From positions 124,001 to 188,000 of the forward strand of contig NZ_BDFE01000009.1 in assembly GCF_001748225.1 (NCBI RefSeq): a DNA stretch of 64,000 nucleotides. Direction: 5' to 3'. Made by a program: the position numbers and the translations under genes. The notes below the pieces were generated by a model, which was given only the letters and a program-made list of their open reading frames with translations, ran no database searches and had not been told where the DNA came from. Below are positions 1 through 64,000 of this stretch, one piece after another. Positions within the stretch are counted from its first letter, which is position 1; every line of letters starts with the position of its first letter. Origin of the DNA: Desulfoplanes formicivorans. Its GTDB lineage: Bacteria > Desulfobacterota > Desulfovibrionia > Desulfovibrionales > Desulfomicrobiaceae.

Positions 1-1322
1 TGCACGCGGGATTTCACAAAGAAGATGTTTTCTCCCAGAAGATCCAGGTAGGGAGCTGTTTCTCCCTTGAGGGTCCATCCCGAGGTCGGATCAAGCATGG
101 GCGCGGCTTTGACGGCATCCGCAAAAACAGGAACGGAAATCAGCCCATAGGTCTTTTTGTCCCCCTCGCTGTCATCAACCGTGTTGAGCCGATAGCGCAC
201 CCCGCCTCCGGTACGCAGCCACGGGGTCTGCCTGCGTTCCAGCATCATGCCTGTGGTGATGGATTTGCTTGTGTAGGCATCTGTATATTCCCTGGCAAGG
301 GCCCCTTCAGTGGTCATCTGCCAGGGCCCGAAAAATGCGGGAAACATCAGTCTGACATCGGCTCCCTGGGTGATATCGTTGATCTGTCCCCTTGTTCGCA
401 GCAATTCCCCGTCGTGAAAAAGGTTACGGTGTTCCCAGGAAAACGTGGCTCCAGGACCCGTGTCCGTAGCGTACTCGAGACCTGCCTTGACCGTTCGCGG
501 AACCCGTTCCTGCACGACAATGCTCATGGGCAGGGATCCACTGGCCTGGGGAGTATCTGCGTGTTCAATGCGTACGGTCCCGAACAGACCACTTTTGAGC
601 AGCTTCATCCTGGTGGTGTCCTGGGCCGTGGCGTTGAAGGTTTCCCCCTCCTGCCAGGCAATGGTGCGGTGCACGAACTCCGGATTCACCTGGTCCAGCC
701 CGGTAATGGTTACAGGGCCAAAGGTGCATGCCGGCCCCGGATCGATTTTCCAGAGGATGTTCACCTGGTTGAGGGCATGGTCGACAACCACATCCCGTGA
801 GGTGCTGCGGGCAAAGGGATGGCCATGGTTGCCAAGCATGTCGAGCAGGATGTCCTCCCCCTTGCGTATGGCTGCTGCGGTTGCCGGTGTGCCCGGTGCC
901 AGGCCTATAATCTGGGGAGACAGGGGGACGTTGTCGGGGACCCCTTCCAGGGTGACGGTGCCCATGCGAAACAGGGGGCCCGGCGTGATGTTCAGACTCA
1001 CCCTTGCAGGGGAGATGTTCGTATCCACGTCCGTGGAGATCTGGATTTTGTAGTAGCCCAGGGACTGCAGGATGGAACGAATGGTGGGAAGATCATCAGC
1101 CACCCGTTTGCGCAGCAACGCCCGCGTGCGGGGCGGCCTGTCCTCGCGGGCAAAGGTGTCCGCCTGCAACAGGATGGCCTGTTGGGCTTCGTCCGATGGC
1201 GCTCCTTCCAGGGTGGCCGTGTAGGGGACGGCCCGGTTCTGGGCCGCTGCCTGATGCGGCTGCATGAGAATGCAGACCAGGACCGTCCCCAAAAAAGGCA
1301 CGATGATTTTGACAAGCTGCAT
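1..1322 (-). CDS. tamA: Outer-membrane translocation and assembly factor TamA (Omp85/BamA family), 3' part outside window
   Basis: About 440 residues are visible before the frame runs off the left edge. A signal peptide (charged start, hydrophobic stretch from about residue 5, cleavage near QAAAQ) is followed by three POTRA-like repeats (about 35-105, 110-185 and 190-265). The sequence then changes to the alternating pattern of an Omp85 beta-barrel (LEYATDTGPGATFSWEHRNL onward). Three POTRAs plus a barrel fit TamA better than BamA, which has five. It would act in the outer membrane, inserting autotransporter-like proteins. The ATG at 1322 has a weak ribosome site; a TTG at 1334, preceded by AGGA, could be the true start. 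No tamB is visible, but it could lie beyond the left edge. Confidence 0.85.
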   Translation of the reverse strand, partial: MQLVKIIVPFLGTVLVCILMQPHQAAAQNRAVPYTATLEGAPSDEAQQAILLQADTFAREDRPPRTRALLRKRVADDLPTIRSILQSLGYYKIQISTDVDTNISPARVSLNITPGPLFRMGTVTLEGVPDNVPLSPQIIGLAPGTPATAAAIRKGEDILLDMLGNHGHPFARSTSRDVVVDHALNQVNILWKIDPGPACTFGPVTITGLDQVNPEFVHRTIAWQEGETFNATAQDTTRMKLLKSGLFGTVRIEHADTPQASGSLPMSIVVQERVPRTVKAGLEYATDTGPGATFSWEHRNLFHDGELLRTRGQINDITQGADVRLMFPAFFGPWQMTTEGALAREYTDAYTSKSITTGMMLERRQTPWLRTGGGVRYRLNTVDDSEGDKKTYGLISVPVFADAVKAAPMLDPTSGWTLKGETAPYLDLLGENIFFVKSRV

Positions 1323-1588
1323 GGTTTTCGTGAGCAAAGATGTCCTGTTGTTCTGCTGGTTGGGCGATGCCCAGATCCGGTTGCACGGCCTGCCCCCATT
1401 CGTCAATGACCAGGTGGTTCAGGTGGTTTTCTGTGCGGGCATATCCCGTGGGCTCCACCCTTTGTTTTCGTGGGGTAACAGGTGAGAATCGGGTTGGCAG
1501 CGGGCCTTTTCGGCGTTTTTGCTGTTTCCTGCAATCTGCCCTCTTTGTCCCCTTCGGACCATTTGAGGACAACAAGCCTTGTGACCTT

Positions 1589-4500
1589 TTATCCTGTCTG
1601 TTTGTCATACATGGCAAAATAGGCCACCGGCACCACGATGAGGGAGAACGCCGTGGACGCGAACAGCCCGAAGATGAGGGCCCAGGCCAGGCCGGAAAAA
1701 ATGGGGTCCAGGGTGATGGGCCAGGCTCCCAGAGCGGTGGTCAGGGCAGTGAGCACGATGGGGCGCAGACGGATGGCCCCGCTTGTGAGGATGGCTTCCT
1801 TGAGATGCATGCCCTGCCTGACCGCATCCTGGATGAATTCGATGAGCACCAGGGAATTTCTGATAACAATGCCTCCAAGGGCGATCATGCCGATCATGGA
1901 TGTGGCCGTGAAAAAGACCGGATTGGCAAATCCGCCCACGGGATGGGCCATGAGCAGGTTCAACAGCCAGAATCCGGGCATGATGCCAAGGAGGGTCAGG
2001 GGAATGGCCGCCATGATCAAAAGGGGCAGGACCATGGATCCGGTTTGCAGGATGAGCAGTACATAGATTCCGAGAAGGGCCACGCCAAAGGCAATGCCCA
2101 TGTCCCGAAAGACATCCACGGTGATTTTCCATTCGCCTTCACCCCGCCAGTTGACCCGGATGCCTTTGGCCGGGGGATGGGCGCGCAATGTCTTCTGCAT
2201 GTCCAGGATCGCTTCGGCCGGGGCCTGACCCGCCATTTCACCGGTCACATAGACCACCCGCTCAAGGTTCTTGTGCATGATGGTCCTGTCCTGGGGAATG
2301 CGTTCAAAGGTTCCCAGCTCGGCCAGGGGGATCATGGTGTCAAAGGAGGTTTTGACCGGAATCTGCCCCAGGCCGGTGACATCGGATCGCAGGGCTCGCG
2401 GCAGGGTCAGTCGGATGCGCAGGGGCTGCCGTTCATGCTCCAGATGAACAAGGCCGGGCGAAAGTCCCTTGATGGCCGCTGTCAGGGTCTGGACAACATT
2501 TTGGGTGTCCACGCCGTGCAGGGCGGCCTTTTCCTTGTCCAGAACAAAATCGAGCTTGTTGCGCAGGGTTTCCGAGGTATCATCCACATCGACCACAGCG
2601 GGTTCCTGTTCCATGATGGCGCGGACATGGGCGGCCCCGGCAAGGAGCTGGTCATAGGTCATGTCCGGGGTGCCGTAGATTTCCGCGGTGATGGTGGAGA
2701 ACACCGGAGGACCGGGCGGGGACTCCACGAGCTTGAGACGTGCGTTGTGCCTGCGGGCAATGGCCGTGAGATCCTTGCGGATGCGCAGCCCGATGGCGTG
2801 GCTTTGCTGGACCCGTTTGTCCTTGTCGGCCAGGTTGATCCGGATGTCGGCCTGGTGGGGCAGGCCTCGCAGGAAATAGTGGCGGACCATACTGTTGAAA
2901 TCCATGGGCGAGGCCGTGCCGGTGTAGGAGACAAAGCTGATTATTTCCGGAACCGTTGTCAGATAGCGTTCCAGCTCGCCAATGACCCGGTCGGTGTTTT
3001 CCAGGGAGGTTCCCTCGTCCATGTCCAGAACGATCTGCAACTCGTTTTTGTTGTCAAAGGGGAGCATCTTCAGGGGAACCTGACGGAAGTACACCAGGGT
3101 GAGGGAACCCGCGAGCATGATCAGAATGAGGAAGAACACGGTCCAGCGCAGCACTCGGGAGTTCAGCAGGGGCAGGACCGTGGCCCGGTAGGCCCTGCCA
3201 ACAGGCGTTGTGACGGGATCAACGGGTAGCGCACGAGCCGGTGCGGCCTGTTTTCTGAGAAGTACATGGGACATCCAGGGGACAATGGTGATGGCGCACA
3301 GGGTGGAAAAGGTCACGGTCAGGGGGACGTTGGCCGCCATGGGGGCCATGTACGGTCCCATCATCCCGGTGATGAAGAACAGGGGAAGAAAGCAGGCAAT
3401 GATGGCCAGGGTGGACATGATCACCGGCGGCAGGACCTCGCGCACCGCAAACAGGGTGGCTTGCCTGGGTTTCATGTCCCCGGCCCTGATATGGCGCTGG
3501 ATGTTCTCCACGTTGGTGATGGGGTCGTCAACGACCAGCCCCAGGGAGAGGATCAGGGCAAACAAGGTGACCCGGTTGATGGTATAGCCCAGAAGATGGT
3601 TGACAAACAGGGCCAGGGAAAAACTGATGGGAACGGCCAGGGCCACCACCAATGCCTCGCGCCATCCCAGGGTCAGGGCCAGCAGGCCAACCACGGTCAC
3701 AATGGCGAAAAACAGGTTGGAAAGCAGCTCGTTGACCTTGACCTGAGCGGTGTGGCCGTAATTGCGGGTCACTTCCACATGGATACCGTCCGGAAGTACG
3801 GTCTTTTCCAGGGCAGCCATGCGGGCGAGGATATCCCGGGCCACCTTGACCGCGTTGGTGCCCCGTTTTTTGGCCAGGGCCAGGGTCACTGCGGGATAGG
3901 TTGCTCGCTCCCCGCCGGATCGTTGCAGGGAGGGCACCCTGGGATGGGAAGGGGTCAGATTGATCCTGGAATAGGAAACCGGTTCCTCGGGACCGTCCAC
4001 GACCCGGGCCACATCGCCCAGGTACACGGGACGGCCATCGTGTACCCCCACCACCAGGGAACGGACATCGTCGGCTGACTGCAGAAAGGAATCACTGGAC
4101 ACGGTCATGGTGGTGCCCATGGAGGTCAGGGTCCCGGCGGTGACGGAATCGTCAGCCCCGTGGAGACGGGCAAAGACCTCCATGGGAGAGACGCCAAAGC
4201 CGCTCAGTTTCTGGGGGAGCAGTTCCACCCGGATTTCACGTCGTCGCCCACCGGTTATGGATGTTGCCGAGATGTCCGGAATTTCCGACAGCCTTGTGAG
4301 AACCTCTTCGCCGATGCGTCGCAGCTGGGCATCATCATACCTGTCCGAGTACAGGGTCAGGCAGACAATGGGCACATCATCGATTTCCACGGGTTTGACC
4401 GCCCATCCGGAAAGGCCCGGCGGGGCTTCGTCCTGGTGGGAGATGATCTGGTTGTGCAGCTTGATCAGGGAATCTTCGCGGTTTTCGCCCACAAAAAAAC

Positions 4501-4810
4501 GGACCGTGACCACGGCCATGTCCCGTTGACAGGTGGAATAGACATCCTCCACGCCATCCACCTGCCAGAGCAGTTTCTCCAGGGGCGTGGCCACGAGCTG
4601 TTCCACTTCATGGACGCTTGCTCCGGGGAAATGCACGAAAATGTCGGCCATGGGCACAACAATCTGGGGCTCCTCCTCGCGAGGGGTGGTCAGGATGGCG
4701 GCAATGCCCAGGCCCAGGGCAAAGAGGATGAACATGACCGAAAGCCGGGCCTGGAGAAAGGTTCGTACAATGGCCGGGATGATTCCCTGGGGGCCATGGT
4801 GTTCAGTCAT
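1589..4810 (-). CDS. RND-family efflux pump inner-membrane subunit (AcrB/HAE1-like)
   Basis: A protein of 1073 aa, the usual length for an RND pump. It has the N-terminal membrane helix, two large periplasmic loops and two blocks of membrane helices. The TM4 motif GLVVDDPITNVENI holds the paired Asp residues of the proton relay. The ATG at 4810 is chosen because GGAGG lies 5 nt upstream and the codon overlaps the stop of the adaptor gene by 8 nt, which indicates translational coupling; an in-frame GTG at 4837 lies further upstream. It would pump drugs, detergents or lipids from the membrane or periplasm using proton influx. No TolC-type partner is in the window, so the outer-membrane channel must be encoded elsewhere. 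The substrate cannot be told from sequence. Confidence 0.93.
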   Translation of the reverse strand: MTEHHGPQGIIPAIVRTFLQARLSVMFILFALGLGIAAILTTPREEEPQIVVPMADIFVHFPGASVHEVEQLVATPLEKLLWQVDGVEDVYSTCQRDMAVVTVRFFVGENREDSLIKLHNQIISHQDEAPPGLSGWAVKPVEIDDVPIVCLTLYSDRYDDAQLRRIGEEVLTRLSEIPDISATSITGGRRREIRVELLPQKLSGFGVSPMEVFARLHGADDSVTAGTLTSMGTTMTVSSDSFLQSADDVRSLVVGVHDGRPVYLGDVARVVDGPEEPVSYSRINLTPSHPRVPSLQRSGGERATYPAVTLALAKKRGTNAVKVARDILARMAALEKTVLPDGIHVEVTRNYGHTAQVKVNELLSNLFFAIVTVVGLLALTLGWREALVVALAVPISFSLALFVNHLLGYTINRVTLFALILSLGLVVDDPITNVENIQRHIRAGDMKPRQATLFAVREVLPPVIMSTLAIIACFLPLFFITGMMGPYMAPMAANVPLTVTFSTLCAITIVPWMSHVLLRKQAAPARALPVDPVTTPVGRAYRATVLPLLNSRVLRWTVFFLILIMLAGSLTLVYFRQVPLKMLPFDNKNELQIVLDMDEGTSLENTDRVIGELERYLTTVPEIISFVSYTGTASPMDFNSMVRHYFLRGLPHQADIRINLADKDKRVQQSHAIGLRIRKDLTAIARRHNARLKLVESPPGPPVFSTITAEIYGTPDMTYDQLLAGAAHVRAIMEQEPAVVDVDDTSETLRNKLDFVLDKEKAALHGVDTQNVVQTLTAAIKGLSPGLVHLEHERQPLRIRLTLPRALRSDVTGLGQIPVKTSFDTMIPLAELGTFERIPQDRTIMHKNLERVVYVTGEMAGQAPAEAILDMQKTLRAHPPAKGIRVNWRGEGEWKITVDVFRDMGIAFGVALLGIYVLLILQTGSMVLPLLIMAAIPLTLLGIMPGFWLLNLLMAHPVGGFANPVFFTATSMIGMIALGGIVIRNSLVLIEFIQDAVRQGMHLKEAILTSGAIRLRPIVLTALTTALGAWPITLDPIFSGLAWALIFGLFASTAFSLIVVPVAYFAMYDKQTG

Positions 4811-5960
4811 GAATGCCTCCCATGCCGATGACATCACCGGGATTCAGTCCGGAAAGGATTTCGATCCTGTCGCCCATGGCCGGTCCGGTGGTGACAAAGA
4901 TCCGTTCCCAGTGATCCCCCTCGCGAACCAGGACGGTTTCCAGCTGACCAACCCGTTTGATGGCCTGTCTGGGGACGAGCAGGGCCTTGCGTTGGCCGAC
5001 CGGGATGCGCAATCTGCCGAACATGCCCGGATAGATTCCCGGCATTTCCGGCAGGGCCGCCTTGACCATGAAGGTCCGGGTGCGCGGGTCTGCCGTGGGC
5101 ACGATTTCCTCGATAATGCCTGTAGCGGTCTGATTGAGTGACGCGATGTCCACGGGCACGGACTGCCCCAGGGCAACCCTGCCCATGAGTCCCTCGCGAA
5201 TCACCGCCTCAATGCGCAGTTGTTCCCCGGCATGGATGGTCAGAAGCGGCTGCCCGGGCACGGCGAGGTCGCCGGGATCGGCCAGTCGTCTGGCAACATC
5301 CCCGTCCATGGGAGCCTTGATGGTCGTGAAGCCGAGGTTGATGGCTGCCTCTTCGAGCATCTTGCGGGATCGGTTCCGTTGGGCCTTGGCCGCCTCAAGC
5401 CCCTGCTTGGCTTGTTCCAGTCCTGCCTGTGCCTGGAGGTATTCGGCCTGGGCCACTTCCAGATCCTGGGAGGAAATGGTCCGGGAGGCGAACATCTCCT
5501 GCATTCTCTTGTACCGGGACCGGGTCTGGTCGAAACGGGCCCTGGCCGCCTTGATGGCCTGATCGGCCTGGGATCGCATGGCCTCGGCAGCGAGCAGTCC
5601 CTGCCGGGCCTGATCCATACGGGATTTGAAGGGCCTGTTGTCCAAAACCACCAGAATGTCGTCCTGCTTGACCCGGTCACCCGGATGCACCTTGATGGCC
5701 GTGATTTTTGCCGTAACCTGGGCGGCAATGTCCGCCGTAGTCCGTGCGGTGATCGTGCCCACGCCCGTGTAGCACAGGGGCAGAACCTGGGGTGTTACGG
5801 TCAGGGTTGTTTCCGGAGTCTGGATCGATGCTGGCAGAGGGGTTGTTCCGGGCTTTATCCGTCCCCGGGTGAACATGCCGGTTTGATAGACAAGAATGCC
5901 GACAAGGGCGGCCAGGCCGAGGATCATGGACAGGGTGCGGAGGAGAGAGGGGGTGTGCAT
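4803..5960 (-). CDS. RND efflux periplasmic adaptor (membrane fusion protein, HlyD/AcrA family)
   Basis: A protein of 385 aa. An N-terminal membrane anchor (about residues 10-28) is followed by a split lipoyl/barrel-sandwich domain, with VHPGDRVKQDDILVVLDN as its first half. A coiled-coil hairpin rich in Ala, Gln and Arg spans about residues 105-200, and beta-barrel and membrane-proximal domains follow. It is the first gene of a two-gene operon and overlaps the pump gene. The start at 5960 (MHTPSLL) is chosen because GGAG lies just upstream; the reading frame stays open for 41 more codons but these are Pro/Arg-rich and unlike the family. The protein bridges the pump to an outer-membrane channel. 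Confidence 0.9.
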   Translation of the reverse strand: MHTPSLLRTLSMILGLAALVGILVYQTGMFTRGRIKPGTTPLPASIQTPETTLTVTPQVLPLCYTGVGTITARTTADIAAQVTAKITAIKVHPGDRVKQDDILVVLDNRPFKSRMDQARQGLLAAEAMRSQADQAIKAARARFDQTRSRYKRMQEMFASRTISSQDLEVAQAEYLQAQAGLEQAKQGLEAAKAQRNRSRKMLEEAAINLGFTTIKAPMDGDVARRLADPGDLAVPGQPLLTIHAGEQLRIEAVIREGLMGRVALGQSVPVDIASLNQTATGIIEEIVPTADPRTRTFMVKAALPEMPGIYPGMFGRLRIPVGQRKALLVPRQAIKRVGQLETVLVREGDHWERIFVTTGPAMGDRIEILSGLNPGDVIGMGGIHD

Positions 5961-6104
5961 GGGAACTCCGGAAAAGGGGAACAGGAAATGCCCCGCATAT
6001 ATCGGGATCCGGGCAGGTGTGCAAATAAATACCACAAAGAGCCTGCGCCCGGCAGGGAGCAGACGACCCGGGCACAGTTGCACCTTGTGCCCTGGATGGC
6101 TTGT

Positions 6105-6749
6105 TTACGGGTGGGTCGTGCTGGTCAGGCAGACCTTGATGAGACCCATGTGAAAGGAGTGGCAGGCACGCACAACCATATTGGCACGGTCGATGAGTCC
6201 TTCCAGTCCTCCGGCAGCAATGAAGGTTCGGTAATGGGCATGGTGTTCCCTGCCGGCCAGGCGTTCAATGGCTTCGGCAACCATGCGGGCGAATCGGCCT
6301 GTCAGGGAAGTGGGGCGGGAGTAATCAATGAGCAGAATGTGTCCGGAAGGGGTAATCAGCCGTTTGGCCTCAAGCATGATCTGTTCACGCAGGTCGGCCG
6401 GTTTTTCGTGCAAGGCCATGGAAATGATTGCCAGGTCGAACCGGTCTGCGGGAAGACCGGTCCGGGCAGCGTTGGCATGGAGAAAGGTCAGGTTGGGATG
6501 GTGTTTGCCCCGGGCCTGCTTGAGCATGTCCACGGAGAGATCAACCCCCGTGACCGTGAAGCCCCCGGTGGCCAGCTGTTTGGCCAGAACACCGGTTCCA
6601 CAGCAGAGGTCAACGACGGTCTTGGCCTTGATGTGTTCGGTCAGGATTTGGGCCTTGTGGTATTCGGATGCAAGAAGGGGGGCAATCAGCCGGTCGTATA
6701 CGGGGGCCACGACCTGATATTCCGCGCTTCGGTCAGGAGCAGGTTTCAT
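6105..6749 (-). CDS. Class I SAM-dependent methyltransferase (UbiE-like)
   Basis: A protein of 214 aa. Motif I (VVDLCCGTGVLA, about residues 46-57) and the acidic end of strand beta-2 (VTGVDLS) identify a Rossmann-fold SAM binder of the Methyltransf_11/25 type. Later motifs (FDLAIISMALHE, GHILLIDYSRP) follow in order. The proposed ATG at 6749 lies inside the last codons of the aspartate kinase gene, a 17-nt overlap, so the two are probably cotranscribed. The substrate is not evident. The short C-terminal half lacks the quinone-specific features that would justify the name UbiE. Confidence 0.8.
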   Translation of the reverse strand: MKPAPDRSAEYQVVAPVYDRLIAPLLASEYHKAQILTEHIKAKTVVDLCCGTGVLAKQLATGGFTVTGVDLSVDMLKQARGKHHPNLTFLHANAARTGLPADRFDLAIISMALHEKPADLREQIMLEAKRLITPSGHILLIDYSRPTSLTGRFARMVAEAIERLAGREHHAHYRTFIAAGGLEGLIDRANMVVRACHSFHMGLIKVCLTSTTHP

Positions 6750-8142
6750 GACAGGGTTGTCCTTCAGCGACGTCTTCCTGAAAAAACGTCGTGTGGATGG
6801 CGTTGACCGTGGTGGCCAGTTCGTTTTTGGGAACCAGAAAGTACAAGGCCGCTTTGGAAGGCCCAAAGGAGATCATTTCGATGCACACGTCGGCCTTGGC
6901 AACCGCGCTGAAACACCGGGCCGCAATGCCCTTGCACTGGAGCAACCCGTCGCCCACAATGGCGATCAGGGCGGCGTTGTCCACCTTTTCTATGCGCTGA
7001 TAGGGTTTGGGATCAAGGGTTTTGAGGGCCATGTGACCGGCTTCGAGGTCCTGACTGGCCAAAAGCAGGCTGATGCAGGTCTGGGAGGTGACCACGGACT
7101 TGATGTTGATGCCTGCCTCGGCGATCCGGTTGGCCACCAGACCGAGGATGCCCTGTCTGGCACCAACACCCGAGGCGTGCACCTTGAGAATGCCGATGTC
7201 AGTGGTGTGGGCCACGCTTTTGACGGCCATGCGGCATCGGGAACTTTCCATGGTGATGACACTGCCCTGAATGTCCGGGTGCAGGGTGTTCTTGATGGCG
7301 ATGGGGATTTTTTTCTTGCGTACGGGTTCAATGGTTCGCGGATGCAGAATGGCCGCTCCGAAATAGGCCAGTTCGGCCGCTTCTTCATAGGACAGGGTGG
7401 GAATGAGGGAGGCTCCCGGAACCATGCGGGGATCAGCGCTTAAAAATCCGTCCACATCTTTCCAGATTTCCAGGGACTGGGCGTCCAGGGCGGCCGCGAC
7501 CACGGCGGCCGAGTAATCGCTTCCTCCGCGGCCAAAGGTGGTAATATCCCCTTCCGCGCTGACGCCGAAAAATCCGGGCACAAAGACCACGGTATCCGGT
7601 GCGATAACCGGCTTGAGGTGCTTTTTGAAATGGTCTGCGGTTTTGGACAAAAGGGCCGTGGCGTCCCCGAATTTGCCGTCGGTGATCAGGCCGATCTTGT
7701 GGGGCAGCCGGTACACGGCCTTGCACCCGCGGCATTCCAGGGCAAAGGCGAGCAGGGCCGCAGAAAACCGTTCCCCGAAACTGCTGATGATGTCCCGCAT
7801 TCTGGGAGAGATCTCCCGGGTGAAGTTGAGGCCGTAGTACAGCCGTTCCAACCGGTTCAGGGCCTTGGCAAGATCCCGGGCAAATGCCTGCTGCTTGGTC
7901 TTGCAGGCGATGAGATGCCTGGCAACGAGCATGTGCTTGTTCTTGAGCCGGCTGATGATGGCGGGGATATTTTCTTCGTCCTTGAGGGCCAGATCCATGC
8001 CCTCGATCAGACTGTTGGTGATGCCGTTGAGGGCGGAAACCACAATGACCTGCCCCTTGCCGTGTACAGCAACAAGATCAAGGATTTGGGCGATGGTTTC
8101 CTTGCCATGGAGGCATCCGCCTCCGATTTTGATGACGCGCAT
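6733..8142 (-). CDS. lysC: Aspartate kinase (aspartokinase) with two C-terminal ACT domains
   Basis: A protein of 469 aa. It phosphorylates aspartate as the first step to lysine, threonine and methionine. The amino-acid kinase domain carries a variant first motif (VIKIGGGCL where most family members have KFGG), the catalytic FGRGGSDYSA loop and the nucleotide-binding KDVDGFLSADP segment. Two ACT domains (about residues 300-375 and 390-460) are the expected allosteric sites. The length and single-chain layout resemble monofunctional aspartokinase III. No other lysine or threonine biosynthesis gene lies nearby and no lysine riboswitch is seen upstream. The neighbouring unknown gene (8278-8742) and the methyltransferase suggest a small mixed operon. 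Confidence 0.9.
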   Translation of the reverse strand: MRVIKIGGGCLHGKETIAQILDLVAVHGKGQVIVVSALNGITNSLIEGMDLALKDEENIPAIISRLKNKHMLVARHLIACKTKQQAFARDLAKALNRLERLYYGLNFTREISPRMRDIISSFGERFSAALLAFALECRGCKAVYRLPHKIGLITDGKFGDATALLSKTADHFKKHLKPVIAPDTVVFVPGFFGVSAEGDITTFGRGGSDYSAAVVAAALDAQSLEIWKDVDGFLSADPRMVPGASLIPTLSYEEAAELAYFGAAILHPRTIEPVRKKKIPIAIKNTLHPDIQGSVITMESSRCRMAVKSVAHTTDIGILKVHASGVGARQGILGLVANRIAEAGINIKSVVTSQTCISLLLASQDLEAGHMALKTLDPKPYQRIEKVDNAALIAIVGDGLLQCKGIAARCFSAVAKADVCIEMISFGPSKAALYFLVPKNELATTVNAIHTTFFQEDVAEGQPCHETCS

Positions 8143-8277
8143 AAGGAAGTTCGGGTTTGAGGGTGTATGTTGTCAGGAGCTCGTGTTCAGGGTGCTGGAG
8201 TCAATGTCCAACGTGCACTGCCCGCAATTTGTCATTCCTGGGAGCGTGTGCAGGAAAGCGGATTGGCCTTGTCCGTA

Positions 8278-8742
8278 TCAGCCCTTGTTTCCGCCCACCG
8301 ACGCCCGCAATTGTTCCACCTTGGCCCGGAGGTAGTCGGCAACAATGCCGCCGGCGTCCGGATCGGTGGAGTGCTCAAGGCCGTAGGCCTTGAGATCGTC
8401 TTCAATCTGTTGCTCCATGCGTTCGGATTCCAGGAACATGATGTAGATGAGAATCAAAGCGGCCGAGTTCTCTTCACTCCCGTCACATAAAAATTCCAGC
8501 TGGTTTCTGGGAACGGTTTCCAGCAACCGGTCCGTGAACATGGCGATCCATTTGGCGTACAGGTCAGGGAGCACGGTGGGAACCATGGTTGCCAGATGGT
8601 CGGAGGTGGTCTCGCTCAGATTGGGCATGGTCAGGGACAGATAATCCCGCAACGCCTCACGGCGGCGTTCCAGATCCTGGTCCAGGCGTTCCATCACGGT
8701 TCGGGAAATATGTTCCCGTATTGATATGTCGGAAAGAGTCAT
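8278..8742 (-). CDS. Conserved-looking protein of unknown function, helical and acidic
   Basis: A protein of 154 aa starting at an ATG with AAGGA 7 nt upstream. It is predicted largely helical, rich in Leu, Glu, Asp and Met, with no signal peptide or membrane segment. I do not recognise a domain. The pattern (RTVMERLDQDLERRREALRDYL followed by several Leu/Met helices) resembles small cytoplasmic regulatory or adaptor proteins, but this is only an impression. It lies 135 nt upstream of the aspartate kinase gene on the same strand. Confidence 0.7.
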   Translation of the reverse strand: MTLSDISIREHISRTVMERLDQDLERRREALRDYLSLTMPNLSETTSDHLATMVPTVLPDLYAKWIAMFTDRLLETVPRNQLEFLCDGSEENSAALILIYIMFLESERMEQQIEDDLKAYGLEHSTDPDAGGIVADYLRAKVEQLRASVGGNKG

Positions 8743-8884
8743 GGGTCGGTCCTTGTCATTCTTGAAAATATTCGAACATTTTCATGGTTAAGCAATGTGA
8801 GAAAGGGAAGAAAGCCGGCATGCGGGTGGACTGCCTTTGGCATTTTCTGCATCCCATACCTGTTTCTTCTTCCCCCATTCCATA

Positions 8885-11050
8885 TCACTTTTTGATCACG
8901 CTTCGCGGTTTGCTCCCTTCCTGGGGGCCGATGATGCCGTCCTGCTCCATCTGTTCGATGAACCGGGCGGCCTTGTTGAATCCGATGCGCAGCCTGCGCT
9001 GAATCAGGGAGATGGAGGCCTTGCCGTGATCCATGACAAAGGCCACGGCCTCGCCGTACTTGGGATCATCGGCAATGTCATTGCCCGATCCACCGGGTCC
9101 GGCTGAAGCGCTTTGTTCCTGTTTCCAGCTGGCAAAATCCAGTTCAAATTCCTGCTTGCCCTTGGCGGCCCAGAAGTCGACAACAGCAGCGATTTCGTCG
9201 TCATCCACAAAGGCACCGTGGATGCGGGTCAGGTTGCCGCCGCTCTTCTTGAAAAGCATATCCCCGCGTCCGAGAAGGTATTCCGCGCCCACACCGTCCA
9301 AGATGGTGCGGGAGTCGTGTTTGGAGCTGACCTGAAAGGCGATACGGGAAGGAAAATTGGCCTTGATCAGACCGGTAACCACGTCCACGGACGGTCGCTG
9401 GGTAGCCAGGATGAGGTGAATGCCTGCTGCCCGGGCGAGCTGGGCCAGGCGGACGATGGACACCTCCACCTCCTTGCCGGCGGTGAGCATGAGATCGGCC
9501 AGTTCGTCCACAATGATGACCAGATACGGGTAGGGATTCAGGCCCTGGAGTTTTTCGGGCCGGACATTGCCCATGCCCTGCAGCTTCTGGTTGTAGCTGG
9601 CGATGTTGCGTACCCCCACCTTGGCCATGGCTTCATAGCGTTGTTCCATTTCATACACGGCCCATTCCAGGGCGCTTTTGGCCAGGGACATGTCCGTAAC
9701 CACGGGATGGACCAGATGGGGCAGGGGCGCGTACACGGCCAGTTCGATGCGCTTGGGATCAACGAGCAGGAGTTTTACATCTTCGGGACCGGATTTATAC
9801 AGAATGCTCAAAATGAGCGTGTTGAGGCAGACTGATTTGCCCGCACCCGTGGCGCCTGCCACGAGCAGATGGGGCATGGTGGCCAGATCGGCCTGTCTGG
9901 GTTGGCCCTGAATGTCCTTGCCCAGGGCCAGGGGAATCTTGGCCTTGGTTTTGGTAAAGGTCGGGGAAGAGAGAATCTCCTGCAGGTACACGGTCTGCCG
10001 TTCCCGGTTGGGGATTTCAATGCCCACCGTGTCCTTGCCGGGGAGGGGGGCGACAATGCGCACGGCCATGGCCTTGAGGGCCAGGGAAAGGTCATTGCCC
10101 AGCCCCGAGATTCTGCTGATCTTGACTCCTGGAGCCGGTTTGAACTCGAGCATGGTGATGACGGGGCCGGGCTGGATACGCTGTACCTCGCCCTGGATGG
10201 AAAAATCAGCCAGGCATTCCTTGAGCCGCCGGGCAAGATCTTCCAACTGGCTCTTGGGGATCCTGGGCTGGGAATCGGGCACCGGATTCAGAAGTTCCAG
10301 TCCGGGCAAGGCGCTGTTGGCTGTCTTGGCAGGAGAGCGTGATGGCCGCGTTGGAGTCGGTTTTGGGGCAGGCGTTGGTTCCTGGTCTTCAACGGGCGCA
10401 GTCTCCTGGGTCCGGGACGGCTTGTTCGGGGATGTTCTCCCTTTGCGGCCGCGCTGGTCGGCTGGTCGGGTTGTGGCTGCTCTGCGGGTCTGCAAGGTGT
10501 ACCACACGTCCAGGCATTTGACCCGCAACCGGTGGCCCATGGAGGTCCAGGAAAGACCAAAAACAATCTGTACACTGATGACGCTGCAAAAGACCAGAAC
10601 CAGGATGGTTCCGTAATGTTTCAGATAGGTGTTGCACAGGGAAAACAGGGTGTTTCCCAGAAAACCGCCCCCCTGCATGCCCAGAAAACGGAGATGTTCC
10701 TGGGCCCAGGGAAAGGATAGCCACGCCAGACAGAGGATAAAGGTCAGCGTTGCTCCGAGCATGCGCCACCATGAAGGACGCAGTTTGGGGAAGAGCAGGG
10801 ATGCTCCCCATCCCAGAAAGACAAAGGGCCAAACAAGGGCACCCAGTCCGAAAAAATCGACCAGAATACCTGCCGTGTAGGCCCCGACCAGACCGGCCTG
10901 ATTGGCTATGGGCATGGTGTGGCCTGCCTGATGGTTGAACCCCGGATCACTGGGCGAAAAGGTGAACAGGCTCAATCCGAGGAACATGGCGGCAAAAAGC
11001 AGGGCCAGGGACGAAAATTCGCGTTGGAGACGGGTGTGTGGTTCGGTCAT
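8885..11050 (-). CDS. ftsK: DNA translocase FtsK/SpoIIIE
   Basis: A protein of 721 aa. Four or five membrane helices occupy the first 170 residues. A Pro/Thr/Arg-rich linker (about 175-245) is much shorter than in E. coli, and the alpha/beta RecA-like motor follows with Walker A GATGAGKS near residue 400 and Walker B LLLVDPKRIEL. The C-terminal winged-helix gamma domain (from about residue 655, PKYGEAVAFVMDHGKASISL) would read oriented KOPS-like sequences. It pumps chromosome ends through the division septum and activates XerCD at dif. The length is typical of SpoIIIE-like short FtsK proteins. Confidence 0.95.
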   Translation of the reverse strand: MTEPHTRLQREFSSLALLFAAMFLGLSLFTFSPSDPGFNHQAGHTMPIANQAGLVGAYTAGILVDFFGLGALVWPFVFLGWGASLLFPKLRPSWWRMLGATLTFILCLAWLSFPWAQEHLRFLGMQGGGFLGNTLFSLCNTYLKHYGTILVLVFCSVISVQIVFGLSWTSMGHRLRVKCLDVWYTLQTRRAATTRPADQRGRKGRTSPNKPSRTQETAPVEDQEPTPAPKPTPTRPSRSPAKTANSALPGLELLNPVPDSQPRIPKSQLEDLARRLKECLADFSIQGEVQRIQPGPVITMLEFKPAPGVKISRISGLGNDLSLALKAMAVRIVAPLPGKDTVGIEIPNRERQTVYLQEILSSPTFTKTKAKIPLALGKDIQGQPRQADLATMPHLLVAGATGAGKSVCLNTLILSILYKSGPEDVKLLLVDPKRIELAVYAPLPHLVHPVVTDMSLAKSALEWAVYEMEQRYEAMAKVGVRNIASYNQKLQGMGNVRPEKLQGLNPYPYLVIIVDELADLMLTAGKEVEVSIVRLAQLARAAGIHLILATQRPSVDVVTGLIKANFPSRIAFQVSSKHDSRTILDGVGAEYLLGRGDMLFKKSGGNLTRIHGAFVDDDEIAAVVDFWAAKGKQEFELDFASWKQEQSASAGPGGSGNDIADDPKYGEAVAFVMDHGKASISLIQRRLRIGFNKAARFIEQMEQDGIIGPQEGSKPRSVIKK

Positions 11051-11111
11051 GTTGTCAACGTGTCACAGTCAGGAAAGAGCAGTGATTGAAACGGATGTGT
11101 GCCAGGGACAA

Positions 11112-11152
11112 AAAGCGCGCAAAGGCCCTGGAATGATTTCCTAGGCCTTTGC
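11112..11152 (-). terminator. Rho-independent-type terminator after efp
   Basis: A 9-bp stem (GCAAAGGCC pairing with GGCCTTTGC, 11119-11127 and 11144-11152), read on the minus strand, is followed after GCG by CTTTTTG. It lies between the efp stop and the ftsK start. Confidence 0.6.
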
Positions 11153-11193
11153 GGAATCGTCTGGTGGAACGAGGGGGAACGTGCAGGTTCTGA

Positions 11194-11754
11194 TCAGTTT
11201 TCCCGTCCCTGGTAGTCCCCTGTGCGGGTGTCCACCTTGATCTTGTCGCCTTCGTTGATGAACAGGGGGACATTGACCGTGATGCCGGTTTCCAGGGTGG
11301 CCGGTTTGGTTGCTCCGCTGACCGTGTCTCCCTTGAGGCCCGGGTCGGTGCTGGTTACTTCAAGCACCACGGACAGGGGAATGTCCAGGTCAATGGGGCG
11401 TCCCTGGTAATTCATGACTTTGATGGTCTGGCCATCCTTGATATATCCCCCCTTGCCGGCCATGACGTCCTCTTCCACGGAGATCTGCTCATAGGTCGTC
11501 AGATCCATGAATACGTAATTTTTGCCGTCATTGTACAGATACTGCATCTCCTTGGTTTCCACGTCGGGCTCGTTGAACTTGGTGCCTGCCCGGAAGTTTT
11601 TTTCCACAACAGCACCGGTTAGCAGGTTGCGCCACTTGGTGCGCATGAAAGCGCCCCCTTTGCCGGGTTTGAAGTGCTGGAAATCAAGGATTTCGCAGGG
11701 ATCACCGTCGATTTCGATTTTTTTGCCTTTTTTGAAGTCGGTTGTTGAAATCAT
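11194..11754 (-). CDS. efp: Translation elongation factor P
   Basis: A protein of 186 aa, the full family length, with KOW-like, central OB and C-terminal OB domains in order. It relieves ribosome stalling at polyproline stretches. The loop that enters the ribosome reads FKPGKGGAF, with Lys32 in the position modified by beta-lysylation in E. coli. Whether it is modified here is unknown: no EpmA or EpmB gene is in the window. The start has GAGGAG about 7 nt upstream. Confidence 0.96.
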
Positions 11755-11847
11755 GTAGTACTCCTCAAATGATAAAAAACAGGAAAAGGGGATACAGGAG
11801 GCCTAGTTTCTCACAAAAAGACAGAAAGAAACCCGGCAGAAGGTTTT

Positions 11848-12339
11848 TCAGGCCTGCCTGCTGTCTGCAGAACATTGGGCACGCTGGTGAATATGATAAA
11901 AAAGTGCCTGAACTCCGTATACATAGCCCATTATGCCCAAACCCGCAATGACACCGATACACGACGGAGCCATGAGACTTGTGTGGCGAAGGGGATTGGA
12001 GCGAGCATGCACATTGCTGATGTGGACCTCGATACAGGGGATCTTGATCCAGGCCAGGCAGTCGGCCAGGGCCAGGCTCGTGTGGGTGTAGGCACCGGCG
12101 TTCAGGACAATGCCGGCCGTCTTGTCCTGCCATGCCTGTTCCAGTCGGTCGATGAGGGCACCCTGGCTGTTGGACTGGAAAAAGCTCAAGCTGATCTGGT
12201 CGGCCCTGTTTCCCATGACCGTGGCGAGCATGGCCGGAAGATCGTCCAAGGTCCGGGAACCATAGATTTCGGGTTGGCGTTGGCCGATAAAGCCCAGGTT
12301 GGGACCATTCATGATCAGGATGGGAAGTGGATGCGCCAT
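11848..12339 (-). CDS. aroQ: Type II 3-dehydroquinate dehydratase
   Basis: A protein of 163 aa. It converts 3-dehydroquinate to 3-dehydroshikimate, the third step of the shikimate pathway, as a dodecamer in the cytoplasm. The type II signatures are present: NGPNLGFIGQRQPEIYG (variant of NGPNLNLLG-REP-YG), the NAGAYTHTS loop, and EVHISN-HAR. It lies upstream of efp on the same strand with about 90 nt between, an order often seen in bacteria. Confidence 0.95.
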   Translation of the reverse strand: MAHPLPILIMNGPNLGFIGQRQPEIYGSRTLDDLPAMLATVMGNRADQISLSFFQSNSQGALIDRLEQAWQDKTAGIVLNAGAYTHTSLALADCLAWIKIPCIEVHISNVHARSNPLRHTSLMAPSCIGVIAGLGIMGYVYGVQALFYHIHQRAQCSADSRQA

Positions 12340-12446
12340 GGTGTTATCACCTGTGCAAAGATTGGGTGTGCATGGTTCGGTACGGGTGGCACCCCGTCAA
12401 TCATGCCGGGGCATCTCTTGGACACACATGCGTAGTTCGTGCCGGG

Positions 12447-12764
12447 TCATCGAAACAGGCGGCTTATGAAGGCCGTCACCCCCTTTTTCCGGGCCTGTTT
12501 GCGTTCTTCCAGGATGGCGATGCGGCTTCTGACCCGCTTGGCATAGGTTGCCTTGTCCAGGGTCGTGCCTACGGCATCAAGCTTGGGGATCACCGTGGGA
12601 TCGGGATGTTCGAGCTTTCTGAGGATCTCCAGCGACGGACCGTAGTACTCGGTGATCAGGGAAAAGATGGCCTTATCACGAATCCAGCTGTCAGGAATGT
12701 TCTCGGGAGGCATGTCCAGCAGGTCGGCCAGAACACCCCTTGGGTGGGCAAAGCGTGCGGTCAT
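12447..12764 (-). CDS. Small protein of unknown function
   Basis: A protein of 105 aa preceded by AAGGA at 6 nt. The N-terminal half is acidic with several Pro; the C-terminal 40 residues are strongly basic and helical (TYAKRVRSRIAILEERKQARKKG). No domain is recognised. It starts 15 nt after the stop of a 35-aa membrane peptide gene, so the two are probably one transcript. The basic tail could bind nucleic acid or a membrane face, but this is speculation. Confidence 0.65.
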   Translation of the reverse strand: MTARFAHPRGVLADLLDMPPENIPDSWIRDKAIFSLITEYYGPSLEILRKLEHPDPTVIPKLDAVGTTLDKATYAKRVRSRIAILEERKQARKKGVTAFISRLFR

Positions 12765-12779
12765 GGTGCATCCTTGATG

Positions 12780-12887
12780 CTAGACGAGCAGGTCCACCAG
12801 CCAGTTGGCAAAGGCCAGCAATCCCAGAAGAAAGGGAAAGAATGTCAGGTAAAAGAACAATCGACTCAAACCTTCGAGAAGTTTCAT
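12780..12887 (-). CDS. 35-residue single-helix membrane peptide
   Basis: A very short gene encoding MKLLEGLSRLFFYLTFFPFL then a further hydrophobic stretch ending in NWLVDLLV. Nearly the whole chain is one hydrophobic helix with a short amphipathic start. Evidence that it is real: a strong AAGGTGA ribosome site 5 nt before the ATG, a stop 15 nt before the next gene's start, and a composition typical of small membrane regulators. It could equally be a leader peptide. The function is unknown. Confidence 0.55.
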   Translation of the reverse strand: MKLLEGLSRLFFYLTFFPFLLGLLAFANWLVDLLV

Positions 12888-12979
12888 GATATCACCTTTT
12901 GATCACGGTCTGGTGCGCGAAGGATCGGGATTGGCGCCACGCCTGATTCGTTTGGGGTGAACCAGACTTCTAATTGCCA

Positions 12980-14386
12980 TCATCCCAGGCGGTCGACAAT
13001 GGCCTTGGCCGGGATGAGCCCGGTGGCACTGGCCGAAACAATATTGCCCGCAACCCCGGGGCCGTCCCCGGCTACGAACAAGCCCCTGATGTCAGTTTCC
13101 AGCTCGTTGCTGGTTTGCACCTGGGTGGCAAAGAACTTGATTTCCGGAGCATAGAGCAGGGTTTCGTTGTTGGCGATGCCGGGCACTGCCAGGTTGAGCC
13201 GTTCCAGTCCTTCCACGATATTGGTCAGAATCCTCTCGGGCAGGGCCATGGCCAGGTCACCGCACACCACGTTGGTCAGGGTCGGCTCCACATAGCTCTT
13301 GCGGATGCGGGACCAGGTTGACCGGCGTCCCCGTTTGAGATCTCCAAATCGCTGGAGCAAGGGCTTGCCGCCGCCAATAAGGGTGGCCAGTTTGCCAATG
13401 GATTCTCCATAGGCCTGGTTGTCAGTGACGGGATCGTTCAGCACTACCTTGGACAGAAACGCGAAGTTGGTGTTGTCGGATTTCTTGTCCATGTAGGCGT
13501 GGCCGTTCACGCAGACAAAATTCTGATAATTTTCCAGGGCCACGTAACCGCCCTGATTGGTGCAGAATGTGCGGGTCTGATCGTCGTATTTCTGGGTCTG
13601 GATGAAAAAGGTCGGGTCATAGATGATGTCGCAGAGGTCCTGCATGATTTCCTTGTGCACCTCCACGCGCACCCCGACCTCAATGCCCCGCTGAAACAGG
13701 GGGAGTTTGTATTTGGTGGCCAGAGTACCCATCCATTCGGCGCCCACACGGCCGGGAGCCAGAATGACGCTCTTGGCCGAATAGGTGGTCCGGTTGGTGA
13801 CCACGCCACGGATTTCCCCGTTTTTGACCACGATATCCTTGGCCGTCTCCGAGGTGTGGATGACGATGTTTTCACGCATGGCCTCGACCATCCTGGTCAT
13901 GTGCTGGGGGAGACGGTCACTGCCCAGATGTTTCTGCTTGATGAGCAGCAGGTCAACACCATGTTTGCGGGAACGTCTTCTGATGGCCTCGGCCGCTTCC
14001 ATATCCGTGGGATAGACCTGGCCGTCCATGCCATAGGCGTTGAAAATCTGTTCGGTTTCCTCGATGAGGGCCTTGGCCTGGGAGACGGGCATGAACTGGG
14101 TCAGATCGGTCTTGCCCAGCTTGTGGATAAAATTGAGCTTGCCATCGGAAAACAGTCCGGCACCGCCGATGCCCGAAAGGATGTTGCAGGGTCTGCACTT
14201 GATGCACTCCCCGTGTTCGTCACCACTGATGGGGCACTGACGTTTCAGGGATGGTTTGCCCTTTTCAATGAGCAAAACGCTCAGGTTGGAATGGGCGGAA
14301 AGATAATAGGCGGAAAAGAGGCCGGCCGGGCCGCCGCCAACAATGATGACGTCAAAGACTGTCTGCTTGGGTACGGAAGGGGTCAT
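12980..14386 (-). CDS. FAD-dependent dehydrogenase (COG2509 family)
   Basis: A protein of 468 aa. The N-terminal dinucleotide-binding motif VIIVGGGPAGLFSAYYL (about residues 13-29) and the C-terminal FAD motif LFVAGDGPGVAGNIVSA mark a two-dinucleotide-binding flavoprotein. A Cys cluster (CPISGDEHGECIKCRPC) follows the first domain, as in the COG2509 family of uncharacterised dehydrogenases. The substrate is not known for the family. It is monocistronic or the last gene of the set that includes the LysM protein; 219 nt without a clear signal precede it. Confidence 0.85.
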   Translation of the reverse strand: MTPSVPKQTVFDVIIVGGGPAGLFSAYYLSAHSNLSVLLIEKGKPSLKRQCPISGDEHGECIKCRPCNILSGIGGAGLFSDGKLNFIHKLGKTDLTQFMPVSQAKALIEETEQIFNAYGMDGQVYPTDMEAAEAIRRRSRKHGVDLLLIKQKHLGSDRLPQHMTRMVEAMRENIVIHTSETAKDIVVKNGEIRGVVTNRTTYSAKSVILAPGRVGAEWMGTLATKYKLPLFQRGIEVGVRVEVHKEIMQDLCDIIYDPTFFIQTQKYDDQTRTFCTNQGGYVALENYQNFVCVNGHAYMDKKSDNTNFAFLSKVVLNDPVTDNQAYGESIGKLATLIGGGKPLLQRFGDLKRGRRSTWSRIRKSYVEPTLTNVVCGDLAMALPERILTNIVEGLERLNLAVPGIANNETLLYAPEIKFFATQVQTSNELETDIRGLFVAGDGPGVAGNIVSASATGLIPAKAIVDRLG

Positions 14387-14605
14387 GATCTCGTCGGAGG
14401 AAACAATGTGTTGGATTGGTCGAGCAAACCGGCATTGCCGGGTGCCGCAAAAACGCGGGGAAGCAACACAAGCACCATCACTGCCCGGCGTTGGTCATGA
14501 CAAAGGATATGCCCACGCCAGCAGCATTGCATCCATAAACAGGAGCCTTGTGCTTTTGCAAATGATTTTTTCCGCGATCCCGGCAGGGCGGGACCGAACA
14601 AGGGC

Positions 14606-14926
14606 TCATTCGGTGTTGTATTTTTCCAGAACCTCATTGAGAGGGATGGCGTGTTCGGTGATGGTCCCCTGCTCAATGACATATCGGAACATTTTCCATT
14701 CGATGAGGTCGATGAAGTCCGCCTGGCCATTGGCTTGCTCACCCAGAATGGCCTGTATCTGTTCCAGATAGGGTTCATGGTCCATATACATGCCCTCGTA
14801 TTCGAAATCCAGGGCGTTTTCCTGCTCAAAGAGTTCGAAGTCCCTCAAGAGCTCCCGGATGGGGGGCAGTTTGTCCTGGGGAATGTTTCGGAGTTGTCCG
14901 TAAAACCGGATGGCCATGTTGGTCAT
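14606..14926 (-). CDS. Protein of unknown function translationally coupled to the LysM protein
   Basis: A protein of 106 aa, acidic and mostly helical (LPPIRELLRDFELFEQENAL, then IPLNEVLEKYNTE at the end). The ATG at 14926 overlaps the stop of the upstream LysM gene in an ATGA arrangement, so translation is probably coupled; an upstream in-frame start gives a Pro/Cys-rich extension with no support. No domain is recognised. There is no signal peptide, so it is cytoplasmic although its partner is exported. Confidence 0.7.
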   Translation of the reverse strand: MTNMAIRFYGQLRNIPQDKLPPIRELLRDFELFEQENALDFEYEGMYMDHEPYLEQIQAILGEQANGQADFIDLIEWKMFRYVIEQGTITEHAIPLNEVLEKYNTE

Positions 14927-16503
14927 GGTGAAGGCCTTGTTGCGGGGTTGGGCATGGTTTGTGACGGGGCAAGGGCATGACACGCCATTCCCTTGAGCCT
15001 GAGCAGAGCGACGAGATAAGGATATTTGGAATCCTGGTCAAGAAGGATGATTGTCTGCTCTTCGGTCTGCAAGCGTTGTACGGAACAAGTAAGGGAGACC
15101 AGGCTGCGGCCAGCGGTCCAGTGGAAGGTCATGTCCATGGATGTGAGGTCGGGTTGGGCAGCAGGTGCAAGGCCCTTGACCGGATAGGTCCTGCCATGCC
15201 GGTCATGGTACCGGGACAGGAGCTCCTGACGGGTGATGGTGGGCACGTACATGTCTTCTGGACGGATGAACGGCTGGTTGATCAGTTGGATCGCGTGGTG
15301 GTCCAGAAGACGTCCCTGAACAAGGCGAATATGGCCGTGATGCAGCAGGGAGGCCAGCAGGGACGGGAAAGGGTGTTCCCGGTCTTGGAGAAGGGTGAAG
15401 CCATAGGTGATGGGGGACGAGGTCCAGCGTGACTGGATCATGATGTCGGCGTGTACGGAAACATGCTGTCCGCCAATATGTTTTCGAAGGGGAGCAGGCT
15501 CGGTGGCGAGGTGTTCCGGAAATCGGCGGGCCAGGGCCTGGACCACAAGGTACGGATTCCAGGTGTCGGGAACCCTGCACACGGAGATCTTTGACCCGTG
15601 GACCAGGTCCGGAGCGGGAGATGTTGACGACTCGTCCATGAAAACAACCAGTTCGCCCCAGGGGGTGGTGACCAGGGGCGTGCGGGTTGTGTTGATTCGC
15701 AACCATCCGCGGCTTGCATGCGGTACAAAGGTTTCATGGCCCCGGGCAAAGGCAAATCCCATGGCCGTGAGCATTGTCTTGACCCAGGCCTGTCCCTCCC
15801 GGGGGGACAACTGGTCATAGAGGGATGGCTTGGCGGGCATTGTCCTGGCAGGACTGGCGTCCCTGGTTGCATGGGAGGATGGCAGGCGTTCGGCCTGGGG
15901 CAGGGATGGAATGATGATGCGCTGGCCGGGATGGATCATGTTGAGGTCAGTGATATGCCGGTTGCTGGCCAGAAAGGTTCCCAGATAGGTTCTGATGATT
16001 GCCTGGGTAGTCAGGCCTGTTTTCTGGCGCAAAACGCTCAGTACCGTGTCTCCCTGCCTGAAGGTATAGGTTGTGGAGGCGGGGGTTGGCAGGGGCCGTT
16101 GAGCTGATGGAGCCGCAGAACTTGGCTGGTCGTTGTTTGCAAGGGAAGCTGTTTGCCCTGGGGGCAGGGGCAGGCGGATGGTCTGGCCGGGAAGCAGGGG
16201 GGCCGACAGGTCCAGGCTCGGGTTGAGGTGCTGGGTGGTTCTGATGGCTCGGGGGATCTCCTGCTCCGCAAATCCGAGTTTGCGGAAAATGGCGTACAGA
16301 TAGTCCCCCTTCTTGATGGTGTAGACAACATGACTCCGGTTGACGGAGCGCTTGGCAAAAACGAGTCGAGGGGGGGTAGCCCAGGCGGAAGAGGTAAAAA
16401 CCATCAGAAGTATCCCGACAAACAGGGATGCGGTAAAAGGCAGACTGCGACGTAGACATGTTCTTAAAGAGAAAAAGGTATCGCCAAGAAGATAGATTAT
16501 CAT
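14923..16503 (-). CDS. Exported LysM-domain protein, probably peptidoglycan-binding
   Basis: A protein of 526 aa. A signal peptide with a hydrophobic core (LPFTASLFVGILLMVFTSSA) ends near AWA. Two LysM modules follow: VYTIKKGDYLYAIFRKLGF (about residue 60) and YTFRQGDTVLSVLRQKTGL (about residue 145), separated by a Pro/Ser/Gln linker. The remaining 330 residues match no domain I know. The ATG at 16503 and a GTG at 16509 are both possible, with AGGAG 10 and 4 nt upstream. LysM modules bind N-acetylglucosamine-containing glycans, so it probably sits at the cell wall; the C-terminal part may be the functional domain. Confidence 0.8.
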   Translation of the reverse strand: MIIYLLGDTFFSLRTCLRRSLPFTASLFVGILLMVFTSSAWATPPRLVFAKRSVNRSHVVYTIKKGDYLYAIFRKLGFAEQEIPRAIRTTQHLNPSLDLSAPLLPGQTIRLPLPPGQTASLANNDQPSSAAPSAQRPLPTPASTTYTFRQGDTVLSVLRQKTGLTTQAIIRTYLGTFLASNRHITDLNMIHPGQRIIIPSLPQAERLPSSHATRDASPARTMPAKPSLYDQLSPREGQAWVKTMLTAMGFAFARGHETFVPHASRGWLRINTTRTPLVTTPWGELVVFMDESSTSPAPDLVHGSKISVCRVPDTWNPYLVVQALARRFPEHLATEPAPLRKHIGGQHVSVHADIMIQSRWTSSPITYGFTLLQDREHPFPSLLASLLHHGHIRLVQGRLLDHHAIQLINQPFIRPEDMYVPTITRQELLSRYHDRHGRTYPVKGLAPAAQPDLTSMDMTFHWTAGRSLVSLTCSVQRLQTEEQTIILLDQDSKYPYLVALLRLKGMACHALAPSQTMPNPATRPSP

Positions 16504-16859
16504 GCGCACGGGGCTCCTGGGTCTTGATCGCTCATAAGAGTCAGCACAAGAATGACTGGAAAAGGTCTACGTTGCAACCACTGCTTTCTTCACGCCAAGA
16601 ATTTTTCAAAACGAAGGAAAATGCAATGTCAGGGAAGTTGGATGGTTGACCCAAACCGGGCAAGTTCGTATTCGTTGTTGCCGTGACAATTCTGAAGTTG
16701 CAAGCAGACATCTGTGCAGGACATATCCATGACAGGTTGTTTGGGATTGTCGGGTTTTATGGAAAAATCAGACGGTTGGCTGCTGCCCCGTTTGGGTAAA
16801 TCTGGCGGTCAGGGCATCTTTTGTACTTGCAGCATAAATACACACGATAAGGAGAGAGT
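16504..16859. other. Divergent intergenic region, no gene seen
   Basis: This 356-nt region lies between the diverging LysM and CBS/ACT genes and must hold both promoters. A TTGACC with TATTCG 17 nt further on (about 16646-16674, plus strand) is a weak sigma-70 match. No structured RNA or small gene is convincing. Confidence 0.4.
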
Positions 16860-17519
16860 ATGTTTGTAGGCTTGAAAATGCTCAAGGATACACCCACCAT
16901 CGGTCCCGAAACCCTTGTTGTCGAGGCCGATCGGATTATGGAAGAGAACCGGTTGTGGATGCTCATGGTCCTGACAAACGGGAAATTGACCGGATATGTG
17001 ACGCGCGAGGATGTCCGCGCTGCCTTGCCCTCACCGGCCACAACCCTGAGTCGTCATGAGCTCAACTATCTTCTGGACGAACTGACGGTCAAGGATGTGG
17101 TCAAGGGCAATCCCCCGTGTGTGAGTCCGGAAATGGAGATTGAGAGGGCTGCCCAGATCATGCATGAGCAGAATCTTGCCGGACTGGCTGTTGTTGATGC
17201 CAATCAACGTTTCCTGGGCTACATCAGCCGTAGTGTCATGCTCGATGTACTGGTCGAGGAGATGGGGCTCAACCAGTCGGGGTCACGCATTTGCATCGAG
17301 GTGGAGGACAAGAGCGGGGTCATGGCCAGCGTGACCCGGTTGCTCGCTGATATGGGGGTCAACATTATTGCCACGGCAACATTTTATCATGCCACGGCAA
17401 GAATGCTCGTGTTCAGAATCGGTGTTGAAGAGCCTGAAAAGGTTGTGAGTGCGTTGAAGCAGGAAGGATACAGGGTGCTCGGACCCAAGGATGTGGCCAG
17501 AGAGTGGGGATGTTGTTGA
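16860..17519 (+). CDS. CBS-pair plus ACT domain protein (AcuB-like)
   Basis: A protein of 219 aa with AAGGAGAGAGT directly before the ATG. Two CBS motifs (residues about 1-60 and 76-135) form a Bateman module that usually binds adenosine nucleotides. A C-terminal ACT domain (about 143-210, SRICIEVEDKSGVMASVTRL) is a probable amino-acid sensor. The arrangement matches AcuB-type proteins, first named from acetoin utilization, but no acetoin gene is near. It is most likely an energy- or amino-acid-responsive regulator. It forms its own unit, ending at a strong terminator. Confidence 0.85.
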   Translation: MFVGLKMLKDTPTIGPETLVVEADRIMEENRLWMLMVLTNGKLTGYVTREDVRAALPSPATTLSRHELNYLLDELTVKDVVKGNPPCVSPEMEIERAAQIMHEQNLAGLAVVDANQRFLGYISRSVMLDVLVEEMGLNQSGSRICIEVEDKSGVMASVTRLLADMGVNIIATATFYHATARMLVFRIGVEEPEKVVSALKQEGYRVLGPKDVAREWGCC

Positions 17520-17548
17520 TTCCTGCCAACTCCTGTAGGTGCACATAA

Positions 17549-17580
17549 AACAAAAGGACCGGTTTTCCGGTCCTTTTGTT
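17549..17580. terminator. Bidirectional terminator between the CBS/ACT gene and the selenoprotein gene
   Basis: A perfect 14-bp stem (AACAAAAGGACCGG with CCGGTCCTTTTGTT) has a TTTT loop. T-rich ends occur on both strands, so it can serve the two convergent genes. Confidence 0.85.
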
Positions 17581-17604
17581 TGCAATAAAATGTATTTCAA
17601 GCTA

Positions 17605-17916
17605 TTAGCCCGAACACGACCCGCCGCATCCCGAACAACCCGAGGAATCCATCTTCATGCTCGAAGATACGGAAAAACCGTAATGCTGATCGAATTCAAC
17701 CTTGACAGGTGCGGCCGTAGCCATGAGCGCCTTGTCGACCACAAATGTAAAATCGCCAAATGTGTACGTATTATCGTTTTCTTTTTGCTCGTCCAGAGCA
17801 AGTGCCAGGCGCGGCCCGCCTCAGCCAGCCGCCATGTACACCCGAATGGGCATGATGTCCTGATTTTCAAATTGTCGCTCAAGCTGCTCCTGGGCGGCCT
17901 TTGTCAATTCAAACAT
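17605..17916 (-). CDS. HesB/IscA-like selenoprotein (UGA at codon 32 read as selenocysteine)
   Basis: Read through one in-frame TGA (17821-17823), the frame encodes 103 residues: MFELTKAAQEQLERQFENQD, then IMPIRVYMAAG-U-GGPRLALALDE, ending in GCSGCGGSCSG. This is the HesB/IscA-like fold, where the first metal-ligand Cys lies in the sequence AxxCxGPRLALALDE; here that Cys is Sec. AGGAGG lies 6 nt before the ATG. About 20 nt after the TGA a 6-bp stem (TTGCTC/GAGCAA) with a UGGAC loop fits a bacterial SECIS element. HesB-like selenoproteins are a known family in selenocysteine-using anaerobes, including desulfobacteria. The role is probably Fe-S or selenium/redox related. Sec insertion genes are not in the window. 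Without recoding, the gene would appear truncated. Confidence 0.85.
17785..17801 (-). promoter_or_regulatory. Candidate bacterial SECIS hairpin
   Basis: On the minus strand TTGCTC-TGGAC-GAGCAA forms a 6-bp stem and 5-nt loop carrying GG, starting 19 nt after the recoded TGA. Bacterial SECIS elements sit about 16-37 nt downstream of the UGA with G (often GU) in the apical loop, so position and form are right. Confidence 0.6.
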
Positions 17917-18173
17917 AGTTTTCCTCCTGTTCAGAAAAGTTGGTTGCTAGGTAAATACCGGTTGGGAGTTTGTCAAATGGGTCCGCAACCTTTTTACCTG
18001 CCACCCGGCATGAAAAATGCCTGCAATCAGCTCTGAACGGCCTGTTTGAGTGTTATTTGGTGAAAAGTACAAATAAGCATCCGTGAGAGGTTGTCAATCT
18101 TTTTCATTCCTGGCGTCGAACCCGGATATGACCTGATCGTCCAGGGGCGTCGCCGAAAACCAGGTATTTTTCC

Positions 18174-19223
18174 ATGCAAATTGAAAGGCTGTCGGTGCTT
18201 GTTATTGATGACGAATCCCTCATTCTGGATACCCTTGGGGAGTATCTTTCCGAGCGGGGGTTCGAGGTGTTCCTGGCGGAAGGCGGACGAAAGGGTCTTG
18301 AGATGTTCTTTCGCAAAAATCCCACATTGGTTCTCGTGGATTTGAGGATGCCTGAGGTTGATGGCCTCGAAGTCATCAAGACCATTACCCGGAAGTCACC
18401 CACCACACCGGTGATTGTAGTCTCCGGAACGGGGGTCATCCAGGACGCCATTGATGCCTTGCGCCTGGGAGCCTGGGATTTTGTCACCAAGCCCTTGAGC
18501 AATTTTGCCGTGCTGGATCATGCCTTGAACAAGGCCTTGGAACGGCGAAGATTGATCCGTGAAAACCAGCAGTATCAGGAACATCTTGAAGAGCAGGTGC
18601 GGATCCGCACATCGGATCTCGAGCGGGAGATCAGCAAACGCAAACTGATTGAAAGGCGATTGCGGGAAAGCGAACAAAAGTTTCGTGAGCTCAGTATCAA
18701 GGATGGGCTCACGGGCCTTTACAATTCCCGTCATTTTTTCAACCAGATAGATGTCGAATTGGAGCGGTGCCATCGGTATGGGCATACGCTTTCTCTCATT
18801 TTCATGGATATCGATGATTTCAAGCAATACAACGATACCTTTGGTCATCCCATGGGGGACCACGTGCTGAAAAATCTGGCCCAAGTTATCTTGAAGGTGG
18901 TCAGGAAAAACGACACTGCCTTTCGGTATGGCGGGGAAGAGTTTGTCATCCTGCTTCCTGAAACGGAAAACCCGGAAGCCGTGCAGGTGGCTGAGCGCAT
19001 ACGTCGCAGTTTTGCGCGGATGGTCCAGTGCCGGGACAGCATGTCGCGACCTGTTCACAAGACCATAAGTGCAGGTGTGGCCGAGCATCGGCCCGGAGAA
19101 ACAGCAACCCGGCTGATTGAGCGGGCTGATCGTTACCTGTATGCAGCAAAGGCCCTGGGCAAGAACACCATTGTTCGCGACGATATCTTCCGACAGCTCG
19201 CTGAATCCGTAGATGAAAAATAG
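18174..19223 (+). CDS. Response regulator with diguanylate cyclase (GGDEF) output
   Basis: A protein of 349 aa. The receiver domain (residues 5-120) has the acidic pair D12/D13, the phosphorylation site Asp56 (LVLVDLRMP) and Lys107. A coiled coil (about 120-172) joins it to a GGDEF domain with GGEEF at 253-257, an active-site form. RKND at 244-247 is a correctly spaced RxxD inhibitory site, so product inhibition by c-di-GMP is expected. It makes c-di-GMP in response to phosphorylation by an unknown kinase; no histidine kinase is adjacent. Its 3' end overlaps the next gene by 11 nt. Confidence 0.93.
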   Translation: MQIERLSVLVIDDESLILDTLGEYLSERGFEVFLAEGGRKGLEMFFRKNPTLVLVDLRMPEVDGLEVIKTITRKSPTTPVIVVSGTGVIQDAIDALRLGAWDFVTKPLSNFAVLDHALNKALERRRLIRENQQYQEHLEEQVRIRTSDLEREISKRKLIERRLRESEQKFRELSIKDGLTGLYNSRHFFNQIDVELERCHRYGHTLSLIFMDIDDFKQYNDTFGHPMGDHVLKNLAQVILKVVRKNDTAFRYGGEEFVILLPETENPEAVQVAERIRRSFARMVQCRDSMSRPVHKTISAGVAEHRPGETATRLIERADRYLYAAKALGKNTIVRDDIFRQLAESVDEK

Positions 19224-20334
19224 ACCTTGGCGCAGGTATCTCGTTGGCGGGGCCGTCCGGGATCTTCTGTTGGACAGACCTGTTGGCGACAGGGATTATG
19301 TTGTTATTGGCGGGACCAGGGAACAGCTGTTGCGTCGCTATCCCCACGCCAAGCCCGTGGGGAAAAAGATTGCTGTTTATTATGTGCACGGCGACGAATA
19401 CACGCTTTCCACGGCCAAGACCATTGAAGAGGATCTGGAGACAAGGGACCTGACCATCAATGCCCTGGCCATGGACGAGGATGGCAGGATCATTGCCCAT
19501 CCCAGTGCGTTGGAGCATCTGCGGGCAAAGCTCCTCTATCCTGTTGCGGACGACAACTTTTTTGTCGATCCGGCCAGGGTGTACCGGGCAGCCCGGTTTG
19601 CCGCCTGTCTTCCGGATTTTTCCGTGCATCCCCATCTGCTTGCGGTCATGCGCCGGGTGGCTGCCAAGGGGGCGTGTCGCCATCTGCCTGCTGAAAGGGT
19701 GGGCAAGGAATTGATGAAAAGTCTGGCTGGATCTGAGCCAGCCAGGTTCGTGACCATCTGTCGTCAAGGAGGCGCGCTGAAGGGGTGGTTCGAGGAGCTG
19801 GAACAGGCGGCACAGGTTCCGGCAGGACCGGTTCCCTATCATGACGAAACCCTGCTGGAGCATCTGTGTCAGGTCATGGACCGTCTGGCCGGCGATTCTG
19901 TCCGGGTCTGGATGGGATTATGTCACGATCTGGGCAAGATCATGACCCCGCAGGATGTGCGGCCGGCCCACCATGGCCATGACAGGGCCGGGGTGGACAT
20001 CGTCCGGAAGCTGGGAAAACGGTTGCGTCTGCCCAGCGGATTGGTGCGGGCAGGCATGGCTGCATCCAGATGGCATATGACTCTGGCCCGGTACGATATC
20101 TTGCGCCCTGGTACGCGGGTGGATCTGCTGACCAGCGTGGGATCAAGGGAACTGCTAGGTAACTTATGTGCCCTGGTGGTTGCTGATGGCGGAATCGACA
20201 TGACGGATCGGGTTCTTCATGATTTCAGGATCATCCATAATATTCATCTTCCCGCAACCTGGCAGGGACGGGGACCGCGTTCCGGTGAACAGTTACGGAT
20301 ATTGAGGGCCCAAGCCCTTGTCCAACATTCTTGA
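19213..20334 (+). CDS. cca: CCA-adding-type tRNA nucleotidyltransferase with HD domain
   Basis: A protein of 373 aa. The class II nucleotidyltransferase head has YLVGGAVRDLLLDRPVGDRD with the metal-binding DRD pair, RRDL-type RDLTINALAM, and the ARVYRAARFAA motif. An HD segment (GLCHDLGK) sits near residue 238. Order and motifs resemble E. coli Cca. It adds or repairs the CCA end of tRNAs; it might do only part of this if a second enzyme exists elsewhere. It overlaps the diguanylate cyclase gene by 11 nt, so the two are cotranscribed. Confidence 0.85.
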   Translation: MKNRPWRRYLVGGAVRDLLLDRPVGDRDYVVIGGTREQLLRRYPHAKPVGKKIAVYYVHGDEYTLSTAKTIEEDLETRDLTINALAMDEDGRIIAHPSALEHLRAKLLYPVADDNFFVDPARVYRAARFAACLPDFSVHPHLLAVMRRVAAKGACRHLPAERVGKELMKSLAGSEPARFVTICRQGGALKGWFEELEQAAQVPAGPVPYHDETLLEHLCQVMDRLAGDSVRVWMGLCHDLGKIMTPQDVRPAHHGHDRAGVDIVRKLGKRLRLPSGLVRAGMAASRWHMTLARYDILRPGTRVDLLTSVGSRELLGNLCALVVADGGIDMTDRVLHDFRIIHNIHLPATWQGRGPRSGEQLRILRAQALVQHS

Positions 20335-20746
20335 CAGCGGTCCAGTGTATTTGCTGGCCAAAAAAAGTCCTTTTTCCCTTACATATATAAGGTAGGGCGG
20401 TTGGCTGTGCTTGTACGGGTAATGGTCGTCATAGTCAGACAAATGTTTCGGATTCTTCGTGCAGTTTCTAGGGTCTGTTGGGTTTGTTTCGAAAAGTCAT
20501 TGACGCGATCCTTTGTTGCGATTAAGTCTTCCACAATTTGTATGACGATAAGGCTCCTTGAATGTTCGAAACATCACGCACTCGGGAGATGGTTGTATGA
20601 ATGAATGCGTTTACCTCAAGGTCTATCAGAATGGACTGCGGGCGGCTTACCGGCAACAACGATTTCCATGGTGGCTTCAGCTTTCAGGTGAGGTCGCTGG
20701 GGAGAATGTTCGGTGCGCAAAGACGATTCAACAAGGCAGGTGGGAG
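20335..20746. other. Intergenic region before the cytochrome/MCP operon
   Basis: This 412-nt stretch is more AT-rich than its surroundings and holds a TATATAA tract near 20384. It probably contains the promoter of the cytochrome-MCP pair. Frames across it have poor codon use and no good ribosome site. No conserved RNA was recognised. Confidence 0.4.
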
Positions 20747-21211
20747 ATGCGTATGATGGTACGACTGTTGATTGTTGGTATGATCTGGTTTTGGGGTGGA
20801 CTGTTGGCCGCTGCCCCGGCCAGCGCGGGCGAGTATGTGGGGTCAAAGTCCTGCAGTGCTTGCCATGAAGAAGAGTATGCGACCTTTATGAAATATTCCA
20901 AAAAGGCACATTCATGGGATAAAGTCGAGAAAATGTTGCCCAAGCTTGAGCCCGAAGAACAGCAAAGCTGTTTTGGATGCCATACAACCGGATACAAGAA
21001 GGGGGGCTTTGTTTCCTATGATAAGACGCCGCAATTCGCTGATGTGGGCTGCGAGACCTGTCACGGTCCGGGCAAAGAACATGTGGCCGGTGATGGCGAT
21101 CCGGAACTGATTACCCGTACTCCGACCATCACTACCTGTTCCCATTGTCACAATGCGCAACGGGTCAAGGACTTCAACTACAAACCGCTGCTCCATAGCG
21201 GTGCGCATTAG
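20747..21211 (+). CDS. Exported tetrahaem cytochrome c (cytochrome c554-like)
   Basis: A protein of 154 aa. A signal peptide (hydrophobic residues 5-24, cleavage after APASAG or near it) directs it to the periplasm. Four CxxCH haem-attachment motifs are present: CSACH (36), CFGCH (75), CETCH (102, in [12 protein letters not shown]) and CSHCH (131). Spacing and the CETCHGPG motif resemble the cytochrome c554/NrfB-like multihaem group. The start at 20747 or 20753 is equally likely, as both ATGs follow a GGTGGGAG stretch. The stop is 8 nt before the haem-MCP start, so the two genes form an operon; a role in periplasmic redox sensing or electron delivery is inferred. Confidence 0.88.
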
Positions 21212-21219
21212 GAGGATTT

Positions 21220-23241
21220 ATGAACATATTCAGAAAATCCCTCAATGCCAAGATAGGTCTTCTTGTTTCTGCTCTTTCCTTTCTCGGTTTTGCAGGTGTT
21301 GTTGGCCTGGCCATCTATTGGCAGTATACAGGTATGGTGGGACAGCTGGGAGAAGGGGTGAGCCGTTCGGCTGAATTGCTCATGCACGCCATTGAGCGTC
21401 CCATGATCATCGGCAATGATGAGGGCACCCGCGAGGAGATCAAGGCTGTTGCCCGACAATTTCCCGACACCAAGCTGTTTCTCACGGATTACAGGGGCAA
21501 CGTGACCTACAGCACGGATCCCCAGGCAGTGCGCAAGGATTTCAAACAATACTACAACGAGTCACAGGTGGCGGATTTTGCTCTCAAGGCCATTGAGGAC
21601 CAGATGGCTGAGCATGCTCTGATCCAAGCGGAAGACAAAGATCTGTTTGTCCGATCTTTGTCGATCATGAATGCGCCTTCATGCTATCATTGTCACGGTT
21701 CGTCCAAACGTATTCTGGGGTCCATGGTCTTTGTCCAGGATGTTACCGGTCAGTTGGAGACCATCAATTCCCATATCGTCAAGATCATTATTGTCTGCAT
21801 CATCGGTCTGCTCGTATTGATCGGCCTGGTAACCAGATTCATTCATGTTGGCGTGATCAACCGTATCGCCGCTATTCTGGGGGCCTCTCACAAGGTTTCA
21901 CAAGGAGATTTTTCAGCTAGGTTTGATGATGGCTCACCCGATGAACTGGGTGTCCTTTCGGACAATCTGGGAAAAATGGTCAATGTTCTCAAGGAACAAC
22001 TCGGGTTTTCCAGGGGTATCCTGCACGGCATGACCGTGCCTTGCTATGTGGTCGATGAAAAGGAGCGTATCACTTTTGTTAACAAGGCCATTTTGGAACT
22101 TCTTGGCCTGGAGGGGACACCCGAGGAGTATGTTGGCAGTTCCATTGCCGAATTCCTGTACAATGACCCCAACCATCCCACTGTGGTGGGGAAGGTCATG
22201 CGGGACAAGGTGGTCATCGAGAAACAGCACATGGACGTGAAACATCGCCAGGGCCATGAGATATATGGGCTCATTGATGCCGCTCCCCTGTACGATCTGG
22301 ACAACACGCTCATTGGGGCCTTTGCCATCATCACGGATCTTTCGGAAATCAGGGCCCAGCAAAAGACCATTGAAACCCAGAACGCCATTATTGCTGAAGC
22401 GGCCAATGATGCCCATTCCATTTCGGGAAGCGTTGCCACGGCTGCCGAACAATTGGCTGATCAGGTTGCCCAGGCCAGCCGGGGTGCTGACGAACAACGT
22501 GCACGGATCACGGAGATGGCAACGGCGGTGGAACAAATGAACGCCACGGTCATGGAGGTTGCCCAGAACGCCTCCGAAGCCGCGACCAATGCTGAGCAGA
22601 CCAAGAAACAGGCCCAGACGGGCATGGAAGATGTCAATAAGGCCATTGCTGCCATCGGCAGGGTTCAGGAACGGGTTAAGCAGATGAAAGTCCATATGGA
22701 CGCGCTGGGTACTCAGTCCGACGAAATCGGCACCATTATCAACGTGATCAATGACATTGCCGATCAGACCAATCTGTTGGCCTTGAATGCCGCCATTGAA
22801 GCGGCCCGGGCAGGAGAGGCAGGCCGAGGCTTTGCCGTGGTGGCCGACGAGGTTCGTAAACTGGCCGAAAAGACCATGTCCGCCACCAAGGAAGTGGCCT
22901 CGGTGGTCCATGGTATCCAAAGCGGGACCAAAACCAGCTTGGGCGAAATGGACCTGGCCCATGAGGAAGTGACAACAACGGCAGAGCTTGGCAAGCGGGC
23001 CGGATCCTCCCTGAAACATATCGTAGGTTTGGTAGACGCCTCGGCCGATCAGGTCCGAGCCATAGCCACGGCCTCGGAAGAGCAGTCTGTTTCGTCGGAA
23101 CAGATTGCCCGTTCGGCCGAAGAGGTGAACGTCATTGCCTCGGAAACGGCCCAGACCATGAGCGAGTCGGCCAATGCCGTGAGCAGTTTGTCCCAATTGG
23201 CCACGGATTTGAGCAGGATCATCGAGAGAATGCGCCAGTAG
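21220..23241 (+). CDS. Methyl-accepting chemotaxis protein with periplasmic haem c motif and PAS domain
   Basis: A protein of 673 aa with AGGAGG before the ATG. Membrane helix 1 (about 12-33) is followed by a periplasmic sensor region with one haem-binding CYHCH (155-159), then membrane helix 2 (about 185-207), HAMP, PAS (about 265-380) and the MCP signalling domain with the conserved hairpin tip [19 protein letters not shown]. It resembles the D. vulgaris DcrA type, in which a c-haem senses oxygen or redox state. The layout implies two inputs, periplasmic haem and cytoplasmic PAS. It is coexpressed with the tetrahaem cytochrome and ends at a strong terminator. Confidence 0.92.
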
Positions 23242-23310
23242 CCCCGGATGAGGGCTACCGTGTCGTGTATCCTGTTTGTCCAGGTCGTTGGCCCGGCTGC
23301 AAACACTCCC

Positions 23311-23348
23311 ACATCCCCGGAATCGGAAGATTCCGGGGATGTTTTTTG
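23311..23348 (+). terminator. Strong Rho-independent terminator after the haem-MCP gene
   Basis: A 14-bp perfect stem (ACATCCCCGGAATC with GATTCCGGGGATGT) with a GGAA loop is followed by TTTTTT. Confidence 0.9.
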
Positions 23349-23450
23349 ATGCCCTTGCCGCTTGAAGGTGACGCGCTGGTGGAGTAGGAAAGCAAACCCA
23401 TGTCATTATTCCGGATGACGGCTCTTTTCAACGACAAGGAGAATACGACC

Positions 23451-24011
23451 ATGCTTACACGTGACCACGCCCTGGAACTGTTGCAGGCGCATGTCCCTCA
23501 AAAAAGTCTCATCAACCACTGCCTTGAATCCGAAGCCGTGCTCAAGGCCCTGGCCCGGGAAAAGGGACAGGACGAGGCCGTGTGGGGCATGGCCGGCCTG
23601 CTTCATGATCTGGATTATTCCATGGTTGCCGACACGCCCGAGCAACACGGGATGGTGGGGGCGGACATGCTCGAAGGCCAGCTTCCGGATGAAGCCCTGC
23701 ACGCCATCCGGGCCCACAACGACATGACCGGGGTCGAGCCGGAAACAGACCTGGATTTTGCCCTCAGATGCGGAGAGACCGTGACCGGGCTGATCCATAC
23801 CGCGGCCCTGGTCAGACCGACGCGTATGCAGGGCATGAAGGCCAAGAGTCTGAAAAAGAAGATGAAGGACAAAGCCTTTGCCGCTTCGGTGAACCGCGAC
23901 GTCATTCGTGAGTGCGACAAAATCGGCCTGGAACTGGGGGCCTTTCTGACCCTGGCCATCGGTGCGGTCGCGGAAATCGCCCCTCAGGTGGGGCTGGTGG
24001 TCGAGGAATAA
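23451..24011 (+). CDS. HD-domain (HDIG-type) putative phosphohydrolase
   Basis: A protein of 186 aa. The metal-binding pattern (NHCLESEAV, then GLLHDLDY, then HAIRAHND) marks a small HD superfamily hydrolase of the HDIG type. Its substrate is unknown; related proteins act on nucleotides. The ATG at 23451 follows AAGGAG; the frame is open upstream without support. It ends 4 nt before recC, so it may be the first gene of the recCBD transcript. Confidence 0.82.
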   Translation: MLTRDHALELLQAHVPQKSLINHCLESEAVLKALAREKGQDEAVWGMAGLLHDLDYSMVADTPEQHGMVGADMLEGQLPDEALHAIRAHNDMTGVEPETDLDFALRCGETVTGLIHTAALVRPTRMQGMKAKSLKKKMKDKAFAASVNRDVIRECDKIGLELGAFLTLAIGAVAEIAPQVGLVVEE

Positions 24012-24015
24012 ATCC

Positions 24016-27000
24016 ATGCAAACCGGATGCAGGACCTTTCTGGGCAATCGTCTGGAGGATCTGGTGGATCAGCTGGCCCATGCCCTTGCTCGTCCTCTGG
24101 ATGATCCCTTTGAGCCTGAATGCGTCATGGTCCAGAGCCAGGGCATGGCCAGGTATCTTTCCCTGGAACTGGCCCGTCGCCTGAAGATCTGTGCCAACAT
24201 GCGCTTCAGCTTTCCCGTGGTCTTTTTTTATGACCTGTTCAGGCTTCTGCTTCCGGATACACCCGAGGACTATCCCTTTGCCAAGGAGAACATGGTCTGG
24301 GAGCTCATGGATATCCTGCCCGGATTCGTCAAGGGGCCCGAGGGAAGAGCGCTGGCCGGTTACCTGCGGGACGGACGGGGAATAAAGATCTATCAGCTGG
24401 CCGAAAAGATAGCCTACCATTTTGACCAGTATCTCATTTTCCGCCCGGACATGGTTGTGGCCTGGGAACAGGGAAAGACCATGTTTCCGGGTAATGAACA
24501 CGAAGGCTGGCAGTCCTGCCTGTGGCAACAACTGGTGGCCCGGCTCGGCGCCACCAACCATCGGGCCTCCCTGACCCGGCGGTTTCTTGACCGTCTGGCG
24601 GCAACAAGGACCCTGCCCCAAGGGTTTCCCCGGAGACTGGCCGTGTTCGGCATATCGAGTCTCCCCCCCATGTATCTGGATATCTTGAGCGGGCTGGGAA
24701 GGCATATCCCTGTTTCCCTGTATCTTCTGAGCCCCTGTCAGGAATACTGGGCAGATGTTGTTTCCCTGAAGGAAAAGGCCCGCCTGGCGGTCAAACAGGG
24801 AGAAAATGTGGATCTCAGTCATCTGGAAACAGGCAATGATCTGCTTGCCTCCCTGGGACGACTGGGCCGTGATTTTCAGGATCTGCTTCTGACGCACGGG
24901 CTGCTTGAGCAGGATATGCAGGTGTTTGTCGAGCCCGGCAACGATACCCTGTTGCACGAGATACAGGGGGACATTTTGGGCATGACCAACCCGCCCCAGA
25001 CGGGGCGGGGCGAGTTCGTGCCTGACGATTCCGTGCGCATTGCTTCCTGTCACAGTCCCATGCGGGAGATAGAGGTTCTGCACGACCATCTTCTGGACCG
25101 TTTGGAAAAGCGTCCTGAACTGGTGCCCGAGGACATCGTGGTCATGTGCCCGGACATTGGAACCTATGCCCCCTATGTCCAGGCGGTGTTCGGTGCCCAC
25201 AAGGGCAAATCGACATTCATTCCCTTTCACATAGCCGACCAGTCCAGGGAGCAGGAGCACCCTGCGGTCAAGGGATTTTTTCAGGTCCTTGATCTGGTCA
25301 CGTCCCGGTTCGAGGCCTCGGCTGTCCTTTCACTGCTTGATTCCGTGTTTTTCCGGGAAAAGGCCGGTCTTGCTCCGGACGAAGTGGACATTGTGCGGGA
25401 CTGGGTACGGGGCGTGGGCATCAACTGGGGGATTGATGCGGACTTCAAGCAGCAACTCGGTCTGCCCGGATATGGCGAACATACATGGGTGAACGGCCTC
25501 GAGAGGATGTTGCTCGGGGTCATGATGCCCCGGAAGATGTGGTCATCGGCAACCCAAGAGCGTGATCAGCATGCGGACGGAAACCGGGGAGGGGCTATTG
25601 TTCCCTTTGACCTGATCGAGGGGGGGCAGGCCGGGATTCTCGGACGGTTTGTGGAGTTTGTACGCATCCTGTTTGCTCATGTCACCAACCTGGAGCATCC
25701 CCGGTCGGCGCGGGGGTGGCGCACGGATCTTGTGGATCTTATCCGTGATCTCATGCAGGCGGGCGAGACGCTGGCCGAGGGCCTTCTGGATTTGGTCACC
25801 GGAATCGAGGATGTCTTTGCCCGGGCCGAGGCCAGCGGGTTTGACGGGGAGCTGGATTTTCCAACGGTGCGCTGTCTGCTCCGGGACGCGTTCGGGGATG
25901 TTGCTTCGGGGGGTCGTTTTCTGTCCGGCGGAGTGAGCTTCTGCACCCTGCAGCCCATGCGCAGCATTCCCTTTAAAATCGTCTGTCTGGTGGGACTTTC
26001 CGACGGGGCCTTTCCCCGTCAGGACCGGTCTGTGGGTTTTGATCTCATTCGTACGGCCATGCGCAAGGGGGATCGTTCCCTGCGCATGGATGACAGGTAT
26101 CTTTTCCTGGAGGCCCTGATATCTGCTCGTGACGAGATCTATTTTTCCTATCTGGGTCAGGATGCCCGGGACAATACGCCCCTGCCTCCCAGTGTTCTTT
26201 TAAGTGAGGTCATGGATTACCTGGACAGGTATTATCCCCTTGACCAGGGCACGCTCTCGCAACGGTTGACCGTCATCCACCGGCTGCAGGGATTTCATCC
26301 CTCCTATTTTGATCCGGATTCACCCTGTACAAGCTATGTTCGGGACAATCTTGAGGGAGCGGTCAAACTGCTTCAGCCGCGAACCTCCTCTCCCTTTATC
26401 CAGGGTCCTCTTGCCTTAAAAGAAGAGCCGGTCCGGGAACTCCCTTTGGATGTCTTTCTCGAGTTCTGGAACAATCCGGCCAGATTTCTGGTGCAGCGTC
26501 GTCTGGGCATCATTCTGCATGCCGGGCAGGATGGTCTGCAGGATGTGGAACCTCTGGAGCGTTTGGATTTTCTGGTCGGCTATCTGCTGGGAGAGGACCT
26601 CATGCACGCCGACCCAAAGGGATGGGAAGAAGCCTTTGCCCGGGCTCGGGGAGCCAATAAACTGCCTCCGGGTACGTTGGGGCGGCGACAGTTCGATGTC
26701 CTGCAGGAAGAGGTGGGGGCGATGCGCATGCGTGTGGAGGCCATAACCAGCGGGGATGGCGGTCTGGAACCCCTGACAGGAACCATTGCTTGTCATCACC
26801 ATGATATTGCAGCCCTGCTGGGAGATGTCTTTCCCCGGGGACAGGTGTTGCAACGGTTTGCCAAGGCCAAGGGCAGGGATTTTCTAAGGGCCTGGATTCA
26901 CCATCTGGTCCTGCAGGTTCTTGCTCCGTCCAAAGGGGTGCGCACCACGTGGATGGTTGCCAAAGACGGGACGTGGCGTTTTGATCCGGTGGATGATGCC

Positions 27001-27297
27001 CTGTCACGTCTCGAGGAACTTGTGGATCTGTTTGATCAGGGCCACAACACCTGCCTGCCTTTTTTCCCGGAGTCCTCCCATGTGTTTGCTGTGGAAAGCA
27101 AAAAGGATCTTTCCAGGGGCCGCGCAAAGGCCCGGACAGCATGGCTGGGGTCGGGTTATGGCGGTAACAAGGGAGAAAGGGAAAACCCCTATTTCTCCCT
27201 GTGTTTCAGGGATGTGGACGCCCTTGACCAGCGCTTTGAAGAACTGGCCGAACAGGTGTTCGGACCTCTTGTGCAGGCGATGACCAGGCAAGGATGA
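24016..27297 (+). CDS. recC: Exodeoxyribonuclease V gamma chain RecC
   Basis: A protein of 1093 aa. The start carries the RecC signature VMVQSQGMARYLSLELARRL, and the rest follows the family's inactive helicase plus inactive nuclease-like layout (for example LQPMRSIPFKIVCLVGLSDGAFPR). RecC holds RecB and RecD together, splits the duplex and recognises Chi. It begins 4 nt after the HD gene and overlaps recB by 4 nt (ATGA). E. coli RecC is 1122 aa, so the length fits. Confidence 0.94.
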   Translation: MQTGCRTFLGNRLEDLVDQLAHALARPLDDPFEPECVMVQSQGMARYLSLELARRLKICANMRFSFPVVFFYDLFRLLLPDTPEDYPFAKENMVWELMDILPGFVKGPEGRALAGYLRDGRGIKIYQLAEKIAYHFDQYLIFRPDMVVAWEQGKTMFPGNEHEGWQSCLWQQLVARLGATNHRASLTRRFLDRLAATRTLPQGFPRRLAVFGISSLPPMYLDILSGLGRHIPVSLYLLSPCQEYWADVVSLKEKARLAVKQGENVDLSHLETGNDLLASLGRLGRDFQDLLLTHGLLEQDMQVFVEPGNDTLLHEIQGDILGMTNPPQTGRGEFVPDDSVRIASCHSPMREIEVLHDHLLDRLEKRPELVPEDIVVMCPDIGTYAPYVQAVFGAHKGKSTFIPFHIADQSREQEHPAVKGFFQVLDLVTSRFEASAVLSLLDSVFFREKAGLAPDEVDIVRDWVRGVGINWGIDADFKQQLGLPGYGEHTWVNGLERMLLGVMMPRKMWSSATQERDQHADGNRGGAIVPFDLIEGGQAGILGRFVEFVRILFAHVTNLEHPRSARGWRTDLVDLIRDLMQAGETLAEGLLDLVTGIEDVFARAEASGFDGELDFPTVRCLLRDAFGDVASGGRFLSGGVSFCTLQPMRSIPFKIVCLVGLSDGAFPRQDRSVGFDLIRTAMRKGDRSLRMDDRYLFLEALISARDEIYFSYLGQDARDNTPLPPSVLLSEVMDYLDRYYPLDQGTLSQRLTVIHRLQGFHPSYFDPDSPCTSYVRDNLEGAVKLLQPRTSSPFIQGPLALKEEPVRELPLDVFLEFWNNPARFLVQRRLGIILHAGQDGLQDVEPLERLDFLVGYLLGEDLMHADPKGWEEAFARARGANKLPPGTLGRRQFDVLQEEVGAMRMRVEAITSGDGGLEPLTGTIACHHHDIAALLGDVFPRGQVLQRFAKAKGRDFLRAWIHHLVLQVLAPSKGVRTTWMVAKDGTWRFDPVDDALSRLEELVDLFDQGHNTCLPFFPESSHVFAVESKKDLSRGRAKARTAWLGSGYGGNKGERENPYFSLCFRDVDALDQRFEELAEQVFGPLVQAMTRQG

Positions 27298-30200
27298 CAG
27301 GAATGAAGGCCGAGAGACTCGACATATCCACGGTTGCCCTGGAAGGGGCCAATCTGATTGAGGCCAGTGCCGGGACCGGCAAGACCTATGCCATTGCCGC
27401 CTTGTATCTGCGGCTGCTTCTGGAACAGGGGCTGAGGGTACAGCAGATTCTGGTGGTCACCTATACCCGAGCGGCAACTGCCGAGCTTCGGGAGCGCATT
27501 CGGGGACGCATACGTGACGCCCTTTTGCTGCTCCAGACAGGAGAAGAGAGCAGGGAACCGGTTGTGCGGGACCTTCTCGGCCGAGTTCGTGCGGCCGGAG
27601 AAACTGACCTTGCCGTGAACCGGCTGACCCTGGCCCTGCAGGAATTTGACGAGGCCGCGGTCTGTACCATTCACGGATTTTGTCAGCGTATTCTCACGGA
27701 AAATGCCTTTGAAAGTCAGGAGACGTTTGACGCCGAGATCCTCACGGATCAATCGGCCCTGGTCAATGGCATTGCCGAAGATTACTGGCGGGTGCATTGT
27801 TCCGGCGTTTCGTCCCTGTTTGCGGATTTTCTGCTGACCCATGCCAGTGAATTTTCCCTGCGGGTTCTCTGTTCCCTGGCCCAGACCCTCATGAACCATC
27901 AGGAAATCGTGGTCGAGCCGCAGGGGGATGCACCCGACACCAGCAAGCTCGAGGATGACTATGCCAGCAGGTTCCACGAGGCGCGTTTTCTGTGGAAGCA
28001 GAGCAGGGAAGAGGTGCACAAGATTCTTTACACACGCCCGCCACTGAAAAAGAACTCATATAACGACAAAACAGTATCCAAGCTGCTTGGCGGGCTTGAG
28101 GTCATGTTTGCCCACAAGGAACCGTCTTTGGATCTGCCGGAAAAATTTGTACTGGTAACCCAGTCCGGTATCCAAACCAGGTGTATTGCCAAAAGTACCC
28201 CTCCCAACCACCCTTTTTTCAAAGCCTGCGATCGTCTGGAAAAAGCGCGAACACAACTGGATGCAGCCTTTCGGGATCGGATCGTCGCCCTCAAGGCCGG
28301 GTTTGCCGCGTACCTGATCCGTGAACTGGCCGAACGCAAACAGAACCGCAATGTGTATGGCTATGATGACATGCTTTTGCGGGTCAGAAATGTGCTCAGG
28401 AACGGGAACAATGTTTTGCTCCAGGCCGTCAGATCCACGTACACGGCTGCGCTCATTGACGAATTCCAGGATACCGATCCGGTTCAGTACACCATTTTTT
28501 CCACCCTGTTCAAAACCCCTTCGCATATCCTGTTTCTCATTGGCGATCCCAAACAGGCCATCTACGGTTTTCGTGGTGCCGATATCTTTACCTACATGCA
28601 GGCCGTCAATCAGGTGGACAGGATATACACCATGGACACCAACTGGCGTTCCGAGCCAGGGCTTCTGGAGGCAGTGAACCGGGTGTTCGCCCGGATGACC
28701 CAGCCTTTTGTGTTTCGGGAAATAGGGTTCGATCCGGTGCGTCCGGCCCCTGAAACCCGGGGCAACCTGGTTGTTCACGAAGGGATCCGCACCTTTTTTC
28801 ATGACGAATTTGAAGACCAGCCGGATCTTGCTGCCGCCTGCATCAAGGCGGCAGCAAGTCCCCTGCATCTGTGGTTTCTGGACAAGGAAACCCTGGCCCC
28901 CAACAGCAAAACAGATATTCCCAAGGAGACCGCAGCCCGGCTGGTGGCCCGGGGTGTTGCGGCCGAGGCTTCGCGCCTTGTGCGTATGGGCCGAAAGGGC
29001 CTTGTGACTGTGGGCAAGGATCATCAGCCTGTGGAGCCCCGCCACCTGGCCGTGCTGGTGCGCACCAACAGGCAGGCTGTCATGGTGCAAAAGGCCCTGC
29101 ATGCCTGTGATCTTCCCTGTGTCATTGCGGGCAGTGGCAATGTTTTCCAGAGTGACGAGGCCCAGGAGCTGCTTCGGGTCATGGACGGGGTCGCAACCTG
29201 CGGAACGCCTTCGAGGGTCAAGGCGGCCTTGTCCACCAGGATGCTCGGTTTTGATATGGCCATGATCGATCATCTGGAAGACGATGAAGACGAGTGGGAT
29301 CGGATTCTGACTGATTTTGCCGATATGCGGGATGCGTGGGCGATTCGGGGATTCATGGATTTCTTCTCGGCCATGATGACCCGCTGGGCCGTGCGGCCCC
29401 GTCTGCTGGGGCTGGAGGGAGGGGAACGCATGCTGACCAATGTTCTCCACCTCATGGAAATTCTGCATGGGGCCGAACAGGAACACGAGCTGCACATGTC
29501 CGGCCTCCTGGCCTGGTTTGCCGAACAGTGCAACCGGGATGCGGGTGAAAACGAAGAGCATCAGCTCAGGTTGGAAAGCGATGAGCTGGCCGTGCAGATC
29601 GTGACCATTCACAAGAGCAAGGGGCTGCAATATCCGATTGTTTTTTGTCCTTTTCTTTTTGATGGGGTTGGCAAGGGGGCCGAGGTACTGGTTCACGATC
29701 CGGCTGCAGGAAATATGGTGCTGGATCTGAGCACATCGGCATCCCGGGAGCGGCAGGATATGGCGGGCAGGGAGGCCCTGGCAGAAGCCATGCGCCTTGC
29801 CTATGTGGCTTTGACCCGGGCCGAGTCGCGGTGCTATCTGGCCTGCGGACGGATCGGATCTGGAGAGTCCTCGGCCATGGCCTATCTTTTTTCCGAATAT
29901 CGTCCCCAAGGAGATTGTGCCCTTCAGGAGCTGGTGGAGACGTGGAAGGGGATCGACAACGCAACCCTGTTGCAGAAACTTGGAAAACTGGAACGGGAGA
30001 TTCCCGGATGTGCTGTCTATCCCATGCCTGATGTCCCGGGACAATCTGCAGCTCTCACGGATTTGGCCTTGAGCTCACGTCTTGAACTGCCCAGATGCCA
30101 GCGGGTCATTGAACAGCGTTTTGGCATATCCAGCTTTTCGTCCCTGGTCAGGGGCCAGGAGCATACGGCCCGTCCCGGTTTTGACGAACCCTTTGAACCC

Positions 30201-30983
30201 TCCCGGGAGACAGACAGTCAGGAGGATCAGGCTTCCTTTTTTGCCTTTCCCCGGGGGGCCGGGCCGGGAACCATGCTGCATGCTGTTTTGGAACAACTGG
30301 ATTTTTCCTTGGCAGGTTCAGAGGCATGTTGCGAGCTGATACGGGAGAAACTCCAGCGCTACGGCATGGAAGACGCCTGGACCCCGGTGGTGAGCGCGGC
30401 CCTGCACGAGGTGGTGAGTGTGGATCTTGGCCATGGATTTTCCCTGAGTCAGGTACGCGAAACCCTGCCGGAACTGGAATTCCACTATCCTCTGCAACAA
30501 ATCACTCCCCAGGGATTGGGTCAGGTGTACGCCAGGTGGGGACAGATCCTGCCCGAACCGTTTCCCCGAAGCGTGGAAGGGTTGCGTTTTTCCCCCAGAA
30601 AGGGATTTATGCTCGGATTCATTGATCTGGTTTTCCGGTATCAGGGCAAGTGGTATCTTGTTGACTGGAAGTCCAACCATCTGGGCAATGATTTTCAGGC
30701 GTATCACAAGGAGCAGCTTGTCCGGGCCATGGATGAACATATGTATTTTTTCCAGTCCCATATCTATACCGTGGCCCTGGACGCCTATCTGCGCATGCGT
30801 CTGCCCGACACCTATGATTACGAGCGCGATTTCGGCGGTATCCTGTATGTTTTTCTGCGGGGCGTGAATGCGAAGTTGGGACCGGAATACGGGATCTACC
30901 GGGAAAGACCTGATCCCGGGTTTGTCCGTGAATTATCAACGTTTTTGATGGGAGAAAGGGATGTCGAAGCCGGGATTGCATGA
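27294..30983 (+). CDS. recB: Exodeoxyribonuclease V beta chain RecB
   Basis: A protein of 1229 aa. The UvrD-type 3'-5' helicase has Walker A EASAGTGKT (about residues 23-31), motif II LIDEFQDTDPVQY, and motif VI AYVALTRAESRC. The C-terminal RecB nuclease has GFIDLVF and WYLVDWKSN (about 1105-1125), with the catalytic Asp and Lys. It drives one strand of the RecBCD machine and carries the sole nuclease. It overlaps recC by 4 nt; an ATG 9 nt downstream is an alternative start. Confidence 0.95.
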   Translation: MTGMKAERLDISTVALEGANLIEASAGTGKTYAIAALYLRLLLEQGLRVQQILVVTYTRAATAELRERIRGRIRDALLLLQTGEESREPVVRDLLGRVRAAGETDLAVNRLTLALQEFDEAAVCTIHGFCQRILTENAFESQETFDAEILTDQSALVNGIAEDYWRVHCSGVSSLFADFLLTHASEFSLRVLCSLAQTLMNHQEIVVEPQGDAPDTSKLEDDYASRFHEARFLWKQSREEVHKILYTRPPLKKNSYNDKTVSKLLGGLEVMFAHKEPSLDLPEKFVLVTQSGIQTRCIAKSTPPNHPFFKACDRLEKARTQLDAAFRDRIVALKAGFAAYLIRELAERKQNRNVYGYDDMLLRVRNVLRNGNNVLLQAVRSTYTAALIDEFQDTDPVQYTIFSTLFKTPSHILFLIGDPKQAIYGFRGADIFTYMQAVNQVDRIYTMDTNWRSEPGLLEAVNRVFARMTQPFVFREIGFDPVRPAPETRGNLVVHEGIRTFFHDEFEDQPDLAAACIKAAASPLHLWFLDKETLAPNSKTDIPKETAARLVARGVAAEASRLVRMGRKGLVTVGKDHQPVEPRHLAVLVRTNRQAVMVQKALHACDLPCVIAGSGNVFQSDEAQELLRVMDGVATCGTPSRVKAALSTRMLGFDMAMIDHLEDDEDEWDRILTDFADMRDAWAIRGFMDFFSAMMTRWAVRPRLLGLEGGERMLTNVLHLMEILHGAEQEHELHMSGLLAWFAEQCNRDAGENEEHQLRLESDELAVQIVTIHKSKGLQYPIVFCPFLFDGVGKGAEVLVHDPAAGNMVLDLSTSASRERQDMAGREALAEAMRLAYVALTRAESRCYLACGRIGSGESSAMAYLFSEYRPQGDCALQELVETWKGIDNATLLQKLGKLEREIPGCAVYPMPDVPGQSAALTDLALSSRLELPRCQRVIEQRFGISSFSSLVRGQEHTARPGFDEPFEPSRETDSQEDQASFFAFPRGAGPGTMLHAVLEQLDFSLAGSEACCELIREKLQRYGMEDAWTPVVSAALHEVVSVDLGHGFSLSQVRETLPELEFHYPLQQITPQGLGQVYARWGQILPEPFPRSVEGLRFSPRKGFMLGFIDLVFRYQGKWYLVDWKSNHLGNDFQAYHKEQLVRAMDEHMYFFQSHIYTVALDAYLRMRLPDTYDYERDFGGILYVFLRGVNAKLGPEYGIYRERPDPGFVRELSTFLMGERDVEAGIA

Positions 30984-31019
30984 GTTTTGCGACACGCAGG
31001 AAGCTTGGGATATGATATC

Positions 31020-32882
31020 ATGAAACAGGCAAGGGCTCCGTTTTCCTTTCCCGATTCCGTTCTTCTTTTGCAGGAAACCGGGATGTTCTCCCCCATTGAT
31101 CTGCATCTTGCATCCTTTGTTGCCCGTCTGGAGAACAAGGATGATGCCCTGCTTACCCTGGGAACAGCCCTGCTCAGTCGCCACACCAGCCAGGGAAACA
31201 TCTGTCTGGATCTTTCCAGGATGGATGCAGCCCTTGTCAGGGAACTGCGTACTCACGGCATTGCCTGGCCGGATCAGGCCACCTGGCTGAAACGCCTTGG
31301 CAGGGCCCTTGTGGTGGGGAGGCCGGGTGAAGATCGACCTCTCATCCTTGACGGGTTCCGCTTGTACATGAAGCGGTATTTCGACTACGAGACCGAACTG
31401 GCCTCCAGTCTGACCCGTTTGGCCCGGGAGCGGATAACCGGGATTGACATGAATCGTTTGGGCCAGGGGTTGAACAGGTATTTTCCGGATACCAGACAGG
31501 GGGGATTCTGGCAGAAAGTGGCTGCTTTTGCAGCTGTTACCCGCAGGCTTTGCGTCATTTCCGGGGGACCAGGAACCGGCAAGACAACCACGGTGGCCAA
31601 AATTCTGGCCCTGATCCTGGAACAGAGCCCCCATCCCCTGCGCATTGCCCTGGCCGCACCAACGGGCAAGGCGGCCGCACGCCTTGGGGATTCCCTGCAG
31701 GGCGCAGGAAAACGGCTGCACCTGCCAGAGGGTGTGGGCGCACGCATGCCCACAGCGGCCGTGACTCTGCATCGTCTTTTGGGATGGGTTTCCGGAAGTC
31801 CGGAGTTCCGGCACAATCGGGACAACCCCTTGAATGTGGATCTGCTGGTGCTGGACGAGGTGTCCATGGTGGATCTTCCCCTTATGGCCAAGACCGTTCG
31901 GGCATTGCCGGATCATGCCCGGCTCATTCTTCTGGGCGACAGGGATCAGCTCGCCTCGGTGGAAGCCGGAGCCGTGCTCGGGGATATCTGCGGTCAGGAT
32001 CGGCTGGAAGTGTTTTCCTTGTCCTTTGTCCGGGACTATGCCCAAACCGTTGGTGCAGAGGACAATCCTGACGAACCGCTGCCCGAATCAGGACCGGAAC
32101 GGGGGTTGCTGGATACGGTGGTTCCCCTGACAAAAAGCTATCGATTTCGGGAGGACAGTGGCATCAAGGCCTTGAGTCTTGCCATACGCCATGGTGACGG
32201 CGCCAGAGCACTGGAGATCCTTCATGCCGGATTGCCGGATATTTCCTGGATCAACACGCAAACCGTTCGCGATCCTGCATCCGTTGTCACTTCGGTGATT
32301 CAGGAAGGCTATGTTCCTGCCTATGTCAGCCGCGAGGTCAAGACCCGTTATGACCTTTTGCAACGATTCAGGATCCTTTCCCCTGTGCATGACGGTGCAC
32401 GCGGGACCGTCATGCTGAACAAGCTTGTGGGCGACATTCTCCAGGCCCAGGGCGTTATGCAACGCCATGCTCTCTGGCCGGAAGGACTCCTGGTCATGGT
32501 TTCGGTCAATGATTACGGGGTTCGTCTGTACAACGGGGATATCGGCCTGGTGGCCCTTGATGCCAAGGGGCGCCCGCATATCCATTTCCCCGACCAGGAA
32601 CAGGACAGCATGCGTTCCATTGCTCCGGTCCGCCTGCCTGCTCATGAACCCGCCTTTGCCATGACCGTGCACAAGAGCCAGGGTTCGGAGTTTGATCATG
32701 TCCTGCTTGTCCTTCCCGATGCCGACAGCCCTGTTTTGACACGGGAACTCCTGTACACGGCCATTACCCGGGCCAGGGAAAAGGTTACTCTGGTGGGTGA
32801 CCCGGAGATGATTGTCCGGGCCGTGGGGCGCAGAATCCAACGGGGGTCGGGACTTGGGCGCAGACTGCTCGCCAGGGGGTGA
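31020..32882 (+). CDS. recD: Exodeoxyribonuclease V alpha chain RecD
   Basis: A protein of 620 aa. This 5'-3' SF1B helicase has Walker A SGGPGTGKTTT (about residues 180-190), motif II LLVLDEVSMVDLPL, GDRDQLASVEAGAVLGD, and the late motif AFAMTVHKSQGSEFDHVLLVLP. It is the fast motor of RecBCD. The ATG at 31020 gives a start matching the family; an upstream TTG is unlikely. The gene order recC-recB-recD without ptrA is compact and complete. Confidence 0.95.
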   Translation: MKQARAPFSFPDSVLLLQETGMFSPIDLHLASFVARLENKDDALLTLGTALLSRHTSQGNICLDLSRMDAALVRELRTHGIAWPDQATWLKRLGRALVVGRPGEDRPLILDGFRLYMKRYFDYETELASSLTRLARERITGIDMNRLGQGLNRYFPDTRQGGFWQKVAAFAAVTRRLCVISGGPGTGKTTTVAKILALILEQSPHPLRIALAAPTGKAAARLGDSLQGAGKRLHLPEGVGARMPTAAVTLHRLLGWVSGSPEFRHNRDNPLNVDLLVLDEVSMVDLPLMAKTVRALPDHARLILLGDRDQLASVEAGAVLGDICGQDRLEVFSLSFVRDYAQTVGAEDNPDEPLPESGPERGLLDTVVPLTKSYRFREDSGIKALSLAIRHGDGARALEILHAGLPDISWINTQTVRDPASVVTSVIQEGYVPAYVSREVKTRYDLLQRFRILSPVHDGARGTVMLNKLVGDILQAQGVMQRHALWPEGLLVMVSVNDYGVRLYNGDIGLVALDAKGRPHIHFPDQEQDSMRSIAPVRLPAHEPAFAMTVHKSQGSEFDHVLLVLPDADSPVLTRELLYTAITRAREKVTLVGDPEMIVRAVGRRIQRGSGLGRRLLARG

Positions 32883-33117
32883 GTATTGGCGGGTGATCCA
32901 TCTGCCTGGCATTCTTGACACACCCTTTACCCTTGCCTAGACAAACGTATTTTTGCCAGGGAATGGAAGGTCGAAGGCTGTCAGGTTGGCGTGCATATCT
33001 GCCCTGTGTCCCTGAAGGGCAACAGCCGCTTGGTCTGTTTTATCCGTTTTGCCGGGAGAGGGCCCTGGAGGCAATCTTCCGGTTTTTGGGGTTGTACATC
33101 TAACAGAGAGTTCTTTT

Positions 33118-34431
33118 ATGCTGACATATGATGATCTTGCCGACAAAAAGGTGGCTGTAGCCGTTATCGGACTGGGCTATGTGGGCTTGCCCCTTGCCGT
33201 GGCTTTTGCCGAACATTTTGATGTTATTGGTTTTGATATCAACGAAGGACGTGTTGCCGAACTCAGGGCCGGCAGGGATCGTACCCTTGAAGTGGATAAC
33301 GAGCGTCTGCAGCAGGCAGACATGGAGTTCACCTCGGATCCTGCAGCCATAGAACGGGCCGGAGTGATCGTGGTGGCCGTGCCCACCCCCATAGACAGGA
33401 ATCGACGTCCCGACCTCACTCCGGTTGTGGGGGCCTCCACCGTGGTGGGAAAGCATCTGCGCCGGGGAAGCATTGTTGTGTACGAATCCACAGTGTATCC
33501 GGGTGTGACCGAAGAGGTGTGCGGGCCGATTCTGGAGAGGGAATCCGGTCTTGTGTGCGGCAAGGATTTTTTTCTGGGGTATTCGCCCGAGCGTATCAAT
33601 CCGGGAGACAAGGTGCATACCTTGCAGACCATTACCAAGATCGTGGCCGGGCAGACTCCTGAAGTTGCCGATCTTCTGGGTGCGTTCTACGGGCGCGTGG
33701 TGGCTGCGGGGACTCACAGGGCTTCGTCCATCCGGGTGGCCGAGGCCGCCAAGGTCATTGAAAACACCCAGCGGGATCTGAACATCGCTCTCATGAACGA
33801 GCTGTCCCACATTTTTGCCATGATGGGCATTGATACCCTTGAAGTCCTGGAGGCCGCTGGAACCAAATGGAATTTTCTGCCGTTTCGGCCCGGACTTGTG
33901 GGGGGCCATTGCATCGGGGTGGACCCCTATTATCTGACCTTCAAGGCCGAGGAGCTCGGGTATCATCCCCAGGTCATTCTGTCGGGACGGCGAATCAACG
34001 ATTCCATGGGTTCCTATGTTGCACAGACCATGATCAAAAAAATGATCCACTGCGGCTGTACCATCAAGGGGGCTCGTGTCGGTATCATGGGACTGACCTT
34101 CAAGGAGAATTGTCCTGACCTCAGAAATACCCGGGTGATCGATATTGTTGCCGAACTCCGGGAATTCGGGTGCGAGGTTGTGGTTCATGATCCCTATGCC
34201 GATGCCCTTGAGGCCAGAAGGGAGTACGGGATCGAAATGCAACCCTGGGAAACGTTCAGGGATCTGGATGGCCTGATCATTGCCGTGGCCCATGATGCGT
34301 ACAAAAAGTACCGTCCTAAGGATCTTCTGTCCGTATTCCGGCCAAGGGAGAACAACGTGGTGGCGGATATCAAGGGCATGCTGGACCGTGACCAGGCCAA
34401 GGCGCATGGACTGACGGTATGGCGTTTGTAG
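33118..34431 (+). CDS. UDP-N-acetylhexosamine/UDP-sugar 6-dehydrogenase (TviB/WbpA/CapL type)
   Basis: A protein of 437 aa. The NAD-binding motif VAVIGLGYVGLPLAVAFA, central VVAVPTP and YESTVYPGVTEE, and the catalytic Cys in GGHCIGVDPYYLTFKA mark the nucleotide-sugar dehydrogenase family. GVDPYYLTFKA points to the UDP-GlcNAc/UDP-GalNAc 6-dehydrogenase subgroup. It oxidises C6 to a carboxylate for surface polysaccharide. No glycosyltransferase or polymerase is next to it, so its pathway partners lie elsewhere. The start has a weak AGAGAG ribosome site. Confidence 0.85.
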   Translation: MLTYDDLADKKVAVAVIGLGYVGLPLAVAFAEHFDVIGFDINEGRVAELRAGRDRTLEVDNERLQQADMEFTSDPAAIERAGVIVVAVPTPIDRNRRPDLTPVVGASTVVGKHLRRGSIVVYESTVYPGVTEEVCGPILERESGLVCGKDFFLGYSPERINPGDKVHTLQTITKIVAGQTPEVADLLGAFYGRVVAAGTHRASSIRVAEAAKVIENTQRDLNIALMNELSHIFAMMGIDTLEVLEAAGTKWNFLPFRPGLVGGHCIGVDPYYLTFKAEELGYHPQVILSGRRINDSMGSYVAQTMIKKMIHCGCTIKGARVGIMGLTFKENCPDLRNTRVIDIVAELREFGCEVVVHDPYADALEARREYGIEMQPWETFRDLDGLIIAVAHDAYKKYRPKDLLSVFRPRENNVVADIKGMLDRDQAKAHGLTVWRL

Positions 34432-34450
34432 TCCTGACAAATACATCACG

Positions 34451-34489
34451 CACAAGGGGCAGATGGTGGCGAACCATCTGCCCCTTGTG
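34451..34489. terminator. Long perfect inverted repeat after the UDP-sugar dehydrogenase, probable terminator
   Basis: A 17-bp perfect stem, CACAAGGGGCAGATGGT with its complement, has a 5-nt loop. The T-run after it is short, so it may stop transcription weakly or protect the RNA 3' end. Confidence 0.6.
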
Positions 34490-34709
34490 TTTATGTTCCA
34501 TGGTCGTTGATGGGCATCTGCCGCGCGCCGGCAGGTTGTTCGGGTCCGGGTCCCTTGCCGGTGACGGCTCCTTACAGCCTCATGTGGCTGGCTCGCAGGG
34601 CCGGGAGGATCATGCCTGAGCCGGGGACCTTGTTTGCGTGTCAATGCGTTTGGGAGTAGAAAGCGTGTTTTCACCTGTTGTTGACCTTTCCCTTAACCGG
34701 AAGCGGATC

Positions 34710-37022
34710 ATGATTCACCATAACGTACTTCAGACCCTTGGCAGGACGCCCCTTGTTCGCATCAACCGTCTCAACCCCAATCCCGGGGTGATCATTGCCG
34801 GAAAGATGGAAGTTGCCAATCCCGGGGGTTCCATCAAAGACCGGGTGGCCCTGGCCATGATCGAGGCCGCTGAAAAGCAGGGCATTCTGACCCGGGACAA
34901 GATCATCATCGAACCGACTTCCGGGAATACGGGCATTGGACTGGCCATGGTCTGCGCGGTCAAGGGGTACAGACTCATGCTGCTCATGCCGGAATCGGCC
35001 TCGGAGGAACGCAAGAAGATTCTGCGTGCCTATGGTGCCGATATCCGCCTGACTCCCGGGCACCTGGCTACTGACGGGGCCATTGAGGAAGCTTACCGGC
35101 TGGCCCGTGAAGAACCGGATACCTATGTGCTCATGGACCAGTACAACAATGCGGCCTGCATTGAGGCCCATTACCGGGGAACCGGTCAGGAAATCTGGGA
35201 TCAGACCGATGGCCAGGTCACCCATGTGATCGCTTGTCTGGGCACTTCGGGCACGGCCATGGGTATCTGCAAGCGACTCAAGGAACTGAATTCGACCATT
35301 GAGGTCATTGCTGTGGAACCCTATGCCGGGCATCGCATCCAGGGGCTCAAAAACATGCAGGAGTCCTATCCACCAGGTATCTATGACAAACATGCCCTGG
35401 ACCGTATCATTCATGTGGACGATGAGGATGCTTTTGCCATGTGTCGGGATTTGGCCCGCAAGGAAGGGCTTTTTGTGGGCATGAGCAGCGGTGCGGCCAT
35501 GGCCGGTGCTGTTCAGGTGGCGCGTGATCTCACGTCCGGGCTGATGGTGTGTATCCTGCCGGATGGAGGGGATCGGTACTTGTCCACTCCGCTGTTCACA
35601 CCGCCGGCAAAAACAGGCATGGGACTGTTGGATACCAGAACGCAATCCCTGGTGTATCCGGCAGCATCGAGCCGGGCACTGGGGCTGTTCACCTTTGGCC
35701 CCAGTCTGGAGCGGGTCACCGAGCTTGAGCCCTGGCGAAGGGTGGTCCTTTTGGATGTCATCCGCCGGTACACGGAGTTCAAGGGGGGACAAGCCCGTGC
35801 GGTTGTGGGCATTGCCGATTATGACGACAGGACCATTCTCGGGGCCAGGGAGTCCAAGGTTTCCCGGGAAGCGTTTACCCGCATGCGCATGCAGTCGGTG
35901 GCGGCAACAGCCCGGATGCTGGGGGTGGGGGAAGAGGCCGTGTTCGAACCGGCGAGCAACCATGTCCAGACCATGCTGGGCCTGTGCGAGAAACTGCTGG
36001 AAAAGGGTCTTGCCTACGAGAAGCTCAGGTCCGTGTATTTCGATATCATGCGAGACAAGGAGTACGGGGATCTGAGCTGCATTGACCTGAACAAGCTGAG
36101 CCTTGGCAAGACCGTGGATCTGACGGATTATGTCAAGGAGAATCCGCGTGATTTTACCCTGTTCAAAAGGGCCACCTTGCAGGATCTCAAGGAGGGAACC
36201 TGTCTGAAGACCAAGTGGGGCAATGTTCGGCCCTCCTGGTATTTGCAGATGGCCGGTATCGGGGTCGATCTGCTTGATGATATTGGTGTCTGCCTGGCCG
36301 GAACCAATCAGGTTTTTCCCCATCTGGAAAATCTGCGTTCCATCTGGGCGGTGGAACACAAGGCTGGGGTCAAGGCCTGGATGGTTTCCCATGGGGTGGA
36401 TCGCAAGTCAGACGAGTTTTCCCTGTGCGATATGGAGGAATGTCTTGCCCTGGGCATTGAGCCGAGGGCCATCAGAATGTGGCTGCTGGCATCGTCCTAT
36501 CACAAGCCCCTGACGGCCTCCCGGGACAATCTGGTCATGTGGCAGCGCAATTGGCGTCATGTCCAGGATCTGGTGGTCACCCTGTGGGCCGATAGCTTTG
36601 GAGACCATGGCGGGGTGAGCCAGGAGGTCAGACAGGCCCTGTTCGACCTCAAGCAGGGATTTGGAGATGCCTTTGACACGGATCTGGGGCTGCATCATTT
36701 CTGGCCGGAGCTGTTCAAATTCTGCAAGATGGTCAAGCAGCTGCATGCAGCTGGCGGTTTGAACCGTGCCGGAGCCCTGGCGTGCCGGGATCAGCTGGAG
36801 TCCATGGATAAGGTCTTGGGCATCGTGGATTACTCAGGGATTCCCTTGGGGGAAAGTGCCTACAGCGAGGCCATCCGGGAGTTGATCAACAAGCGGGCCC
36901 TGGCGCGCAGACAAAAGGATTTCAAGGCTGCCGACGCACTGCGCGACGAGATCGCAGCCGCTGGATTCCGTATCGTGGACACCCGGGACGGGGTGCGGGT
37001 GTATCGGCAGGATGCAGGATGA
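34710..37022 (+). CDS. Cysteine synthase (CysM/CBS-type) fused to a degenerate cysteinyl-tRNA synthetase-like domain
   Basis: A protein of 770 aa. Residues 1-300 are a complete PLP-dependent cysteine synthase: Lys43 in NPGGSIKDR, TSGNTG, the GTSGT phosphate cup, and PDGGDRYLST as in CysM/CBS. Residues about 320-770 align by eye along the whole cysteinyl-tRNA synthetase order: FGPSLERV (for CGPTVYD), GIADYDDRTI (for NITDIDDKI), a YGDLS segment, NPRDFTLFK, SWYLQM (for GWHIEC) and NQVFPHLEN (for DLIFPHHEN). The HIGH motif, KMSKS and the zinc Cys residues are replaced, so the domain should not aminoacylate. A role as regulator, tRNA/cysteine sensor or scaffold is inferred. The ATG at 34710 matches the start of the synthase fold. 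Confidence 0.85.
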   Translation: MIHHNVLQTLGRTPLVRINRLNPNPGVIIAGKMEVANPGGSIKDRVALAMIEAAEKQGILTRDKIIIEPTSGNTGIGLAMVCAVKGYRLMLLMPESASEERKKILRAYGADIRLTPGHLATDGAIEEAYRLAREEPDTYVLMDQYNNAACIEAHYRGTGQEIWDQTDGQVTHVIACLGTSGTAMGICKRLKELNSTIEVIAVEPYAGHRIQGLKNMQESYPPGIYDKHALDRIIHVDDEDAFAMCRDLARKEGLFVGMSSGAAMAGAVQVARDLTSGLMVCILPDGGDRYLSTPLFTPPAKTGMGLLDTRTQSLVYPAASSRALGLFTFGPSLERVTELEPWRRVVLLDVIRRYTEFKGGQARAVVGIADYDDRTILGARESKVSREAFTRMRMQSVAATARMLGVGEEAVFEPASNHVQTMLGLCEKLLEKGLAYEKLRSVYFDIMRDKEYGDLSCIDLNKLSLGKTVDLTDYVKENPRDFTLFKRATLQDLKEGTCLKTKWGNVRPSWYLQMAGIGVDLLDDIGVCLAGTNQVFPHLENLRSIWAVEHKAGVKAWMVSHGVDRKSDEFSLCDMEECLALGIEPRAIRMWLLASSYHKPLTASRDNLVMWQRNWRHVQDLVVTLWADSFGDHGGVSQEVRQALFDLKQGFGDAFDTDLGLHHFWPELFKFCKMVKQLHAAGGLNRAGALACRDQLESMDKVLGIVDYSGIPLGESAYSEAIRELINKRALARRQKDFKAADALRDEIAAAGFRIVDTRDGVRVYRQDAG

Positions 37023-37167
37023 AGGGGGACCGACCCGGGTCCTGACGGATCATGCACAGGGCAGGCGGGATCTGTTCTGTTGCCCTGTCTGTGTCCGCCA
37101 TTGCTTCTGCAGCAGCATGAGCCCTGCGTGCAGGTCCCTGCAGAAAGAATGCTTGCCGTGAAACCGG

Positions 37168-37755
37168 TTACTCCCGTATATAATCGAATCCGTCCGGGCC
37201 GCAGATGGACTTGAGGAGATTCAGGATTTTCTGGCACCGGTCCGCATCGTCTTCGGCCCGGGGAATGAAGGTGGGCCTGCCGTTTCTGCCAAAGGTGAAT
37301 CGTCTGGGACAAACGCCGGGGTCCACATCGCCGAAGATGATTCTGGCCAGATCATATTCCTTGTGCGGGCCAAAGCCCAGATTCAGGGCAAAATGCACGC
37401 ATTGGTCCACAAGCTTGCAACAGCATGCCGGGTGAATGGTCTCCAGGGGCGCTTGTTCATTGGTCTTGCGGATGCGCTCCTGGTACGTTGCTTCGTCCAT
37501 GACATTGGCGTAGGCGGTGCGGACGCCAAGACAGAATACGTCCAGCCTGAAGACTCCTGCCGCTATCTCCCCGGTGATCAGCTTTCTGCTGAAGATGGCA
37601 TACCCGATTCCCTTTTCAAAGAGATTGCTTGAGACAAGGGTCTCATGCAGGTCGCAAACCACGGATGCCTGGTATTTGGCCCTGGTTTCTGCGTAACGGA
37701 TCAGATTCTGATATTTTTTCCGAAGGGGAGCGCAATAATGGGCAAGAAAAGACAT
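37168..37755 (-). CDS. Cys-rich protein of unknown function
   Basis: A protein of 195 aa, cytoplasmic by composition. The central region has HPACCCKLVDQCVHF, and later Cys residues (GVCPRRF, ADRC, SICGPDG) could form a metal or Fe-S site. Basic and aromatic residues are common. I do not recognise the family. It faces the synthase/CysRS fusion gene tail to tail, 145 nt apart. The start at MSFLAHY is chosen over an upstream start, but the ribosome site is weak in both cases. Confidence 0.65.
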   Translation of the reverse strand: MSFLAHYCAPLRKKYQNLIRYAETRAKYQASVVCDLHETLVSSNLFEKGIGYAIFSRKLITGEIAAGVFRLDVFCLGVRTAYANVMDEATYQERIRKTNEQAPLETIHPACCCKLVDQCVHFALNLGFGPHKEYDLARIIFGDVDPGVCPRRFTFGRNGRPTFIPRAEDDADRCQKILNLLKSICGPDGFDYIRE

Positions 37756-38012
37756 GGACGTCGTGAAGGGTTGCAATGGTTGGCCGGACAACGGTGTATT
37801 GCCTATACCAAGAATGATCGTTCGTAAATATTGACTTCCCGGGGATCGGTTTTATCAAGATGCTCGCTTCCGTTATGGCGGAACAGGTGTGGAAAGACGC
37901 AGAGACAATCAGGCGCTGATCGGGCCATCCGGTCCTGATCGGGTCACGCCCTGTTGGCCGGGCGTTACCGTCTTTTTTTGAAGTCCATAGTCAGTGTACA
38001 CAAGGAGAGAAT

Positions 38013-39935
38013 ATGGCTGCAGCACAGGAACATTGCGAGTTCAAGACCGAAATCAAAAAACTTTTGGATATCATAACCAATTCCCTGTACACCAACCGTG
38101 AGATTTTTTTGCGTGAACTGGTGTCCAACGCTTCTGATGCCCTGGACAAGCTCCGTTTCGAGACCAGCAGGGGCACCGAGGTCAAGGATCCGGATCTTCC
38201 CTTGGAGATTACCCTTGAGGCCGACGACAACAAGCATGTCCTGACCCTCAAGGATACGGGTATCGGCATGAGCCGGGATGAAATTGTCCGGTTTCTGGGA
38301 ACCATTGCCCATTCGGGTTCCGAACAGTTTCTGGAAAACATGGCCCGGGAAAGCAAGGAGAACAAGGACGCCAGCGATATCATTGGCCGCTTTGGTGTGG
38401 GCTTTTATTCCGTATTCATGGTTGCCCACAAGGTTGTGGTCACGTCGCAATCCTATAGAAGCGACGAGAAACCGGTACGTTGGACTTCGGACGGATTGGG
38501 TTCCTATGACGTGGAAACCCTGGACGAATCTTTGCCCCGGGGAACAACCATTGAGATCCATCTCAAGGAAGACCACAAGGAGTATGCCACCGAGAACCGC
38601 ATCAAGCACATCATCAAGACCCACTCCAACTTCATTTCTTTCCCCATCAAAATGGGTGAGGAAACCGTGAACCAGGTCACGGCCCTGTGGCGGGAGCCCA
38701 AATTTTCCGTCAAGCAGGAACAATATGACGAGTTCTACAAGTTTTTGACCTATGACAGCGAACCGCCCCTGGAGACCCTGCACATATCCGTGGATGCCCC
38801 GGTGCAGTTCAAGGCCCTCATGTTCATCCCCAAGAAGGACTACGACATTTTCAACCAGGAGCGGGACAAGTACGGGCTTGATCTTTATGTGCGACGGGTT
38901 CTCATTCAGAAAGAAAACAAGGACCTTCTGCCCCAGTACCTCGGATTCATGAAGGGGGTTGTGGACACCGAAGACCTCCCCTTGAACATTTCTCGTGAAA
39001 CCCTGCAGGAAAATCGGGTCATCGCCAAGATCAAGTCCACCATCACCAAGCAGATTCTTTCGGCCCTGGAAAAGATGGCCAAGAGCGATCCGGACAAGTA
39101 CGCCGCATTCTGGAAGGAACACTCCAAGATCTTCAAGATCGGGTACATGGATTTTGCCCACAAGGACCGCTTTGCCGGCCTGCTCCGGTTCAATTCGTCC
39201 ATCCACGAGAGCAAGGATGAATTGACCTCTCTGGCCGATTACATCTCCCGGGCCAAGGAAGGGCAAAAGGAAATCTATTACATCTCGGGCCAGAGCAGAG
39301 AAGCCGTGGAACTCAATCCCCATTTCGAAATTTTCAGGAAAAAGGGGATCGAGGTGCTTTATCTTTACGAGCCCATTGACGAGTTTGCTCTGGAGGCCGT
39401 GGGCGAGTTCGAGAAGTTCAAGCTCAAGGCAGCTGAAAATGCGGATCTCAAAAACCTTGATGATTTTGCCGACACCGACAAGGACGAGAAAAAACCGGTG
39501 GAAGAACTCTCCAAGGACGACTCCAAGATCCTGGATCGGCTTTTGAAGAAGATGCAGGATATTCTGGGAGAAAAGGTCACCGAGGTCCGGCTGTCCGACC
39601 GCCTGACCACCAGCCCGGCCTGCCTGGTCAGCCCGGACGGCACCATGAGTTCCCACATGCAGAAGATCATGCGCCTTGTGGGCGGCGGTGCCAAGGATGA
39701 TACCATTCCTCCCAAGGCCATGGAAATCAATGCCGATCATCCCCTGGTCCGGAACCTGATTGCCATATTCGGCGCGGACGAAAACGATCTCTATCTGGGC
39801 GCGTGTATCGAGCAGCTTTACGAGTCGTCACTTCTTCTTGAGGGGTATCTTTCGGATCCCCACAAGATGGTCAACCGGATCAACGAGTTGTTGGAACAGT
39901 CCAGCGGATGGTACAAGGAAGTCAAGAAGGTGTAA
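38013..39935 (+). CDS. htpG: Chaperone HtpG (Hsp90)
   Basis: A protein of 640 aa, near the 624 aa of E. coli HtpG. The N-terminal GHKL ATPase has [15 protein letters not shown], the DTGIGM lid motif and [11 protein letters not shown]. Middle and dimerisation domains follow in the expected order; the middle-domain catalytic Arg lies in [10 protein letters not shown] short acidic insertion ([17 protein letters not shown]) sits before the C-terminal domain. AAGGAG precedes the ATG. It is probably monocistronic or linked to moxR. Confidence 0.97.
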
Positions 39936-39942
39936 TCTCAGG

Positions 39943-39969
39943 AAGCCCGGGGTAGGTCATCCCGGGCTT
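39943..39969. terminator. Hairpin between htpG and moxR
   Basis: A 9-bp perfect stem (AAGCCCGGG with CCCGGGCTT) with no T-run lies just before the moxR start. It is either a weak terminator, a processing site or a structure affecting moxR translation. Confidence 0.5.
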
Positions 39970-39986
39970 CAAGGATGAAAGGGTGC

Positions 39987-40904
39987 ATGCAGCATATCCT
40001 GGATTCGGCCGTGGACGCCATCAGCACGGTGGTCCTGGGCAAGAGGGAGCAGATCAGGCTGGCCCTGACCTGTTTCCTGGCCCGGGGGCATTTGCTCATT
40101 GAGGATCTGCCCGGCATCGGCAAAACAACCCTGGCCCAGAGTCTGGCCAGGGTTTTTGGCCTGGAGTTTTCCCGTATTCAGTTCACTGCGGATCTTCTGC
40201 CCGGGGATATCCTGGGGGTGTCCGTGTACGAGCAAAACGCGGGTCTTTTCACCTTTCATCCCGGACCCGTGTTCACCCAGGTTCTTCTGGCCGACGAAAT
40301 CAATCGAGCCACACCCAAGACCCAGTCTGCCCTGCTTGAGGCCATGGAAGAGGGGCAGATCACAGTGGAGGGCCAAACCCGGTCCCTCAAATCCCCGTTT
40401 TTCGTCATTGCCACCCAGAATCCCCTGGAACAGGCAGGAACCTTTGCCCTGCCCGAATCCCAGAAGGATCGGTTTCTTTTTCGTCTGGCCATGGGCTATC
40501 CCGATGCCCAGGCGGAACAGACCCTTCTCAGGCAGGACGCCGCAACAACACGGCCGATGCACCTTGAACCGGTTATTGACGCGGCAACACTCCTGCATCT
40601 GCAACACCGGGTGGATGAGGTCCATGTTTCAGATATCCTGATCAGCTATATCCGGTCCATTCTGGAGGCCAGCAGGACCAGCGACCGTTTTCTGGCCGGA
40701 CTCTCTCCCCGGGCCGGTCTGGCCCTGCTGCGGGGAGCCAAGGCCTGGGCCTTTGTCCAGGGCCGGGAGTATGTCATGCCCGAGGATATCCAGGATGTTT
40801 TCCCCTTTGTGGCCATTCACCGGTTGTCCCCGGCCTCGGGGCAGGGTGCTGTGGGGGTTGAGGAAGTCAGCGAACTTCTTGATTCTGTTCCGGTTCCCCT
40901 ATGA
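39987..40904 (+). CDS. MoxR-family AAA+ ATPase
   Basis: A protein of about 305 aa. Walker A is EDLPGIGKTT, Walker B LLADEINRA, and the MoxR sensor region ATQNPLEQAGTFALPESQKDRF is intact. MoxR proteins act as chaperones that help assemble or load metals into partner complexes. It overlaps the DUF58 gene by 4 nt; the set moxR-DUF58-transglutaminase is a standard operon. The ATG at 39975 is also possible. Confidence 0.92.
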   Translation: MQHILDSAVDAISTVVLGKREQIRLALTCFLARGHLLIEDLPGIGKTTLAQSLARVFGLEFSRIQFTADLLPGDILGVSVYEQNAGLFTFHPGPVFTQVLLADEINRATPKTQSALLEAMEEGQITVEGQTRSLKSPFFVIATQNPLEQAGTFALPESQKDRFLFRLAMGYPDAQAEQTLLRQDAATTRPMHLEPVIDAATLLHLQHRVDEVHVSDILISYIRSILEASRTSDRFLAGLSPRAGLALLRGAKAWAFVQGREYVMPEDIQDVFPFVAIHRLSPASGQGAVGVEEVSELLDSVPVPL

Positions 40905-41869
40905 ACTCCCCTCCTGGCATCCGCTACTGGTTGGACAGGCGGCCTCGGGTCGAGCTGCCCGTTGTTCTTGATGGCCGGCACATCTTCATTCTTCCCACCA
41001 AATGTGGGCTTTTGTTTGCCCTCCTGCTCATCGCCCTGCTCGTGGGCTCCCTCAATTACACCAACAACCTCGGTTTGTTTTTGACCTTTCTTTTGGCCAG
41101 CATGGGTTTTGTCTCCATCTTTCATGCCCATGCCCAGCTGCGCGGGCTCCACATAACCAGGGTGGAGGCCGACGAGGTGTTTGCTCCTGCTCCTTTGATC
41201 CTGCATGTGCATTGCCGGTCCCGGTTTCGTCAGGTGCACGACATCCGAATCACCTTGGCCGGAGAGCCGCTTTTTCCCCGTAGCGTGGATCTGCACCCGG
41301 GAAAGACTCGGGTAGTCAAGGTCGTTGGCAAGGGAAGACCCCGGGGAATCCATCCCCTGCCCCCCATGGTCATCTCCACAACCTATCCTCTGGGACTCTT
41401 TCGGGCCTGGTCCACGGTGGCCGTCAGGAAAACCTGTGCGGTCTTTCCCGAACCATCCGGACCTGTCACGCTGGTATCCCAGAAAACGTCCGGCCATGTC
41501 GGCAGGGATCAGGGCATGGGCAGGCAGCCTGGAAGCGATGATTTCCAGGGACTCAGACCGTATGTTCCCGGTGATCCCCTGCAGCGGGTTGCCTGGAAGG
41601 CATCCTCCCGGGGAACCGGGCTGCTGACCAAGGAGTTTGTCACCGGTTCCAGGCGTCATGTGGGCCTTTGTTGGGATGATGTAGCAGGATCGGATGAAGA
41701 ACGTCTTGCAAAACTTTGCGCCATGGTTCTGGCTGCTGACAAACAAGGGGTTCCCTATTGGCTGGAACTCCCAGGGCATGTTTCGGACGTGGATCAGGGG
41801 CCGGATCACCGGCATGAGTGCCTGATGCGTCTTGCCTCGTATGGAATGGACGCAGGGGGTGAAGGATGA
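40901..41869 (+). CDS. DUF58-domain membrane protein
   Basis: A protein of 322 aa. Two membrane helices near the start (about residues 28-70) lead to a von Willebrand-like DUF58 region with the signature GSDDFQGLRPYVPGDPLQRVAWKASSR. Proteins of this type go with MoxR and are thought to be its targets or partners. It overlaps both neighbours by 4 nt, so the three proteins are made together. Confidence 0.9.
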   Translation: MNSPPGIRYWLDRRPRVELPVVLDGRHIFILPTKCGLLFALLLIALLVGSLNYTNNLGLFLTFLLASMGFVSIFHAHAQLRGLHITRVEADEVFAPAPLILHVHCRSRFRQVHDIRITLAGEPLFPRSVDLHPGKTRVVKVVGKGRPRGIHPLPPMVISTTYPLGLFRAWSTVAVRKTCAVFPEPSGPVTLVSQKTSGHVGRDQGMGRQPGSDDFQGLRPYVPGDPLQRVAWKASSRGTGLLTKEFVTGSRRHVGLCWDDVAGSDEERLAKLCAMVLAADKQGVPYWLELPGHVSDVDQGPDHRHECLMRLASYGMDAGGEG

Positions 41870-43833
41870 CGATAAAAGACCTGCGGACCGATAATCTGAT
41901 TCTCGTCCTGCTGGCGGTGGTTTTTGCGCCCCATGTGGTTCGGGTTCCCGTGTGGATCAGCGTGTTGTGCGGCTTGTCCTGGATGGGTGCGTTTTTCATG
42001 CGTCGCAAGGGGATGGGGTTCCTTTCCCGGCGGGTGATGGTGGGACTGGCTCTGGGGTGCACGGCCGGTGCGGCCTTGAGTTTTGCCGGCGCTCCAAGCC
42101 GTGATGCCGGGGTGGGGCTTCTTTGCCTGATGCTCGCTCTGAAACCCCTTGAGACGCGAACCCATCGGGACAGGATGGTCACGGTCCTTTTGGCCTATTT
42201 TCTGATCCTGACCAATGTTCTCTATTCCCAGTCCCTGGCCATGGCCGGTTACATGATCATGTGCGTGATTCTGGCGACCATGGTGCAGATGAGGATCAAC
42301 CATGTGGAAGGGCAGACCCGAGAACATCTCAAAAAAACCTGTGTGCTCCTTGGGCAGGCCCTGCCTCTGGCCCTGGTGCTTTTTGTGCTGTTCCCCCGCC
42401 TTTCAGGAAGTTTGTGGGGGGTCAGAACGCCGCAGACAACCGGGGTGACCGGTCTTTCCGATGTGATGGAGCCCGGGCGGATCAGTTCTTTGGCCCGGGA
42501 CCGGGGCGTTGCCTTCCGGGTCCGTTTTGAGGGCGATCTCATGCCCTCCAGGGGTTCCCTGTACTGGAGAGTGCTTGTGCTTTCCCGGTTTGATGGCCGA
42601 AGCTGGACGCAGGGCCAGGCCGTTCCCGGACCAGGCCGGGCAGGGGATCTGGTAGCAGACACCATGGTCCGGTACACGATCACGGCCGAACCATCGGATC
42701 AGAAATGGATGTACGCCCTTGATTTTCCTTTGAAAGCACCCCCGGGCGTGGTCCTGACGCAGGATCTGACCCTGAAGGCGCCAGCAAAGATTGCAACGCG
42801 GTTGCGGTATTCCCTTGTCTCATGTCCGGACTGCCCGAATCGGGTGACCGGCGATGTGGATGCACTGCTTGATCTGCCTGCATTTGGGGGAGAACAGGCC
42901 CGGGATCTGGCACGGTCATGGAGAACAACCGGTGACACTGATCGTGAGATCGTGGACAAGGCCCTGGATTATTTGGGAACCAACGGATTTTTCTACACAT
43001 TGAATCCGCCCCTTCTGGCCACGGATGATCCCGTGGATGATTTTCTGTTCAACGTGCGCAAGGGATATTGTGAGCACTTTGCCTCGGCCTTCTCCTTTCT
43101 GATGCGTGCGGCAGGTATCCCGGCAAGGGTTGTGGTGGGGTATCAGGGGGGAGAACCCAATCCCGTGGGAGAGTATCTCATTGTCCGCCAGTCCGATGCC
43201 CATGCCTGGTCCGAGGTCTGGCTGGAGGATGCAGGCTGGACCCGCATTGATCCCACGGCAGTGGTTTCTCCCTTGCGTATTGAGCAGGGTGCTCAGGCCC
43301 TGGTCGGCCGGGCGGGGGACACCCTGTTCGGGACGCCGACCCTGGGAGCCCTTGGCCGGGTCTGGAATCATGTGCGCCTCAACTGGGATGCCCTGAACAA
43401 TGTCTGGAACCAGTGGGTCCTTGACTACAGCGCTGCGCGGCAGAGCCGCCTGTTCCAATTGCTGGGCCTTGTCCGGTCCTGGAAGGGAATACCCATGGGC
43501 ATTCTGCTGAGCGTGGCGGCCCTGTTCGGGTTCGGAGCGGGATTGTTCCTTTATCTGGCAAGGCCTGTGCGCCGGGACCAGGACAGGGTTGCCGTGATCT
43601 ATGAACGTTTTTTGAAGAAGACATCGGCGTGGCCCAATGAAGGGGGATTGCCTCCCGTGTCATACATGACGGAGCTCATGCACAGGAATCCGGACCGCAG
43701 CCGGGAAATTGGCGCCATCAGGGATCTGTACGTGGCATTGCGTTATGCTCCTCCTGAGAAGAGGCAAAAGGATCAAGTGCATGCCTTCGGAAAAAAGGTA
43801 AGTGAGTTCAAACGGTTGAAACGAAACAATTGA
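41866..43833 (+). CDS. tgpA: Transglutaminase-like membrane protein (TgpA/DUF3488)
   Basis: A protein of 655 aa. Several membrane helices fill the first 180 residues; a periplasmic transglutaminase-like core follows with the catalytic Cys (RKGYCEHFASAFSFLMRAAG), His (DAHAWSEVWLEDAG) and Asp (RIDPT), and a last helix lies near residue 550. This is TgpA architecture. It may crosslink or hydrolyse peptide substrates at the envelope; the substrate is unknown. It is the last gene of the moxR operon. Confidence 0.9.
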   Translation: MTIKDLRTDNLILVLLAVVFAPHVVRVPVWISVLCGLSWMGAFFMRRKGMGFLSRRVMVGLALGCTAGAALSFAGAPSRDAGVGLLCLMLALKPLETRTHRDRMVTVLLAYFLILTNVLYSQSLAMAGYMIMCVILATMVQMRINHVEGQTREHLKKTCVLLGQALPLALVLFVLFPRLSGSLWGVRTPQTTGVTGLSDVMEPGRISSLARDRGVAFRVRFEGDLMPSRGSLYWRVLVLSRFDGRSWTQGQAVPGPGRAGDLVADTMVRYTITAEPSDQKWMYALDFPLKAPPGVVLTQDLTLKAPAKIATRLRYSLVSCPDCPNRVTGDVDALLDLPAFGGEQARDLARSWRTTGDTDREIVDKALDYLGTNGFFYTLNPPLLATDDPVDDFLFNVRKGYCEHFASAFSFLMRAAGIPARVVVGYQGGEPNPVGEYLIVRQSDAHAWSEVWLEDAGWTRIDPTAVVSPLRIEQGAQALVGRAGDTLFGTPTLGALGRVWNHVRLNWDALNNVWNQWVLDYSAARQSRLFQLLGLVRSWKGIPMGILLSVAALFGFGAGLFLYLARPVRRDQDRVAVIYERFLKKTSAWPNEGGLPPVSYMTELMHRNPDRSREIGAIRDLYVALRYAPPEKRQKDQVHAFGKKVSEFKRLKRNN

Positions 43834-43869
43834 GATAGTCCTTTTCCTGCACCGGCAGGGAGTCAGGGC

Positions 43870-44760
43870 TTAATAGATTTTGCGTTTGGAAAATCCCTTG
43901 CCAATGACGTTCAAGGTGTTTTCAAGGATGACAAAGGCATGGGCATCCACCGAGAAGACAATCTCCTCAAGGGCCTTGATCTGGAGCGTATTGACCACGG
44001 TCATGATGATTTTTTTGGGGGCGTGGGAATAGGCCCCGCGGCCGTAGAGAATGGTCGCTCCCCGGCGGAGATGATTGTTGACCTGTTTGACGATTTCATC
44101 GGGTTTTGACGAAATGATGAGAATCAGCTTGCGCTGGTTGAACAGACTGAGAATGTAGTCCGTGACCTGGGCCGAGATGAATACCGCGGTGAGGGAGTAG
44201 AGCACCTTGTCGGTATCCAGGGTGGCAAAGGCCGCTGCAAACACCAGGGCATTGGCCATGAATCCGATCTGGCCGATGCGAAGTCCGAATTTCTGGTTCA
44301 GCCAGATGGCAATGATATCCGTTCCGCCCGTGGATCCCAGGGACCGGAAGCAGATGCCAAGGCCCACGCCCGCCACGCATCCAAAGGACAGGGCGGCCAG
44401 AAAGGCGTCATGGATGGGCATGGTGATGTGAACGATCTCCAGAAGAACGGAGACCATGATGGCCCCGTACATGCTGTACCAAAAGAACCTTCGGCTGATG
44501 GTGAAATATCCCAGGGCAAAGATGGGGATGTTGAAGATAAACAGCCAGATGCCCGGTGTGATCACGGGAAACAGATAGTACAGCAGGATGCCGAGCCCGG
44601 AAAACCCACCGGTCACAAATCCGTGCGGGATGGCAATTCCATTGATTGCTGTGGCCAGCAACAGGGCGCCAAGGGTGAGCAAAAAAAGATTCCATGGAAT
44701 GGAATAGCTTATGTCCCTGTAAGAGGTTCCTGTGAAAGGTATGTGTGGCATGGTTTGCAT
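43870..44760 (-). CDS. YitT-family membrane protein (DUF161/DUF2179)
   Basis: A protein of 296 aa. Five or six membrane helices (about 25-205) include the family stretch GFVTGGFSGLGILLYYLF and GSTGGTDIIAIWLN. A C-terminal DUF2179 domain (about 215-285, with GRGAYSHAPKKIIMTVVN) is cytoplasmic. The function of the family is unsettled; transport has been suggested. It stands alone, separated from the LUD gene by a strong terminator. Confidence 0.88.
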   Translation of the reverse strand: MQTMPHIPFTGTSYRDISYSIPWNLFLLTLGALLLATAINGIAIPHGFVTGGFSGLGILLYYLFPVITPGIWLFIFNIPIFALGYFTISRRFFWYSMYGAIMVSVLLEIVHITMPIHDAFLAALSFGCVAGVGLGICFRSLGSTGGTDIIAIWLNQKFGLRIGQIGFMANALVFAAAFATLDTDKVLYSLTAVFISAQVTDYILSLFNQRKLILIISSKPDEIVKQVNNHLRRGATILYGRGAYSHAPKKIIMTVVNTLQIKALEEIVFSVDAHAFVILENTLNVIGKGFSKRKIY

Positions 44761-45065
44761 AGCGGTCTACCTGCAAGGAAAAAGTGGTTTTGAAATGGCG
44801 CGGCACGTTGCCGGAGGGCGCTGCTCGCACCAACCCGGGTTCTTGTCAACAAGAATTTACGGGCAGGGGCGTGAAGGCAACCCTCCCCCTGCACAGGCAG
44901 GAGATACATGATCCTCAGGATGTCGAGGCCATATGTTCCTGGACATGTTTCATATAAACCCTTTGAAGATGTGAGGACCGTGTTGCCATGTAAAAAGCCC
45001 CGCCACAAGACGGGGCTTTTTACATGAAGAACGGGACAGGAATCTTCCGGCAGAGCATGGATTTG
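44761..45065. other. Intergenic region between yitT and the LUD gene
   Basis: This region of about 300 nt holds the terminator of the LUD gene (44987-45026) and, by position, the promoter for the YitT gene. No small gene was seen. Confidence 0.4.
44987..45026 (-). terminator. Strong terminator after the LUD-domain gene
   Basis: A 16-bp perfect stem from CATGTAAAAAGCCCCG with its complement and an 8-nt loop. T-runs fall within the stem on both strands, so it can stop transcription either way. Confidence 0.85.
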
Positions 45066-45719
45066 CTAGAAGCCCATGTCCTCGTTGATCAGGACCACCT
45101 TGATCCGTTTGGGGGGGAAGGATTTTTCCGTGATGGTCCAGGTGTTACAGATGCGGTCCGGACTTTTGCATTCCTGGCAAAAGGACGTCTTGGCGCACGG
45201 TGTCTTCTTGGCAAGGCGCATGGCATTGACCGGGGCCACATAGTTCTTGATCCGGTACATGGCTTCGTCCACATCGGTGACGATTTTGTTTCTGCCGGAC
45301 AGAACAATCACGTTGGTGGGACCAAAGGTGAGGGCGCCCACACGGTTGCCGATCATGTCCAGGTTGACCAGCTTGCCGTCCAGGGTGATGGCGTTGGTGC
45401 CGGTGAAAAAGAGGTCCGCAAGCAGGGCCTGGCGGCGACGTTCATAAGCGTCCTCCTTGGACAGGTTTTTGGCGTAGGTGTCGATGATCTCCAGATCATC
45501 CCGGTCCTTGAGGGATTCATACAGACCGGTGTCTTTGAACGTCATGGACCCGCCCCAGGAGAGGACCTTTGCCCCGGTTCGGGGGAGGATGGTTTCAATG
45601 ACCAGGGTTTGGGCCTCCTTGGCCGTGGCAGCGGTGAAGACCTCGAAATTGTTTTTTTCCAGGGCCTCGGCCGTATCCTGCAGGCGCAGGCTCCAGAAGG
45701 TGTCGATGGGATTGTGCAT
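45066..45719 (-). CDS. LUD-domain protein (LutC/YkgG-like, lactate utilization)
   Basis: A protein of 217 aa. The LUD (DUF162) core is recognised by LSWGGSMTFKDTGL, TGTNAITLDGKLVNLDMIGNR and FGPTNVIVLSGRNKI. A C-terminal Cys set (CAKTSFCQECKSPDRIC) may bind a metal or cluster. LUD proteins take part in lactate oxidation complexes, and desulfobacteria depend on lactate as electron donor. No lutA or lutB is adjacent, so its role is inferred. GGAG precedes the ATG. Confidence 0.85.
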   Translation of the reverse strand: MHNPIDTFWSLRLQDTAEALEKNNFEVFTAATAKEAQTLVIETILPRTGAKVLSWGGSMTFKDTGLYESLKDRDDLEIIDTYAKNLSKEDAYERRRQALLADLFFTGTNAITLDGKLVNLDMIGNRVGALTFGPTNVIVLSGRNKIVTDVDEAMYRIKNYVAPVNAMRLAKKTPCAKTSFCQECKSPDRICNTWTITEKSFPPKRIKVVLINEDMGF

Positions 45720-45849
45720 GGTTGAACTCCGTTATTGTAAGTTCGAAAGGTTAATGTTTACGGGTTGAGGGGACGCGGTGCACAGGGAACAACCTGTTGC
45801 CGCCCGGACGTGTCGTTATGTTCGGTTGTCGTCGGGGGATATGTGGCGT

Positions 45850-46590
45850 TTATTTTTCCATCCAGATGATGGATGCCTGTCTGCCGCAAACCTTGTTTCT
45901 TCGGTAGGAAAAGAACCATTGGGACATGGAGTGGGTGCACAGGTCAAGACCGAAAATGTTGCTGGGCAGCAGGCCTGCCTCAAGGAGTTGATGACGGGTG
46001 AGCTGCCAGAGATTCATTGTTTGGGTTGCGGGATCAAAATACCTGGAAAAGGCCTGACCCCACTCCGTGGAAAATTTGGTGAACTCGCTGGCCGCCGGGG
46101 AAAGGCTGGGTCCGCGGACGGCCAGAATTTCCCGGGGTTCGAGCCCGTAGGCATTGCAAAAGGCGACCACAGCTTTGCAGGGGAAGTTCTGGCGATTGCC
46201 CTTCCATCCACAATGGATGGCAGCAATGTATTTTCCGGAAGTATGGGCCAAGAGGATGGGCTGGCAATCGGCCGTCTTGATGACCAAGCCCACGCGGGGT
46301 TCCCGGGTGGCGAGGCCATCGCCGGGTTGTTCCGTCCCCTGGATGACGTCATCCAAGGGATCAATGACCATGTCGCAGCCGTGCACCTGCCTGAGTTCGC
46401 ACCACCGGGTAAAGCCCAGTTCCCGGCGAAGACGGTGGCGGTTGGCAAGAACCCTTTCTTGTTTGTCACCCACTTCAAAAGAGATGTTGCTTTCCGCAAA
46501 AGGACCTGTACTGGCGCCCTGCATCCGGGTGCCAAAGGCGCAGCGAATGAAGGGGAGATGGGGAAAGGTAAAGGGAATGTAGGGGATCAT
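45850..46590 (-). CDS. pgeF: Laccase-domain protein (YfiH/PgeF family)
   Basis: A protein of 246 aa. The conserved metal-site motifs are present: ELRQVHGCDM, KTADCQPILL and AAIHCGWKGN. Members were first called polyphenol oxidases; E. coli PgeF corrects peptidoglycan precursors, and others act as purine nucleoside phosphorylase-like enzymes. Which role applies here is not clear. It is a single gene; a repeat-bounded spacer lies upstream. Confidence 0.85.
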   Translation of the reverse strand: MIPYIPFTFPHLPFIRCAFGTRMQGASTGPFAESNISFEVGDKQERVLANRHRLRRELGFTRWCELRQVHGCDMVIDPLDDVIQGTEQPGDGLATREPRVGLVIKTADCQPILLAHTSGKYIAAIHCGWKGNRQNFPCKAVVAFCNAYGLEPREILAVRGPSLSPAASEFTKFSTEWGQAFSRYFDPATQTMNLWQLTRHQLLEAGLLPSNIFGLDLCTHSMSQWFFSYRRNKVCGRQASIIWMEK

Positions 46591-46665
46591 GGCGTTACTT
46601 GTGGTTTATGATATTTGTAGAATAAAATTCGCAGAACATGGGAGAGTACGCAGTGCATAGTATAG

Positions 46666-46892
46666 TACACAGTGCACAGTACGCAGTTCGCAGAGTAGAA
46701 TCCATTGCTCCAATCCAATACGAATATTCAATTTTTGGGTATGCAAAACATCAGAAGCGTTTAAACATATCTGTTTGACTCAACACCACAAAGCAAACAA
46801 CAGACCTCCTCAATTTCAAGAGGAAGTATCAGATTAAATAGAAACTACTTCAAAACAAAATACTCTGTGCACTGTGTACTGCGCACTGTGTG
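46666..46892. repeat. Small element with imperfect terminal inverted repeats made of heptamers
   Basis: Ends at 46666-46697 and 46861-46892 are about 32-bp inverted repeats matching at about 27 positions. Both ends are built from degenerate 7-nt units near RCRCAGT; similar units extend to about 46640 on the left and 46910 on the right. The roughly 160-nt core is AT-rich compared with its neighbours and encodes nothing. It fills most of the 319-nt gap between two genes. It could be a MITE-like insertion or a repeat family. Confidence 0.6.
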
Positions 46893-46909
46893 CTCATTGA
46901 GCACAGTGT

Positions 46910-47482
46910 TTATTCTGTGATACCCTCATCTTCCGTCACAACCATATCCACCGGCTTGTCCCACGGGTCATGGGGGAGCTGGTCCATGATCTGGCAGGCA
47001 AAGGCCAGACCGATGATCAAAGCTTTGTCCATGGGGTGGCGGGCAAAAAATCGGTCGTAGTAGCCGCCTCCGTAGCCGATGCGAAAGCCGTGTCGGTCAA
47101 ATCCCACGCCCGGCACAAGGACGATGTCGGCACTGGGTTCGCGCATGAGCAGACATTGGTCCGGGTCGGGTTCCGGGATGTTGTAGGCCCCGGGGACCAG
47201 TTGATCCTTGTTCCTGACCTGGAAAAAATCCATACACCCGGGTTCTTGTTTGCGACAGCAGGGCAAGAACACCTGCACATGGCGACGCATGCAATCCTCG
47301 AAAAAGGGCCAGGTATCCACCTCGCCGTTGACCGGAAGATACAGGAGCATGGACCTGGCATGCTGCCATGCCTCAAGGCGGGTGATCCTGCGGAGGATGC
47401 GTTCGTTGGCCGCTAACCTGGCATCTCTGGACATGGCCTTGCGGCATTGAAGAAGTCGGGAACGGATGGTTGATTTGTCCAT
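46910..47482 (-). CDS. 5-formyltetrahydrofolate cyclo-ligase
   Basis: A protein of 190 aa, family length. It converts 5-formyl-THF to 5,10-methenyl-THF using ATP. The substrate-binding motif RIGYGGGYYDRFF is near residue 135 with PGVGFDRHG before it, and basic residues at the N-terminus fit the ATP site. In gammaproteobacteria this gene lies by 6S RNA, but I could not support one here. Confidence 0.92.
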   Translation of the reverse strand: MDKSTIRSRLLQCRKAMSRDARLAANERILRRITRLEAWQHARSMLLYLPVNGEVDTWPFFEDCMRRHVQVFLPCCRKQEPGCMDFFQVRNKDQLVPGAYNIPEPDPDQCLLMREPSADIVLVPGVGFDRHGFRIGYGGGYYDRFFARHPMDKALIIGLAFACQIMDQLPHDPWDKPVDMVVTEDEGITE

Positions 47483-47677
47483 GGCAAGTGGCGTAAGGGA
47501 TCAATGGTTGGCATGTCTGACTGCCCTGGTGGCTGGTCCGTGGCGGACATGGAGATTCGTCAGGCGAGCATTCCTGTCCGGTCAGTCGGCAGAGCATGAT
47601 GGTGAACTGAAAAAACAACAACGCATGTGAATATGGACAAGGGACGACCATATGCGCGGACACAAAGGAGCAAGTCC

Positions 47678-48361
47678 ATGGATACCGGGAAAATTTGGAT
47701 CGCCCTGGGCGACATTCACGAAAATCTGACGTACCTGCCCGGGATCTCCCAGCTTGACAGAGCCCAGCATGTCCTGATCTCGGGGGATCTTACCAATTGT
47801 GGAGACAGAAGAAAAGCCGCAGGGATCATCAACAAAATCAAGGAGTACAACCTCCGTGTGCTGGCCCAGATCGGAAATATGGACCTGGCCGATGTGGATC
47901 GGTTTTTCACGGAACAGGGGATAAATACCCATGGGCGGGCCGTGGACCTGGGATACGGTGTCTGGCTCATCGGTCTGGGGTATTCCCTGCCCACGCCCTT
48001 TCATACTCCGTCTGAACAAACAGAAGAGGTCTTCAAGGAGTGGCTGGATCAGGCCCATGCCTCCTGTGGCGAGTACGAGCATCTGATCCTCATGTCCCAT
48101 AATCCGCCCATGGACACGGCCACGGACAAAATCACCTCCGGAATGCATGTGGGCAGCCGATCGGTTCGGGATTTTATTGCACGGGTGCAGCCTGATGTCT
48201 GCATAACCGGGCACATCCATGAATCCAGGGGCATGGATCGTATTGGTGATACCGTCATTGTCAATCCGGGAAGTTTTGCCGCTGGCGGGTATGTGCTTGT
48301 GGAAAAGCATGAGGGGGACATGCAGGTTCGATTGGAACAGGCTGTCCAGCAAACAGAATAA
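47678..48361 (+). CDS. Calcineurin-like metallophosphoesterase
   Basis: A protein of 227 aa. The metal-binding motifs appear in order: LGDIHEN, ISGDLTN, IGNMDLAD (variant of GNHD), LMSHNPP and ITGHIHES. The N/D variation in the third motif is common in this group. The ATG at 47678 follows AAAGGAG. Substrate unknown. It starts a short operon with the exonuclease III gene, 14 nt apart. Confidence 0.85.
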   Translation: MDTGKIWIALGDIHENLTYLPGISQLDRAQHVLISGDLTNCGDRRKAAGIINKIKEYNLRVLAQIGNMDLADVDRFFTEQGINTHGRAVDLGYGVWLIGLGYSLPTPFHTPSEQTEEVFKEWLDQAHASCGEYEHLILMSHNPPMDTATDKITSGMHVGSRSVRDFIARVQPDVCITGHIHESRGMDRIGDTVIVNPGSFAAGGYVLVEKHEGDMQVRLEQAVQQTE

Positions 48362-48375
48362 CCAGCAGGAGCACC

Positions 48376-49143
48376 ATGAAACTGTATTCGTGGAATGTGA
48401 ACGGAATCAGGGCGGCCATGAAAAAGGGGTTCTGGGATTGGTTTCGCCAGGCCGACGCCGATGTGGTGGGCATTCAGGAAACCAAGGCCAGGGAAGATCA
48501 GCTTGAGCCCCAGGAGCGATCCCCTGAAGGGTATGATGCCATCTGGAATGCCTCCAAGGTCAAGAAAGGGTATTCGGGCACGGCCTGTCTGTACCGCATC
48601 AAGCCCCTTTCGGTGAGCACCGGGTTTCCGGATGGCAGCTTCAAGGGAGAAGGGCGGCTCATTCTCCTTGAATATCCCGGATTCTATCTTTTTAACATCT
48701 ATTTTCCCAACGGGCAGTCCAGTGAGGAGCGTCTGGAGTTCAAAATGGGCTATTACGACGCCTTTCTCGCCTATGCCCAGGAACTGAGGAAGACCAAGCC
48801 CATTGTGGTGTTCGGAGATTTCAACACCGCCCACAAGGAGATTGACCTGAAAAATCCCAAGGCCAACGCCAAACGGTCCGGGTTTCTTCCTTGCGAGCGG
48901 GCCTGGATCGATCGGTTCATCCAGCACGGGTATGTGGATACCTTTCGCATGTTCAACCAGGAGCCGGGGCATTATTCGTGGTGGAGCTACCGGTTCAATG
49001 CCCGCAAGAACAATGCAGGATGGCGGATTGATTACTTTTTCGTGTCCGAGGAACTGCGGGACAAGGTCAAGAGGGCCTGGATCGAACCCCAGGTCATGGG
49101 GTCGGACCATTGTCCCATTGGTCTGGAGTTGGACGTGACCTAG
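48376..49143 (+). CDS. xthA: Exodeoxyribonuclease III
   Basis: A protein of 255 aa with the EEP nuclease fold. WNVNGIRAAMKKG, the metal-binding Glu in IQETKAR, FGDFNTAHKEIDL, and the terminal GSDHCPIGLELD are all intact. It cleaves AP sites and trims 3' ends in base excision repair. It is cotranscribed with the phosphoesterase and ends at a T-rich terminator. Confidence 0.95.
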   Translation: MKLYSWNVNGIRAAMKKGFWDWFRQADADVVGIQETKAREDQLEPQERSPEGYDAIWNASKVKKGYSGTACLYRIKPLSVSTGFPDGSFKGEGRLILLEYPGFYLFNIYFPNGQSSEERLEFKMGYYDAFLAYAQELRKTKPIVVFGDFNTAHKEIDLKNPKANAKRSGFLPCERAWIDRFIQHGYVDTFRMFNQEPGHYSWWSYRFNARKNNAGWRIDYFFVSEELRDKVKRAWIEPQVMGSDHCPIGLELDVT

Positions 49144-49170
49144 GTATATACTTTTTCTTCATGCGTGGCT

Positions 49171-49205
49171 GGTCCATGGTGCGGTTGCATCATGGACCTT
49201 TTTTT
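49171..49205 (+). terminator. Rho-independent terminator after xthA
   Basis: An 8-bp stem (GGTCCATG with CATGGACC) and 12-nt loop are followed by seven T. Confidence 0.85.
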
Positions 49206-49247
49206 GGCTCGAACGGCAGGAAAAAGCTCCCGGTCACCCAGGGGCCA

Positions 49248-50537
49248 TCAGGACATCCACTGCAGCAGGAAAAAAAGCATGGTGCCCAGAAACGCAAACA
49301 GCAAACAGGGAGGCACCAGCCTTCTCCAGGTGGCGGCCAGTTCGGTATGAAAGAACTGGCAGGTAAGGATGAAACAGATGTGGATGGGGGAGATCATCAC
49401 CCCGGTGAATCCGGCAAAGGAGGCCAGGACGATATAGGGAATCATCTGGCCTTGCATGCCAAGGGTGTTTAAAAGCCCCAGAAGAAGGGGAAAGGTCGAG
49501 CCCACAAAGGCCACGTTGATGCCGGCAATGGCCCCGACCAGAAAGGGGAGAAAGACTGATGCCGCGAACAGGGCCGCATCTCCGCCGGCGGCCCGGGCCA
49601 TGGCCTCGACAACCTGCGCGGCTTCCATGATTTCCTTGAAGATGAAGACCGAGGCCACCACCAGGAGCATGTCCCGAAGGCTTTTCTTGGTCAGGACCTG
49701 GATGAGGAAGGCCCGGCCGAGATGGTTCTGGACCATGATGCATGCCACGGATGCAATGAGGGCGGTGATCACGCCCAGCTCAAAGGGTACCTTCGGAGCC
49801 ATGATGGGGATGAGACTTTCAAGGCCCACAGCGCCGACAATGGCTACCAGAAGCGGAAGCCCCTGTACAAGGACCCTGCTCGGTGAGCGGTGTGTGTCCC
49901 GGGCAAAGGAGGAATGGGCATCCACCTTGAGAACGCCCGGGCGCAAAAAGAAGATCCATCCCGCACCAAGCATGAATATAATGGCCGGCCAGGTGCGGGA
50001 AATCAGGGCGCCAATGGGGATGTCCGCCAGGGCCACGGTCAGGATGACTCCCGGATACAGGGGCCACCCAAGCTCCCAGATGTGGCGGAACCAGTAGTTG
50101 ATCAGGGCCTTGTCCCGGCTGGAAATATGCAGATCCTCGGACACGGTTCCCACCATGGGGGCGGAGAAAACAGCCCCGCCGGGCATGGGCAAAAGGCCGA
50201 TAAGGGCGGGAAAGAAGATCAGTCGAAGCCGTGGGCTGGTCAGATAGCCGGCAAGAGCATCCATGAGCCGTTTGGACTGGCCGGAACGTTCCAGTGCGTC
50301 CGAGAGCATGAGGATCAGACCGACAATGGCCACCAGAAAGAGAAATTTGTCTCCCACAAGGGCCCTGGCTCCTGCCTGGCCGATGGTCATGGGAGCGATC
50401 CCGAAGAGAAGCCCCAGGACGATCCCTCCGGTCAGGATGGATACTCCCAGGGACAGTTTGAAGCGCATGCCGGCCAGCATGACGGCAAATGCAAGCAGAA
50501 CCTTGGCAAAGGGGATGATGGGGGCGATTGTGTCCAT
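49248..50537 (-). CDS. DUF401-family multi-spanning membrane protein
   Basis: A protein of 429 aa with about ten membrane helices. LLPMPGGAVFSAPMVG and ISPIHICFILTCQFF are typical of the DUF401 family, whose sequences resemble transporters of organic anions. The function is unknown. It lies downstream of the beta-hydroxyacid dehydrogenase on the same strand with a long hairpin between, so it may be part of the sulfonate-locus regulon. The ATG at 50537 starts the membrane region; the frame is open further upstream without support. Confidence 0.75.
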   Translation of the reverse strand: MDTIAPIIPFAKVLLAFAVMLAGMRFKLSLGVSILTGGIVLGLLFGIAPMTIGQAGARALVGDKFLFLVAIVGLILMLSDALERSGQSKRLMDALAGYLTSPRLRLIFFPALIGLLPMPGGAVFSAPMVGTVSEDLHISSRDKALINYWFRHIWELGWPLYPGVILTVALADIPIGALISRTWPAIIFMLGAGWIFFLRPGVLKVDAHSSFARDTHRSPSRVLVQGLPLLVAIVGAVGLESLIPIMAPKVPFELGVITALIASVACIMVQNHLGRAFLIQVLTKKSLRDMLLVVASVFIFKEIMEAAQVVEAMARAAGGDAALFAASVFLPFLVGAIAGINVAFVGSTFPLLLGLLNTLGMQGQMIPYIVLASFAGFTGVMISPIHICFILTCQFFHTELAATWRRLVPPCLLFAFLGTMLFFLLQWMS

Positions 50538-50605
50538 GTTTTTCCCGGTTTTGTGGTGAACAAGACAGGACGAGGTATCCCTTTTGGAAGCAAAAGAAAA
50601 TATCC

Positions 50606-50683
50606 AAAAACAGGCAACATGGTCCGAATTGGGGAAAGATACGGGTATGTGTTCCCGGGAAAGCGGGCATGTTGCCTGTTTTT
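50606..50683. terminator. Long-loop hairpin between the dehydrogenase and DUF401 genes
   Basis: A 16-bp perfect stem (AAAAACAGGCAACATG and its complement at 50668-50683) encloses 46 nt. T5 runs end both strands, so it may terminate, attenuate, or regulate the DUF401 gene 69 nt further on. Confidence 0.55.
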
Positions 50684-50761
50684 CGGGTTGTTTTCCGAAA
50701 GGATCCCGATCCTGAACCGGGCAGCCGGGCGTCCACGCTTTTGGGAACGCCATTCTCCCTG

Positions 50762-51613
50762 CTAGGTGATGATGTGGCGAACCCCGCAGCAGTCCTTGTC
50801 CCCATGGCCCGCCGCACTGGCCTCTTGAAACATGTTCAGGACCGTTTTCATGGTCGGGATGTCCATGGACCATGAATCAGCCATTTCGCATCCCAGGCGG
50901 ACATCTTTGAGGGCCAGGTCCAGGCCGAATCGACTTCTGTCATCCTCTGCCGCGATCCAGGGTCCGCGCACATCCAGCTGAAAGCTTCGGGCTCCGGTAT
51001 CCTGGAGCAGTTCAATGGCTTTCTCCATGTCCAGGCCCGCCTTGTGCAGCACCTGCAGTCCCTCGCACAGGACCACCAGATTGGCCATGCCGATCATGTT
51101 GCTCACAAGTTTGATGGCGCAGGCCGCATCCACGGTTCCCAGGTAGTGGACCGGAGAGCCCATGACCGGCCACAGGGCAGCAAGACGTTCAAAGCACGCC
51201 TTGCTGCCGCCTATGAACATGGGTTCCTGGGCTTTTGCCGCATGGTCAGGCGTTTTTCCCAGGGTGCATTGTAAAAATTCGATTTCCTGCCGGAGGGCTG
51301 CTGCTTCCAGCCGGTGGGAGGTACCGGGATCAATAGTGCTCATGTCAATATATATGGATCCGGGGGCCATGCTGGCCAACAAGCCCTTGGGACCCGTCAT
51401 GACGGTTTCCACGTCCCGTGGCAGGGGAAGGCAGGTGAGCACCACCTCACACGGGGCCAGGTCCCGGAGATTGCGGGTTCTGGACGCCGAAGGGGCGGCA
51501 GGTGGGGTGGAATGATCTCGTCTTTGAAATATGATCACGTCATGGCCGGCTCTGGCAAGATTGCCGGCAATGGGTCCTCCCATTTTGCCTGTTCCGATGC
51601 ATCCTATGCGCAT
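50762..51613 (-). CDS. Beta-hydroxyacid dehydrogenase family reductase, possibly sulfoaldehyde-specific
   Basis: A protein of 283 aa. The NAD(P)-binding motif GCIGTGKMGGPIAGNLARAG starts the chain and the catalytic Lys168/Asn172 pair (AIKLVSN) is intact. The substrate loop reads LGKTPDHAAKA, with Gly119-Lys120-Thr121, and Arg31 follows the first strand. As I recall, sulfolactaldehyde reductase YihU binds sulfonate with Arg31 and a Gly-Arg-Thr at 122-124, so the fit suggests a sulfonated aldehyde. A strong AGGAGGAAGGAG site precedes the start at 51613 and a good sigma-54 promoter lies upstream. The alternative is an ordinary 3-hydroxyisobutyrate or succinic semialdehyde enzyme. Confidence 0.75.
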   Translation of the reverse strand: MRIGCIGTGKMGGPIAGNLARAGHDVIIFQRRDHSTPPAAPSASRTRNLRDLAPCEVVLTCLPLPRDVETVMTGPKGLLASMAPGSIYIDMSTIDPGTSHRLEAAALRQEIEFLQCTLGKTPDHAAKAQEPMFIGGSKACFERLAALWPVMGSPVHYLGTVDAACAIKLVSNMIGMANLVVLCEGLQVLHKAGLDMEKAIELLQDTGARSFQLDVRGPWIAAEDDRSRFGLDLALKDVRLGCEMADSWSMDIPTMKTVLNMFQEASAAGHGDKDCCGVRHIIT

Positions 51614-51677
51614 TGCTCCTTCCTCCTGGTTTGTCTGCGAATGTTCCTTGAAGTGGGGTGATTGGTGGGAGCAGGTA

Positions 51678-51693
51678 AGCAAGGCGGGTGCCA
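51678..51693 (-). promoter_or_regulatory. Sigma-54 promoter for the dehydrogenase gene
   Basis: On the minus strand TGGCACCCGCCTTGCT matches the consensus TGGCACG-N4-TTGCW with one change outside the core. It predicts a leader of about 50 nt before the ATG at 51613. Confidence 0.7.
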
Positions 51694-51729
51694 TGAAGAT
51701 GGGGCTTCCTGATGTCTGTCATTCATGTC

Positions 51730-51745
51730 GGGCATCTTTTTTGCT
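51730..51745 (+). promoter_or_regulatory. Weaker sigma-54 promoter candidate for the amidohydrolase gene
   Basis: GGGCATCTTTTTTGCT keeps GG and GC at the required spacing, but the -24 box is poor outside GGCA. It faces away from the dehydrogenase promoter. Confidence 0.4.
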
Positions 51746-51843
51746 TGGCCGTTTCCCCTGGCGCTCGTTCCCCTGTTGGCCACGCGATTCAAGGCCCTGC
51801 GGGAGAATTCCCCTTTTTTGCAGAACACTAGAAGGAGCTTGAC

Positions 51844-52674
51844 ATGAAGGTCATTGATTTTCGCTTCCGTCCCAATACCCAGGCCACCATTGACGGTTTC
51901 ACGAACAGTACCATGTTCAAGGGAATGTTCGAAAAGATCGATCTCTCGCACATGAAGGCGCAGACCGTGCCCGAAGTTGTGGAAGATCTGAAGAAGCACA
52001 ATGTGGTCAAGGCCGTGATTACCGGCCGTGATTGTGAGTCCACCTATGATGCCGCATCCAATAACGCGGGCGTGGTCGACTTTGTTCAGAGTTTTCCGGA
52101 GATATTTCTCGGGTTTGTGGGCCTTGACCCCCACAAGGGCATGAAGGCCGTTGGCGAACTTCAGGAGAGCGTGGAATCCTTGGGCATGCACGGCGCTTCC
52201 ATTGATCCCTATCTGGCCAGGATTCCTGCCAATGATGCCAGATATTATCCCCTGTATGCCAAGTGCTGCGAGCTGGGCGTACCCATGGTCATTTCCACAG
52301 GTCCTGCCACCCTGGTGCCCAATGCGGTTATGGAACATGCCGCACCCCGGTATATTGATTATGTGGCCCGTGATTTTCCGGATCTCAAAATCATCATCAG
52401 CCATGGCGGCTACCCCTGGGTCAACGAGGCCATTATTGTTACCGAACGAAATCGCAACGTGTACATGGAACTTTCCGAGTACGAACACCATCCGGGAGCC
52501 GAGGCCTATGTCCAGGCGGCCAACACGATCATTCCGGACAAGATCCTCTTTGCCAGTGCCCATCCGGGCGTGGATTTCAGGCAGGCCATGAATCTGTATA
52601 ACGAACTCCCCTTTGCCGCCAATGTGCGCGAGAATATCATGTACAACAATGCAGCCAGGGTTCTGGGGCTCTGA
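51844..52674 (+). CDS. Amidohydrolase-family (Amidohydro_2) protein
   Basis: A protein of 276 aa. A TIM-barrel metal hydrolase pattern is seen: DFRFRPN in the place of the usual N-terminal metal motif, IISHGGYPWV with the metal-site His, and LFASAHPGVDF (usually GSDxP) at the end. The metal site therefore looks altered: HxH is replaced by FRF and the Asp motif by AHPG. It may be a decarboxylase, lactonase-like enzyme or an inactive relative. It is divergent from the dehydrogenase gene and next to the TRAP operon. AAGGAG precedes the ATG and a terminator follows. Confidence 0.75.
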   Translation: MKVIDFRFRPNTQATIDGFTNSTMFKGMFEKIDLSHMKAQTVPEVVEDLKKHNVVKAVITGRDCESTYDAASNNAGVVDFVQSFPEIFLGFVGLDPHKGMKAVGELQESVESLGMHGASIDPYLARIPANDARYYPLYAKCCELGVPMVISTGPATLVPNAVMEHAAPRYIDYVARDFPDLKIIISHGGYPWVNEAIIVTERNRNVYMELSEYEHHPGAEAYVQAANTIIPDKILFASAHPGVDFRQAMNLYNELPFAANVRENIMYNNAARVLGL

Positions 52675-52720
52675 TTCCAGCAATAATGATTCCCCGAGGC
52701 GAGCATTCGTCATTGTCAGG

Positions 52721-52750
52721 CCGGGAGCTCATGGGAGTTCCCGGTTTTTT
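52721..52750 (+). terminator. Terminator after the amidohydrolase gene
   Basis: A 10-bp stem (CCGGGAGCTC with GAGTTCCCGG, one G-U pair) with an ATGG loop is followed by six T. Confidence 0.85.
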
Positions 52751-53009
52751 GTTGTCCTGACGGCTGCAGGCATGCTGTTGTCAGAAACCGGTGCGGCCTT
52801 GGGCCGCGTACGTGCTGCAACCCATGGGAAAAACAGACCGGATTTCGGGACATCCCCGCGTCCGCATGGTCATCTTTGCCCGCAGGTACGGGGTGTGACG
52901 GGAGTAAAAATTTTGATATTCCCTTTATTTCAGGTGGGATATGGCGTTATGTCTCCAGGATGTGAAATGTGTTGCGCTCTGGCCGCGAACCCCTTAAGGC
53001 TACATGCTC

Positions 53010-53025
53010 GTTGCATAGGGGCAAC
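53010..53025 (+). promoter_or_regulatory. Candidate activator-binding dyad, site 1
   Basis: GTTGCATAGGGGCAAC is an inverted repeat (GTTGC / GCAAC) about 200 nt upstream of the dctP -24 box. Confidence 0.45.
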
Positions 53026-53105
53026 GGGCTGTGCGCAAATGCAATGCTTTTCGGGGTGCGCGAATGCGTGACAGGGCTGGGCATGCGTATGATTCCCGGA
53101 TTTGT

Positions 53106-53121
53106 GTTGCATGGGTGCACG
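53106..53121 (+). promoter_or_regulatory. Candidate activator-binding dyad, site 2
   Basis: GTTGCATGGGTGCACG keeps the left half GTTGCAT and a weaker right half, about 107 nt upstream of the dctP -24 box, a typical enhancer distance. Confidence 0.4.
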
Positions 53122-53227
53122 GATGTTCGTGGTTGAATGCACGGTTTGGGGGCCCATCTTTCCCCGGATCAATCACGATCTTGCGTTTTTTTTCTCAATC
53201 TCCCGGCAATGCAAGTACTTGTCGTGC

Positions 53228-53243
53228 TGGCATTTGTCTTGCT
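53228..53243 (+). promoter_or_regulatory. Sigma-54 promoter for dctPQM
   Basis: TGGCATTTGTCTTGCT has TGGCA and TTGCT at exact -24/-12 spacing. It predicts a transcript start near 53254. Confidence 0.65.
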
Positions 53244-53529
53244 AGCTCGCCAGACATTGTTTTGATATGTTGCAAATTTCACAAGAAATGAGCTCCATTT
53301 GCAAGACTTCACGTACAGCCACGTATCCGCAAAGCACAAGATGGTATCGACGCCTTGATGATGCGGTCTGGTTGTACCCTGTCCCGTACGAGCCGCTGGG
53401 CCTTGAGGCGGGAATGTAGCACTCATGACATCGTGCATGGCTTCCATGCCATGGGCGCCAAATTCCGGGGCTGTCTGAACGACCGACAGGTTCCGGAATA
53501 GCAACCACCTTTTTACCTGGAGAGCAGAG

Positions 53530-54528
53530 ATGAAAAAAGCATGGGTCCTGTTTGTAGCAGCGCTGTTGATGACTGCCACGTCCGCGTTTGCTGCAGGATA
53601 CAAGAAAACGATGATTATGGCCGCAACTGCCAATCCAACCGGTAGCCTGCACGCCGTGGCTCTGGAAAAATTCAAGGAAATTATCGAAAGGGAATCCGGT
53701 GGCGATATCCGGGTCAATCTGTTTTTGGGCGGTTCCATGGGCAGCGAGCAGGCCAATGTCAAGCAGCTCAGAAACGGCGAGATCCATGCGGCTGTTCTGG
53801 CCAACGGCAACCTGACTCCTTTTGCCCCGGCAGCGACCATTGCCATTTTGCCCTACCTTTTCCCCAAAAACGACGATGCCTATGCCTTGCTGGGCAATGA
53901 GCAGTTCGTGGCCGATCTGGGTGACGTGGTGGCCACCCAGAGCCAGACCCGTCCCCTGGGCTGGCTCATTGGCGGATACCGCGTGCTGACCAATTCCCAA
54001 AAGCCCATTACCACCATTGACGATCTTCAGGGACTCAAGATCCGTGTTCCCAAGGTTCGCATTCAGCTTGATTCGTTTCGTTCCTGGGGCGTGGAGCCCC
54101 ACCCCCTGGCCTGGTCCGAGACCTTCAATGCCCTGCAGCAGGGTGTTGCCGATGGTCAGGAAAATCCCCATTCCATCAACCAGGACCAGAAGTTCTGGGA
54201 GGTCCAGAAGTACATCACGGATCTGCATTACATGCTTTGGGTCGGTCCCTTGCTGGTTTCCGACAAATGGTTCCAGAGACTGCCCGAGAATACCAAGGCC
54301 CTGGTGCAGAAGGCTGCTACCGAGGCCTGTGAATACGAGTGGGAATGGGTTGCCGAGCAGAATCAGAAGGCCCTGGACAATTGTCTCAAGCACGGCATGG
54401 TCTTTGACAAACTCGCTGATGAGGAAGTTTGGATGAGCAAGGCCCGCGGCTTGTGGCCGGACTATTACGAGGCCGTGGGTGGCAAGGAAAGAATTGACAG
54501 GGCCCTGGAGATCATGGGCCAGGAATAG
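53530..54528 (+). CDS. dctP: TRAP transporter periplasmic solute-binding protein (DctP), candidate sulfonate binder
   Basis: A protein of 332 aa. The signal peptide (MKKAWVLFVAALLMTATSAFA) is cleaved after AFA. The DctP core includes KIRVPKVRIQLDSFRSWGVEP and FNALQQGVADGQENP; the first Arg of the core normally pairs with the ligand's acid group. It would deliver isethionate or a similar sulfonate to DctQM, inferred from its position by islAB. A short hairpin and 58 nt separate it from dctQ, which may allow more DctP than membrane subunits. Confidence 0.92.
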   Translation: MKKAWVLFVAALLMTATSAFAAGYKKTMIMAATANPTGSLHAVALEKFKEIIERESGGDIRVNLFLGGSMGSEQANVKQLRNGEIHAAVLANGNLTPFAPAATIAILPYLFPKNDDAYALLGNEQFVADLGDVVATQSQTRPLGWLIGGYRVLTNSQKPITTIDDLQGLKIRVPKVRIQLDSFRSWGVEPHPLAWSETFNALQQGVADGQENPHSINQDQKFWEVQKYITDLHYMLWVGPLLVSDKWFQRLPENTKALVQKAATEACEYEWEWVAEQNQKALDNCLKHGMVFDKLADEEVWMSKARGLWPDYYEAVGGKERIDRALEIMGQE

Positions 54529-54542
54529 GATATTATCTTGGA

Positions 54543-54563
54543 CGGGTGGGCACGGCCCACCCG
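54543..54563 (+). terminator. Hairpin between dctP and dctQ
   Basis: A 9-bp stem (CGGGTGGGC with GCCCACCCG) and ACG loop followed by GCAATTTTC. It is probably a partial terminator or 3'-stabilising element favouring dctP. Confidence 0.55.
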
Positions 54564-54586
54564 CAATTTTCTACCCGGTATCGAGT

Positions 54587-55096
54587 ATGAATATGGTCAA
54601 AAAGTTTTTTACGCATTTTGAAGAAAACGTGTGTATCCTGTTTCTGGGGACCATGGTCATGGCCCTTACCCTGCAAGTGTTCATGCGTTTCGTTCTCAGT
54701 TCGTCTCTGGCCTGGACCGAAGAACTGTCCCGTTACAGCTTTATCTGGTCCGTTTACATGGGTGGAGTGCTGGCGGTCAAACACGGCCAACACGTCCGGA
54801 TCACGGCCCAGTTTCTGCTTCTTCCTCCCAAGGTCAGGGTCCTTATTCGCGTTTTCACGGATCTTTTGTGGATGGCAGCCAACTTTTTCATCGCCTATCA
54901 GTCCGGTCTGGTTCTTCAGGACGCTTTTGCCTTTCCCGAGGTTTCCCCCACCCTGGGCATTGTCAAAGGGTATGTGGAGGCTATGCTTCCGGCCAGCTTC
55001 CTGCTCATGAATGTGCGTCTGGTCATGCAGTACTGGGATCTGCTCAAAAACAATGATCTGATGAGCCTGGCACAAATCGGTGGAGGTGAGGCATAA
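54587..55096 (+). CDS. dctQ: TRAP transporter small membrane subunit (DctQ)
   Basis: A protein of 169 aa with four membrane helices. The family segment SLAWTEELSRYSFIWSVYMGG is intact. The ATG at 54587 is used because the membrane protein begins there; the frame is open upstream into unrelated codons. Its TAA shares one base with the ATG of dctM. Confidence 0.9.
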   Translation: MNMVKKFFTHFEENVCILFLGTMVMALTLQVFMRFVLSSSLAWTEELSRYSFIWSVYMGGVLAVKHGQHVRITAQFLLLPPKVRVLIRVFTDLLWMAANFFIAYQSGLVLQDAFAFPEVSPTLGIVKGYVEAMLPASFLLMNVRLVMQYWDLLKNNDLMSLAQIGGGEA

Positions 55097-56394
55097 TGGA
55101 AACGCTTCCCCTTACCATTCTTGTTCTTGTGGGCTGTTTCTTCATCGGCATGCCCATCTTCATGTCCCTGATCATTTCCGCGGTAGTGGCCATCATGCAT
55201 TGCGGCTATCTGCCCCTGTCCATCATCCACAACTCCCTGTTCGACGGGGTGAACATCTTCCCGCTTCTGGCCATTCCCTGTTTTGTCATTGCCGGAACCC
55301 TCATGGAGTACGGGAACATCACCAAACAGATCATTGATGTGGTCAAACAGCTTGTGGGGCGTCTGCCCGGAGGCCTGGGCATCACCACCATTCTGGCCTG
55401 TACCTTTTTTGCCGCCATTTCAGGATCGGGACCGGGTACTGTTGCTGCCATTGGTACCCTGATGATCCCGTCCATGGTTCGCAGCGGGTACACCCCATCC
55501 TATGCAGCGGCTGCTGCCTCTTCCGGGGGAACCATCGGCATCCTGCTGCCACCAAGCAACCCCATGATCATCTTTGCCATCCTGGCCAATGTTTCGGTGA
55601 CCGCCATGTTTACCGCAGGCATCATGCCCGGGCTGATGGTCGCCTTTTTCATGACCGGCATGGCCATGATCAAGGCCAAGATGGAAGGCGTGACCGTTGA
55701 CAGGGAACAGCCCCCGTTCAATCTGCGGGTCTTTTTGAAAAGTTTGTCCAAGGGCGGATTTGCCCTGGCTACCCCGTTCATCATCCTGGGGTCCATCTAT
55801 TCGGGCATGGCCACTCCGGTGGAAGCTTCAGTGGTTGCCATTGTCTGGGCCCTTTTCGTGGGCATTGTCATCAACAGGGCCCTTGAGCTCAAACATATCA
55901 GACTGGCCCTCATCGAGGGCGCCATGCTCTGCGGAACGGTTCTGCTCATTGTGGGCGCGTCCACGCTCTTTGGCAAAATCCTGACCTATGAACAGGCTCC
56001 CCTCAAGCTGGCCAACCTGGTGCTTGGCGTTTCCAAAAATCCCGAAATTGTCCTGATCATGATCGTGGGCATTCTGTACTTTTTGGGCATGTTCATGGAG
56101 ACCTTGTCCACCATGATCATTCTGGCTCCGGTGCTTTTGCCCATGGTCAAAAGCCTGGGTATCGACCCGATTCATTTCGGCGTGATCATGGTCATCACCA
56201 ATGAGGTGGCCATGCTGACTCCGCCCCTTGGCGTCAATCTGTTCGTTTCCTCGCGCATCGCCAAGATCTCCGTGGAAAAGATATCCATTGCCGTTCTCCC
56301 CTATCTGCTGGTTCTGACCCTGTGCATCCTGCTGATCGTGTACTGTCCGTTCATCAGCACCTGGCTTCCAGCTCTGCTGGGTTCAGGTATGTGA
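55096..56394 (+). CDS. dctM: TRAP transporter large membrane subunit (DctM)
   Basis: A protein of 432 aa with about twelve membrane helices. DctM family patterns are present: NIFPLLAIPCFVIAGTLMEYG, ISGSGPGTVAAIGTLMIPSM and TPPLGVNLFVSSRIAK. It is the sodium-coupled permease that works with DctQ and DctP. The operon ends at a strong hairpin. Confidence 0.94.
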   Translation: METLPLTILVLVGCFFIGMPIFMSLIISAVVAIMHCGYLPLSIIHNSLFDGVNIFPLLAIPCFVIAGTLMEYGNITKQIIDVVKQLVGRLPGGLGITTILACTFFAAISGSGPGTVAAIGTLMIPSMVRSGYTPSYAAAAASSGGTIGILLPPSNPMIIFAILANVSVTAMFTAGIMPGLMVAFFMTGMAMIKAKMEGVTVDREQPPFNLRVFLKSLSKGGFALATPFIILGSIYSGMATPVEASVVAIVWALFVGIVINRALELKHIRLALIEGAMLCGTVLLIVGASTLFGKILTYEQAPLKLANLVLGVSKNPEIVLIMIVGILYFLGMFMETLSTMIILAPVLLPMVKSLGIDPIHFGVIMVITNEVAMLTPPLGVNLFVSSRIAKISVEKISIAVLPYLLVLTLCILLIVYCPFISTWLPALLGSGM

Positions 56395-56415
56395 CCTGGA
56401 TAGGCTGTCTGTGAA

Positions 56416-56454
56416 ACAAAATGGCCCGGCCGGTTTCCGGTCGGGCCATTTTGT
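56416..56454 (+). terminator. Terminator after dctM
   Basis: A 13-bp stem (ACAAAATGGCCCG with CGGGCCATTTTGT) encloses an inner CCGG/CCGG stem. No long T-run follows, but stability is high. Confidence 0.75.
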
Positions 56455-56670
56455 ACTCCCCTTTGTGCACGGGGACCGGAATCCGGTTGGTGCGCACAAG
56501 GTGTGCACCGGGGCCTCCCCTGGTTGGTTTTGACTTTTTGCATCCCTCCACCTACAGCCCTTGTGTTTTCGGCATCCCCGGCCGCATTGCCGGCTGGAGA
56601 AGAAAAACGGGTGTGGCCCTGTGGACCTTCCTGCTTTTTCCCTGCCTTTCCCATCCCTGAGACCCCAGAG

Positions 56671-58074
56671 ATGCTCATGCCCACCAACCTGCTGAAAGAT
56701 CATATTGAAGACCTTTTGGATTCCTTTGGAGAGGCCATTGCCATTTCCGATAACAATGGAATCATGCTCCATGTGAACAAAAAACACGAAGAACTGACCG
56801 GTATTCTCCACAAGGACATCATGGGCAAATCAGCTCTGGAGCTTGTGGAACGCGGTGTTTTCGATGTTGTCCTGAATCCCGAGGTCGTCAGGACGGGGCA
56901 GCCTGCCACCAGAATGCAGAAAACCGCGGATGGTCGGAAACTGATCCTTGAGGGCAATCCCATCCTGGATCGCTACGGTCAGGTTGTTCTCGTGATAACC
57001 TTTATCCGTGACATCACCAAGATAGCCGAGCTCAAAGAGCAGATGAGCTCCCAGAAGGAACTTCTGGATGCCTTTCGCAAACTGCAGCACAGCGGGGGCA
57101 AGGACCTGGAAAAATTTCCCCGTGTCATTTCCAGCCGGGCCATGAAAAAACTGTACGCCCAGGTATCCATGCTGGGGGATACGGACGTTACGGTTCTGGT
57201 GCAGGGAGAAACAGGCGCGGGCAAGGATGTGTTTGCCCGGCGACTGCACGAGGTCAGCGAGCGATCCTCACGTCCCTTTATCAAGACAGATTGCAGCAGC
57301 ATTCCTGAAAATCTCATGGAAACCGAATTGTTCGGCTATGCTCCAGGAACCTTTTCCGGGGCGAACAAGCAGGGCAAGATGGGGCTTATTGAAGCGGCAT
57401 CCGGAGGGACCCTGTTTCTGGACGAAATAGGCGAGCTGCCTCTGGCCATGCAGGCCAAACTGTTGCGTGTCCTTCAGGATCGCGAAGTGGTTCGGGTGGG
57501 TTCGACCACGCCTCGGAAAGTGGACGTGCGTGTGGTGGCCGCGACCAACAAGGATCTCGAGCAGGAGGTTGCCAAAGGCAAATTCCGCAGCGATTTGTAC
57601 TATCGCCTCAAGGTTGCGGTTATTACCATCCCGCCCCTTAGAAAGCGCCGAGCCGATATCCTGCCCCTGGCCAGGGGGTTTCTGGGGTATTATGCCCATA
57701 AATACCAACGTGATGTCGCCCTTTCCCACGATGCCGAGGAAGCCTTGCTCGCCTATCATTGGCCGGGCAATGTCCGGGAACTGGAAAACCTCATCCTCGG
57801 GTGCATGATCACCTGTGAGAAAAAGGTCATTTCAGCCAGAGATCTTTCCATTGCCCTGCCATCGCCTGAACCCGAGAGACACGAGGGGGTCCTGCTCGAC
57901 AGTCTTGATGTGGAGGGAAAGACCCTCAGGGAGATTCTGGAACAGGTGGAACAGATGGTCATCATGGACGGCATGGCCAAGACAGGCAACATGAGTGCCG
58001 TGGCCCGCACCCTGGGCGTGGACAGGTCAACCATTTTTCGCAAGATGAAGCGTTATGAAGGCGGGACGGCATAA
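56671..58074 (+). CDS. Sigma-54-dependent transcriptional activator with PAS sensor, probable regulator of the sulfonate locus
   Basis: A protein of about 467 aa. A PAS domain (about 15-120) is followed by an AAA+ module with Walker A GETGAGKD, the sigma-54-contact loop GTFSGA in place of GAFTGA, Walker B GGTLFLDEIG and the arginine-finger region. A Fis-type helix-turn-helix ends it (MSAVARTLGVDRSTIFRKMK). There is no receiver domain, so a small ligand in PAS is expected to control it. It lies between dctM and islB, each end bordered by a terminator, and the neighbouring operons have sigma-54 promoters. The start at 56671 has a weak ribosome site; 56677 is possible. Confidence 0.9.
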   Translation: MLMPTNLLKDHIEDLLDSFGEAIAISDNNGIMLHVNKKHEELTGILHKDIMGKSALELVERGVFDVVLNPEVVRTGQPATRMQKTADGRKLILEGNPILDRYGQVVLVITFIRDITKIAELKEQMSSQKELLDAFRKLQHSGGKDLEKFPRVISSRAMKKLYAQVSMLGDTDVTVLVQGETGAGKDVFARRLHEVSERSSRPFIKTDCSSIPENLMETELFGYAPGTFSGANKQGKMGLIEAASGGTLFLDEIGELPLAMQAKLLRVLQDREVVRVGSTTPRKVDVRVVAATNKDLEQEVAKGKFRSDLYYRLKVAVITIPPLRKRRADILPLARGFLGYYAHKYQRDVALSHDAEEALLAYHWPGNVRELENLILGCMITCEKKVISARDLSIALPSPEPERHEGVLLDSLDVEGKTLREILEQVEQMVIMDGMAKTGNMSAVARTLGVDRSTIFRKMKRYEGGTA

Positions 58075-58183
58075 GGGTCGTTTGGAGAGAAACCGCAGTT
58101 GCTTTTTTCAAAGTCGGACACAGCATGGAGAGATCGCGGTTTGAACGGATGAAATGATTTCCCTTCTGGGCATTCAAAAAGGA

Positions 58184-58231
58184 AAAACAGGAACACCGGG
58201 TTCGCAGCAGGCGGCCCGGTGTTCCTGTTTT
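58184..58231. terminator. Bidirectional terminator between the activator gene and islB
   Basis: A 17-bp perfect stem (AAAACAGGAACACCGGG with its complement) and 14-nt loop. T-runs at both ends suit convergent genes. Confidence 0.9.
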
Positions 58232-58248
58232 ACAGGGGAGGAGGTGCA

Positions 58249-59175
58249 TTATGCAAATTTTGTTGTATAGCTACTCTGAATGATATTGAGACGGGTCATG
58301 AGTCCTTCTTCCAGTTCCTGATCTCCCATGGGATATGTCTTGCCCAGATAGTCGTATTTGGGCTGGCCGAAGCGGTGGTAGGGGAGCAGTTCATAACTGA
58401 GTCCCTTCCGCTGGGGCAGAAATTCCAGAATGGCCCGAATGTCTTCTTCGGTATCATTGAACCCGGGGATGACCGGGGTGCGTACCATGATGGGCAGATC
58501 CGGAAAGGTTTCACAGACCCTGGCAAAATTTTCCAGAATCCGTTCATTGCCCACGCCGGTAAAGGCTTTGTGTTTGGCGCTGTCCATACACTTGATGTCC
58601 ATGATCAGTGCGTTGAGACTTGCGCATGCCTCGGCCAGGGCTTCCCAGTCGCAGTGGCCGCAGGTCTCGATCATGCAGTGGATGCGTTTCCGCCGTGCTT
58701 CGCGCAGCAGGGCCGCTGCAAAGGCGGGCTGAGCCATGGCCTCTCCACCACTCAGGGTCATCCCTCCACCGGAACGGGCGTAAAAGGCGTCGTCCTTTTC
58801 CACCCTGGTGATGACCTCTTCCACGGTCATGGTTTCACCATACACATTCAATGCGTTGGACGGACATGCCTCGGCACAGGTATGGCACCGCACGCATTTT
58901 TCCGGATCGAACACGGGCATGTGATGTTCAGAAGGACTGAGTGCCCCATTGGGGCAGGCTTTGATGCAGCGCGTGCATTTTTCCGTAGTCAGGCATTTTC
59001 TGGGATTGAAGGCCAGCTCGGGCTGTTTTTTGTGCGACTCGGGGTTGCTGCACCATTTGCAGCGCAGGGGACAGCCCTTGAGGAAGACCAGGGTTCTTAT
59101 GCCGTCACCGTCATGAACGGAATAGTTCTGGATGTTGAAGACTATGCCTGTGGTTTTGGCGTCTGAAAGGGTCAT
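58249..59175 (-). CDS. islB: Glycyl-radical activating enzyme, isethionate sulfite-lyase activase IslB
   Basis: A protein of 308 aa. The radical SAM motif is GCPLRCKWC (Cys35, Cys39, Cys42). Two ferredoxin-type 4Fe-4S sites follow (Cys61/67/70/74 and Cys94/97/100/104), as in glycyl-radical activases, and the SAM-binding GGE lies in TLSGGEAM. It takes a hydrogen atom from the glycyl site of IslA to start catalysis. It follows islA by 83 nt containing a hairpin. The ATG at 59175 has AAGGAAA before it; an upstream extension is not supported. Confidence 0.92.
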   Translation of the reverse strand: MTLSDAKTTGIVFNIQNYSVHDGDGIRTLVFLKGCPLRCKWCSNPESHKKQPELAFNPRKCLTTEKCTRCIKACPNGALSPSEHHMPVFDPEKCVRCHTCAEACPSNALNVYGETMTVEEVITRVEKDDAFYARSGGGMTLSGGEAMAQPAFAAALLREARRKRIHCMIETCGHCDWEALAEACASLNALIMDIKCMDSAKHKAFTGVGNERILENFARVCETFPDLPIMVRTPVIPGFNDTEEDIRAILEFLPQRKGLSYELLPYHRFGQPKYDYLGKTYPMGDQELEEGLMTRLNIIQSSYTTKFA

Positions 59176-59208
59176 GGCGATTTCCTTGTACCATGTGGAG
59201 GTGTGAAA

Positions 59209-59241
59209 AGCGGGAGAACGGGTCACTTCCGTCCTCCCGCT
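59209..59241 (-). terminator. Hairpin between islA and islB
   Basis: An 8-bp stem (AGCGGGAG with CTCCCGCT) extended by ACGG/CCGT, and only TTTT after it. It is probably partial, which would give more IslA than IslB. Confidence 0.6.
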
Positions 59242-59258
59242 GGTGTGTTCAGGACACG

Positions 59259-61730
59259 CTAGATAGCGGCGTGCTCGGTACGGTTGATGACATCGTTCTG
59301 CAGGTCCTCGGACAGGTCGCAGAAGTAGGCGCTGTAGCCAGCGATGCGGACCAGGAGGTCACGGTAGTTGTCGGGGTCCTTCTGGGCAGCCAGGAGGGTT
59401 TCCTTGTTGATGATGTTGAACTGCAGATGCCAGAGGCGCAGGTCACACCATGTCCGGATCATGTCCATGATTTTGCGCGTACCCTCTTCACCCTCAACAG
59501 CCTTGGGGGAGAGCTTGAGGTTCAGCAGACGGGATGCACGATTCTTCATGCCGGTGTTTTTGGTGTGGTAGTTGGACATGAGAACGGCGGTGGGGCCGTT
59601 GTGGTCCGCGCCATGGGATGCGGAGGTACCGTCGGAAAGAGCGGTCCATGCATGACGTCCGTTGGGGGTTGCGGAAACGATCTTGCCGAAGGGGACGTGG
59701 GAGGTGATGGGCACGTAGCGCACGTCGCAATTGATGCCGCGTTCCTCGGAGTACTTTTCCGCGTACACCTGGGTGATGCGGTCCAGTTCCTTGGCAATGG
59801 AATCAGCGTAGGGATCGTTGTTGCCGTAGGCCGGAGCGTTGCGCAGCATCTCGCGAACATCTTCATGGCCTTCGAAATCGGTCGCCAGGGCTTCCATGAC
59901 TTCTTCCATGGTCAATTTCTTGTCCTCGAAGACCAGCTTCTTGATGGCGGACAAGCTGTCGGTCACGGTGCCGTAACCCAGAATCTCGAAGTAGGAGAAG
60001 TCCACGCCACCTTCGATCTTCTCATTCTGCAGGTCCTTGCCTTCCTTCATGCACAGGTCGTGGAGCACGGAGGCCATGGGGGAGGCAAAGTGCTGGGGAC
60101 GCAGCTTGTCCACCAGGGCCTGCTGGTAGAAGGCCTTGGAAATGAGGTTCATGTACTGGTCCACAAATGCCTTGTAGAATTCGTCCCAGGATTTGTAATC
60201 CGTTGCATTGCCGGTTTCCAGGCCGATGAGCTCATCGCCGTAGTGCTTCAAGCGACCATTGTTCAGGGTCATCTCGATGGCTGTGGCAGCGTTGATGTAC
60301 ACGCAACCCGAGGTGTAGGTGTCCCGGTTGGGCATGCGTGCTTCGGTGCAGCCGGAAACAGCGTAGTCCAGGGCTTCGTTGAAAGGAGCTCCCTTGGCCG
60401 TGTACAGGGGGATAATTTCCTCGTCATTGATCAGCTTGGGATACCCGGAACCATCCTTGATGGTCAGGGCAACCTCGTGCAGGAACCGCTCGGGAGTGCG
60501 GGAGTGAATACGCGTGGCCAGATCGGGATAGTTGAAAGGGAACTCTCTCTTGGAACGCAGGAAGAGATAGGAGAGATCGTTGGTGGCATCCTCACCTTCG
60601 GGAGTCTGGCCGCCGATGGTTACGGCTTCCCAGTGGGCATACCCTTCCTGGAACTCGTTCCCGGTGGGATTGATGTACAGATCCAGGAATTGAGCCATTT
60701 CAACCCACATGTTTTCCAGCAGTTCAGTGGCCTTGTCTTCGTCAATGATACCTGCTTCAAGATCCTTCTTGTAGAAGGGGTACAGATACTGGTCCATGCG
60801 CCCGTTGGAGATGATGGCAGAGGATTTCTGCTCGATACGGGAGAACATCTGCACGAACCACTGGCACTGCAAGGCTTCACGGAAATTGCGAGCGGGCTTG
60901 GCAGGCACCTGTTCGCAGATCTCGGCGATTTCCAGAAGTTCGGCCTTGCGTTTTTCATCGGTCTCGGCAGCAGCCAGCTCGCGTGCCAGAACAGCGTGAC
61001 GCCTGGCCCAGATCATAACGGCATCACAAACGATGATCATGGCCTGGTAGAAGGGACGTTTTTCCACGTTCTGCACGGGGCTCAAGGGATCAAGGGCGTC
61101 CAGTCTGGCCTGGGCTTCGGCCTTGATGTCCTCGAAACCGCGCTTGATGACTTTTTCGAAGTCATGGACCCACTGCAGGGCGGAGCGGTAGGAAGACGTC
61201 TCGCTGACAACGAACTTGGACTTCAGACCTTCGTCGTCATCGTAGGTGACGGTGCGCAGTTCCTCGGGCATGGCGTGATTCAGATGCTCGTGGTAGGTCT
61301 TGCCTTCCCAGTAGGGAGCGATTTCGTTCAAAAGAAGATCCGTGTCTTCCTTAGAAAGGAGAAAGGGGCTCTTGGCCCGCTTGTGCAGATCCTTCATGAC
61401 CACCTTGTAGAAATCGCCGTCGATTTCAGGGTACAGGATCCCGTAACGACCCATCTTGCCAGCACGGCCAGCCAGAAGAGAATTGGGAGTGATGTAGACG
61501 GTGATGTTCTCGGCAACGTTTTTGAGTGCCTTGGCCCATCGGAGAACAAGAACCTGCCCTTCGGTGGTCTTCATGGATTCGGTAAAATACCGGGCACGTT
61601 CGATGTCGATGGAGGGTACAGTCATGTGAAACGTGTCAAGAATGCCGTAGACGCGTTCACGGCCCTTACGAGTATCGATCTTGTTGATGAGACGATCTTC
61701 CTGGGGAGAGAGGGTGCAGCAACCTGTCAT
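59259..61730 (-). CDS. islA: Isethionate sulfite-lyase IslA (glycyl radical enzyme)
   Basis: A protein of 823 aa. It cleaves isethionate to acetaldehyde and sulfite. The active-site Cys461 and Glu463 lie in SGCTEARMP, and Gly798 in [10 protein letters not shown] is the radical site. Residues I recall as sulfonate-pocket residues in published IslA (Arg189, Gln193, Trp374, Cys468, Glu470, Arg678, Gly805) all fall here with a constant shift of 7: Arg182, Gln186, Trp367, Cys461, Glu463, Arg671, Gly798. This strongly supports IslA over choline, diol or DHPS lyases, though HpsG cannot be fully excluded without a structure or alignment. AGGAG precedes the ATG; a sigma-54 promoter lies about 106-121 nt upstream. 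Confidence 0.92.
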
Positions 61731-61835
61731 GGTAGTTCTCCTGATTATGTTGTGAGAGGCGTCTTTGAAAAAAGAGACGCAACCCGTTGAATTTTCTGTG
61801 CACGATGTTTTTTACGTGCAGGATGTTTCGCTAGC

Positions 61836-61851
61836 AGCAATACCAGTGCCA
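61836..61851 (-). promoter_or_regulatory. Sigma-54 promoter for islA
   Basis: On the minus strand TGGCACTGGTATTGCT matches the consensus almost perfectly. A transcript start near 61825 gives a leader of about 95 nt. Confidence 0.8.
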
Positions 61852-61930
61852 AACTATTAATTGCTTGATATGTATGATTAAATATTGTTTTTTTGTTTTT
61901 TGAATAGTGGGCATGCGTTTGTATGTGCTT

Positions 61931-61946
61931 GTAGCATCAATGCAAC
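61931..61946 (-). promoter_or_regulatory. Candidate activator-binding dyad, site 3
   Basis: Read on the minus strand, GTTGCATTGATGCTAC pairs GTTGCAT with ATGCTAC; it lies about 80-95 nt upstream of the islA -24 box. It shares GTGTTGCAT-x-G-x-TGC with site 2 before dctP. Confidence 0.5.
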
Positions 61947-61990
61947 ACCATGTGGCCTCAAGTCAGTAATTTCGGGGATTTGAAATGTAT

Positions 61991-62006
61991 ATTGCAGTGG
62001 CGCAAC
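61991..62006 (+). promoter_or_regulatory. Candidate activator-binding dyad, site 4
   Basis: ATTGCAGTGGCGCAAC agrees with site 1 at 13 of 16 positions. It is about 140 nt upstream of the islA -24 box and might also serve the permease promoter. Confidence 0.45.
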
Positions 62007-62366
62007 ATTGTGGGCGGATGCATGGCATGTGAGAAAACAGACAAGAGTTCAATCCTCTCTGCTCCCTGCTTTGGTCATCCGGACAAAGATCAGCAGCAGA
62101 AGTTTGATCGAAACGGCACAAGGCGTTTCTTGGTGGTTGCGGGACAGGGCCAGGAAGGCCGGCAGTACTGATCTGAAGTGCCCAGATACAAGAGAACATG
62201 TCTGGAGACAGGATCACCCGCGGGTGTCGTGACCGGCAGGTGATTCTGTACTGGGGTGAAGGATGTGGCGGGGGAGATGTCATCGTGTACCGCGGCGTAT
62301 TGCCGTGATGACGCGGGGAATTGTAAGCTTTGATGCAGCCAGATTGTACAGTGATCTCTGTTGAAA

Positions 62367-62382
62367 TGGCCTGAATATTGCT
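62367..62382 (+). promoter_or_regulatory. Sigma-54 promoter for the TauE/SafE-type gene
   Basis: TGGCCTGAATATTGCT has TGGC and TTGC at exact spacing. A transcript start near 62393 leaves about 75 nt to the GTG start. Confidence 0.6.
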
Positions 62383-62468
62383 TTAATTGCCCGTTATTTG
62401 AACCGGTTAAATGATTTTCTGCCATGATTCAGGCTGGTTTTCAGCATTTCAACCCCAGGAGTAATTTT

Positions 62469-63197
62469 GTGTACGGATTTGGAATCACAACCCATCAATT
62501 CATACTGGCCTTTTGCATCGCGGTGTTCGGAGCCTTTGGCAACGGTCTGGCCGGATTCGGGCTTGCTTTGCTCATCGGGCCTTTTTTGCTCATGATCAAT
62601 CCCGCCTTTTTTCCAGGGCCCATCATTCTTTTGGTCGGGTTGATCACCACCATGGTCATGATCAGGGAACGCAAAGCCGTCAGCTGCTCCTGCGTCAAGC
62701 AGGCCCTGGGCGGGTTCATTCCGGGTACAGCCCTTGCGGCCCTGATTGCGGCCCGGCTTCCGGAGCGCGAGATCGCCCTGCTTTTCGGGGGGCTCATCTT
62801 TGTGGCCGTGGGCATGAGTCTTGTGGGGCCCGCCATACGGCCTGGCAAAAAGATACTTTTTTCTGCCGGGGTTCTGGGTGGTTTCATGGGAACCCTCAGC
62901 GGGGTGAGCATGCCTCCCCTGGCTTTGGCCCTGCAGAACCGCCCCGGTCCGGAGCTGCGCGGGACCATTGCCTGCGTGGGGTTTCTTTCCGTTATCCTGT
63001 CAACCATTGCCCTGGCCCTGGTCGGGCGTCTCGGGATAAAGGAACTGCAGCTGGCCCTTTGTCTGGCCCCAGGAGTTGTCCTTGGCTATGTGTTTTCGTT
63101 TCCTGTGGCCGAGTATTTTGACAAACGGTGCACCCGGCCGGCCGTGTTTCTGCTCTCCTCCATCAGCGCCGTGGCCATGATTGTCAGATATGTTTGA
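62469..63197 (+). CDS. TauE/SafE (TSUP)-family permease, candidate sulfite or sulfonate transporter
   Basis: A protein of 242 aa with about seven or eight membrane helices. GAFGNGLAGFGLALLIGPFLLM and GGFMGTLSGVSMPPLALALQ are the two family repeats. The GTG at 62469 is chosen because AGGAG lies 8 nt upstream, while the ATG at 62424 has none. TSUP members move sulfite, sulfonates or other sulfur compounds. Its position opposite islA under a sigma-54 promoter suggests export of sulfite made by IslA, or uptake of a sulfonate. A strong terminator follows. Confidence 0.82.
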   Translation: MYGFGITTHQFILAFCIAVFGAFGNGLAGFGLALLIGPFLLMINPAFFPGPIILLVGLITTMVMIRERKAVSCSCVKQALGGFIPGTALAALIAARLPEREIALLFGGLIFVAVGMSLVGPAIRPGKKILFSAGVLGGFMGTLSGVSMPPLALALQNRPGPELRGTIACVGFLSVILSTIALALVGRLGIKELQLALCLAPGVVLGYVFSFPVAEYFDKRCTRPAVFLLSSISAVAMIVRYV

Positions 63198-63227
63198 ATA
63201 ATGGGGAGGCGAGGAAGGGGGCTTTGC

Positions 63228-63265
63228 AAAGGCCGATACAGGTGATGTCACCTGTATCGGCCTTT
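63228..63265. terminator. Terminator after the TSUP gene
   Basis: An 18-bp perfect stem AAAGGCCGATACAGGTGA with its complement, ending in TTTT. It is symmetrical, so it also serves the convergent MFS gene. Confidence 0.85.
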
Positions 63266-63336
63266 TATGTTGTGCACGCAGGCAACAGCAAAGGGTATTT
63301 GGGTGAAAGAGGGAAGAACGCGTCGGGCAGATGGGG

Positions 63337-64000
63337 TTAGTGCAGCCGTGTTGAGGTTCGAAACGGCTTGAGCATGAAGCACCCGGCAAGCAGGCAGACC
63401 ATGGCCCCGTCCACGGCCAGGACAAGGCGTACGGAATAATATTGCGATATCAGTCCGTTCAGGGCCAAAGCCAGAGGCATGACCGAATAGGCCACTGCCG
63501 TGAGAATGGAAAAGAATCGTCCTTTGAGGGCATCCGGAACCGTGCGTTGAAAAAATCCCAGGGCCGTGGCGCTGGCCAGGGCCAGCCCGGCTCCTGCACC
63601 AAACACCAGGGGAAGTCCCAGCCAGGGGGTGGGCGAAAGGGCAAACGCAAGGACAGACGCTCCCAGGCCCACAACCCCGGTTATGATCCGCTGCAGCATG
63701 CGTCCCTGGGCCACAAAACTCAGGGTACAGGCCATCATCACGGTTCCAAGAGCCAGTCCCGCTTCCAGAAACGCCACCCAGGACACGTCGCCGGCAAAGG
63801 CATATTTGACCATCAGGGGAATGGAGATCATCAGGGGGGCGGCAAAGAAGTTCAGCACCCCGAAAAGGATCAGCATACCCAAGACATCCTGGTTGCCCTT
63901 GAGCCATGCCAGGATTTCCTTGAGGCTTTCCCGGGTACTTCCCGTATTGGAGGGCTGAAGCGTGTCCAGGGGTTTGGGGACCAGAGATGTTTTGACGCAG
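63337..64000 (-). CDS. MFS transporter, C-terminal part (5' end outside window)
   Basis: The open frame enters from the right edge and continues for about 220 codons. It has about six hydrophobic segments, with GFFQRTVPDALKGRFFSIL resembling the MFS_3/EntS-macrolide efflux group. Its substrate is unknown. The TTG at 63882 is not taken as the start because the frame stays open and protein-like to the edge. Confidence 0.82.
   Translation of the reverse strand, partial: CVKTSLVPKPLDTLQPSNTGSTRESLKEILAWLKGNQDVLGMLILFGVLNFFAAPLMISIPLMVKYAFAGDVSWVAFLEAGLALGTVMMACTLSFVAQGRMLQRIITGVVGLGASVLAFALSPTPWLGLPLVFGAGAGLALASATALGFFQRTVPDALKGRFFSILTAVAYSVMPLALALNGLISQYYSVRLVLAVDGAMVCLLAGCFMLKPFRTSTRLH

Follow-up and report, generated by a model that had tools for sequence, protein, structure and literature searches.

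A cysteine synthase fused to a non-charging cysteinyl-tRNA synthetase-like domain and its possible control by tRNA-Cys

In the 64,000-nucleotide stretch of Desulfoplanes formicivorans DNA analysed here (the window; contig NZ_BDFE01000009.1, positions 124,001 to 188,000), a single uninterrupted forward-strand frame runs from an ATG at 34710 to a stop codon at 37020–37022, encoding a 770-residue protein (770 codons; P0001) in which profile searches and the frames of relatives identify a cysteine synthase joined to a cysteinyl-tRNA synthetase (CysRS)-like domain. A Shine–Dalgarno-like GGAAG run lies just 5′ of the ATG. A strong intrinsic-terminator-like hairpin followed by a T run (34450–34490, forward strand; 18 pairs, 10 of them G–C; a pattern match only) lies between the fusion gene and an upstream UDP-sugar dehydrogenase gene, and the first predicted frame 3′ of the fusion gene is convergent; the gene is therefore probably its own transcription unit. 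On the reverse strand, 37168–37791 encodes a 207-residue protein without a Pfam match, followed by htpG (38013–39935); the 207-residue protein is conserved and also adjoins the fusion in a same-genus relative (L015/L128). Across the loci compared, the neighbours of the fusion differ from lineage to lineage, which rules out operon partners, and no biosynthetic genes adjoin it. An Rfam scan of the window returned no riboswitch, T-box or other RNA at gathering score.

The same open frame is found in 44 order-level relatives, and the loci of about 40 further genomes are likewise open, excluding a frameshift or split-gene artefact. Selenocysteine at in-frame TGA codons, flagged in five relatives, was rejected, as those codons are terminal stops only. 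In the host order, the fusion is present in 45 of 61 genomes (44 frames of 766–897 residues and one truncated at the end of its contig). Sampling of 395 genomes across the phylum places it in at least 150, spanning roughly 50 family-level groups; the 150 matches listed each score at least 366 bits and have a frame open for 740 residues or more, with the provisos that draft assemblies may miss genes and that matches within one family are not independent events. Ratios of dN/dS in close pairs are low in the CysRS part (0.07–0.23) and in the synthase part (0.02–0.14), indicating that both halves are under purifying selection. The fusion of a cysteine synthase with a CysRS-like domain, as first read from this frame, is thus real and not an accident of assembly.

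Two whole genera of the host order have no fusion and carry standalone synthases instead (g12: G030, G034, G038, G042, G046, G054 and G057; g3: G003, G005 and G007), absences that suggest secondary loss or replacement. One assembly (G048; 89% complete, 5% contamination) contains two fusion genes that are sisters in the tree described below (G048:C51:3372-4730 and G048:C161:2834-4198; L115 and L116), reflecting either a duplication or a contaminant. At another locus (G194:C2; L186), the fusion frame is open for 1403 residues and may be further fused or may be an open GC-rich frame.

All parts of the protein are encoded on the forward strand. The cysteine synthase domain occupies residues 1–300 (34710–35609; assigned by TIGR01136, PALP and alignment) and is followed by a very short linker at about residues 301–304 (35610–35621), the boundary of which is approximate, being drawn from profile and Pfam limits and the structure model. 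The CysRS-like domain is full length (residues 304–770) and comprises a Rossmann/catalytic part aligned with canonical CysRS (residues 304–603; 35619–36518), a helical bundle defined by the structure model and alignment (residues 606–716; 36525–36857) and an anticodon-binding domain defined by Pfam and alignment (residues 717–770; 36858–37019). The inserted domain carries a family-specific conserved block apparent in the fusion alignment (residues 431–520; 36000–36269), with the motif AYEKLRSVYFD...TVDLxDYxKxNPRDFTLxKRATLxxLKxG...TxWGNVRPSW. Residues 306–766 cover positions 3–465 of the 466 in the TIGR00435 cysS profile (E 5e-45), bearing out the CysRS order of this half, with a score of 154 bits that lies below the cut-off of 340 and so does not reach the CysRS family threshold. 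Pfam detects PALP and tRNA-synt_1e, with CysS_C at 22.6 bits, just under its cut-off of 23. The AlphaFold2 model of the fusion protein has a mean pLDDT of 87 and a pTM of 0.70, and Foldseek matches its C-terminal half to chain B of 1U0B (1u0b_B) over 488 columns with a TM-score of 0.74 normalized by the target.

The synthase half is complete. Residues 1–300 score 358 bits against TIGR01136 (cysteine synthase; cut-off 344) and contain the Schiff-base lysine K43 and the pyridoxal phosphate-enzyme motifs TSGNTG (70–75), GTSGT (178–182) and PDGGDRYLS (284–292). The pyridoxal phosphate-enzyme residues originally noted here extend to the family as a whole: K43, S71, N73, T74, Q144, G178, T179, G181, S259, D285 and S292 are present in all 88 fusions having those columns.

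The adenylation and zinc sites of the CysRS-like half, by comparison with canonical CysRS, are largely gone from the window protein. HIGH is replaced by ELEP (residues 338–341) followed by W342, the KMSKS loop is deleted near residues 565–569 (DRKSDEF), and no catalytic motif appears at a shifted position in the alignment. Three zinc ligands (E. coli numbering) are substituted: Cys28 by F329, Cys209 by M514 and Glu238 by L542. The original prediction that HIGH, KMSKS and the zinc-binding Cys and His residues had all been replaced is thus correct for both motifs and three ligands but not for the zinc histidine, since His234 persists as H538, the one of four ligands left, invariant across fusions within an equally invariant F-P-H-x-(E/D)-N segment (its F nearly so). 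Further family-specific invariants are R344 and, in the inserted domain, E437, K438, Y474, R487 and K494. Among 41 sequences of the host order, including the window, the HIGH glycine has become Asp or Glu in 32, Trp directly follows the HIGH site in 38, and throughout the order the KMSKS loop has been either removed or overwritten and the zinc Cys residues are gone.

Across all 89 fusions, exact HIGH and exact KMSKS both occur in none, and yet the proposed catalytic death applies to the lineage of the window and several others rather than to the whole family: early-branching members retain every zinc ligand, HLGL or HLGN, and KMSRS, a near-intact set, whereas three zinc ligands and both motifs are missing from the host order and from the lineage sister to it. 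Residual adenylation is therefore very unlikely in the window protein and possible in the early-branching members, which may still adenylate. We regard it as highly improbable overall that the domain remains catalytic, activating cysteine or another acid or ligating cysteine to a small molecule, given the order-wide erosion of these sites, the aromatic residue that follows the altered HIGH site and the fusion's want of biosynthetic neighbours. Handover of cysteine or an adenylated intermediate, and ligation of the type carried out by the mycothiol cysteine ligase MshC, had both been suggested; each requires the adenylation site and zinc that the window protein has lost, and is accordingly unlikely there, the second also because the anticodon domain is kept, the reverse of MshC.

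Protein synthesis does not depend on this domain for charging. The D. formicivorans genome (3.0 Mb, 100% complete) encodes a separate canonical cysS (G000:C17:466107-467555; 570 bits), and relatives do likewise, which rules out the fusion as the cell's only CysRS, as had been anticipated. A canonical cysS scores above the cut-off in 58 of the 61 genomes of the order, the exceptions being three drafts (G006, G021 and G036), and the fusion and a canonical cysS also occur together in all eight genomes to which other deltaproteobacterial loci led. A DNA-pattern search for tRNA-Cys genes gave no match and is no guide to their copy number.

What the domain has kept is concentrated at the other end of the fold. 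Window residues R729, R733, F738, D742, R745 and D757 correspond to E. coli CysRS R423, R427, W432, D436, R439 and D451, of which R423, R427, W432 and D436 contact anticodon nucleotide G34 in the CysRS–tRNA-Cys structure 1U0B (PMC12684709). The equivalents of R423, D436, R439 and D451 are present in 89 of 89 fusions, position 432 is aromatic in all 89, and position 427 is Arg or Lys in 86. Of the positions invariant in canonical CysRS, the host order keeps a fraction of 0.76 in the anticodon domain and 0.53 in the inserted domain, against 0.31 and 0.30 in the Rossmann halves and 0.37 in the helical bundle; for the anticodon contact set, the enrichment is modest (hypergeometric p 0.015), the anticodon domain being small. 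Together these patterns suggest that the window protein has lost charging and kept tRNA reading.

Of the functions first suggested for the domain, the sensing of tRNA-Cys is the best match, given that the anticodon-reading residues survive where the catalytic ones are lost, with binding itself predicted from residue conservation. It is distinctly unlikely, in our estimation, that the CysRS-like part merely stabilizes or assembles the synthase: the fold has indeed outlasted catalysis, and the surface Arg and Asp residues could be kept for structural reasons, but the invariants include the polar or charged Y474, K476, D481, K486, R487, K494, R729, D742, R745 and D757 and not the core alone. The main rival to tRNA-Cys control is a small-ligand sensor, in which the remodelled pocket would bind cysteine, the acceptor substrate or a nucleotide and feed back on the synthase with no tRNA involved, leaving the anticodon domain as a structural leftover. 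HisZ, a catalytically inactive HisRS paralogue, provides the precedent, regulating the first enzyme of histidine synthesis by activating HisG and mediating inhibition by histidine (PMC10795190). The pocket around H538, Q513, W510 and N541 is highly conserved, and W342, W546 and Q513 are new, lineage-specific residues, features that such a sensor would account for; the anticodon contacts, however, are the best-retained canonical residues outside the core, and the window protein lacks three of the four zinc ligands with which CysRS holds the cysteine thiolate. Free-cysteine sensing, another of the original suggestions, may still operate, but by a route other than the usual zinc site. We consider allostery of this kind unlikely, if a genuine contender.

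Returning to the proposed loss of charging with retention of tRNA reading, a quick tree that combines the CysRS-like domains of 89 fusions with 11 canonical CysRS, built with the motif columns excluded, places the fusions in a single clade (100% SH-aLRT), with 28 of its 96 branches weak. On this tree, both adenylation motifs were lost at least five to six times, the exact number being soft. The gradient from near-intact to dead domains offers a natural series for testing which of the synthetase's parts are in use. Additional CysRS paralogues of about 424–500 residues, covering profile positions 1 to about 405 and having no anticodon domain, occur in four genomes (G052:C203:8997-10112, G052:C14:1952-3088, G051:C66:7349-8584, G059:C54:11953-13188 and G068:C34:19106-20356, the last being L165) and are likely to represent CysRS* from the SelC*/SelB* system reported by Mukai et al.

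The genomic context of the synthase half bears on why such control might exist. The D. formicivorans genome has a cysE–cysK pair besides the fusion, which is therefore a second synthase there. We compared 41 genomes that carry the fusion, almost every one representing a different family, counting CysE at 130 bits or more. The fusion is the sole CysK-like gene in 21, and CysE is found in none of these (G119 has a 116-bit hexapeptide match, under the threshold); in the remaining 20, a standalone CysK accompanies the fusion and CysE is always present. This segregation (21/21 versus 20/20) gives a Fisher p of 4e-12, uncorrected for relatedness. Within the host order, G023, G027 and G036 have the fusion as their only synthase and no CysE, and the fusion-only G035 and G039 show nothing closer to CysE than weak matches near 110 bits. 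As fusion-only genomes manage without CysE, the synthase half appears to work independently of it.

The acceptor is likely to be O-phosphoserine. Outside the host order, SerA is present in 20 of the 21 fusion-only genomes and MetX is missing from 20 of 21, which argues against a MetX-type serine acyltransferase in place of CysE; in the host order, MetX is present in G023, G035 and G039. In the CysM of Mycobacterium tuberculosis, Arg220 binds the phosphate of O-phosphoserine; the equivalent position in fusions is Lys, not Arg. This lysine, K214 (in GLKNM), is invariant in fusions and aligns without gaps to residue 220 of the M. tuberculosis structure 3DWI. Together with CysE independence, these observations favour O-phosphoserine on comparative grounds. 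The GLK motif is an imperfect marker of CysE independence, as G078 deviates and several CysE-bearing genomes also have this type. Four standalone synthases without a CysRS part (L221–L224, in G084, G107, G121 and G184) carry GLK[NH][LM] in genomes without CysE.

Classical SerC is found in 8 of the 21 fusion-only genomes, and six more have only a weak class-V aminotransferase match for it, several of these adjoining serA. Within the host order, most genomes that rely on the fusion alone yielded no SerA or classical SerC, and the D. formicivorans genome has neither a SerA match at E 1e-80 nor a classical SerC; a gap in the serine pathway is known in Desulfovibrio (PMC7311316). The supply of O-phosphoserine within this order is thus unproven.

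On this basis we tentatively propose, with confidence somewhat short of even, that the cysteine synthase is controlled by its fused pseudo-CysRS. The synthase half would join sulfide, plentiful in sulfate reducers, to an acceptor that does not come from CysE, most likely O-phosphoserine. The pseudo-CysRS would dock tRNA-Cys through its GCA anticodon, neither activating nor attaching cysteine, and occupancy, probably by uncharged as opposed to charged tRNA, would alter synthase activity. A shortage of cysteine would raise uncharged tRNA-Cys, its binding would raise synthase activity (the sign of this effect being our supposition), and the arrangement would replace the feedback that CysE provides in the ordinary pathway; a pathway lacking that feedback point is one in which tRNA-Cys-responsive control would be useful. 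Fusion-free relatives rely on a standalone synthase alone, which counts against the proposal at least insofar as regulation by the fusion cannot be obligatory; so does the fusion's place as a second synthase in D. formicivorans. That the fusion is, throughout its range in the phylum, a CysE-independent, O-phosphoserine-using synthase gated by tRNA-Cys, in which charging was lost at least five to six times and reading was kept, is a broader claim that we consider rather unlikely.

The same retained reading residues and lost charging would also suit a scaffold, in which tRNA-Cys or canonical CysRS serves as a platform that delivers fresh cysteine beside the charging enzyme with no allostery, and, as the gene is probably transcribed alone and its neighbours are not conserved, any such link would lie within the protein. 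Binding of tRNA-Cys by the fusion would, however, compete with canonical CysRS, and we judge this arrangement improbable.

If tRNA-Cys does control the enzyme, translation demand would be tied to amino-acid synthesis directly at the protein level, a link that HisZ, which senses an amino acid, and GCN2, which senses tRNA, parallel only in part. Sulfate-reducing and related bacteria commonly carry the family, and the fusion as sole cysteine synthase is a marker of a CysE-free cysteine route. Automated annotation as 'cysteine synthase' masks the fusion, with the risk that reconstructed pathways are given the wrong substrate and overlook the regulation. D. vulgaris DVU0663, a possible instance of the fusion, is named cysK in PMC3431258.

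Our search of the open-access literature, outside of which subscription papers fall, found no paper on the fusion, an enzyme common in bacteria and yet apparently undescribed. It shares the full-length fold, domain order and anticodon-contact residues of canonical CysRS (TIGR00435; for example, 1U0B) and differs in having lost HIGH, KMSKS and zinc ligands while coexisting with a canonical copy. Its synthase half resembles the O-phosphoserine sulfhydrylase CysM of M. tuberculosis in being a CysM-type pyridoxal phosphate enzyme whose residue equivalent to position 220 is basic and which apparently needs no CysE, and is unlike it in having Lys at that position and an attached CysRS domain. As with HisZ and the short-form ATP phosphoribosyltransferase HisG, a dead synthetase paralogue is joined to a biosynthetic enzyme for the same amino acid; HisZ, however, is a separate chain of class II fold without an anticodon domain, whereas the CysRS-like part belongs to class I, is joined covalently to the synthase and retains its anticodon residues. 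A 2022 review covering paralogues of aminoacyl-tRNA synthetases names just two for CysRS, MshC and CysRS* (PMC9437257). MshC likewise acts outside translation, but it keeps ATP-dependent cysteine activation and works without tRNA (PMC2922099, PMC9437257), whereas the fusion has lost the activation motifs and kept the tRNA-reading residues and anticodon domain. CysRS* of Desulfobacterales comes from the same phylum and, as far as the review summarizes Mukai et al. 2017, is unfused, lacks the anticodon domain and charges SelC* (PMC9437257); compared with that summary, the fusion, with its anticodon domain in place, shows the opposite pattern.
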